In this document: piece after piece, positions 1-31,821 of the stretch | Numbering within the stretch: position 1 is the first letter of the stretch | How the letters are laid out: each line of letters opens with the position of its first letter | The notes under the pieces: generated by a model | Seen by the model: only the letters and a program-made list of their open reading frames with translations | Database searches by the model: none | Told to the model about the DNA's origin: nothing | Virus record (IMG/VR): IMGVR_UViG_3300024346_000307 | Coordinates: 1-31,821 of that record | Origin: a virus | Strand: one strand, 5' to 3' | Length of the DNA: 31,821 bases | Position numbers and translations under genes: made by a program

Positions 1-593
1 TCATTTTTATCAGTTATAGGGATATTGACAATCTTTGTTTCTACTGGTAAAGGTCTATGAAACTTATCTGTAAATGTTTCACTGTCATTATTCAAATAAA
101 GTTCATCATCATAAGACAAATAGCAAGCTCTGGCAATGTCTTTTGTACCCTTGTCTAATTCGTGATACTGTTGAAAGTGGTTAATTAACTCAATATAATA
201 GTCTTGATAATCGTTGTTATTGTCTACACTAGGAATTTTCACAAGTACTTTTAACCCATCACCAGAAGGAGACTGAAAAGAAGAAAAAGTATATTTATCG
301 CTGTTTATTTCTTGCCTAATTTCTTCAAGGTTCTGAACGTTGTCAAAATCTAAACAAGCCAAACCAGAAGAACCTTTTAGGTTTGCGTTTGATCTACTTG
401 TAAATACTCCCGAAAAAGTTGCATAAGGTAATTTACTTTTTAGTTCGTTTCTAGCTTTCTTATCACTTTCAATTCTAATATTAGCAATCTTTGTTTTATA
501 AGAGCCGTTCCTAATACCTTCAAGCACTTTTATCGCTGATGTATCTTTCAGTGGAGCTACTGATTTTATGTCTTTAAATACGCTTATCTTCAT
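1..593 (-). CDS. Primase-helicase, N-terminal part only (cut by window edge)
   Basis: This is the first 197 codons of the primase-helicase that is complete at 29394-31748, starting at the ATG at 593 and running off the left end of the window. It keeps the primase aspartates in the motif LDFDN and the SPSGDGLK loop. Compared with the complete copy it has the block KKARNEL instead of KAKRNQL near residue 46, and Gly instead of Ala near residue 74. All other base differences in the overlap are silent. It is most likely the same locus seen twice because the genome is circular, not a separate truncated gene. If the duplication is real, this copy has lost at least its helicase half within this window. 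Confidence 0.85.
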   Translation of the reverse strand, partial: MKISVFKDIKSVAPLKDTSAIKVLEGIRNGSYKTKIANIRIESDKKARNELKSKLPYATFSGVFTSRSNANLKGSSGLACLDFDNVQNLEEIRQEINSDKYTFSSFQSPSGDGLKVLVKIPSVDNNNDYQDYYIELINHFQQYHELDKGTKDIARACYLSYDDELYLNNDSETFTDKFHRPLPVETKIVNIPITDKN

Positions 594-666
594 CTTATTT
601 TAAGTTTAGGTAAATACAAAATTTCCCATTGTCGTCTGCTATATTCATAAATGCAAAATCTATAAA
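1..666. repeat. Divergent terminal direct repeat, left copy
   Basis: This block aligns without gaps to 31156-31821, with an offset of 31155. I count 24 mismatches in 666 positions. Ten fall within 443-458, and 550-666 is identical in both copies. Outside the cluster, every mismatch but one is at a third codon position of the primase gene. That pattern indicates natural allelic divergence under selection on the protein rather than sequencing noise. The likely meaning is an overlap of the ends of a circular or circularly permuted genome assembled from two variants. A genuine tandem partial duplication would look the same from one contig. Confidence 0.9.
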
Positions 667-879
667 TGATTTTTTAGAAAAGTGTTTTATTACCATTCCG
701 TTTACTGGTGTCCATCCGTTAACATTATAAAAAGAAAGTAAATCATTTATCACCTTCATTTCATCTTCTGTCAACCCCCTGTCTTTTATTTCAGGTACTA
801 AGTGAATATGTTTAGGAACATACTTGCTTAGTTTCTTAATCTGTTTTTGTAGTTTTTCGTTTACCATAAAAATTTGCAT
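595..879 (-). CDS. Small hypothetical protein upstream of primase
   Basis: This encodes about 94 residues starting MQIFMVNEKL. I do not recognise a family. The frame extends back to a TTG at 897, but the ATG at 879 is a better start. It is preceded by the purine stretch GAAAGAG, and a second ATG at 867 is also possible. The protein is mixed charge with a basic N-terminal helix and no membrane segment. The stop codon ends one base before the primase ATG at 593, so the two are probably translationally coupled. It is the first gene after the promoter at 975-1004 and so heads the replication operon in a circular genome. Its 3' end is repeated at the right edge of the window. Confidence 0.75.
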   Translation of the reverse strand: MQIFMVNEKLQKQIKKLSKYVPKHIHLVPEIKDRGLTEDEMKVINDLLSFYNVNGWTPVNGMVIKHFSKKSFIDFAFMNIADDNGKFCIYLNLK

Positions 880-904
880 AAAAAAAAACTCTTTCAAAGT
901 TGGT

Positions 905-963
905 GCGTGAGACTACCAAAATTGAAAAAGTTTTTAAAATAAATATCTTGAAGATTCTCACGC
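905..963 (-). promoter_or_regulatory. Stem-loop in the leader of the replication operon
   Basis: The arms GCGTGAGA (905-912) and TCTCACGC (956-963) are exact inverted complements, separated by 43 bases. The right arm lies a few bases downstream of the -7 element at 975-982, so the transcript would begin almost directly with the stem. The loop also contains the small self-complementary stretch ATCTTGAAGAT. The start codon at 879 lies about 25 bases past the stem. A role in mRNA stability or start-site access is inference. The stem is GC-rich against an AT-rich background, which argues against chance. Confidence 0.5.
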
Positions 964-974
964 TTCTTGAGCTT

Positions 975-1004
975 CAAATATAAAATAAAATATTGAAATA
1001 ACAA
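975..1004 (-). promoter_or_regulatory. Bacteroidota-type promoter of the replication operon
   Basis: On the minus strand the -7 element is TATATTTG (975-982), an exact match to the known Bacteroidota consensus TAnnTTTG. The -33 element TTG lies at 1002-1004, with a 19-base spacer. Transcription would start near 968 and run into the small gene at 879 and then, in a circular genome, through the primase and helicase genes. It lies between the origin-like region and the replication genes, a sensible place for an early promoter. Confidence 0.7.
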
Positions 1005-1300
1005 CTTAGGGAAGAAAATAAAAGTGGTGGATAAAGCCAAAAACGCTGTAAGTCAATGATAGCATAAGAAAGGAAGAAATGACAAAAAAACAGACCACAC
1101 TACGCTATATGACACACTAACTATTATTATAAAAAACGTAAAAATAAAAACGCTTTTTTTTATTTAAAAACTACTATACTGTAATATAAGTAATTAGTAT
1201 ATTTTTCTTCTTTTTGTCCAGTTAGCTTGTAACTTATGTGATTATCAAAGCTTTACAACTGGATGAAAATTTTAAAAACCTTCCCTACTGGATGAAAAAC
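983..1300. other. Candidate replication origin (non-coding, AT-rich)
   Basis: The only gene-free stretch longer than 300 bases is 898-1356, and it lies beside the stand-alone DnaA domain IV gene. It has a DnaA-box-like site, TTATCCACC on the minus strand at 1026-1034, one mismatch from TTATCCACA. A long AT-rich tract at about 1130-1215 could unwind easily. The 12-base repeat ACTGGATGAAAA occurs at 1258-1269 and 1287-1298, and a related half-site TCCAGT lies in inverted orientation at 1217-1222. A single near-match box is weak evidence alone. The call rests on the combination with the neighbouring DnaA-like gene and replication promoter. Confidence 0.45.
1258..1298. repeat. Iteron-like direct repeat ACTGGATGAAAA (two copies)
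   Basis: Two exact 12-base copies lie at 1258-1269 and 1287-1298, 29 bases apart start to start. An inverted partial copy (TCCAGT preceded by a T run) lies at 1217-1222. They are next to the 3' end of the DnaA-like gene and could be binding sites for it or another initiator. Two copies are few for a classical iteron array. Confidence 0.5.
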
Positions 1301-1304
1301 ACAA

Positions 1305-1333
1305 AAAAAGCCACTCAAAACGAGCAGCTTTTT
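1305..1333 (-). terminator. Intrinsic terminator after the DnaA-like gene
   Basis: On the minus strand the stem reads AAAAAGC, two mismatched bases, GAG, loop GTTTT, CTC, two mismatched bases, GCTTTTT, followed by a further T run. It begins about 24 bases past the stop codon at 1357. It would end the recombination and initiation operon that starts at the promoter 3616-3646. The A/T arms make it partly bidirectional. Confidence 0.7.
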
Positions 1334-1356
1334 CAATAAAACCAATTTTTTTACCC

Positions 1357-1836
1357 TTACCTGATAGTAATTTTACTAACCACATCAACACTATCAGCCC
1401 ATGTTTTTAGCTGTTCCCTTCTCTTTGGTGTGTTGTACCACCCCACATGATTTGAATTTATCTGTTTATTATAAACATCATTAGCTGAAAACTTCCCTAG
1501 CTTTTTAATTATAGTGTTAATCAGGCTGTTCATTTCCCTATCATACTGCATCAAATCCTTCACTTTCTTCTTTGCATGAAGTACACTGGCATGATCTCTA
1601 TTTATTAAACCACCTATTTGTTTTAGCGTGAATCTTCCGTATGCTTTTGAAGCTAAAAAGCAAAATATGTGTCTAGCATCAACTATATGCCTTTGTCGTT
1701 TCTTGCTGGTGATCATATCAACATCTATTTGAAATTCATCACAAACAACTTTCATAATTCTTTCTAGTCCTATTTTTTTAGTGACATCCAGCCCCAAATA
1801 TGTAAAGGGCATTATTGACTGTTCTTCTTCGTTCAT
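1357..1836 (-). CDS. Stand-alone DnaA domain IV-like DNA-binding protein
   Basis: This 159-residue protein resembles the C-terminal DNA-binding domain of the bacterial initiator DnaA. Residues about 22-98 carry the helix pattern of that domain, with VDARHIFCFLA (52-62), LKQIGG (71-76) and the signature NRDHASVLHA (79-88), equivalent to the DnaA motif containing DHxTVxHA. The AAA+ ATPase part of DnaA is absent, so it cannot load helicase by the classical mechanism alone. The ATG at 1836 overlaps the stop of the preceding gene as ATGA, which fixes the start. It is the last gene of its operon and borders the origin-like region. It may bind DnaA boxes there to recruit host DnaA or phage helicase, or may act as a repressor. 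Family assignment is strong; role is inference. Confidence 0.85.
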   Translation of the reverse strand: MNEEEQSIMPFTYLGLDVTKKIGLERIMKVVCDEFQIDVDMITSKKRQRHIVDARHIFCFLASKAYGRFTLKQIGGLINRDHASVLHAKKKVKDLMQYDREMNSLINTIIKKLGKFSANDVYNKQINSNHVGWYNTPKRREQLKTWADSVDVVSKITIR

Positions 1837-2000
1837 GACTTAATAAAGTTTAATGTTTTAATACAAAATAATAGTTTCTCAATTTCAACGTGTAAGGCTA
1901 TTATTTGCCCCTGTGTTAGGTTTTCATCGTGTAGCTCTTCTCTTGCCTGTGCCAACTTTCTTTCTTGCTCTATAAGGCTAAAATTTAGTTTATCATTCAT
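1833..2000 (-). CDS. Small coiled-coil-like protein (55 aa)
   Basis: This short gene is chained by ATGA overlaps on both sides: its ATG at 2000 overlaps the stop of the 21-residue gene, and its TGA at 1833-1835 overlaps the ATG of the DnaA-like gene. The product starts MNDKLNFSLIEQERKL and is rich in Glu, Leu and Lys with a heptad-like pattern, suggesting a short coiled coil. No family is recognised. Being translationally coupled directly to the DnaA-like gene, it may be a partner of that protein, but this is inference from position only. Confidence 0.65.
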   Translation of the reverse strand: MNDKLNFSLIEQERKLAQAREELHDENLTQGQIIALHVEIEKLLFCIKTLNFIKS

Positions 2001-2062
2001 GCTGTTTTAATTAAGTGATTAATATAAAAAATTGCCGTTGTTGTTATTAGTGCTGTTATCAT
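1997..2062 (-). CDS. Micro-gene, 21-aa membrane-like peptide
   Basis: The reading frame begins MITALITTTAIFYINHL and is mostly hydrophobic, consistent with one short membrane helix. Its ATG at 2062 overlaps the TGA of the upstream 40-residue gene, and its TGA at 1997-1999 overlaps the next ATG at 2000. Exact ATGA junctions on both sides are the main evidence that it is translated. It may also serve only to pass ribosomes from one gene to the next. No family is recognised. Confidence 0.5.
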   Translation of the reverse strand: MITALITTTAIFYINHLIKTA

Positions 2063-2181
2063 TTCTTATCTGTTTTAATTTTTTTTACTTCTTCCCAGCC
2101 TGAACCATAATTAACTTCAATCACGTTCAACTTACCGCCTTTTATCTGTACTATCCTAATATCTTTTATCGTTAGTCCCAT
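2059..2181 (-). CDS. Small hypothetical protein (40 aa)
   Basis: The product starts MGLTIKDIRIVQIKGG and has alternating hydrophobic strands typical of a small beta-sheet protein, with a lysine-rich C-terminus. Its ATG at 2181 lies one base past the stop of the YqaJ-type exonuclease gene, and its TGA overlaps the next ATG. It fills what would otherwise be an unexplained gap in a tightly packed operon. No function can be assigned; it might assist the exonuclease or annealing protein upstream. Confidence 0.6.
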   Translation of the reverse strand: MGLTIKDIRIVQIKGGKLNVIEVNYGSGWEEVKKIKTDKK

Positions 2182-2182
2182 G

Positions 2183-2824
2183 TTATTTACTTGTTAGTTC
2201 GTTTAAATATTGCTTGTAATATCTGTTAGCCACTTCATAGCGTTCAATTATCTTTTCTTCTATTGCTTCATCCCTTTCAAATGATACTGAGCTAATTCTC
2301 TTTGTTGGTTCTATGTGGTCAACTTTGTGAATCGCTTGGTTATCCCAGTCTTTTAGAAGTGCATCAGGTGTTGAGATCATGCAATATTTAATACTAGCCT
2401 TTGGTTTGTTCCAAAGCATCATGTACCCTCTTAACTGCCATTCGTAACCAGCTTTTTTTACACTGGCTTTTGCATCTTCTTCAAATGCTGGGAATGTTTC
2501 TAAACTCCATGAACTTTTTACATCAATTATTTCGTCTTCTGTTACGATATCAGCTTCACCCGTAAGGAAGTCATTATTCTTTCTTTCTTCGTTTTTTACA
2601 AAGCTTTTAAAGGTCGCTTCATTCAGTAGATCAATAGAAAGGTTTTCATAGTCTATCCCCTTGTTGATTGCTGGTGTGTTTAGTTGTGGCTTATATCCGA
2701 AAACTTCTTCTTTCACTAACTCTTTCAACCATGTTTTAGTTGTTGCGCTTAATTCTTCTGTTTTGCCTCTTGGGTTAGTCATTAACTTGTGAAGGCTTGA
2801 ACATCTTACTTTTAAATTTTTCAT
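2183..2824 (-). CDS. YqaJ/lambda-exonuclease-like recombination nuclease
   Basis: This 213-residue protein is predicted to be a phage recombination exonuclease of the PD-(D/E)XK fold that resects double-stranded ends. Visible elements are Glu60 in KGIDYE, the GEAD motif (89-92) with a likely catalytic Asp92, the IIDVKSSW core with Asp101 and Lys103, and the helix YEWQLRGYMML (127-137) with the conserved Gln130. The core is D-x-K rather than the more common E-x-K, as also seen in RecE-like nucleases. It follows the ERF annealing protein by 20 bases, the usual exonuclease plus annealing-protein pairing. The next gene starts one base after its stop. Confidence 0.85.
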   Translation of the reverse strand: MKNLKVRCSSLHKLMTNPRGKTEELSATTKTWLKELVKEEVFGYKPQLNTPAINKGIDYENLSIDLLNEATFKSFVKNEERKNNDFLTGEADIVTEDEIIDVKSSWSLETFPAFEEDAKASVKKAGYEWQLRGYMMLWNKPKASIKYCMISTPDALLKDWDNQAIHKVDHIEPTKRISSVSFERDEAIEEKIIERYEVANRYYKQYLNELTSK

Positions 2825-2843
2825 CTTATTTGTTTTTATTGTT

Positions 2844-3374
2844 TTATACTAATTCGTTTAATTTGGCTATCTGTACTTCTTTTAGGCTGTACTTTGCTTT
2901 TAATTCTTCTGGTGAAAAGTCTCCGCTTTTAACAGCTTCAATTGCTTTCAAAAATCTTTCAGGAGTTAATTCAGGTTTAGCTTTCTTCTTTGGCTTGTGG
3001 TCATTAGTTGCATCTGAATCCTTTGTATCATCTATTAAAAACATGGCATTTAACGCATACTTTCGAGCGTAACTTCCCGAGCTGCCAAAACATTGAGCTT
3101 TGTCCATTCCTTTCTTATTAATGTCTAGTCCAGCTTGTGACTTTACTACAATTGTTTCTTTACCATCTGTTATAGTTGCTGTTGCTTCAATGAATAATAC
3201 TTCGCAAATCTCTTTTACTTCATCTGTTAAGGTTAATAACAAACCGTGTTCATCTAATAACGGTTTAAGAGCTTCTAAGATATCTTCTTGGTTTCTGTAC
3301 TTGTACTTCCCAAATGCGTTAAACTGTGACTTTGGAGCTTTCAATGCTGCCTGTACTTTAATTAGTGCTTTCAT
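2844..3374 (-). CDS. ERF-family single-strand annealing protein
   Basis: This 176-residue protein matches the ERF superfamily of phage recombinases that anneal single-stranded DNA. The N-terminal half has the typical KYKYRNQEDILEALKPLL segment (about 24-41). The conserved glycine-aromatic block GSSGSYARKYAL lies near 97-108, followed by the acidic stretch IDDTKDSD. The C-terminus (about 124-176) is a basic linker and a small helical region that may bind partners. It sits directly upstream of the YqaJ-type nuclease, forming a two-component recombination system acting on replicating or circularising phage DNA. The ATG at 3374 is the only good start and lies 5 bases after the preceding stop. Confidence 0.85.
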   Translation of the reverse strand: MKALIKVQAALKAPKSQFNAFGKYKYRNQEDILEALKPLLDEHGLLLTLTDEVKEICEVLFIEATATITDGKETIVVKSQAGLDINKKGMDKAQCFGSSGSYARKYALNAMFLIDDTKDSDATNDHKPKKKAKPELTPERFLKAIEAVKSGDFSPEELKAKYSLKEVQIAKLNELV

Positions 3375-3378
3375 AATT

Positions 3379-3585
3379 CTATTTTGTTAAATCGTTTAAT
3401 AAATCAATTCTTTCTTGATATTTTGCTATCCACTTGTTGTTAATCTCAACCAATTCAGGGAAATCTCTTTCTGTGTAAAGTTCATTTTCTCCTTTTAAGC
3501 GGTTAATACTTGCTTTGTAAACCTCAATTTCAATGTCGATCTTCATGTCGATCAATTGTAATCTTACCATTTCTTTTACTTCCAT
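3379..3585 (-). CDS. Small helical protein, first gene of recombination operon
   Basis: The open frame extends back to a TTG at 3618, but that codon lies inside the promoter -7 element. The ATG at 3585 (MEVKEMVRLQL) is therefore the real start, giving 68 residues. The product is strongly charged and helical, with blocks of Glu, Lys, Ile and Leu that suggest a coiled coil, and no membrane segment. It is the first gene after the promoter at 3616-3646 and is followed 5 bases later by the ERF gene. No family is recognised; an accessory role in recombination is possible from position. Confidence 0.75.
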   Translation of the reverse strand: MEVKEMVRLQLIDMKIDIEIEVYKASINRLKGENELYTERDFPELVEINNKWIAKYQERIDLLNDLTK

Positions 3586-3615
3586 AATTTGTTTTTTTAA
3601 GTTCCTATCTGTTGT

Positions 3616-3646
3616 CAAATATACAATTTTATATATTCCTACACAA
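3616..3646 (-). promoter_or_regulatory. Bacteroidota-type promoter of the recombination operon
   Basis: On the minus strand TATATTTG (3616-3623) exactly matches TAnnTTTG. The -33 TTG lies at 3644-3646 with a 20-base spacer. Around the -33 element the minus strand reads AGTTGTGTAG (3639-3648), and the same 10-mer is found at the -33 of the promoter at 27445-27475. The expected start near 3610 leaves a leader of about 25 bases before the ATG at 3585. It lies directly downstream of a terminator at 3687-3715, so it starts a new unit. Confidence 0.75.
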
Positions 3647-3686
3647 CTTTTTCAAAACTTTTTCAACATTATTTTACAAAATTGCA

Positions 3687-3715
3687 CAAAAAAAGGAAGT
3701 TTTTACACCTCCTTT
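3687..3715 (-). terminator. Intrinsic terminator after the Cro-like gene
   Basis: On the minus strand the arm AAAGGAGG (3708-3715) pairs with CTTCCTTT (3692-3699) with one G-U pair, loop of 8 bases, followed by a T run. It lies about 40 bases past the stop of the HTH gene and just before the promoter at 3616-3646, so it insulates the two transcription units. Confidence 0.6.
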
Positions 3716-3755
3716 CCCTGTCAGACACTGATTAAAACAATCAAAAACCAGCGTT

Positions 3756-3968
3756 TTATTTAATGTGAATTTCTTTGCCTTTGTATTTTATGATGAACGG
3801 TTCACCAGTACTTTCAATCACTTTCTTTAGTTCTTCAGCGTGGATTTTGTTAGTCGTAACCGTTCTCCAGAAGCTTGTACTTTTGCCCCTTCCAATTTTA
3901 GCACCTATTTCTTTGATGCTTGTATCGTTTAATTGAGCTATTGATTTGATAAATTCTATTATTGTCAT
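3756..3968 (-). CDS. Small XRE/Cro-like helix-turn-helix regulator
   Basis: This 70-residue protein has the shape of a minimal Cro/CI-type DNA-binding domain. A first helix (IIEFIKSIAQLN) is followed by the helix-turn-helix TSIKEIGAKIGRGKSTSFWR, then a helix HAEELKKVIESTG and a short C-terminal strand pair. No dimerisation or cleavage domain follows. It lies between the lysis genes and the recombination operon, has its own promoter (3973-4003) and its own terminator (3687-3715), and so is an isolated regulatory unit. The ATG at 3968 is only 4 bases from the -7 element, suggesting a leaderless message. It may control the recombination operon promoter next door. No integrase was found, so a classical lysogeny switch is not supported. 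Confidence 0.7.
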   Translation of the reverse strand: MTIIEFIKSIAQLNDTSIKEIGAKIGRGKSTSFWRTVTTNKIHAEELKKVIESTGEPFIIKYKGKEIHIK

Positions 3969-3972
3969 GCTT

Positions 3973-4003
3973 CAAATATACAAAAATGTAACTTTATTAC
4001 AAA
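3973..4003 (-). promoter_or_regulatory. Bacteroidota-type promoter giving a leaderless mRNA
   Basis: On the minus strand the -7 element TATATTTG (3973-3980) is exact and the -33 element TTTG (4000-4003) is separated by a 19-base spacer. The ATG of the HTH gene is at 3968, four bases past the -7 box. If transcription starts at the usual distance, the mRNA would start at or near the A of the start codon. A leaderless repressor message is known for lambda cI from PRM. Confidence 0.75.
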
Positions 4004-4005
4004 TG

Positions 4006-4494
4006 TCAGTTTTTAACATTCTTATTCATCCAAATATAGAACAGCCCTAAAACCAATCCACCAACAATTAACCACCACCATTGAAAGTTGTTTTTCTGCT
4101 TCGTGTAGTCTTTAATTTCAGGACATTTAATTTCAGGGCATGGAACTTCTACAAAAGTTGTATCATGTAAATAGATTGTTTTTTGCTTGATGCGTATTTT
4201 AGTGCGCCCTGTTAGCTTATTAATTACCAAGCTAAGTGAATCACTGCGATAGTGATAAAAGTTGCTAGAATCGCTTAAAATTAGCGTTGTGTCGATTTCT
4301 GGCACTATAACACTGTCAACTTTTATAATAGTGTCATGAATTACAGTGTCTTTAGTTTCAAAATATTCAGGATATTTATTATAAACGAATGTAATGCTTT
4401 CTTTTATTCCATGCTTTTCAATTCTCCTTTGTAGCTTCTTTTGTGAAGATACGCAAGAAGTAAAAAGGGCTAATATTAAAACTACTCTATACAT
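4006..4494 (-). CDS. Unimolecular spanin (lipoprotein with C-terminal TM)
   Basis: The protein of 162 residues starts at the ATG at 4494, which overlaps the stop of the endolysin gene. It has a short hydrophobic signal ending in the lipobox ALFTSC with the lipidated Cys14. A long polar periplasmic region (15-137) is rich in beta-like DT/VI repeats such as DTVIHDTIIKVD. A strong membrane segment WWWLIVGGLVLGLFYIW (139-155) and a basic tail follow. A lipid anchor in the outer membrane plus a helix in the inner membrane is the architecture of one-protein spanins such as T1 gp11, which fuse the two membranes at the end of lysis. Its place directly after the endolysin supports this. A longer start at 4524 would put extra residues before the signal and is less likely. 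Confidence 0.8.
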   Translation of the reverse strand: MYRVVLILALFTSCVSSQKKLQRRIEKHGIKESITFVYNKYPEYFETKDTVIHDTIIKVDSVIVPEIDTTLILSDSSNFYHYRSDSLSLVINKLTGRTKIRIKQKTIYLHDTTFVEVPCPEIKCPEIKDYTKQKNNFQWWWLIVGGLVLGLFYIWMNKNVKN

Positions 4495-4936
4495 CGAATT
4501 GATAAACTTTCGGTTTGCTTTCATCAGACATTATATCCAAGTGCACCCAGCTAATAGGAATACCAGCTAAATTTCTTTCTAATCTTATTTTACAAGGGAA
4601 TTTATCAGCATTTGCAACAATCCACTTTCTAACCTCAACCGCATCCATCCCTTGTACGTCAAAATCAACCGCTTTACCAAAGATGTGAGCACTTAAATAG
4701 AGTTTTGTTTTCTTCTTAACCAGTTCACTCATGTTGTGCCTTAATCCCCTTTGTGAAAAAGTACCGCCCCACTTCCAATTATTTATAGTCATTGGAAATC
4801 CTATACCTTCACGAACAACCAATAAACAGGCTAGTAAATCTTTATCAATAAACTTCCAAGCTGTTTCACCATATTTTTCAAATACAGTTTTATCCACTAG
4901 CTCTTCAATTTTAAAATAATCTTTTATGTTACTCAT
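4487..4936 (-). CDS. Endolysin, peptidase M15 family
   Basis: This 149-residue protein carries the M15 zinc peptidase signature: SAHIFGKAVDFD (82-93) with His84 and Asp91 as zinc ligands, and WVHLD (130-134) with the third ligand His132. Members cleave peptide cross-links or D-Ala-D-Ala or L-Ala-D-Glu bonds in peptidoglycan. Many phages use such domains as endolysins. There is no signal peptide, so release would depend on a holin. The ATG at 4936 overlaps the upstream stop as ATGA, and the spanin gene overlaps its own stop, forming an endolysin-spanin unit. The short length is typical for phage M15 lysins with no separate wall-binding domain. Confidence 0.85.
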   Translation of the reverse strand: MSNIKDYFKIEELVDKTVFEKYGETAWKFIDKDLLACLLVVREGIGFPMTINNWKWGGTFSQRGLRHNMSELVKKKTKLYLSAHIFGKAVDFDVQGMDAVEVRKWIVANADKFPCKIRLERNLAGIPISWVHLDIMSDESKPKVYQFDV

Positions 4937-5178
4937 AATAAGCTTTTAAGTTCTGTGTAAAGTTCTTCCTGTGTAGCTACTGAAGCCCCGTTAATAGTGT
5001 CAAACATTGAGTGCTGGTAAAGCTCTTCATTTTCACTTAGTAAATCACTTTCAACCATTTCTGAATTTCTAAACATAACAATTTTCGAACCTGTTACGGT
5101 GTTTGTTGCTATTTTGTCAATTGATCCTTCAGAATGCGTAGCCTCTAAAATGTTGCCTGTTTTTATTACTGTTATCAT
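4933..5178 (-). CDS. Hypothetical 81-aa protein before endolysin
   Basis: The product begins MITVIKTGNILEATHSEG and ends in a leucine-rich helix (EELYTELKSLL). The first half looks like a small beta-sheet domain. There is no signal peptide or membrane segment. It follows the large fibre gene by 35 bases and overlaps the endolysin ATG by ATGA. A similar N-terminal start (MITV) is seen in the 112-residue gene at 8541-8879, which also follows a fibre gene, so both may be small fibre-associated proteins. No family is recognised. Confidence 0.65.
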   Translation of the reverse strand: MITVIKTGNILEATHSEGSIDKIATNTVTGSKIVMFRNSEMVESDLLSENEELYQHSMFDTINGASVATQEELYTELKSLL

Positions 5179-5213
5179 TGTGTTGTTTTAAGTTGTAAGT
5201 ACTTTATTATCAA

Positions 5214-7361
5214 TTATATAAGCTCGCAGAACTCAAATGTGACTCCGCAATTCACCGCTGCTCCTGTTTCTCGGTGCATAGTAAATATGAATGTATCATT
5301 TGGCGTTAAGTATATTTCTGTTCTACCCTCAAATAGTGCACTTGTTGCGTAAGTTAAATCTATTCCTACTCTTGCTCCAAAGATTAAAGTGGCTTTTGAA
5401 GTGTCAAATGTCATTTCATTAGTTACTGGTGGATTGTCATACTGAATGTATTCTAGATGTCCATCACCAAAATCAACCCAAGATTGATCATTAACCGTTA
5501 TTGCTGTGTTGTCTCTTGTAGCCCATACACGAATGATTGAACGTTGGTCTGCATAAGCACTAGCCAACAATGCTAAAGTGTCTCTAGTATTAATCAAACC
5601 GCCCACAGTGGCTTTACTTCTAATTGCAATTATTGGTATGTTAAAATTACCCGTTCCACTTATTGAAACCTGTCCGCTTTGATTGTTAATATTAACTGAT
5701 CCGTATGTTTTGCCGTTGTCTTTTCCACCTTCACTTGTGATGTCTACACAACCAAAATTCATTGGCGAATTATCACCTAAATTAATACTGTTCCATGCTG
5801 CTGGTAATGCTGGGTTGAACATTGATAATTGAGTTAAAGTACCCAAAGTATTAGAATTTGCAACCTCTTGTAAATTTATAAACCATTTATAATCTCCAGC
5901 TCCTCTCCATTGATATTGAATATCAAATACATTGTTTTTAGACAAATCAACCCCTACAGGAATAGTTAAAGAATATTCTGTGTCTACTGTTCCTCCTGCT
6001 GTTGTTGTTGTTCTAATTACACCAACTAAAGTACCTCCACTTTTAAGCCTGAAAAACACACCGCTTTCCGCTGTAAATGTTCCAAATTCCCTAGTCATTA
6101 ATGCAGTTGGATTTGTAAACCATCCAGCCGTTGAATATAAAGCCCCTCTGTTAGGTTCGTATCTTGGGTTTCTGTAAGACCTTAAACAAGTTTCATCATT
6201 TAAAGTTGCTCCAGCTAATACATTCAAAGAACCATCAACACTTGTTGAGTTCGTTATAGCCCCCTCAACACCATTAACAGTCTCGTACCATGTTGTAATT
6301 GGTACATTGTAAGTAAACATTCCATGAAATATAGAATTATCATTTACGCTTTTAGGTCTGTTCCAAGCATCATAAGATAAAGGTTCTTTACTCGCTGCGT
6401 TTGGTGTTGAATTAACATTTAGATCACCAACAGTAAAGGTTAATTTATCTGTTTGTGTTTTGATTGCTGCCAACGTTGTTTCGGTTGCAAAATCTTTTCC
6501 ATCAATAGAAGCTAACAAAAGCCTTGTTAATTCTAATGTAGCTTCTGTTGCCCTTGTGCTTAGTGCAACATCTAAGTTTGCAGTATCTAATTTAATGTTA
6601 TCTAAAACGGGTTTAATCAGTGCCAAAGTTGTTTCTGTAGCGTAATCCTTACCATCTAAAGAGGCAATTAAAACTCTAACCGCTTCTAAAGTTGTTTGTG
6701 TTGCAAAATCTTTACCCTCTAAGCTAGTCAATAAAGCATTTGCAGCGGTTGAAAGTGTTATCTGATCGTCTTGCTTTGCTTCAATTGCTAAACCTGCTGG
6801 AAGTGTTACAGAAGCATTTACATTTAAGTCTCCACCTGTGAAAGTTAATTGATCTGTTACAGCTTTAATAGCTGCTAAAGTGGCTTCTGTTGCTCTTGTA
6901 CTTAGTGCAACGTCTAAATTGACCGTATCTGTTTTAATAGTGTCTAAAACGGGCTTGATTAAAGCTAATGTTGTTTCTGTTGAATAATCTTTTCCATCAA
7001 GTGAAACTAGAAGCAGCCTAATTAATTCAAGCGTTGACTGTGTTGCAAAGTCTTTGGAATCTAAACTTGTTAAAAGTGTTATTTGATTATCTTGTTTTGC
7101 CTGTGTTGCAAAATCCTTTGAATCTAATGAAGCAAGTAACACCCTTGCAGCCTCCAAAGTTGCCTCTGTTGCAACCTTTCCATTAAGTTCTGTTAGTTCG
7201 TCAATTATTTCCTGTAGTTGTGGATTTGCCCCACCTCCTCCACTGGCATCTACTACCCTTTGAAGCAATACTAATACCATAGATTGATAACAACCATCAT
7301 AACGGTAATCAACATTTGCTGTTATTGGGTCTGGTGGTATTATTGGGTCAGGTGCTGCCAT
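5214..7361 (-). CDS. Large repeat-containing tail fibre / receptor-binding candidate
   Basis: This 715-residue protein has a short Pro/Gly-rich N-terminus. Residues about 64-312 hold tandem helical repeats with variations of SLDGKDFATETTLEAIR, and the C-terminal half (about 320-715) is globular and beta-rich. The repeats are interrupted by segments like LTFTGGDLNVN. Such helical spacer repeats followed by a unique C-terminal domain are common in phage fibres and tail proteins. The C-terminal region (for example STAGWFTNPTALMTREFGTF) looks like a carbohydrate- or receptor-binding module, but I cannot name a family. It lies within the lysis cluster, after the holin candidate (TAATG overlap), an unusual place for a fibre though seen in some phages. 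Function is inferred from architecture. Confidence 0.75.
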   Translation of the reverse strand: MAAPDPIIPPDPITANVDYRYDGCYQSMVLVLLQRVVDASGGGGANPQLQEIIDELTELNGKVATEATLEAARVLLASLDSKDFATQAKQDNQITLLTSLDSKDFATQSTLELIRLLLVSLDGKDYSTETTLALIKPVLDTIKTDTVNLDVALSTRATEATLAAIKAVTDQLTFTGGDLNVNASVTLPAGLAIEAKQDDQITLSTAANALLTSLEGKDFATQTTLEAVRVLIASLDGKDYATETTLALIKPVLDNIKLDTANLDVALSTRATEATLELTRLLLASIDGKDFATETTLAAIKTQTDKLTFTVGDLNVNSTPNAASKEPLSYDAWNRPKSVNDNSIFHGMFTYNVPITTWYETVNGVEGAITNSTSVDGSLNVLAGATLNDETCLRSYRNPRYEPNRGALYSTAGWFTNPTALMTREFGTFTAESGVFFRLKSGGTLVGVIRTTTTAGGTVDTEYSLTIPVGVDLSKNNVFDIQYQWRGAGDYKWFINLQEVANSNTLGTLTQLSMFNPALPAAWNSINLGDNSPMNFGCVDITSEGGKDNGKTYGSVNINNQSGQVSISGTGNFNIPIIAIRSKATVGGLINTRDTLALLASAYADQRSIIRVWATRDNTAITVNDQSWVDFGDGHLEYIQYDNPPVTNEMTFDTSKATLIFGARVGIDLTYATSALFEGRTEIYLTPNDTFIFTMHRETGAAVNCGVTFEFCELI
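6525..7007 (-). repeat. 345-base internal duplication in the large fibre gene
   Basis: The segment encoding residues 119-165 (6867-7007) recurs at residues 234-279 (6525-6662) almost unchanged, with a period of 115 codons. Both contain ETTLALIKPVLD and NLDVALSTRATEATL. Shorter units of about 22 residues (SLDGKDFATQ-type) occur between and around them, from about 6420 to 7175. The repeated DNA could recombine and change the length of the fibre stalk. Confidence 0.8.
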
Positions 7362-7657
7362 TACTTAATTTCTTTTGTTTGTTGTGATTGATGCCCTTTT
7401 AACTTGCTTATTTGCTCAATGGTAACTATACCCAAAAGGAGCAAAACAAAAAGGCTGTCAATGCTTAATATTTCAATAATATAATCATAATCTTCACGAA
7501 GAAAGGCGTGTTTTAACCAGCTTAAGTGAATAAAGATGATGCAAACCATAATCACCAAAACACTAATTTTCCTTGCACTGAATCCACTGTTCTTTTTATT
7601 GTCCAGTGAACCTATTATTCCCTTGTAGATTTGTGCTATTTTGCTTTTAATCATCAT
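7361..7657 (-). CDS. Two-TM holin candidate
   Basis: This 98-residue protein has a basic N-terminus, a first membrane segment at about 31-48 (ISVLVIMVCIIFIHLSWL), a charged loop with Asp and Arg, a second segment at about 64-82 (LSIDSLFVLLLLGIVTIEQI), and a basic, polar tail. Size, two helices and charged tail fit a class II-type holin that would permeabilise the inner membrane to free the endolysin. It overlaps the end of the PAS gene and its stop overlaps the ATG of the large fibre. Starts at 7657 and 7654 are both ATG. No sequence family is recognised, so the call rests on topology and position. Confidence 0.65.
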   Translation of the reverse strand: MMIKSKIAQIYKGIIGSLDNKKNSGFSARKISVLVIMVCIIFIHLSWLKHAFLREDYDYIIEILSIDSLFVLLLLGIVTIEQISKLKGHQSQQTKEIK

Positions 7658-8042
7658 CTTTTATGCAAGTACAAACTAACCCCCCATCAGGTAAGGCAGT
7701 TAAATAAACAATTTCTTTTACTAAACTTCCATCCTTTGCCGTTGCTACATCTTTTCCACTCCATTTACCCCTCTTTTCAATTTCTGGAAACACATTTTCA
7801 ACAAAGTACTTTACTTGTTCATCAGTGTAAAGAATTTCCCAAGTTTGCCCCAACATTTCACCCCTTCCATATTTGAACATTTTTTCATGTGCTCGATTTA
7901 GGTAAATGTACTTTCCATCTTTGTCAAGTATTGCGATACCCTCGTTGGATGTGTTCAAAGCAAAAGTAAGTTGATCAACAAATTCCATTGAATCTGTCAT
8001 TTTCTTTGTCAACTGCTCTATTTTATCAATCTTTTCGCACAT
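7647..8042 (-). CDS. Stand-alone PAS-domain protein in the lysis cassette
   Basis: The ATG at 8042 overlaps the stop of the upstream gene (TGATG), giving 131 residues. Residues about 1-25 form a polar helix that may dimerise. Residues about 26-128 match a PAS domain: FALNTSNEGIAILDKDG, KYIYLNRAHEKMFKYGR, MLGQTWEIL, a helix to the EKRGKWSGKDVATAKDG block, and final strands IVYLTALPDGG and LVCTCIKD. No histidine kinase, cyclase or DNA-binding domain is attached. The LOV flavin-binding cysteine motif (GRNCRFLQ-like) is missing, so ligand or signal is unknown. PAS proteins normally sense small molecules, redox state or light, or mediate protein contacts. Its position between two membrane proteins of the lysis block suggests it links a host signal to lysis, which is inference. 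Domain call is strong. Confidence 0.85.
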   Translation of the reverse strand: MCEKIDKIEQLTKKMTDSMEFVDQLTFALNTSNEGIAILDKDGKYIYLNRAHEKMFKYGRGEMLGQTWEILYTDEQVKYFVENVFPEIEKRGKWSGKDVATAKDGSLVKEIVYLTALPDGGLVCTCIKDDD

Positions 8043-8368
8043 CACTTATTTAAATAAGCTATAACTAACACCCATGCAACTTGAATAGCTAAAATAACAC
8101 CGTAAACAAGTGACCATTTGCCCTTTTGGATATAGATTTCCTTTTGTGCTTCTTCCATGTTTGTAGCACTCCAAACCTCACAAACGTCTCTTTTCCAGTC
8201 CCTCAAATTATCAACTTCTTCACTACTAATTTTAAGCTTTTCAACAGCTAATTTAAGTTCATCAATTGACTTTTTAGTTTCCTTATTATCAGAATGAAGC
8301 TCTTTTAACTTTTCCAGTATGCTTTGAGCATATTCACTCCAACCATCTTTGTATTTTTTATCCTCCAC
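8042..8368 (-). CDS. Coiled-coil protein with C-terminal TM (XhlA-like)
   Basis: This 108-residue protein begins at a GTG at 8368; no ATG lies nearby in frame. Residues about 12-58 are a coiled coil (ILEKLKELHSDNKETKKSID and following heptads). Residues 60-80 are polar, and 86-105 form a membrane helix (SLVYGVILAIQVAWVLVIAY). This layout matches the haemolysin XhlA type of lysis accessory proteins, which sit on the membrane by a C-terminal anchor. Position upstream of the PAS and holin genes supports a lysis role. No clear sequence signature was seen, so a membrane tether or signalling partner for the PAS protein is an alternative. Its stop overlaps the PAS ATG. Confidence 0.6.
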   Translation of the reverse strand: MEDKKYKDGWSEYAQSILEKLKELHSDNKETKKSIDELKLAVEKLKISSEEVDNLRDWKRDVCEVWSATNMEEAQKEIYIQKGKWSLVYGVILAIQVAWVLVIAYLNK

Positions 8369-8381
8369 CTGATTAATAATT

Positions 8382-8519
8382 TTAGTCTTCTTTTAACATT
8401 GCTTCAAGCACTTCAATCGCTCCTGTGCATTTTATAAAAACCTCTTTCGCTTGTTCTTGTTGTGCTTTTAAACTTTCAATTCTTTGTTCAATTGTTAATT
8501 CTTCTTTTTGTTCTTCCAT
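8382..8519 (-). CDS. Small coiled-coil protein (45 aa)
   Basis: The ATG at 8519 opens a 45-residue frame starting MEEQKEELTIEQRIESLKAQ. It is rich in Glu, Gln and Lys with regular hydrophobic spacing, a clear coiled-coil pattern, and ends with a helix around EVLEAMLKED. One cysteine is present. It lies between the 112-residue gene and the XhlA-like gene and is preceded by a promoter-like site at 8533-8560, so it may be the first gene of the lysis unit. No family is recognised. Confidence 0.65.
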   Translation of the reverse strand: MEEQKEELTIEQRIESLKAQQEQAKEVFIKCTGAIEVLEAMLKED

Positions 8520-8532
8520 AACGTTTTTTTAG

Positions 8533-8560
8533 TAAATATACTAAATTCCAGAAATAACAA
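8533..8560 (-). promoter_or_regulatory. Promoter-like site before the lysis genes
   Basis: On the minus strand TATATTTA (8533-8540) differs from TAnnTTTG only in the last base, and TTG lies at 8558-8560 with a 17-base spacer. The same TTG-N17-TATATTTA geometry occurs before TerS (25928-25955). It would start transcription about 10 bases before the ATG at 8519 and drive the lysis genes. The -33 part lies in the end of the upstream coding region. Confidence 0.45.
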
Positions 8561-8879
8561 CTGTATAACCTAAACTTTCCAGGTCTTCCTTCACTTTATC
8601 ATGTGCAACTTGGATTGTTTGTGGATCATAAGTTTCTGGATCAGTTCCTAAAGCTAAATCGTAATATTTAGCACTTAATAAAAAGCCTTCAACCCCTTCA
8701 ATGGAAATTGTTTCATCCCCGTTTTCGTAGGCTGCTGAATCAGCGTAATAATACGGTGCTACTTGTATTTGCTTTCCATCTTTAGGCGCTGCAAATTCTA
8801 ATCGTGCCACTACTGAGGATAGTTCAACTGTTGTACCTTTAAAGTAGATTTTGTTTGTGTTTGGTGTTACTGTTATCAT
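8541..8879 (-). CDS. Hypothetical 112-aa protein after tail fibre
   Basis: The product starts MITVTPNTNKIYFKG and looks like a small beta-sandwich domain followed by a helical tail (IQVAHDKVKEDLESLGY). No signal or membrane segment is visible. It follows the fibre gene by 4 bases, so it is probably translated with it and may act as a fibre chaperone or a tip accessory. I do not recognise a family. Confidence 0.65.
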   Translation of the reverse strand: MITVTPNTNKIYFKGTTVELSSVVARLEFAAPKDGKQIQVAPYYYADSAAYENGDETISIEGVEGFLLSAKYYDLALGTDPETYDPQTIQVAHDKVKEDLESLGYTVVISGI

Positions 8880-8883
8880 ATTT

Positions 8884-10347
8884 TTAACTTGCTGCTGTTA
8901 TTATTCCGTTTTTAATAGTAAAGTTTGTATAAGCTCCTGTTCCTGTGAATCCTTGAAAACCTACTGTAAAAAGGCTTCCATCGTCTGTTATTTTAAATAG
9001 TTCTGCTGGTGTTGAATTTTGAACTAATAAAGCCGTAGTTCCTGAAGTTGCGCCTGTGCCTTTTACTTGTAGTTTTGCAGTTGGTGTTGCTGTGCCTATT
9101 CCTACATTTTCACTAGAATCAACAAATAAAGAGGGTGTTGCAACACCATCTTTGTAAACTCCTAAAATATTGTTCGCTGCTCCTTTTGAGGCTATTTTTA
9201 AATAAGGATTACCCCCTAAACTTGTGTTTGGACTAACTCCAATTCCTACAGCTCCATTTGTGTTATAGTTAGGTGAAGCATAGACATTGCCATTTTTTTG
9301 CACAACAAATGTAAAAGCACCGCTATCTGTATCAACTCTTAACCTAGTGCTGCTAGTTCCATTCGCTACAAATAAACCTGCTGCATTTTGGATAAAAGAA
9401 CCAATAGTAACATCATTTTGCATCATAATAGCCCCGTCATCACGAATCAAAACATTTAATGCACCACCGCTTTTATTTACTCTAAGGGCGTATGTTTCGC
9501 CCTCTGCTTGTAAGACTAATTTAGACTGTGGGTCTATTACAGCCCCAAAACTAGTACTACCACCTGTAAAGCGTAAATCATTATTAGCCATTGTAATGGT
9601 AGAGGTTGTGGACATCGTGCCACCTGTGAAAATAGTGTCACCCCCCCCTACATTACTAGCCAAAACCTTTTTTAATACGCCCCCATCATTTATTAAAAAT
9701 TCTTCCGTACCTGCTAAACTTCCTAACGTTATCTTATTGCTTATTATCGTTGGTTGTGCTGTTAGTGCTCCACTTCCTGATACTTCTCCTGTATGTGTTG
9801 CGTTGGTAACTTTTAAATTGTTCGCTTCTACTTCGTTAAACTTTGCAGAAGGCATAACACCAGCAAAAGTTCCATCAGCAGCCGTTAATGTTACGTTAGT
9901 TCCTGTACTGGAATTAACATCCATTGCTGTAGATGATATTGGACCTAAAGATAAATTAGTTGCTCCTGTATCATCATGCACAACCCAATCAGCACCATCA
10001 TATTCTTTCCACTCGTTTGCAGTTACATCAAAGCATAAGTAACCAGCTAAAGGGCTAATTTTAACCGCTGTTGAGTTTGTAAACCTTACCCAATCATCAA
10101 AAGTAGCAGAACCCCAATCAGGATGAATCGTTCCACTTCCAGTTAATACAAATACATCACCATCAGCAGTTGAAGGAGCTGCCAAAGTACCATCGACAAA
10201 ATTAATTGCTTTGGGTAAAGACATTCTTTCCTCATAAGTTGAAAGCCCGTTTTCGTCTTTCGTTGGAAATGTGTTATTACCTACTAAATCAAATCCTTTA
10301 GGCGTGTGCTTATTAGCTTCGTCTAAATTTACATGCAAATTACTCAT
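8884..10347 (-). CDS. Tail fibre-like structural protein
   Basis: This 487-residue protein has a domain near residues 45-125 resembling the phage DUF2793 type, with the pattern LAAPSTADGDVFVLTG and CFDVTANEWKEYDGADW. It is followed by repetitive beta-rich segments and ends with a motif common in tail fibres, NVGIGTATPTAKLQVKG (near 416-432), and a final GFTGTGAYTNFTIKNG. No intramolecular chaperone domain with the classical catalytic dyad was seen. The ATG at 10347 overlaps the upstream stop as ATGA. A run of eight G on the coding strand (9641-9648, codons for Gly234-236) is unusual in AT-rich DNA. Likely role is host recognition. Confidence 0.75.
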   Translation of the reverse strand: MSNLHVNLDEANKHTPKGFDLVGNNTFPTKDENGLSTYEERMSLPKAINFVDGTLAAPSTADGDVFVLTGSGTIHPDWGSATFDDWVRFTNSTAVKISPLAGYLCFDVTANEWKEYDGADWVVHDDTGATNLSLGPISSTAMDVNSSTGTNVTLTAADGTFAGVMPSAKFNEVEANNLKVTNATHTGEVSGSGALTAQPTIISNKITLGSLAGTEEFLINDGGVLKKVLASNVGGGDTIFTGGTMSTTSTITMANNDLRFTGGSTSFGAVIDPQSKLVLQAEGETYALRVNKSGGALNVLIRDDGAIMMQNDVTIGSFIQNAAGLFVANGTSSTRLRVDTDSGAFTFVVQKNGNVYASPNYNTNGAVGIGVSPNTSLGGNPYLKIASKGAANNILGVYKDGVATPSLFVDSSENVGIGTATPTAKLQVKGTGATSGTTALLVQNSTPAELFKITDDGSLFTVGFQGFTGTGAYTNFTIKNGIITAAS

Positions 10348-10826
10348 ATCGGGAAGAATCTTCTAAAATTAGGTTCATAAAGTATAGCATCAGCATCAAA
10401 TAATGGATAATCATCTGAATTATTAAGTAAGAAATTACCTAATTCTTCACAATAGAAAAACTCTCTTTCCTTGATCTTTGCTAAAATCCTATCAGTGCTT
10501 TGTGCGTTTGCTGTTTTGCTGTACTGGGTGTGGTTTTCCATCATCCCTTGATTATTTGTTTCTCTCTCTAAATCCTTTTCATAACTAGCGAAAGCAACAG
10601 CGTAGCTTTCAGCAAGTTTTACCCTATCAAATAAAGCCTGATAAGCAGCATTTAAAGGTGGATTTGCAACAGCTAACACCAAAGCATCATATAAATCCTC
10701 TGTTAAGATGCACTTGATCACAGTATCTTCAATGAACTGTATAGAAGTATCAAAGAATGAAGGGTCAAATGCTACAACAGGTGTAACAATGCTCTTAATT
10801 TCTGTTGAGGTTAAAATATTACTCAT
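10344..10826 (-). CDS. Putative head-tail connector-like protein
   Basis: This 160-residue protein is mostly helical, starting MSNILTSTEIKSIVTPV, with a central helix pair (LTEDLYDALVLAVANPP and AYQALFDRVKLAESYAVAF) and a C-terminal YEPNFRRFFPI. The helical layout recalls gp6-like head-tail connector proteins, and similar Bacteroidota phage proteins (DUF6712-type) come to mind, though I cannot confirm this. It lies far from the head genes, between the tube-like gene and the fibre. Its start overlaps the stop of the small basic gene by 8 bases. Structural role is moderately supported; exact role is not. Confidence 0.5.
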   Translation of the reverse strand: MSNILTSTEIKSIVTPVVAFDPSFFDTSIQFIEDTVIKCILTEDLYDALVLAVANPPLNAAYQALFDRVKLAESYAVAFASYEKDLERETNNQGMMENHTQYSKTANAQSTDRILAKIKEREFFYCEELGNFLLNNSDDYPLFDADAILYEPNFRRFFPI

Positions 10827-11001
10827 TGATAACAGCTTTTAAACCAGCGTTAAATAATTCCTTCAACAATTTCTGATCTAGTCCATTATTCAAAGTGATT
10901 AATTCACCCTTCCAAGTTAAACCAGTTCCAACAGATTTTTTTAAAACCTTGTACTTTTTAACTACTTTCTTAACTTCCTTTTTTGCTTCTTTCTTTTCCA
11001 T
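10819..11001 (-). CDS. Small basic protein (60 aa), paralogue-like to 20487-20681
   Basis: The product starts MEKKEAKKEVKKVVKKYK, a run of Lys and Glu, and then has a short domain with the pattern TWKGELITLNNGLDQKLLKE followed by LFNAGLKAVINE. The 64-residue protein at 20487-20681 has the same plan: basic N-terminus, then KKGDTFEMNGLMAKHLIEKG. Similar small domains are found near connector genes in other phages. It lies just after the terminator of the tube-like gene, as the other one lies after the terminator of the capsid gene. Function is unknown; a connector or nucleic acid contact is possible. Confidence 0.7.
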   Translation of the reverse strand: MEKKEAKKEVKKVVKKYKVLKKSVGTGLTWKGELITLNNGLDQKLLKELFNAGLKAVINE

Positions 11002-11014
11002 AATTCTAATTTAC

Positions 11015-11048
11015 AAAAAAAGCCCCACATTTTTAAACGTAGGGCTTT
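11015..11048 (-). terminator. Strong intrinsic terminator after the tube-like gene
   Basis: On the minus strand AAAGCCC (11042-11048) pairs with GGGGCTTT (11019-11026) and a T run follows. It begins about 26 bases past the stop at 11074. It would limit transcription past the tube-like gene, as expected for a highly expressed structural protein. Confidence 0.8.
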
Positions 11049-11073
11049 CAGTTTATATTTAAAAACCTAAGTT

Positions 11074-11664
11074 TTACCCTAGGCTTACAGTTTCACCTGT
11101 TAAACCATCTTCAACAGTAATATCACCTTTCATAAATCTAGTTGATTCACCTTGAACCGCTGTTATCACACAGTTGTAACCGTTTACACCTCCTTGTTCA
11201 GCTTCTACAGTGTTGTTAAAAGCGAAAGTTGCACCAGCATCAGTAAGCATTTTGTTGTCCAATCCAATAACAACCGCTTTTCTGTTTCCTGAAACACCAT
11301 CTTTTTCAAACAATTCAGCAATAACTACTAATTTTTGCTTTCCATAAGTTTCCAATAAGAAAGACTTTGTAGTATCTAAGTTTGGAATGATTGCATTTGC
11401 AGTCAAGTTAAACACATTTCCACCACCATCTTTAGCGTTCTCTGTTGCTAAATCTTTAGTTGATACTCTACCTTCAATTTTTACAAATTTACCTGTGTTT
11501 TTCAAAGCGATTGCTGTGATGTCATGCGTTGCAGCATCAAAAACTGTTGCTGTTAAATCCACCTGTCTAACTGGTGCAATGTATAAAAATCCTAAACCAG
11601 CCAAAGGAAAATCGTCTCCACATTGGTTAGTGATATTGTCTGTTAATTCGCAAAATTCTGCCAT
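11074..11664 (-). CDS. Tail tube-like major tail protein candidate
   Basis: This 196-residue protein starts MAEFCELTDNITNQCGDD and is beta-rich with a helix in the middle, the size range of major tail tube proteins. Motifs such as GFLYIAPVRQVDLTATVF and SFLLETYGKQKLVVIAELFE give alternating strands. It has its own promoter-like site upstream (11705-11712) and a strong terminator downstream, the pattern expected for an abundant structural protein. It lies directly downstream of the tape measure gene, whereas tube genes usually precede it. I recognise no clear family signature, so the tube assignment is from size, fold pattern and expression signals. Confidence 0.55.
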   Translation of the reverse strand: MAEFCELTDNITNQCGDDFPLAGLGFLYIAPVRQVDLTATVFDAATHDITAIALKNTGKFVKIEGRVSTKDLATENAKDGGGNVFNLTANAIIPNLDTTKSFLLETYGKQKLVVIAELFEKDGVSGNRKAVVIGLDNKMLTDAGATFAFNNTVEAEQGGVNGYNCVITAVQGESTRFMKGDITVEDGLTGETVSLG

Positions 11665-11704
11665 TTGTATTAATTTATATTGTTAAACTCTTAATTGTCT
11701 GAAT

Positions 11705-11712
11705 CAAATATA
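11705..11712 (-). promoter_or_regulatory. -7 element TATATTTG before the tube-like gene
   Basis: On the minus strand TATATTTG is an exact TAnnTTTG match in the 90-base gap between the tape measure stop and the ATG at 11664. No TTG is seen at 17-21 bases upstream, so the -33 element is weak or absent. The site would give a leader of about 35 bases. It pairs with the terminator at 11015-11048 to make a single-gene unit. Confidence 0.5.
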
Positions 11713-11754
11713 GTTAAATAATCGAACTTTTTTAGTAGTTAGTCGATATTTTCA

Positions 11755-14454
11755 TTAAAATGATGCTGAATCTTCAATCTGTTGTACTCTATTAGCAATC
11801 CCAGTTGTTTCACTTGCAACGTTTGTAACTTTTATACTTGCTTGTGCTTCTAGTATAGCATCTCTTAATTCTGTTAAATCAACACTTTCATTTTGTACTG
11901 ATACGCTTGGTGTAATTCCACCGTTAGCAAATTTCCCAATACTTCCAACATTTGGAGAACCAAAAGCAACCCCACCGCCATCTTGATTAATAGCAGATAA
12001 AAGATTCAAATGTTTAGATGTGCTTTTTTTGTTTATGATTGCTTCACCTCCTTCAGCTTCAATACCGTTACCAATTTGCACCCCTCCGTTAGCGTGTGAT
12101 GCACCATGAATTACACCACCTTTTGCAAACTTCTGACTTGCTATAATTCCAGATTGAATAGCACTACGAGCAACAGCAATACCAGTTAAAACCGCTGCTT
12201 GTGAAACACCAGCACCACCAAAGGTAACAGCATTGGCTGGATTGGCAGCAGCAGCAGCAGCAATAGCGCTTATTTCTTTTGCTAAATCAATAGCAACAAC
12301 AGCTAAATCTAATCTTTTCTTTTTATTAAACGCTCTCTTTTCAATGTCAAGCTTTTTCTTTTCAAAATCTTCTTGACTAATCGTTCCAGCTTCAAGCCTT
12401 GCATTTAGGTTTGCTAGTTCAATATCCTTTTCTCTTTCTGCTCTTGCTTGTGCTCCATCCACTAAAGCTTTTCCAGCTTGTGCTGCTAAATCAACCCCTT
12501 GTTGTCTTACCTGATCTTTGAAAGCTTCTTGTTCTTCAATCCTTACCTTTTCTTCTTCATCAATTCTTTTTTGTTCAGTGTTTTTTATTTCCTGTGTTGC
12601 AATGATATTTTCAGTTTCAACTTTTGTTACTTCTTCACCATTCAACTTAGCTTTTTCAACTCTTAAAGCTCCAATTTTGTCTTGAAGTTCTAACTCTTTT
12701 TGGTATTTTTCTTCGTTTGTTTCGTCTATTGTAGCAAGTTCTAACTGCCTTTGTAATTTTAAACTTTCAATTTGTGCATCAATTACTTTTGTTTGTCTTT
12801 TAATTTCATCATCAGCAGCTTTTTCTTTTGCTTTTTCTTCATCAGCAATAGCTTTTAGCCTGTCTTTTTCTGCTTTTTGTACGATTGAATTTGCTTTATT
12901 TCTAAGCAATAATCCTTTCTTCAATGCCCTTGCTTCAATTTCTTCTGTTCTTCCAATCAGTTCTTGAATTTCTTGCTTTGCTTCTCTGTCTGTATCGTTT
13001 GCTTCAGTCTTTAATTTAGCAAGTTGCAATTCTCTATTTATTTGATCCTTTTCAAGTTTCACATTTGCTTTTAGTTGCTCTTGTGCTTTTGCTGCTGCTG
13101 CTAATCTTACTTGTGTTGAATTGTTTGTATCTTCTGCAATGCTTCTTTGTTCTTCAAAGATTCTTAAACCCTTTGCAAGTTCTCTATTTAAGGTGATTTG
13201 TGCCACCTCAATTTCTTTTGTCAATCGGTCAATTTCTGAACCTCTTGCAGCAGCTTCACTAAAAAACTTTCCAGCTTCTTCACCAGCCTTTCTAACCTTA
13301 TCAGCATCAACACCTAGTGTCAATTCAATTTGTGCATCAGATAATTCTTTTGCAGAATCTAACACCGCTTGTTTAGCTAGTTTTAAATCATTTTCAATCG
13401 TTTCTTTATCAACTAATTTACCTAATAATGGAACATCAGCAACAGCTTTTTTAATTTCCGTTCCTAGTAATTTGATTGAATTAAGTATTAATTTATTGAT
13501 AGCTACAAACGCTTTAGGAATAGCTAAAACCCTTGTTATAAATTGATCTTTTATAAAGTTTCCAAAATCTTCCAGTGCTTGTTTTGGGTTTGCAATTGCT
13601 TTTTTTAATCTATCGAAACCCCTTGTCGCTAAATCCTGAACAACGCCAATTAAAGATTGAAAAACTTCTTGCAGTGGTCTTAATACGCTTGTAACTGCAT
13701 CAATTCCTCTTTGAGTAGATAAGAAAGCAGCAACCAAAGAACCCAAAGCAATAACAATAGCACCTATCCCTGTTGCGATTAGTGCCAGTCTAAAACCTTT
13801 TAAGCTTTTACTCGTTGTGTTTGTTGCTACTGCATTAGCTTTTTGTGCTGTGGTTACCTTTCCAAGTGCTCCTTGAATCGCACCCAATGAACGCTGAACA
13901 GCCATAATTTGACCACCAAAGCCACCCATAATCGGCAAAACGTCATTCATCGCTTCACCATAGTTACCAACATTTCTTTGAGTTCTTCCAGTTTCCTTTT
14001 CTAATTGCTTTAAAGATTTAACTTGATTATCAATACTTTTCTTTAATGCTATACCCTCTTTAGAATTTTGTCTACTGGCTTTTGTAAGCCTATCATATTC
14101 AAAAGTATCTCTTGCAAGTGCTGCTCTTAACTGAACTAAAGAACCCTTGTTTAATTGTTGTGCTTTGGTGTTGTTTATTAACTGCCTTTCGTTTTCTCTA
14201 TAAACCGCTTTATTTGCTTTTATAGCAGCATTATTTTCAACTTGTTGAGCTTTTACCTCTTTCAGTTGTTGCGTGTATTGGGTTCTTGTTATATTACCCT
14301 CTTTAACAGCCTTTGCTAAATCCTTTTCAGTTTGATTTAATGCTTTCTTTTGTGCTGCAAGTTTATCAATTTCAGTTTGTAATTTAACAAGCTTGTTAGT
14401 TTCCTTTTCTGCACCATCAAGGGAAACTTTTAATATAATTTCGTTATCAGCCAT
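11755..14454 (-). CDS. Tape measure protein
   Basis: This 899-residue protein is the second longest in the tail block and has the tape measure layout. There is a long N-terminal coiled coil (about 15-160, rich in Lys, Gln and Glu). A hydrophobic stretch follows at 222-245 (RLALIATGIGAIVIALGSLV). More coiled coil follows (about 390-720), then a Gly-rich C-terminal part with FAKGGVIHGASHANGGVQIG and AEGGEAIINK, typical of tape measures. Length would set a tail of roughly 130 nm if the usual relation holds, which is inference. It is involved in tail assembly and DNA passage through the host envelope. The tail completion and tip genes lie upstream and the tube-like gene downstream, an unusual order. 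Confidence 0.85.
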   Translation of the reverse strand: MADNEIILKVSLDGAEKETNKLVKLQTEIDKLAAQKKALNQTEKDLAKAVKEGNITRTQYTQQLKEVKAQQVENNAAIKANKAVYRENERQLINNTKAQQLNKGSLVQLRAALARDTFEYDRLTKASRQNSKEGIALKKSIDNQVKSLKQLEKETGRTQRNVGNYGEAMNDVLPIMGGFGGQIMAVQRSLGAIQGALGKVTTAQKANAVATNTTSKSLKGFRLALIATGIGAIVIALGSLVAAFLSTQRGIDAVTSVLRPLQEVFQSLIGVVQDLATRGFDRLKKAIANPKQALEDFGNFIKDQFITRVLAIPKAFVAINKLILNSIKLLGTEIKKAVADVPLLGKLVDKETIENDLKLAKQAVLDSAKELSDAQIELTLGVDADKVRKAGEEAGKFFSEAAARGSEIDRLTKEIEVAQITLNRELAKGLRIFEEQRSIAEDTNNSTQVRLAAAAKAQEQLKANVKLEKDQINRELQLAKLKTEANDTDREAKQEIQELIGRTEEIEARALKKGLLLRNKANSIVQKAEKDRLKAIADEEKAKEKAADDEIKRQTKVIDAQIESLKLQRQLELATIDETNEEKYQKELELQDKIGALRVEKAKLNGEEVTKVETENIIATQEIKNTEQKRIDEEEKVRIEEQEAFKDQVRQQGVDLAAQAGKALVDGAQARAEREKDIELANLNARLEAGTISQEDFEKKKLDIEKRAFNKKKRLDLAVVAIDLAKEISAIAAAAAANPANAVTFGGAGVSQAAVLTGIAVARSAIQSGIIASQKFAKGGVIHGASHANGGVQIGNGIEAEGGEAIINKKSTSKHLNLLSAINQDGGGVAFGSPNVGSIGKFANGGITPSVSVQNESVDLTELRDAILEAQASIKVTNVASETTGIANRVQQIEDSASF

Positions 14455-14456
14455 AT

Positions 14457-16835
14457 CTATATTTTAAACATTATTTGTAAATCATTATCCAAGCAATTAA
14501 CAATAGCACCGTTAACAGTACAAAGTATTGGTTCTGGTTCTGGAATGTTATCTGTAATTATGTCAACATTACCGCTACCACCTTGCACTTCTGAGGGTCT
14601 ATAATCTTTGAACTTCACTAAGGTAACATTTGTTAAGCCTTCTTTTGTTACATTGAAGTTTTTAATGCTGTCAGTAATGTAGTGACCTGAAAGTTCTGCT
14701 GGTTCACTGATAAAATAAACCTTTCTTAAATCCCATGAAATAAAGTCATACAATGTAAGATTTAAACTTATTCCAAGTACGGCAGTGTCTTCAATGTTTG
14801 CTAGTGTCTTTCTGTAATAATCCCAAACTAAACCGTTTTCACCTACAAAAGTTAACTTTCTATCTTCTACAGTCGGTGTGTTATCGAAGTTTTCCATTAT
14901 TCCAACAGTGACAATTTCAGGACTTGCACTTCTCCTTTCGTTGTTTGCTGAATCATATTGTTTACCCCTAACCAATTGGAAAACCCTTGTGCCGTAATTG
15001 TCATTAACTGGCTTTCCTTCGTTATCCTTTGCAAGTGCCTCCTCTTTAATTATAGAGGTCATTATTTCACTATTATCAAGTTTGCCTTGAATCGTTGCAC
15101 TGATTAAAGTTGTGGTTAATGTACTTTGACCTTTTTCAAAACGTTCATTATTTTGCAGTGAGTAAGTATATTTCCCGTAATCCCTATCATTGGTTTTATT
15201 CCACTGCTCTAAATACTTATCATTTGAATCGGTTTTGTATTTAAAAACCATTTCATTCTTATAGTCAGTTAAATAGTTTAATGTTGGGCTATTATTGAAG
15301 TCTATCTTTTCAGTAATATCAACTAACTCATTTTTAAAGAAATCGTCACGGGGTTCAATAGTTACAACCCTCCTATCTGGGTCAGCTTCAAAGTAAAGAT
15401 TAAACATTGTTTTAAAGTCCTGTAACAACGTCAAACACTTTATTCCTTTTGGTATGTGTGAATTTATTCTAAAGATGTCTCCGAGCTCTAAATTAGCCTT
15501 TAAAGTGATATCTAATTGACTATCGTTGTTTATTCTAGCCCTCCAATTATTCCAAGAGTAAGGTTGACCGCTATCATCTAAGGCATCATCCTTAAAGGCA
15601 ATAAAAACACTGATTTTATCACCAGCTACCAAATTCAAAGAATTTACATTTAAGCTATCATAAGTTTGAGCCTGTGGAAGCGTTGTATAAATTGGTGTGC
15701 CATCAATAGCAATATCAGAAGTATTATTCTTAACAACCACCCAACTAAATGAAGGAGCAGTGATCAATAGCTGTTGTTGATTAATGTTAAACAGCTCCCA
15801 ATCTAGAATATTTGTATCATAATAAGCAAATTCAAAGTTGAAATTGAATGATAAATTATAGACTCCTGAAATTCCTACAGTATATTCAGAAGTCAATTCA
15901 TCAAACCTATTTGAATCGTCTTTGATAATGTCATTTATTAATGTTGGGAATCTGTAAATGTTTCTAATACTTGGCGCTGCTGGTGTTGCTCCAATGTTTA
16001 ACAGCCCGTAATTTTGCCCAGTCCATGAACTTGGGGGTGTTGCCGTTGGTGGTAGTGCCTCAACTTTTTGAGTAAGTGCATAGCTTAATAATTCTGCCTC
16101 ATCCCTTTTCATTTGAAAAGCTGGATCAATAGAAAGCCCTAAATGTGTATAAGAATGGCTGTATAAATCCTCATAAGTAACAGCAGCACCGCCTTTTATC
16201 CAATCGCTTTCAATAAAATCACTGTCAATTGTGTAACCTATTTTTTCAAACATTGAAATGATGATTGACCTTAAATGAAGTTGAGGTCTAAAGCTTTTTA
16301 CGTCGCTACTGTTGTTCCTGTTTATGTAAGGGTAAATAATATCAAAGTTTTCAGAATTTTGAGCGTTTAATTCGTCAATTCTCAACCCTGTAAAGCTTTC
16401 TGTTGCTTCTTCTGTTCTTAGCCCTGTAATATGATCACGCCAATTCAATTGATTAAGTTCAACATCTCGCAACCTCTCCACCCAATCATTATTAAGCCCC
16501 TTGAAGTTTAGTTTGTATTCTCCTTCTGTATCACTTGCAAAAGCGTATAGAAACCCCCTATCAACTTGATTTCCGTCTACCATTATAGCACAAGGCTTTT
16601 TTCCTAACACTTCCTTAGTATGTGAAGCGAATCTAAGCCCAGCTAAAAGCCTGTTATTGTTCTTTGTTTGTGGTGCTTCAAAATCTAAACTAAAAGAAGT
16701 GTTTCGCCTTCCTAAATCGTTAATTGATGCAATTGATTTAGTTAGCTTCAAAGCAAAATCATCACTATCAGTTAGTTCTAATTCTCCTAACTGATTACCA
16801 GCCAAATCAAGTATAAATAGTTGCAATTCTCTCAT
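14457..16835 (-). CDS. Large tail protein (distal tail / tail-associated type)
   Basis: This 792-residue protein starts MRELQLFILDLAGNQLGELE. Its N-terminal part (about 1-130) is beta-rich and has strands such as LGRRNTSFSLDFEAP that resemble distal tail domains. A middle segment (about 450-520) contains IKCLTLLQDFKTMFNLYFEA and VVTIEPRDDFF, a pattern found in tail-associated baseplate proteins of Bacteroidota phages as I recall them. Its ATG overlaps the FISUMP gene stop (TAATG) and its stop lies 2 bases before the tape measure. Role in the tail tip is inferred from size and context; no catalytic motif was found. Confidence 0.6.
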   Translation of the reverse strand: MRELQLFILDLAGNQLGELELTDSDDFALKLTKSIASINDLGRRNTSFSLDFEAPQTKNNNRLLAGLRFASHTKEVLGKKPCAIMVDGNQVDRGFLYAFASDTEGEYKLNFKGLNNDWVERLRDVELNQLNWRDHITGLRTEEATESFTGLRIDELNAQNSENFDIIYPYINRNNSSDVKSFRPQLHLRSIIISMFEKIGYTIDSDFIESDWIKGGAAVTYEDLYSHSYTHLGLSIDPAFQMKRDEAELLSYALTQKVEALPPTATPPSSWTGQNYGLLNIGATPAAPSIRNIYRFPTLINDIIKDDSNRFDELTSEYTVGISGVYNLSFNFNFEFAYYDTNILDWELFNINQQQLLITAPSFSWVVVKNNTSDIAIDGTPIYTTLPQAQTYDSLNVNSLNLVAGDKISVFIAFKDDALDDSGQPYSWNNWRARINNDSQLDITLKANLELGDIFRINSHIPKGIKCLTLLQDFKTMFNLYFEADPDRRVVTIEPRDDFFKNELVDITEKIDFNNSPTLNYLTDYKNEMVFKYKTDSNDKYLEQWNKTNDRDYGKYTYSLQNNERFEKGQSTLTTTLISATIQGKLDNSEIMTSIIKEEALAKDNEGKPVNDNYGTRVFQLVRGKQYDSANNERRSASPEIVTVGIMENFDNTPTVEDRKLTFVGENGLVWDYYRKTLANIEDTAVLGISLNLTLYDFISWDLRKVYFISEPAELSGHYITDSIKNFNVTKEGLTNVTLVKFKDYRPSEVQGGSGNVDIITDNIPEPEPILCTVNGAIVNCLDNDLQIMFKI

Positions 16836-18673
16836 TATTTCAAACCTTTTCTTCTGTTAGCTAATCTGAATTTAACTCTAAACAATGTACTTGGAGCAAA
16901 CTTATCTTCTAAAGTACTTTCTTCTGTTTCAATTACTATAGGAAAGTATTTAGGTTGTTGCAATGTAGTTACAACCGTTTCATTTTCATAAGTGCAAACT
17001 CCACCAGTTGCCAAAAGCCCCCAAGCTCCTGAATCTTCTACTATTGAAATATCTGAACCATCGTTATATTTAGTTTCTTTCAAATCTTCTAAAATCCAAA
17101 CTTGAGTGCCAATAACAACACCATCATAAAAATAACCGTTGTTACCTTTGTAAGCTCCTTCCAATACTTGCCCGTTTGTTTCGCTTCCTGTTGCTGGTCT
17201 TACAAGTCTTATACTGTTACCATTTTTGTTGTCTAGTAACGAAAAAACTAAATCAGCATCAAAACCGCCTAAGCTAACTGAATTGTTTACATCCACATCA
17301 GAAGCCCAACAAGACCAAGAAAAACCAGTTCCAATAAACAAACCAGCATCAGTCCTATTCCCATTAGGTAGGGCAGTAAAACCACTTTCATTAGTTGCGC
17401 CTGTATTTGGTGCAGACCAATTTTCAAAACCTGCCTCTTTCATTTTTCCACCGCTTACAAGATCACCACCTAAAAAAGTTGATAGTGTTTGAAATTCTGA
17501 AACCGTAGGAACTACCCATCCAGATAAATTATTGTTCACAATTCCACCGCTTACCCTTCCATCACCTTCAACACCGTTGTTAATTGTGAAGAAGTTGTAT
17601 AGGTATTTACTACCATCACCATATAAACCCTCTATTTGTATCGCTGCCCTTCTATTAATCAACATCTTTGAAAGCCATTGAACGCTGTTTTCTGGCATTC
17701 TATCGCTAAAAAGGTCGTATTGGTAGTTATAACTTGAATTGTAAACCAAATCCCCTACATCAGTTGAACTAGGGTTTACAGGTCTTACTTTTCTATAAGT
17801 ACTATCTTGATACTTGCCCACTCTTGTAATATTTCCAGCCAAAGTATAAGAATCTTGTGCTCCAAGTTCATTGTACCAGCTTAAAGTAATTGTTTTTTCA
17901 CAGTCTTTTCTAAGTTTGTACGCTCTTGTTTCACTTCTTACTGTGAAAGGTGATGCAATATCACGAATGTAAATTCTAACCTCATCATAACCATCAGCAG
18001 AATTAAAATCAAACCTATAAACAGCAATGTCATAATTACCATCAGCTAAATAAGTTAAATCTATTCCTCTTTGTGGTACGTTTACATCTTCAGTCGTTGC
18101 TAACACTAAAACGTTATTCAAATAAGTTTCAATTACCCATTCTTGCTTAGGTGTTGTACCAGTATAAGAAGAAGTAAGGCAGCTAATATGCAAACTTGTG
18201 TTATCTCCAATCGGTAAAGGATTAGGTGCAGAAGTCAAAAGCTTACTGTTTAGGCTTCCACTATCCCCACAATCATAATCAGTTAAATCAAAGTCCTCTA
18301 TTTCGAAAGTGTCCTGTGTCATGTTATAGGTCACTGAACCCGTTCTAAATGATGCACCTTGCACAATGTTATCAAATACTTCATTAAACCCTAGCCCAAA
18401 GATTACGTTGTCAATCACAGAAGTATTAACCCCTTCTAATGGTTGAAACTGAAAATCAAAGTAATCTTTCATAATTGAATTAACCTCAAATGTAAAAGTA
18501 TCAGTTGTTCCGAAGTCTGGCAAATGCTCTAATACGTGAGCTTCTTCAAGTCCTAACGGGTCGAAAATTATAGCCATACGAACAGAAGTTGTCAATGGAT
18601 CATCACTAACAGCCTGAAAAGTTAGTTTTTCGGTGCTTATTTGGTTTCCTATTTGTGTTATTGTTAATGCCAT
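16835..18673 (-). CDS. Tail protein with circularly permuted FISUMP domain
   Basis: This 612-residue protein has a beta-rich N-terminal region (1-350) of no known family and then a FISUMP-type domain (Fibrobacter succinogenes major paralogous domain) in the wrong order. Residues about 358-492 are the usual second half: LYNFFTINNG, GWVVPTVSEFQTLSTFLGG, KEAGFENWSAPN, TNESGFTALPNG, SIRLVR. Residues about 516-565 are the usual first half: DGVVIGTQVWILEDLKETKY, NDGSDI, then GVCTYEN. The normal domain would read from GVCTYEN into LYNF. So the domain seems circularly permuted with intact halves. FISUMP occurs in secreted and surface proteins of Bacteroidota; here it may bind surface glycans or help at the tail tip. 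It lies between neck and large tail genes. Confidence 0.8.
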   Translation of the reverse strand: MALTITQIGNQISTEKLTFQAVSDDPLTTSVRMAIIFDPLGLEEAHVLEHLPDFGTTDTFTFEVNSIMKDYFDFQFQPLEGVNTSVIDNVIFGLGFNEVFDNIVQGASFRTGSVTYNMTQDTFEIEDFDLTDYDCGDSGSLNSKLLTSAPNPLPIGDNTSLHISCLTSSYTGTTPKQEWVIETYLNNVLVLATTEDVNVPQRGIDLTYLADGNYDIAVYRFDFNSADGYDEVRIYIRDIASPFTVRSETRAYKLRKDCEKTITLSWYNELGAQDSYTLAGNITRVGKYQDSTYRKVRPVNPSSTDVGDLVYNSSYNYQYDLFSDRMPENSVQWLSKMLINRRAAIQIEGLYGDGSKYLYNFFTINNGVEGDGRVSGGIVNNNLSGWVVPTVSEFQTLSTFLGGDLVSGGKMKEAGFENWSAPNTGATNESGFTALPNGNRTDAGLFIGTGFSWSCWASDVDVNNSVSLGGFDADLVFSLLDNKNGNSIRLVRPATGSETNGQVLEGAYKGNNGYFYDGVVIGTQVWILEDLKETKYNDGSDISIVEDSGAWGLLATGGVCTYENETVVTTLQQPKYFPIVIETEESTLEDKFAPSTLFRVKFRLANRRKGLK

Positions 18674-18676
18674 TTC

Positions 18677-19177
18677 TTAAATCGTTTCAAATGTTGTTCT
18701 GTTCTTGCTTATTGTTTCTCTGATCAATACACTAACTTCTTTAGTGAACACATCAGCAACCATCTTAAATATAGTTTTTGCGTTTTCATCAAGCATAACC
18801 TTTATAAATTCGTCTCTTTTACCGCTTTTACTATACTGTAAGCTGCCCCTTGTTGGGCTTCCTTCGTCGTATATTTTCCTTCTTATAGCAAATGCAGCAC
18901 TTTTAATCTCTTTTTCTCCTGTTGCTATTCCTTTCTGTTCTACCCATTCAGCAAGTGCATAAGGATTTACCCATTTACCCTTATTAATCCCCTGATCAAC
19001 AAACTTAGCATAATCCTTACCCGTTATTGTAATATCAAACCCTCCACCGCTTTCAGTAACAGAATATTTCATTGTGTCTTGAAGTTGACCAGTTGCCCGA
19101 TGCCCCTGTTCATCCAACACCTTCACAAGCTGATCAACAATGTATTGTCCTACTATGTCAAGCCCTGATTTTATCAT
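18677..19177 (-). CDS. HK97 gp10-like neck / head-tail joining protein
   Basis: The frame extends back to GTG at 19195, but the ATG at 19177 overlaps the previous stop as ATGA and is the better start, giving 166 residues. The pattern RATGQLQDTM, then FDITITGKDYAKFVDQGINKGK and a C-terminal helical region, is that of HK97 gp10-like neck or minor tail proteins, where the sequence YAxFVxxG is well kept. Such proteins join head and tail. The next gene downstream is the FISUMP tail protein. Assignment is good by motif. Confidence 0.7.
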   Translation of the reverse strand: MIKSGLDIVGQYIVDQLVKVLDEQGHRATGQLQDTMKYSVTESGGGFDITITGKDYAKFVDQGINKGKWVNPYALAEWVEQKGIATGEKEIKSAAFAIRRKIYDEGSPTRGSLQYSKSGKRDEFIKVMLDENAKTIFKMVADVFTKEVSVLIRETISKNRTTFETI

Positions 19178-19644
19178 ACTGGTAATGGTGTACACTCACT
19201 TCTTATTGTTGCTGTAAATGGGATGAATACCTGTACCAATTTAGGGTTATGAACATCTAAACCAAAGAAGCCTTTGCCCCACTTTATTCTTTCTGTTGGT
19301 GCTAAATCTGTTCTTCTGTTAATTTCACCTAATATTTGAAGTGCTAATTCATTTAATTCGCTTTGCTTCACATAAGCCTCTTTAATTTGTCTTTCACCTT
19401 GCCAGAATGTGTCATAAAAAAACAACTTACCGCTAAAGGTTTGAAGCCCTGTTCTATTGTTTGACTGTGTGCTCATTATCTCAAAGTCTGGTGATCTTTC
19501 AAACAACATTGAAGGATAAGTATTTGCAGCAGCCCCGTTATTATACCAAACAGCATCGTAATGAAAGGATAAAGAATTGCCACTTAAAGGAACATAAGCC
19601 CCAGCAGCATCTTTAAATATGTTTACTAAATCTTCGTATGTCAT
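19174..19644 (-). CDS. Tail-completion / terminator-like protein
   Basis: This 156-residue protein starts MTYEDLVNIFKDAAGAYVPL. It has mixed alpha-beta character and contains a central block SGKLFFYDTFWQ and a C-terminal strand LVQVFIPFTATIRSECT. Place and size (before the gp10-like protein) fit a tail terminator or completion protein, but no clear signature is seen. Its ATG overlaps a TGA that belongs to the -1 frame extension of the preceding gene, which suggests that frame is translated. Its own stop overlaps the next ATG as ATGA. Confidence 0.5.
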   Translation of the reverse strand: MTYEDLVNIFKDAAGAYVPLSGNSLSFHYDAVWYNNGAAANTYPSMLFERSPDFEIMSTQSNNRTGLQTFSGKLFFYDTFWQGERQIKEAYVKQSELNELALQILGEINRRTDLAPTERIKWGKGFFGLDVHNPKLVQVFIPFTATIRSECTPLPV

Positions 19645-19903
19645 TGTGCTAAACTTAAGTTAAAAATCTTTAAAACGTCAAACGCTCTCTTTTCCATTAC
19701 TGATTCTAAAGGTGTTATGTTGTAAGTATTGAAAACTCCTTTTTCCGCAACTTTGATAGCAACCAACTCCCAAAAGTGGTTTTTGATAGTAATGCTTTGA
19801 GCTGTTGTCGAGCTGATAGCCGTTGAATTTGCGCTGGTGGGTTCTCTGTCGTAGATAAGTGGAAATAATCTTTGTATCTCTCTACCAACTCGACAAAAAA
19901 AAA
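19641..19903 (-). CDS. -1 frame extension of the 261-aa gene (probable frameshift product)
   Basis: At the T9 run on the minus strand (19895-19903), a -1 shift from the frame of the 261-residue gene opens 84 further codons ending at TGA 19641-19643, with sequence such as NHFWELVAIKVAEKGVFN and LESVMEKRAFDVLKIFN. In this frame the codons look like those of neighbouring genes (AGA for Arg, many GTT, GAA, GCT). Frame 0 beyond the run uses CGG, CTC, CGA and GGG. The -1 frame has a TAA only about 30 bases upstream of the run and no start codon near it, so it cannot start alone. Its stop overlaps the next ATG as ATGA. The product would be about 286 residues. Programmed shift or a one-base error in the run are both possible. 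Confidence 0.65.
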
Positions 19904-20500
19904 GTAAGCTGACCAGCCATAAAGAGCGTTAACTTCTCCAAATACCTTTGACCGTTTTACAACTTCTTCGCTGCTATCTTCTCCATCTGAATATAACAAA
20001 GCAAATAATTGCACCAGCGAACTGATTGCTGTTTGTTGCTTGTTAGCCTCTACCATTGAAGTCAATTGGCTACCTAGCATGAACTGCCTGAAATTAGCTT
20101 TACCAAATAACAACTCAGCACCGCTAATAGTTGTCAATGGCTCTATAAGCTTATAAGTTACTTTCTTATGGTCGAACTCTTTTAATTGAACATAAGACTC
20201 GGGTTGCTTCATAAACTGTTCACAGTGCTTATACAACCACTCTACGCTTATGCTCCCCTCCATTGGGATTAGTCTCAACTCTTCTTTAGTAAAGTCACTG
20301 AACAAAGTGATCCAGTGAATTTTAAACTCAAACAGCTTACTTTCTGGAATTTCCTTTTCTCCTTTACTCAATAAATAGTGCTTTAAATCACTATCAAGCC
20401 CTTGGATATACTTGTATGCAGTGGCTAATTCGTTGAGTGTAACATCAACAAATTCATCTTTAAGAGTTTTATTTAAGTCGTTTGCTTTAAGCTTCAACAT
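19715..20500 (-). CDS. Hypothetical 261-aa protein (frame 0), with T9 slip site
   Basis: The product starts MLKLKANDLNKTLKDEF and is mainly helical, with no recognised family. Residues 200-202 are FFF encoded by TTT TTT TTT, which gives the canonical slippery heptamer T TTT TTT in phase. Frame 0 continues 59 codons and stops at 19715. After the run it uses rare codons, so the last part may not be the main product (see the -1 extension). It overlaps the small basic gene at its start by 14 bases. It lies between the head block and the neck genes. Tail assembly chaperones also use -1 slips but usually lie next to the tape measure, so that identity is not established here. Confidence 0.6.
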   Translation of the reverse strand: MLKLKANDLNKTLKDEFVDVTLNELATAYKYIQGLDSDLKHYLLSKGEKEIPESKLFEFKIHWITLFSDFTKEELRLIPMEGSISVEWLYKHCEQFMKQPESYVQLKEFDHKKVTYKLIEPLTTISGAELLFGKANFRQFMLGSQLTSMVEANKQQTAISSLVQLFALLYSDGEDSSEEVVKRSKVFGEVNALYGWSAYFFFVELVERYKDYFHLSTTENPPAQIQRLSARQQLKALLSKTTFGSWLLSKLRKKEFSILTT

Positions 20501-20681
20501 TTCCTAAGCCTTTTTCAATTAAGTGTTTAGCCATTAAACCATTCATTTCAAAAGTATCACCTTTCTTCATGTGTTTGCTATCCTTATCAGCTACAAACTT
20601 GTATATTTTCTTATCATCTAACACAACAGCCTTCTTCTTTGGTGCTGCTTTCTTCGCTGGACTTGCTTTTTTCGTTGCCAT
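20487..20681 (-). CDS. Small basic protein (64 aa) after the capsid gene
   Basis: This protein begins MATKKASPAKKAAPKKKA, a Lys/Ala/Pro-rich histone-like stretch, followed by a short domain IYKFVADKDSKHMKKGDTFE and NGLMAKHLIEKGLGNV. The plan resembles the 60-residue protein at 10819-11001. It lies after the capsid terminator, so it would be made from read-through or from a weak site TATATTTA at 20706-20713 on the minus strand. A head or connector role, or binding to packaged DNA, is possible. No specific family can be named. Confidence 0.7.
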   Translation of the reverse strand: MATKKASPAKKAAPKKKAVVLDDKKIYKFVADKDSKHMKKGDTFEMNGLMAKHLIEKGLGNVEA

Positions 20682-20726
20682 ATCTGTAAATTTTATCGTT
20701 GTATGTAAATATAGAGAATTTAAGCC

Positions 20727-20762
20727 AAAAAAAAAGGGCTATCCTAAGACAGCCCCTTTTTT
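20727..20762 (-). terminator. Strong intrinsic terminator after the major capsid gene
   Basis: On the minus strand the perfect 8-pair stem GGGCTGTC (20748-20755) / GATAGCCC (20736-20743), with one G-U pair and a 4-base loop, is followed by a run of nine T. It begins about 25 bases past the capsid stop. It should cap most transcripts ending at the capsid gene, with downstream genes made by read-through or a second promoter. Confidence 0.9.
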
Positions 20763-20780
20763 AATTAATCAACCTATGTA

Positions 20781-22049
20781 TTAAACAGTTTCTAAAGCTG
20801 CCTTTGCAGTTGCGAAAGTTCCTTTTACAAAACAGTCTCTATCATTATGCTCAACATAACAAACCGCTCTTACTTCACCTCTAATTGTCTTGAAGTTCTT
20901 CACGAAGTTATCAGCGTTGTATCCAATCTCAACAGTGAAACCTTTCTTGTAATCTACGTTTGCTTTAGTGAAATCTCCCATTAAGAACTCACCAGCTGCA
21001 ACCATTGTAGACTTAACAACAGGAACACCATCAAAAGAAAGAGTTCCAGCAATTAACTGTAATCTTTCAATGTATCTCTTATCAGTTGAAGAAACTTTCT
21101 CCAATAATAAAGAAGTTACATCTGAAGGATTCATGAAAATAGCTGTAGGCATTGGGCAGTTAGCTAACTCGATTTGATTCTGTGCTACTGCTAAAACATC
21201 TACGTTATTTGCGTTGTCTACACTTGCTGCGAAAGTACCAGCATCGAAAGCTGGAGCAACAGTGTAAATACCGTTCATGTTTGGAGAAACACCATCACCA
21301 TTGTAAACTGATTGCTCTAAAGCCAATCTAACTTTTGTAGTCAATTTGTTTTGAACTAAAGATTCAATCCCTTCAACATCTTCCAACATTTCATCAGTTG
21401 CAGTGATGTAAGCAGTGATCTTTTCTACTTTTTGAGAACCTACTACTAAATCAAAATCAATTTGATTCTTTAACGCTCCTTCAGCAGTTGCTCCAGCAGC
21501 ACCTTCTTCTGGTGTGTTTACATAAACCCATTCTTTAACGTTAGAACCGATTGAACCACTAGCAACTAAATCTAGTAAAGTAATCATTCTTTCGTTAACG
21601 TCTCCAATCATTGGATTTCTATCAGCCTGTGGAATTTGACCTGTAGTGTTTCCAGCCAAAGACATATCACCAACAACTTTGTTCACTGTGAATCTCACGT
21701 TGTCTCTTGAACTTCCTTTAGCTAAAGACTTCAAAGCATCTTTGTTTTCTTGAAGCTTATCCTTGATAGATGCTTCTCTTTCAATTGATTCTTCTCTTGA
21801 AAGTCTCTTCATTAAGATACCTTGATCTTTCAATACTGACTGTAAAGCAACAAATTGCTTAGTCATTGTATCGCTTAATTCAGACTTCATTGCATCTAAT
21901 TCTTCCTTTGAAGCTTTAGCCGCTACAGCTGATTCGATTTCTTTTCTTGAAGCATCATTGTATTCGTTGTACAATTCAGCTTGTTTTTCTGCATCCAAAC
22001 CAGCGATTTCACCGATTCCTTTTGATACTAAAAATTCGTTAAATTTCAT
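20781..22049 (-). CDS. HK97-fold major capsid protein with N-terminal delta domain
   Basis: This 422-residue protein has the HK97 layout. Residues about 1-115 are a charged helical scaffold part (for example EELDAMKSELSDTMTKQF and EESIEREASIKDKLQENK), expected to be cut off by the head protease. Residues about 125-420 form the capsid domain, with GQIPQADRNPMIGDVNERM, ITAYITATDEMLEDVEGIES, VRLALEQSVYNGDG and NPSDVTSLLLEK, all typical. The gene follows the protease gene by 18 bases and is closed by a strong terminator, fitting very high expression. Cleavage would be expected near residues 110-120, which is inference. Confidence 0.9.
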   Translation of the reverse strand: MKFNEFLVSKGIGEIAGLDAEKQAELYNEYNDASRKEIESAVAAKASKEELDAMKSELSDTMTKQFVALQSVLKDQGILMKRLSREESIEREASIKDKLQENKDALKSLAKGSSRDNVRFTVNKVVGDMSLAGNTTGQIPQADRNPMIGDVNERMITLLDLVASGSIGSNVKEWVYVNTPEEGAAGATAEGALKNQIDFDLVVGSQKVEKITAYITATDEMLEDVEGIESLVQNKLTTKVRLALEQSVYNGDGVSPNMNGIYTVAPAFDAGTFAASVDNANNVDVLAVAQNQIELANCPMPTAIFMNPSDVTSLLLEKVSSTDKRYIERLQLIAGTLSFDGVPVVKSTMVAAGEFLMGDFTKANVDYKKGFTVEIGYNADNFVKNFKTIRGEVRAVCYVEHNDRDCFVKGTFATAKAALETV

Positions 22050-22067
22050 TTCTTTAGTTTTAAATTA

Positions 22068-22955
22068 TTATTTACTCATTAGTTCGTAAAAAGACGGCTT
22101 TTTTGCTGTTTCAGTGTCAATAGACGGCTGCTTTTTGCTGAAAGTGTCAACATACTGCTTACAAATATTATTAAAAATTTCCTTATTATCTATATTTTTA
22201 CCTAAATAATCGAACATTTTTACAATCTCATCGTCATTTTTTAGGCTTTTATTGTTGTCAAAGATGCCTGTCAAAGGATTTGAACCCATTAAAACAGCAC
22301 TCGTTTCTTTCAATTTAGCCTCCTGAACTGCAAAGAAGTACCCTTGTTTTTCTACTTCATCAGCATTTCCAATCTGTGGAAGGTATTTTCTGTAAAGTGC
22401 ATACGCTTCCTTGTCGTCTTGGTTGTCAATTGCTAGATCAATCTTAACGTAATACATACCAACAGAATGTTGATTGATGTTATGATCTTTATATTCGTTG
22501 TAAACTAATTCATTCTTTGCTCTTTCAATCTCAACATCTAATAACAAAGCCTGTGTGTCTAATGGGCTGTTATAACCATAATACAAAAACCTTCCTTCCT
22601 GTTCGTAAGCCCTCATGATATTACCAGTTTGAGCAGTAACCTCAAATTTATGATCATGCAATAAGAATAGTTTTTTAGTTTCTTCTAAGCTCTTTTTAAA
22701 TACGTTGTTCAGGTGTACATCATCATGACTATCCATGTAGTTGTAAGTATTCGCTATGATTGTACGGTAAACCGCTTCATCTGTATCTAGTGGTAAATTC
22801 CTTTCAATTAGTGCTTTGTTTGGTTCATCGCTTTTCAAATCCCTTAGTATAGGGTTCAACACTGGACTATCACTAAACTTCAAAGCACCTTTTTTAAGCA
22901 TTAAAGCTTCTTGTTTATCCCTTGTTGCCTGTTTTATTGCTGTTACTCTATTCAT
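22068..22955 (-). CDS. HK97-type prohead protease
   Basis: This 295-residue protein contains the pattern of caudoviral prohead proteases (S78-like): DSHDDVHLNNVFKKSLEE, FLLHDHKFEV with the candidate catalytic His in LLHDH, and NQHSVGMYYVKIDLA with the candidate Ser in HSVGM. It lies between portal and capsid, the standard location. It would cleave the capsid delta domain during head maturation. The C-terminal region (about 210-295) is charged and has little similarity to known parts. The ATG overlaps the stop of the 34-residue gene (ATGA). Confidence 0.8.
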   Translation of the reverse strand: MNRVTAIKQATRDKQEALMLKKGALKFSDSPVLNPILRDLKSDEPNKALIERNLPLDTDEAVYRTIIANTYNYMDSHDDVHLNNVFKKSLEETKKLFLLHDHKFEVTAQTGNIMRAYEQEGRFLYYGYNSPLDTQALLLDVEIERAKNELVYNEYKDHNINQHSVGMYYVKIDLAIDNQDDKEAYALYRKYLPQIGNADEVEKQGYFFAVQEAKLKETSAVLMGSNPLTGIFDNNKSLKNDDEIVKMFDYLGKNIDNKEIFNNICKQYVDTFSKKQPSIDTETAKKPSFYELMSK

Positions 22956-23056
22956 TTTTTTACTAGCTTTTTATCGTTTATACTCTTTTTTTTAAGGTCT
23001 AACAGCTTTTTAATGTCGGCTAAACTCTTTCCCTTTATTTCCTTAACCTTTTCCAT
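22952..23056 (-). CDS. Micro-gene (34 aa, lysine-rich) between portal and protease
   Basis: The frame starts with ATG at 23056 inside the last codons of the portal gene in another frame and ends at TGA 22952-22954, which overlaps the protease ATG as ATGA. The product starts MEKVKEIKGKSLADIKKLLD and has 13 Lys, a helix-rich, basic peptide. Without it there is an 87-base gap in an otherwise tight block. Overlap on both sides is the evidence for translation. It may act as a coupling device for the protease or as a minor head component. No family is recognised. Confidence 0.6.
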   Translation of the reverse strand: MEKVKEIKGKSLADIKKLLDLKKKSINDKKLVKK

Positions 23057-24230
23057 CTAAACCAAGTGTTGTAATCAATTCCCTTTTTTCTTCCTGTGTC
23101 ATTTCGTTTAACAATGCTGCACTAATATTATTAGGTAATTCCTTCAATACATCAGCAGTGGTTTTGTTAAGCTGCTCAATTTCTTCTGTAGCTATTCTTA
23201 AATAATAACTTTCACCAGTAACATCATTCAAAGGATTAAACAAATTCTTTTCAAATTCGTTTATGAAGTGCTTAACATTAGGGATAACTGCGTTAGTATA
23301 CATCGCTCTGTTTGCTTCTTTGTAGTTAGAATAAGTGTTGCTCTGATAATCCCCAAACAATTGAGAAGGCAAATTCAAAGCTCTACAAACTGACCTAACG
23401 TGTGGCAATTGTGATTCAATCAGCTTCATGTCATTAGCATTCATTCCAAGCTGTGTAAAGTCTACTGCTTGTTCAACAACCTCAACTTTGTTAAACTTTT
23501 CAGCACCACCAGTCAAACCAACAAAAGCTTTTCTAACTACTTCCATAACTGAATTTGAGAAACCTAATGCCCCAGCATCACCGCTGGAAGCCTTTGGGCT
23601 AATAAGCCCACTAATACCCCTATTTTTAAGCATTGCCTTTTCTGCTGTTGCTCTATTGTTTGAAGCTGTTACCGTTTCCCACACCGCAGCAATTGGAGAA
23701 AGTCCACCCTGTTGCTCTTGTAGTTGTGAAGGGTCATAATATTCTAATATTATTAATTCTTCTGGAAAGTATTTGTAAATCCTTGTATTGTCAGTGAATT
23801 GGTAGTAAGGTGTTTGTTCAAAATATCCTGTGGTTACTTGTGCTGGTTCAACTTCTTGAGTAGGTAGTACCCAAAGTTCATTGGTTTCAAATCCTACCAT
23901 TTCTGACTTCTTCAATGTGTAAGCCTTACCATGAAGAAATAAATTGATAAAAAGCTTGTACATTGATTCTTGTTTACCTTGCTTACTGTTCCACTGATCA
24001 TAGAACATTTGATAAACTGGATCATTTGCTTGTACTACATCTTCACCATTCATAAGTTTCAAAGGCAAAGCTGAACAAGCATGCGCAAGTGATGAAACAC
24101 AAGCATAAACTAATTCATTCCCAAGAAACCCTTCTCTTACAATTTCGTCTGATGTTGCTTTTTTATAGTTGTACCCATTAATTACATTCCAAAATTCGGG
24201 TGTTGTTGTGCTTTGATCAAATACATTCAT
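23043..24230 (-). CDS. Portal protein (HK97 family)
   Basis: This 395-residue protein matches the HK97-like portal family: LVYACVSSLAHACSALPLKL near the N-terminus, YKLFINLFLHGKAYTLK, GGLSPIAAVWETVTASNNRA, the block KFNKVEVVEQAVDFTQLG, then SVCRALNLPSQLFGDYQSNT and SNYKEANRAMYTNAVIP. Twelve copies form the DNA entry ring of the head. It lies 23 bases after TerL, the normal order. Length is typical. ATG at 24230 is clear. Confidence 0.9.
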   Translation of the reverse strand: MNVFDQSTTTPEFWNVINGYNYKKATSDEIVREGFLGNELVYACVSSLAHACSALPLKLMNGEDVVQANDPVYQMFYDQWNSKQGKQESMYKLFINLFLHGKAYTLKKSEMVGFETNELWVLPTQEVEPAQVTTGYFEQTPYYQFTDNTRIYKYFPEELIILEYYDPSQLQEQQGGLSPIAAVWETVTASNNRATAEKAMLKNRGISGLISPKASSGDAGALGFSNSVMEVVRKAFVGLTGGAEKFNKVEVVEQAVDFTQLGMNANDMKLIESQLPHVRSVCRALNLPSQLFGDYQSNTYSNYKEANRAMYTNAVIPNVKHFINEFEKNLFNPLNDVTGESYYLRIATEEIEQLNKTTADVLKELPNNISAALLNEMTQEEKRELITTLGLDGKG

Positions 24231-24253
24231 ATTCCCAAAACTACAATTTTTTT

Positions 24254-25414
24254 TTAAGAATTTTTGTATCTATAATATTTTTCTGTATAGCGAATACTGT
24301 CACAAATATGATTATAGTCGTCAATTGGCACTTCTCCTTGCTTATCTAGCCATACATAGTTACGCAATTCATTGATTAAATTAAGGCTATCAGAAGTAAC
24401 TACAATATCCCAATCTTGCAGTGCTCTAATACCTATAACAATTTTCTCTTTACCTAAACCAATGGCATTGAATCCAGCGTTCTTAATCCCTCGTATTTGA
24501 GTAGGGTCAGCACTATCGCACAAGATTAAACTGTTTTTGTTTGGAATCTTAGCTTCTAGTAGTTTTATGATTTCAGAAGGTGCTAAGTTGCTTTTATAGA
24601 TTTCTTCATGTGTGTAAAGTTTTTTAGTTTTTCCATCATAAGCAACCCTTACAAGAACAAACGGGTCTTTAAATCCAAAATCAACACCGTACATTATAGG
24701 CAAAGTTTCATCAAATTCACCTATTGACCAATTGTTAAAGATAGCACCCTCGACAACTCCTTTTTTACCTAAACCGTAAACCCTCCACCAGTTGAACCAG
24801 TGCCCTTTCTGATCTCTTTCTATTTCTTCATCATGCTTTTTCTTGCCCTCCTTAAATTCTGTTATTTGGGCTTCTGTTAGGTTATCAATGTTATCTAAAA
24901 AAGTACTGTTTAGAACTATTGCATTATCCCTTTTCGATATTCCTTCCTGATCTACCCAAAAATCTATACTAGGGTTATAGTCAATGAAACAAGTTTCTGT
25001 AGTTCTTTGAAAAAGTTGATGCACCACATTAAACTTCATATTATTAGCCTCGTTCACAAAAAGAATATCTCTTTGTGCTCCTAATGTGTTACCTATTTTA
25101 TCAGCACCTATAAAGCGAATAGTGCTATTACCAATAGTGTATGTATAAGGGCTTTTAATCTTTACATCATCAAGGTTTTCGCCTTCGTTTTGTAGTATCT
25201 GATCAAAGTCAGTAATTGCACCATCTCTAAGGTGTGGAATACTTACAGAAACGATGTGAATAATTAAAGGGCTTTTAGCGTTCTTGGCTATTAGGTAAAG
25301 GAGTTGTAAGGTGCTGTACGTCTTACTTGATCGACTTCCCCCGCTGTTTATGATAAACCTGAAGCCCTCTCTATAAGCTTTCAAAGTCTTATCAAATGTT
25401 TTAGATATTTTCAT
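24254..25414 (-). CDS. terL: Terminase large subunit
   Basis: The frame extends to 25438, but those extra codons lie in the inverted repeat, and the ATG at 25414 (MKISKTFDKTLK) gives a normal start and 386 residues. The ATPase part has Walker A GGSRSSKT (25-32) and Walker B ILFVNE (117-122). The nuclease part has acidic residues in YGVDFG (Asp245), LILCDSAD (Asp300) and NHICDSIRY (Asp372). This is the Terminase_3-like type. It packs DNA into the head with TerS and portal. It follows TerS after a 70-base gap with a large stem. Confidence 0.9.
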   Translation of the reverse strand: MKISKTFDKTLKAYREGFRFIINSGGSRSSKTYSTLQLLYLIAKNAKSPLIIHIVSVSIPHLRDGAITDFDQILQNEGENLDDVKIKSPYTYTIGNSTIRFIGADKIGNTLGAQRDILFVNEANNMKFNVVHQLFQRTTETCFIDYNPSIDFWVDQEGISKRDNAIVLNSTFLDNIDNLTEAQITEFKEGKKKHDEEIERDQKGHWFNWWRVYGLGKKGVVEGAIFNNWSIGEFDETLPIMYGVDFGFKDPFVLVRVAYDGKTKKLYTHEEIYKSNLAPSEIIKLLEAKIPNKNSLILCDSADPTQIRGIKNAGFNAIGLGKEKIVIGIRALQDWDIVVTSDSLNLINELRNYVWLDKQGEVPIDDYNHICDSIRYTEKYYRYKNS

Positions 25415-25424
25415 AATAAGAAAA

Positions 25425-25482
25425 GCGCACCCCGTCAAACATTAAACTATGAAAGAACTACTACCAAAAAAACGGGGCGCAC
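25425..25482. repeat. Inverted repeat between TerS and TerL
   Basis: The arms GCGCACCCCGT (25425-25435) and ACGGGGCGCAC (25472-25482) pair over 11 positions, as RNA with two G-U pairs, around a loop of 36 bases. It starts 3 bases past the TerS stop and ends 11 bases before the TerL ATG. It is strikingly GC-rich. The T run after the stem on the minus strand is short, so it is a weak terminator or an mRNA structure. Because it lies at the terminase genes, a packaging (cos or pac) site is another possibility. Confidence 0.7.
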
Positions 25483-25484
25483 TC

Positions 25485-25922
25485 TTATTTTTCTTTCAAT
25501 TCTTTTAAAAACTCTTTTAAATTTTCTCCTGATTCTTTTGAAGATACTACAAAAGTGGGCTGTGGTTCAATCTCTTTACCTTTGGTTGTGTGATCGTTTT
25601 GCACTCTATCAGTCCAGCCGTGGTTACTCTTTAAGTTCATGATACCAGCACCAGTGTTAATGTTTTCCTTTTTAATGTTCGAAAAACAATTTGCTTCACA
25701 GTTCCTTTTCATCCTTGTTTTTAGCTTCTTTAAGTGTGGAAATTTATCAACTAAATAATCAAACACATCAATGTAAGTATCTAAATCTTTTGCTATTTCA
25801 CCAATAAAATCATAGTCTGTATTTTTAGACAGTTCAACAGCTTTTTCAAGTAGTTCAGCTGCTTTTTCTTCAGTCCACTTTTCAGCATTTGTATTTTCTT
25901 TAGGTGCTCCACTCTTTGCCAT
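25485..25922 (-). CDS. terS: Terminase small subunit
   Basis: This 145-residue protein has a helical N-terminal part (WTEEKAAELLEKAVELSKN) and the block IKKENINTGAGIMNLKSNHG then WTDR, which is similar to the AIFxLKNxHGWKDK block known from phage small terminases. The C-terminus is helical and charged (ENLKEFLKELKEK). It would bind the packaging site and regulate TerL. It lies directly upstream of TerL. The start ATG at 25922 lies just after a promoter-like site. Confidence 0.8.
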   Translation of the reverse strand: MAKSGAPKENTNAEKWTEEKAAELLEKAVELSKNTDYDFIGEIAKDLDTYIDVFDYLVDKFPHLKKLKTRMKRNCEANCFSNIKKENINTGAGIMNLKSNHGWTDRVQNDHTTKGKEIEPQPTFVVSSKESGENLKEFLKELKEK

Positions 25923-25927
25923 GGTTG

Positions 25928-25955
25928 TAAATATACAAAATTCAAATTAATTCAA
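25928..25955 (-). promoter_or_regulatory. Promoter-like site before the packaging genes
   Basis: On the minus strand TATATTTA (25928-25935) is one base from TAnnTTTG, with TTG at 25953-25955 and a 17-base spacer. The same geometry is found before the lysis genes (8533-8560). The ATG of TerS is 6 bases past the -7 box, so the message would be nearly leaderless. It could start late transcription of head genes. Confidence 0.45.
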
Positions 25956-26144
25956 TAAAGCCAAATCAATACGAGCAACAAAACCATCAAAATCATCAAC
26001 GAGCTTTAAGTCTATAAGCGCATCAATGATTTGATTAGTTTCTTCCAATGTTATTCCTAGTTTTAGGCTAATTTCTTCTTCTGTTATCGCTGTATTGTTA
26101 TGGATTAATCCTATAATTTCAGCCATTTTTCCCCTATCAAGCAT
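25947..26144 (-). CDS. Small winged-helix-like protein (65 aa)
   Basis: This 65-residue protein has the pattern of a mini winged helix: a helix (MAEIIGLIHNN), the HTH-like part TAITEEEISLKLGITLEETN, and a recognition helix QIIDALIDLKLV followed by a short wing VDDFDGFVARI. A start at 26126 is also possible. It lies between SSB and TerS at the border of early and late genes, a suitable place for a late-gene regulator. No family was recognised, so DNA binding is inference from fold pattern. Confidence 0.55.
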   Translation of the reverse strand: MLDRGKMAEIIGLIHNNTAITEEEISLKLGITLEETNQIIDALIDLKLVDDFDGFVARIDLALLN

Positions 26145-26193
26145 AAAGGCAAAGTAAAAATAAAAACTCTAAAAAGTATAATTCTGTTAACAT

Positions 26194-26538
26194 TTAAAAA
26201 GGTTCATCGTTTTGTGGCTTACCTCCTAACATCTTCATTTCCTTGCCTACTATTTCCGTAAAGTATTTAGTTTCACCATCCTTTTCATAGCTCCTATACG
26301 TTACTTTCCCTTCAATCAATAGCTTTGAACCTTTCTTCACATAAGTTTCAGCTACTTCAGCTAACCCCCTCCAAAGCTGCACAGAATGCCACTGCACCTC
26401 TTCTTTTTTGTTCCCTTGTTTATCCTTCCAAGTTTCAGAAGTTGCTAATGTGAAGGTGGTTACTTTTGCGCCTCCTTCAAGTGTTTTTGTTGTTGGGTCT
26501 TGCCCAACGTTTCCAATGATTACGATTCGATTATACAT
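26194..26538 (-). CDS. ssb: Single-stranded DNA-binding protein
   Basis: This 114-residue protein has the OB-fold pattern of bacterial SSB: MYNRIVIIGNVGQDP, GGAKVTTFTLATSETWKD, EEVQWHSVQLW, YVKKGSKLLIEGKV and RSYEKDGETKYFTEIVG. It ends in the acidic tip DEPF, the usual protein-contact tail, with almost no linker. It protects single-stranded DNA and recruits replication or recombination proteins. It lies at the end of the replication block. There are 141 bases between it and the upstream micro-gene in which I see no other gene. Confidence 0.9.
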   Translation of the reverse strand: MYNRIVIIGNVGQDPTTKTLEGGAKVTTFTLATSETWKDKQGNKKEEVQWHSVQLWRGLAEVAETYVKKGSKLLIEGKVTYRSYEKDGETKYFTEIVGKEMKMLGGKPQNDEPF

Positions 26539-26679
26539 ATTTTCAATTATTTGCTAAAAAACATATTTAAGGCTGTTTTATACCTGATTTTAATTTATTT
26601 GTTTGTTTTAAATTTGCTCTATGAGTAATGAAATTAGAGAAGATTTTCCAGACTTGGACATTTGCACTGGGCACAATGT

Positions 26680-26763
26680 TTAGTTATCCTTAACACGTAA
26701 CACAATAGCCGCTGCAATGTAAACCACTGCAAAGGTTATTAAGATTATGTGTTTAGTTTCCAT
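26680..26763 (-). CDS. Micro-gene, 27-aa single-TM peptide
   Basis: The frame begins METKHIILITFAVVYIAAA and is a single hydrophobic helix with charged ends (RVKDN at the C-terminus). The ATG at 26763 lies inside the last codons of the upstream gene in another frame (11-base overlap), so it is likely coupled. Membrane peptides of this type are frequent in phages and may alter host membranes or block superinfection, but nothing specific can be said. A second tiny membrane peptide is at 1997-2062. Confidence 0.5.
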   Translation of the reverse strand: METKHIILITFAVVYIAAAIVLRVKDN

Positions 26764-27040
26764 TTTCGTTGGGGTTGGTTAGTAGTTCTTCTTCACACCA
26801 TTTAATTAATTGCTTTAGCAATTTGCATTTTTCATCCGTCTTTAATTCAAAATACTTGTTGTTAATTTCAACAATCTTAACTCCTTCGCTGTTTGTAGCT
26901 ACTATTGGATAAGGTTTTGCATCACCCTTAATTCCTAATTCTTTTGCTTTCATTTCACTTGTTTTTAACTGGCCTATAGATTCCTTTAATATTTTTCCGT
27001 TTTCTCCTTTCATTAGGTGTTCTGTTTCATCTTCTTCCAT
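26753..27040 (-). CDS. Hypothetical 95-aa protein
   Basis: The ATG at 27040 (MEEDETEHLMKGENG) follows the TGA of the upstream small gene by overlap (TGATG); the GTG at 27043 is less likely. The product has a charged helical N-terminus, a central strand pair (YPIVATNSEGVKIVEINNKYFELKT, in parts) and a C-terminal helix CKLLKQLIKWCEEELL. No family is recognised. It lies in a run of small genes before SSB. Early genes of this type often target host functions. Confidence 0.7.
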   Translation of the reverse strand: MEEDETEHLMKGENGKILKESIGQLKTSEMKAKELGIKGDAKPYPIVATNSEGVKIVEINNKYFELKTDEKCKLLKQLIKWCEEELLTNPNENGN

Positions 27041-27162
27041 CACCTTTCTTTTTTAGTTAACTCCTCCACCTGAATAAGCACTTCTTCACTTATCACAACC
27101 GTTTTTGTAGATGTGTAACCTGAAGGCTTTTGAACTGTTATTGTTAGTTTAATTTCTTTCAT
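27040..27162 (-). CDS. Small hypothetical protein (40 aa)
   Basis: The ATG at 27162 lies one base past the stop of the 85-residue gene, and its TGA (27040-27042) overlaps the next ATG. The product starts MKEIKLTITVQKPSGYTSTK and has two beta strands and a helix (ISEEVLIQVEEL). This looks like a small, folded domain. It fills the gap between two recognised reading frames exactly. No function is known. Confidence 0.65.
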   Translation of the reverse strand: MKEIKLTITVQKPSGYTSTKTVVISEEVLIQVEELTKKER

Positions 27163-27163
27163 A

Positions 27164-27421
27164 TCAATCAAATTCTACGTGTTTAAAATCGTCTAAATCC
27201 AGCCTGTTTTCAATCTGGTTAATAATTTCAGTGTTTGTCACTATCCCCTGTTCATTTGTAACCGTTAAAACTTCAAGGCTAGTTAATTCAAAACCTGTTG
27301 CGTGTTCAATTCCAAATTCATGGGAAAAGCTTTCATCCGTAACTTCACCACAAATTTCAATATCTACTAAGTAGCTGATACCGTTTAATTCAAATTCGTG
27401 ATCGTAGATTGTTGTGTTCAT
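27164..27421 (-). CDS. Hypothetical 85-aa acidic protein
   Basis: The frame extends back to 27475, but the promoter-like site lies inside that part and the ATG at 27421 (MNTTIYDHEFELNG) is a much better start. The product is acidic, beta-rich at first (ISYLVDIEICGEVTDE) and helical at the end (IINQIENRLDLDDFKHVEFD). No family is recognised; acidic small early proteins of phages may mimic DNA, but this is speculation. It is the first gene after the promoter at 27445-27475. Confidence 0.7.
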   Translation of the reverse strand: MNTTIYDHEFELNGISYLVDIEICGEVTDESFSHEFGIEHATGFELTSLEVLTVTNEQGIVTNTEIINQIENRLDLDDFKHVEFD

Positions 27422-27444
27422 AGTATAATAGTTTTTAGTTTCTG

Positions 27445-27475
27445 TAAATCTACATAAATGTATAATACTACACAA
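27445..27475 (-). promoter_or_regulatory. Promoter-like site for small early genes
   Basis: On the minus strand TAGATTTA (27445-27452) is one base from TAnnTTTG, and TTG lies at 27473-27475 with a 20-base spacer. The -33 region reads AGTTGTGTAG (27468-27477), the same 10-mer as at the promoter 3616-3646, also with a 20-base spacer. The leader would be about 20 bases to the ATG at 27421. Confidence 0.5.
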
Positions 27476-27800
27476 CTATTTTTTTAAATTCTTCTAAACT
27501 TCTAACAACATAATATTCAAAATTCAATGCTTTTACCTTCCTTTCAAAGTCTATTTGTGTCTTTTGCTGTCTGCCTTTTTCTAGTTTTAACTCAACAAAT
27601 ATGATTCTATTAGGCTGTATCACTATAAGATCAGAAACACCAGCAACCAAACCAGTTGCCTTAAAACGGGCTGCTTCTGACTTTGACCTTTGCCCACCGT
27701 TAGGAACTGCAAAAATAACGTGCTGTGGATTGTTTAATTTTGTGCAATAGGTATTGTGATACCATTTATAAATTTTTGCTTGTAGAATATCTTCAGACAT
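27468..27800 (-). CDS. VRR-NUC domain nuclease
   Basis: This 110-residue protein is one VRR-NUC domain of the PD-(D/E)XK fold. Seen are Glu3, the PNGG motif (33-36) followed by RSKSEAARFKATGLVAG, the catalytic GVSDLIV with Asp57, FVELKLEKGR with Glu70 and Lys72, and Gln82. Phage forms are often found beside helicases and may act as structure-specific nucleases. Its ATG overlaps the helicase stop by 8 bases. A role in processing replication forks or junctions with the SF2 helicase is likely. Confidence 0.9.
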   Translation of the reverse strand: MSEDILQAKIYKWYHNTYCTKLNNPQHVIFAVPNGGQRSKSEAARFKATGLVAGVSDLIVIQPNRIIFVELKLEKGRQQKTQIDFERKVKALNFEYYVVRSLEEFKKIVV

Positions 27801-29391
27801 TTTGATAAGTTTTTAAAATCTCTTTTATTGTTTTATTAGCAAAATCATCAATAGTTCTTATTCTATTTCCTTTTAATTTGCTTTTATGTATGGCTGTGTG
27901 GTAGGGATGTACTTTTATTCTAACTCTTTTAAAAAGTTCACCAGTTATGTATTTGTGTTTAACCACTTCAAAAGATGTATTTTCAAACATTTGAGCGATA
28001 AGACAGTAAACTAAATGTTTTGCTTTTAAGATATCAAAGTTTGCTTTTTCGCAGTATTCAACTATTTTGTATGGCTTTGGTAATTTTGGTTTCACTTGTC
28101 TTACTGCTGTTCCAGTAACTCCTCCAGAAAAATAAAGCCTTTCAACACCGCAAACCTCACATTTTAAAGAATTAGCAGCAATAATTGATTCACAAGAATG
28201 ACACGTTCTTACTGCTGCTGGTTGAGGTTTACCAACTTCTTTTCTTTCGTTATCATTGAACATACTGCTCCAGTCTCTTGCTTTGCTCCATGCTCCGAAA
28301 TCTTCGTTATTGTTTCCCATATCGATAACTCTAAAACTTGGTTTAAAAATTTTATCTGTTATCCTTCCTCCTCTGCCTATCATTTGTAAATATAAATTAA
28401 TAGACTTTGTTTTTCTGTTTAAAAAAATACATTCTACATCAGTACAATCGAACCCAGTTGTAAACACATCGACATTCAACAAAACAGCTTTAGGTGTGTC
28501 TTTAAACCATTGTATTAATTCAAATCTATTTTCATTAGAGTTTTTACTATCATACATTTTCACATTATAACCCCTATCCAACATAACATCATAAAGCTTT
28601 TTATTTACCAATGTATTAGGATTGAAAATAATTGTCTTTTTGTTTGATGCTAATTGCTGATAATTTTGAATTGTGTTTTGTATCGCCTCTTCTGAACCAA
28701 AAACTAAACTTATACTTTCTTCAGTGTAATCTCTTTTTTTAGGGTCATAAATTAATTGAGTGGTGTCAACAGGAAGAACAAAAGGTTCATCTTGAACAAG
28801 AAAACCCTTTTTTATTAGTTCATTTATTTCAATCCCTTTAATTAAGGTATGATAATAATGAGCTAAAGGAACTTTTTCATTGTATTTTTTAAGCTTTCTA
28901 TTACAATGGTCTCCAGCTTTTGCCTGTTCATGTCCACATTTTAAGCATTTAAAAACAAGTTCTTTCTTTTCGTAGTTTGGTGTGGCTGTCAATCCGATCA
29001 CCTTACCTTCAAAGCCCTCTAATATCTTCATAAACTCGCCCCTGTGAGCTTCATCAATAATTATATTATCAAAGCTATTTAAGTCAACCAAATCTTTTTC
29101 CATTCTTCTATTCAATGTTTGAACCATAGCAACACAAACATCTTTTAATAATGGTTTTGATTTAGGAATTAACAAATCATGCTCTTTTGATAGCGTAGCT
29201 GACGTCTGACGAACTAACTCTTCACGATGGACACATACTAACGTTTTACCTTTTAAACGTCTTACAAGCTCTGAAAATATGATTGTCTTACCTCCTCCAG
29301 TTGCCAACGAAACACAACACCGTTTTTCAAATGATAAATGAAACAGAACTTTGTCAATTATTTCTTGCTGGTAATCTCTTAAAAATATCAT
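27793..29391 (-). CDS. SF2 (DEAH-box) DNA helicase with zinc motifs
   Basis: The frame opens at 29406, but the ATG at 29391 (MIFLRDYQQEI) lies just after the primase stop and is the better start, giving 532 residues. Motifs seen are the Q-like start RDYQ, Walker A ATGGGKT (30-36), DEAH near 113-116, TAT near 135, and motif VI QMIGRGGR. A Cys cluster CLKCGHEQ with GDHCNRK lies between the helicase lobes and a second zinc ribbon, CHSC...CEVCG, after lobe 2. This is the helicase type of phage replication or repair (UvsW-like). It is placed between primase and VRR-NUC. Confidence 0.9.
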   Translation of the reverse strand: MIFLRDYQQEIIDKVLFHLSFEKRCCVSLATGGGKTIIFSELVRRLKGKTLVCVHREELVRQTSATLSKEHDLLIPKSKPLLKDVCVAMVQTLNRRMEKDLVDLNSFDNIIIDEAHRGEFMKILEGFEGKVIGLTATPNYEKKELVFKCLKCGHEQAKAGDHCNRKLKKYNEKVPLAHYYHTLIKGIEINELIKKGFLVQDEPFVLPVDTTQLIYDPKKRDYTEESISLVFGSEEAIQNTIQNYQQLASNKKTIIFNPNTLVNKKLYDVMLDRGYNVKMYDSKNSNENRFELIQWFKDTPKAVLLNVDVFTTGFDCTDVECIFLNRKTKSINLYLQMIGRGGRITDKIFKPSFRVIDMGNNNEDFGAWSKARDWSSMFNDNERKEVGKPQPAAVRTCHSCESIIAANSLKCEVCGVERLYFSGGVTGTAVRQVKPKLPKPYKIVEYCEKANFDILKAKHLVYCLIAQMFENTSFEVVKHKYITGELFKRVRIKVHPYHTAIHKSKLKGNRIRTIDDFANKTIKEILKTYQNV

Positions 29392-29393
29392 AA

Positions 29394-31748
29394 TTAAAAC
29401 GGGCATTTAGTTTCTTCTTCTTCTTCTGTTTCTTCATTAAAATAAAAATAATTAGCTCCATTAAATTTACTTTCTCTTAATTGGATGTCATTAAAATCAC
29501 AATAGGATTTAAGTTTTGAGTAAAATTTTTGTGGTGAAGTAAATTTTGCAGCCTGATAATAATTAGCTTCAAAGTTCTTTCTAAACTCTACTTTGTTAAT
29601 CTTTAAACCTTCAAAGTTTTGCGATTCCATAAATTCAATAAATTCAGGACCCATTTCATTCTTAAATTTTCTGAATTCTAAATTCACCTTATCAGATTGC
29701 ACTAAACCGTTTTTAAGGAAGAACTGCACACACCTTATCATAAAATTGTCAAACTTCTCCCATTCTTCACCATCCCATTCAGTGAAAAACAAGTGTCCAA
29801 ATTCGTTTTGCGGTGTGTATTTAGCATTGAAATAATTTGCTATTTCAACTTCAAAAACCCTTCTTTCATGACTATCACCATCGCCTTTTATGGTGTAGTT
29901 TGTTGCTATTGATATTTTTGGGCTTTCTTCAAACGGTATTTGATATGCATCTTTGCCTTTCTTCTCTACTGTCATTCCTGACGTAACGATTGAAAACAAG
30001 CTTTTAAAGTCAAAATGCTGAGGCACATCATCCAAAAGCAAAATTTGTGTGTCTTTGTTTACCTTCTGGTAAGCAAATTGATTCTTATAATCAAACTTTT
30101 TACCATCCTCAATTACTATGTTTTTGATGTGTCCTATTGCTTTGTGAATTAATCCCTTTCCTGATCCTCCATTGGGCACATCTTCGCTTATCATTTCATC
30201 ATTAAAAATAATCGACTTTTGATTCCCTTCATTTTGGTAACTGTGCATTAAATAACCAATAACAGATTTCAAAGTATAGTATCTGTCTTCGTTTTCTGCT
30301 GAAACCTTCCAAAGAAACGTTTTGAAAACACCATCAGATTCATCTTTTAGTTTAAAATCTCTTTTTATTACTTGATTTTCCCAAATAAGATCAGGAATAT
30401 CAGAATATTTTAACACCTCTATGTTGTCTTTTGTTGTCTTTACCGCTGTGTTTTGGTAGTAAACATAAGACGTATCAATTGTATCTCTATTTACCTTTAC
30501 ATCTTTTGTTTTTATCATAGACAAAAACTCTCTTTTGAAAAAGGAAGTAGTACCAGCCATCAATTCGTACGGTTCGTATTGCCCTCTACTTTCTAAATCT
30601 TCAAGCGTAAAATCTTTTATTTTTGTTTCCTGAAATAGAGAAATGAAATTCTTATCATTCTTTACAAAATGGTAAGCATCTTTTTCTGAATCTGCATAGT
30701 ATTTAAAAATATTATTATGCTCTAAGTACTTTTTGAATCTATACTTTGAAAGTCTTATCTGATCATTTTCGGTATAAAACCAGTATTCATCTTCTTTTAA
30801 ATCTTCCTTATGCTTTTCAAATTCTTCTTTTACCTTCTCAAAATCAACTCCTTTGATTTTATTTTTAAGCTTATCAATATTGCCTCCAGCTATTGCAAGA
30901 TGTTTAATCTCACTTATTGTATTTTTATCTTCAAAAGACCTTGTGTTGAACTCCTTTGTGTATCTATAAGCTGAATCTATAAGCTTATTTATCTCATTCT
31001 CTTTCCCTCCTGAATCATACCTTTGTAAATACTCAACACAAGTACTTTTATCAATCCCAAAAGCATTCATTTGCCTAGCATAAGCATGAAGATTATTGTT
31101 TCTGTTGGTTGTAGTCCATTTCTTTTTAAACCACTTTTCAAGCATTTCAGCTACTTCATTTTTATCAGTTATAGGAATGTTGACAATCTTTGTTTCTACT
31201 GGTAAAGGTCTATGAAACTTATCTGTAAATGTTTCACTGTCATTATTCAAATAAAGCTCATCGTCATAAGACAAATAGCAAGCTCTGGCAATGTCTTTTG
31301 TACCCTTGTCTAATTCGTGATACTGTTGAAAGTGGTTAATTAACTCAATGTAATAGTCTTGATAATCGTTGTTATTGTCTACACTAGGAATTTTCACAAG
31401 TACTTTTAACCCATCACCCGATGGAGACTGAAAAGAAGAAAAAGTATATTTATCGCTGTTTATTTCTTGCCTAATTTCTTCAAGGTTCTGAACGTTGTCA
31501 AAGTCTAAACAAGCTAAACCAGAAGAAGCCTTTAGGTTTGCGTTTGATCTACTTGTAAATACTCCCGAAAAAGTTGCATAAGGTAATTTACTTTTTAATT
31601 GATTACGTTTTGCCTTATCACTTTCAATTCTAATATTAGCAATCTTTGTTTTATAAGATCCGTTCCTAATACCTTCAAGCACTTTTATTGCTGATGTATC
31701 TTTGAGTGGAGCTACTGATTTTATGTCTTTAAATACGCTTATCTTCAT
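29394..31748 (-). CDS. Primase-helicase fusion (BT4734-like primase + SF3 helicase)
   Basis: This 784-residue protein has an N-terminal BT4734/VirE_N-like primase domain of the archaeo-eukaryotic type (about 1-185). It shows the metal-binding pair LDFDN (Asp82, Asp84), the loop SPSGDGLK (108-115) and a third motif near KDIARACYLS (Asp152). A PriCT-like helical part (about 195-265) and a charged linker follow. The SF3 helicase part (about 500-680) has Walker A NGGSGKGL (526-533), Walker B ILLLDD (569-574) and motif C SIATNY with Asn617. It would both prime and unwind at the fork. Its N-terminal 197 codons recur at the left window end as a divergent copy. Confidence 0.9.
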   Translation of the reverse strand: MKISVFKDIKSVAPLKDTSAIKVLEGIRNGSYKTKIANIRIESDKAKRNQLKSKLPYATFSGVFTSRSNANLKASSGLACLDFDNVQNLEEIRQEINSDKYTFSSFQSPSGDGLKVLVKIPSVDNNNDYQDYYIELINHFQQYHELDKGTKDIARACYLSYDDELYLNNDSETFTDKFHRPLPVETKIVNIPITDKNEVAEMLEKWFKKKWTTTNRNNNLHAYARQMNAFGIDKSTCVEYLQRYDSGGKENEINKLIDSAYRYTKEFNTRSFEDKNTISEIKHLAIAGGNIDKLKNKIKGVDFEKVKEEFEKHKEDLKEDEYWFYTENDQIRLSKYRFKKYLEHNNIFKYYADSEKDAYHFVKNDKNFISLFQETKIKDFTLEDLESRGQYEPYELMAGTTSFFKREFLSMIKTKDVKVNRDTIDTSYVYYQNTAVKTTKDNIEVLKYSDIPDLIWENQVIKRDFKLKDESDGVFKTFLWKVSAENEDRYYTLKSVIGYLMHSYQNEGNQKSIIFNDEMISEDVPNGGSGKGLIHKAIGHIKNIVIEDGKKFDYKNQFAYQKVNKDTQILLLDDVPQHFDFKSLFSIVTSGMTVEKKGKDAYQIPFEESPKISIATNYTIKGDGDSHERRVFEVEIANYFNAKYTPQNEFGHLFFTEWDGEEWEKFDNFMIRCVQFFLKNGLVQSDKVNLEFRKFKNEMGPEFIEFMESQNFEGLKINKVEFRKNFEANYYQAAKFTSPQKFYSKLKSYCDFNDIQLRESKFNGANYFYFNEETEEEEETKCPF

Positions 31749-31821
31749 CTTATTTTAAGTTTAGGTAAATACAAAATTTCCCATTGTCGTCTGCTATATT
31801 CATAAATGCAAAATCTATAAA
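31156..31821. repeat. Divergent terminal direct repeat, right copy
   Basis: This is the counterpart of 1-666 (same length, no gaps, 24 mismatches). It carries the start of the complete primase gene and the 3' end of the small gene that precedes it. It is the copy joined to the full primase gene in this window. If the ends are one locus, position 31156 corresponds to position 1. Confidence 0.9.
31750..31821 (-). CDS. 3' end of small hypothetical gene (second copy, cut by window edge)
   Basis: The last 23 codons plus stop of the gene at 595-879 recur here without a single base change, ending one base before the primase ATG at 31748. The rest lies beyond the window edge. It is most likely the same gene on a circular map. 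Confidence 0.8.
   Translation of the reverse strand, partial: FIDFAFMNIADDNGKFCIYLNLK

Follow-up and report, generated by a model that had tools for sequence, protein, structure and literature searches.

Strong Support for a Programmed −1 Frame Change at a Run of Nine T

Comparison with related phages strongly supports a programmed −1 frame change at a run of nine T (T9) in a gene located between the head and tail genes of the viral record IMGVR_UViG_3300024346_000307 (31,821 nucleotides, from a phage of flavobacteria; the whole of this stretch is called the window below), from which proteins of 261 and 286 residues would be made. In the explanation that we favor, and to which we assign as a whole a probability of about 0.58, RNA polymerase would slip on the run, the 286-residue form would correspond to an ancestral protein, and the two forms would serve together in assembly.

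The gene lies on the minus strand. Its frame-0 open reading frame (ORF), included in the ORF list and also present in relatives, starts with the ATG at 20500 and stops at 19715 (19715–20500 with the stop codon; 261 aa), and the preceding gene (64 aa, minus strand, 20487–20681) overlaps its start by 14 nt. Codons 199 to 202 read TAC TTT TTT TTT and are followed by GTC, the nine T occupying positions 19895–19903 of the minus, coding strand. Past the run, frame 0 remains open for 59 codons (177 nt), which form with their stop codon a dual-coded stretch (minus strand, 19715–19894). The open −1 frame spans 19928 to 19641; 11 of its codons precede the end of the run, and no ATG, GTG, or TTG occurs in it until 43 codons past the run, none being present before codon 55 of its 95. 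Its extension past the run (minus strand, 19641–19895) comprises 84 codons and a stop codon, the latter being part of an ATGA overlap (minus strand, 19641–19644) with the start of the next gene (156 aa, minus strand, 19174–19644). One base added at the run would give the 286-residue trans-frame product, with the peptide WSAYFFFCR at the junction of the fusion and EIQR and LFPLIYDR in the −1 tail; DYFHLSTTENPPAQIQR belongs to frame 0.

The main elements had been described in the first-pass annotation (the run in the appropriate phase, the −1 frame devoid of a start of its own, its 84 codons and its ATGA end, the 59 open codons of frame 0, and the lengths of both forms), and they were recovered here from the sequence. 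Its proposal of a −1 slip producing the two forms holds for the programmed frame change; a ribosomal slip is not a necessary part of it.

A homologue of the 156-aa gene follows the frame-shifted gene at the same place in every family member with enough downstream sequence. The candidate tape measure gene (11755–14454) is located 5.2 kb downstream, with genes of 156, 172, 612, and 792 aa in between, in agreement with the distance of more than 5 kb noted previously. T runs in the remaining long genes of the window reach seven at most. T9 occurs twice more on the coding strand, once in the interval that separates the capsid gene from the 64-aa gene (20727–20735) and once at the start of a TTG-initiated ORF (880–888), for which the ATG that follows the run may be the true start. 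The window also contains eight consecutive G in the coding strand of a 487-aa fibre-like gene (9641–9648), a stretch that could be slippage-prone or phase-variable, and three direct repeats of 92 nt, 68–74% identical, within a 715-aa gene (repeats at 6460–7046, gene at 5214–7361). Its two ends (1–666 and 31156–31821) form a 666-nt repeat whose copies show 24 mismatches, some of which cluster at 443–458; the window is likely to be a circularly permuted genome that was closed with sequence from two strains, and the record does not have a clean terminal repeat.

Conservation of the Run among Relatives

Relatives were gathered by scanning IMG/VR and one genome collection, by a peptide-pattern scan tolerant of TTC codons, and by a scan anchored on the capsid gene. 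Besides the window, 14 distinct homologous genes were obtained (L003/L015, L004, L005, L006, L007, L009, L011, L016, L018, L022, L023, L108, L042, and L035), of which L042 and L035 are distant members, with 45% and 41% identity. A run of exactly nine T was present in the same phase in all 14, and a run of eight or ten in none. In the relatives with sufficiently long contigs, both frames are kept, with frame-0 tails of 59–64 codons and −1 tails of 84–96 codons ending at the next gene; L003/L015 is cut off by the end of its contig.

The codons of the run are also fixed. TAC followed by three TTT was found in 12 of the 12 aligned members, and TAT, which would extend the run to ten T, never precedes it, whereas the other invariant Tyr and Phe columns (9/9, same 12 members) mix both codons. 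Among the loci fetched at that stage, runs of at least eight joining a long ORF to an offset ORF were restricted to this family, to contig L101 (see below), and to one weak case with eight T. No further member emerged when 397 genomes from the family to which the flavobacterial metagenome-assembled genome represented by L011 belongs were searched for prophages, searches for relatives of L101, L042, and L035 returned only these contigs themselves, and the window gene had no match among annotated phages in DNA and protein searches.

Selection on Both Frames

The protein encoded by the −1 tail is strongly conserved in all relatives, and this conservation begins directly at the run. Divergence at −1 wobble positions was 0.09–0.15 over the first 20 codons past the run, 0.28–0.38 over the rest of the overlap, and 0.40 in the part where only the −1 frame is coding; upstream of the run, where only frame 0 is coding, frame-0 wobble divergence was 0.53. 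The strongest double constraint is therefore seen in the first ~20 codons (about 19835–19894 in the window). Among the −1 tails, a single large insertion was seen, of 12 aa in L016, and it is located past the frame-0 stop.

We then held the −1 protein fixed, redrew its synonymous codons, and determined how often frame 0 stayed open for the observed length. The chance of this was 0.0015–0.025 in each of 11 members; it was 0.005 for L042, 0.0004 for L035, 0.0009 for L108, and 0.0003 for L101, in all of which frame 0 is actually open. These probabilities should not simply be multiplied, as the sequences share ancestry, although the diverged members are nearly independent. As a control, none of 668 windows of 59 codons was open in that frame in the other genes of the window phage, and only 28 of 5534 (0.5%) were open in the fetched loci. 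Judged by these sequence patterns, the frame-0 tail is under selection too, the first 20 codons past the run are constrained in both frames, and the frame-0 end is selected in its own right and is not a poorly used leftover. At this level, the comparisons show that the run, both frames, and their ends have been kept by selection across diverged phages.

Nine-T Runs in Other Codon Phases

A T9 run was also found in the isolate Nonlabens P12024S (NC_018271, positions 23136–23827 for the gene) and in the near-identical P12024L, here as CTT TTT TTT TAT (phase 1) and followed by 80 codons of −1 tail. In P12024S, a portion of this tail has been annotated as a separate 55-aa gene, gp39, and it is probable that gp38 and gp39 are one trans-frame protein wrongly annotated as two hypothetical genes. 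The P12024S pair resembles the window gene in its predicted fold, T9 run, and −1 tail, but differs from it in the phase of the run (1 instead of 0) and in a frame-0 tail of just 24 codons.

In contig L101 (8369–9159; also in L104), the run reads TGT TTT TTT TTG (phase 2), with a frame-0 tail of 82 codons and a −1 tail of 87 codons. This gene occupies a comparable genome position, ahead of genes encoding 156 and 149 aa; no homology to the family was detectable by profile comparison, and the case stands on a single contig. The run is thus found in three codon phases, 0 in the family, 1 in P12024S and P12024L, and 2 in L101, and always with nine T.

Mechanism of the Frame Change

We consider transcriptional slippage by RNA polymerase to be the better supported mechanism, with odds moderately above even on the sequence patterns at hand. 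RNA polymerase would slip on T9, and a fraction of the transcripts would gain one U (U9 to U10); by ordinary translation, U9 mRNA would then give the 261-residue protein and U10 mRNA the 286-residue protein, while U11 mRNA would give a 206-residue truncation. Bacterial RNA polymerase is reported to slip where nine A or nine T occur in a row (Atkins et al., PMC5009743), and when homologues keep a 9A or 9T run at the same length, purposeful transcriptional slippage has been regarded as very likely (Baranov et al., PMC1088944). An A/T run of at least eight with conserved length, as used to recognize such slippage (PMC1088944, PMC3711429), is what we observed here.

The main competitor, doubtful in our opinion but to be taken seriously, is ribosomal −1 frameshifting at T TTT TTT, in which the mRNA is uniform and some ribosomes slip back by one base as in classical chaperone genes. 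The phage precedent is indeed ribosomal (PMC5009743, PMC3711429), and this heptamer is in the right phase in the window, in P12024S, and in L101; that it is a legal ribosomal site in all three phases counts against polymerase slippage, as does the possibility that the last T is fixed simply by the TGT (Cys) codon that follows the run. However, nine T are needed for the heptamer only in phase 0, whereas eight would suffice in phase 1 and seven in phase 2; the run nevertheless has nine T in every phase. Ribosomal slippage likewise leaves unexplained why TAC and never TAT precedes the run, and in E. coli ribosomes shift poorly at U_UUU_UUU (PMC5009743). As to stimulators, a weak AU hairpin 14 nt downstream of the run is conserved and a longer stem is present in the window, but no strong conserved RNA structure was detected downstream in models of stem-loop folding (z-scores from −3.3 to +0.7 among sequences). 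The window stem just past the run (z = −3.1) was considered as a stimulator and rejected, as it is absent in most relatives. Slippage by RNA polymerase is favored over a ribosomal shift because the length of the run is conserved while its phase varies, because no strong conserved structure follows it, and because exact T9 in three phases with TAC and never TAT fits it better.

Two other readings were weighed. The −1 frame might encode a separate protein through internal initiation or reinitiation, without any fusion, as the 55-aa gene annotated in P12024S would imply. This is very improbable, since the window −1 frame offers none of the three start codons before its codon 55, conservation begins at the run itself, and remote homologues hold both parts in one chain. 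Still less credible is the idea that assembly or sequencing introduced a one-base error, or that the homopolymer is phase-variable and in truth ten long. Homopolymers are error-prone and mutable, and the first-pass annotation had raised such an error as an alternative; as far as sequences can tell, it is excluded because independent relatives all keep exactly T9, and the openness of frame 0 beyond the run also argues against it.

Remote Homologues Encoded in One Frame

No family was found for the window protein in Pfam, PHROGs, or NCBIfam, and no match in the PDB by sequence or fold; the one sub-threshold match in Rfam was not credible. An AlphaFold model of the shared part plus 20 codons, computed from an alignment of 15 rows, reached a pLDDT of 74 and a pTM of 0.70, while that of the full-length frame-0 form (11 rows) was too poor for use. 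Foldseek returned 28 viral proteins at E < 1e-3, with TM scores up to 0.73. Matches included Nonlabens P12024S gp38 (E 1.4e-4, TM 0.50–0.62) and, weakly, gp10 of Flavobacterium phage 6H (R9VW65, TM 0.32–0.35).

With the 6H protein as a query, tblastn reached Flavobacterium, Cellulophaga, Polaribacter, and Microcystis phages. In FPSV-F7, laban6-1, Ingeline, Leef_1, and a Microcystis phage, the protein is encoded by a single ORF of 259–301 aa, and these single-frame ORFs match PHROG 25418. An LFF motif encoded with six T is found at the junction in laban6-1, Ingeline, and the Microcystis phage. When the −1 fusion was compared by hhalign with the single-frame set, the two aligned across the junction with an E-value of 0.0019, but with a probability of only 14%. 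Siphovirus morphology has been reported for laban6-1, Ingeline, and Leef (PMC7077304, PMC8776804). Predicted fold similarity and weak profile scores link the window protein to a siphophage family of which Flavobacterium FPSV-F7, laban6-1, and Cellulophaga Ingeline provide probable members.

The PHROG 25418 proteins (the 6H group, laban6-1, and Ingeline, and weakly Polaribacter Leef_1 and the Microcystis phage) resemble the window gene product in predicted fold (weakly, through 6H R9VW65), in an FF motif near the junction, in the same kind of C-terminal part, and in being followed by a gene of ~150–200 aa. They differ in having six T or no run at the junction and one uninterrupted ORF of 259–301 aa. 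The first-pass annotation had named an uninterrupted homologue as evidence that would speak against the shift; such homologues were encountered, but only very remote ones and never inside the family. As these probable family members use a single frame for the protein, its ancestral full-length version is probably the 286-residue form. In this history, the 286-residue form would be an ancestral two-part protein, still made from one frame in other flavobacterial siphophages, and the 261-residue form would have its C-terminal part swapped for a different tail.

Phage 6H itself (NC_021867) might be taken for a shifted case. Its gp10 is broken by a garbled patch of ~30 nt (about 10350–10390), likely a sequence error or a local mutation. 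We did not count it, as FPSV-F7, a close relative (98.9% identical), reads through in one frame.

Proposed Role and Significance

The most economical role, by analogy, would be that of a two-form assembly factor, the two forms being made in a set ratio and acting in head-tail or tail assembly like the gpG/gpGT pair of lambda. It is unlikely, whatever the mechanism of the frame change, that the gene encodes a tail assembly chaperone of the lambda type and has simply become separated from the tape measure gene. The production of two forms by a −1 shift in a siphophage context would fit such an origin, no other obvious chaperone gene lies beside the tape measure gene of the window, and the Ingeline homologue is located three genes ahead of its own. 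However, no chaperone was matched in Pfam, PHROGs, or NCBIfam, none was present at E < 1e-3 in the fold search, and the probable relatives manage without a shift. The gene does not lie between the tail tube and tape measure genes. Its frame-0 tail is 177 nt long, whereas frame 0 ends on average ~26 nt past the shift in annotated phage cases (PMC10885494). We therefore term the gene chaperone-like and not a chaperone, because three features that define the family (position, a fold or sequence match, and a short frame-0 tail) were looked for and not found; the comparison with tail assembly chaperones made in the first-pass annotation is retained as an analogy, and membership in the lambda-type family is not supported. 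In more distant relatives (L073, 8533–9389, and similarly L095, L078, and L067), a pair of ORFs of ~145–165 aa overlapping by 14–77 nt was observed shortly before the tape measure gene, and these are possibly neck genes or a separate chaperone pair.

It is conceivable, at odds that we place slightly below even, that flavobacterial siphophages have repeatedly made a conserved pair of Phe codons in an ancestral assembly protein into a T9 RNA-polymerase switch, giving two forms with alternative C-terminal parts from the same ~60 codons by slippage independent of codon phase. The gene family combines a programmed frame change with a long stretch that codes in two frames, whereas its probable remote relatives lack the shift. 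Frame changes in phage assembly genes are usually assumed to be ribosomal, and conservation of length and not of phase would mean that phages also set the ratios of assembly proteins by slippage of RNA polymerase. The ~60 codons selected in both frames provide a clear natural case of dual coding, and the single-frame relatives offer a direct before-and-after comparison for the evolution of the switch. As gene callers output the 261-residue form alone or, for P12024S, a pair of hypothetical genes, the true protein is misannotated, including in cultured phages.

Comparison with Known Frame-Change Systems

Like gpG/gpGT of lambda, the window gene belongs to the morphogenesis region of a long-tailed phage and would give two products that share an N-terminus through a −1 change. 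Unlike gpG/gpGT, it is not beside the tape measure gene, shows no match to them in sequence or fold, and carries a run of nine T; its shared part, of ~202 aa, leads into long alternative tails (59 and 84 codons), and single-frame homologues exist.

In its exact nine-base run conserved among homologues, and in an extended product that would arise from one added base, the gene resembles the systems with transcriptional slippage at 9A or 9T, such as type III secretion genes of Shigella, dnaX of Thermus, and IS elements (PMC5009743, PMC1088944). It differs from them in that slippage is here proposed from sequence, in being a phage morphogenesis gene, and in the ~60 codons past the run that are selected in both frames.
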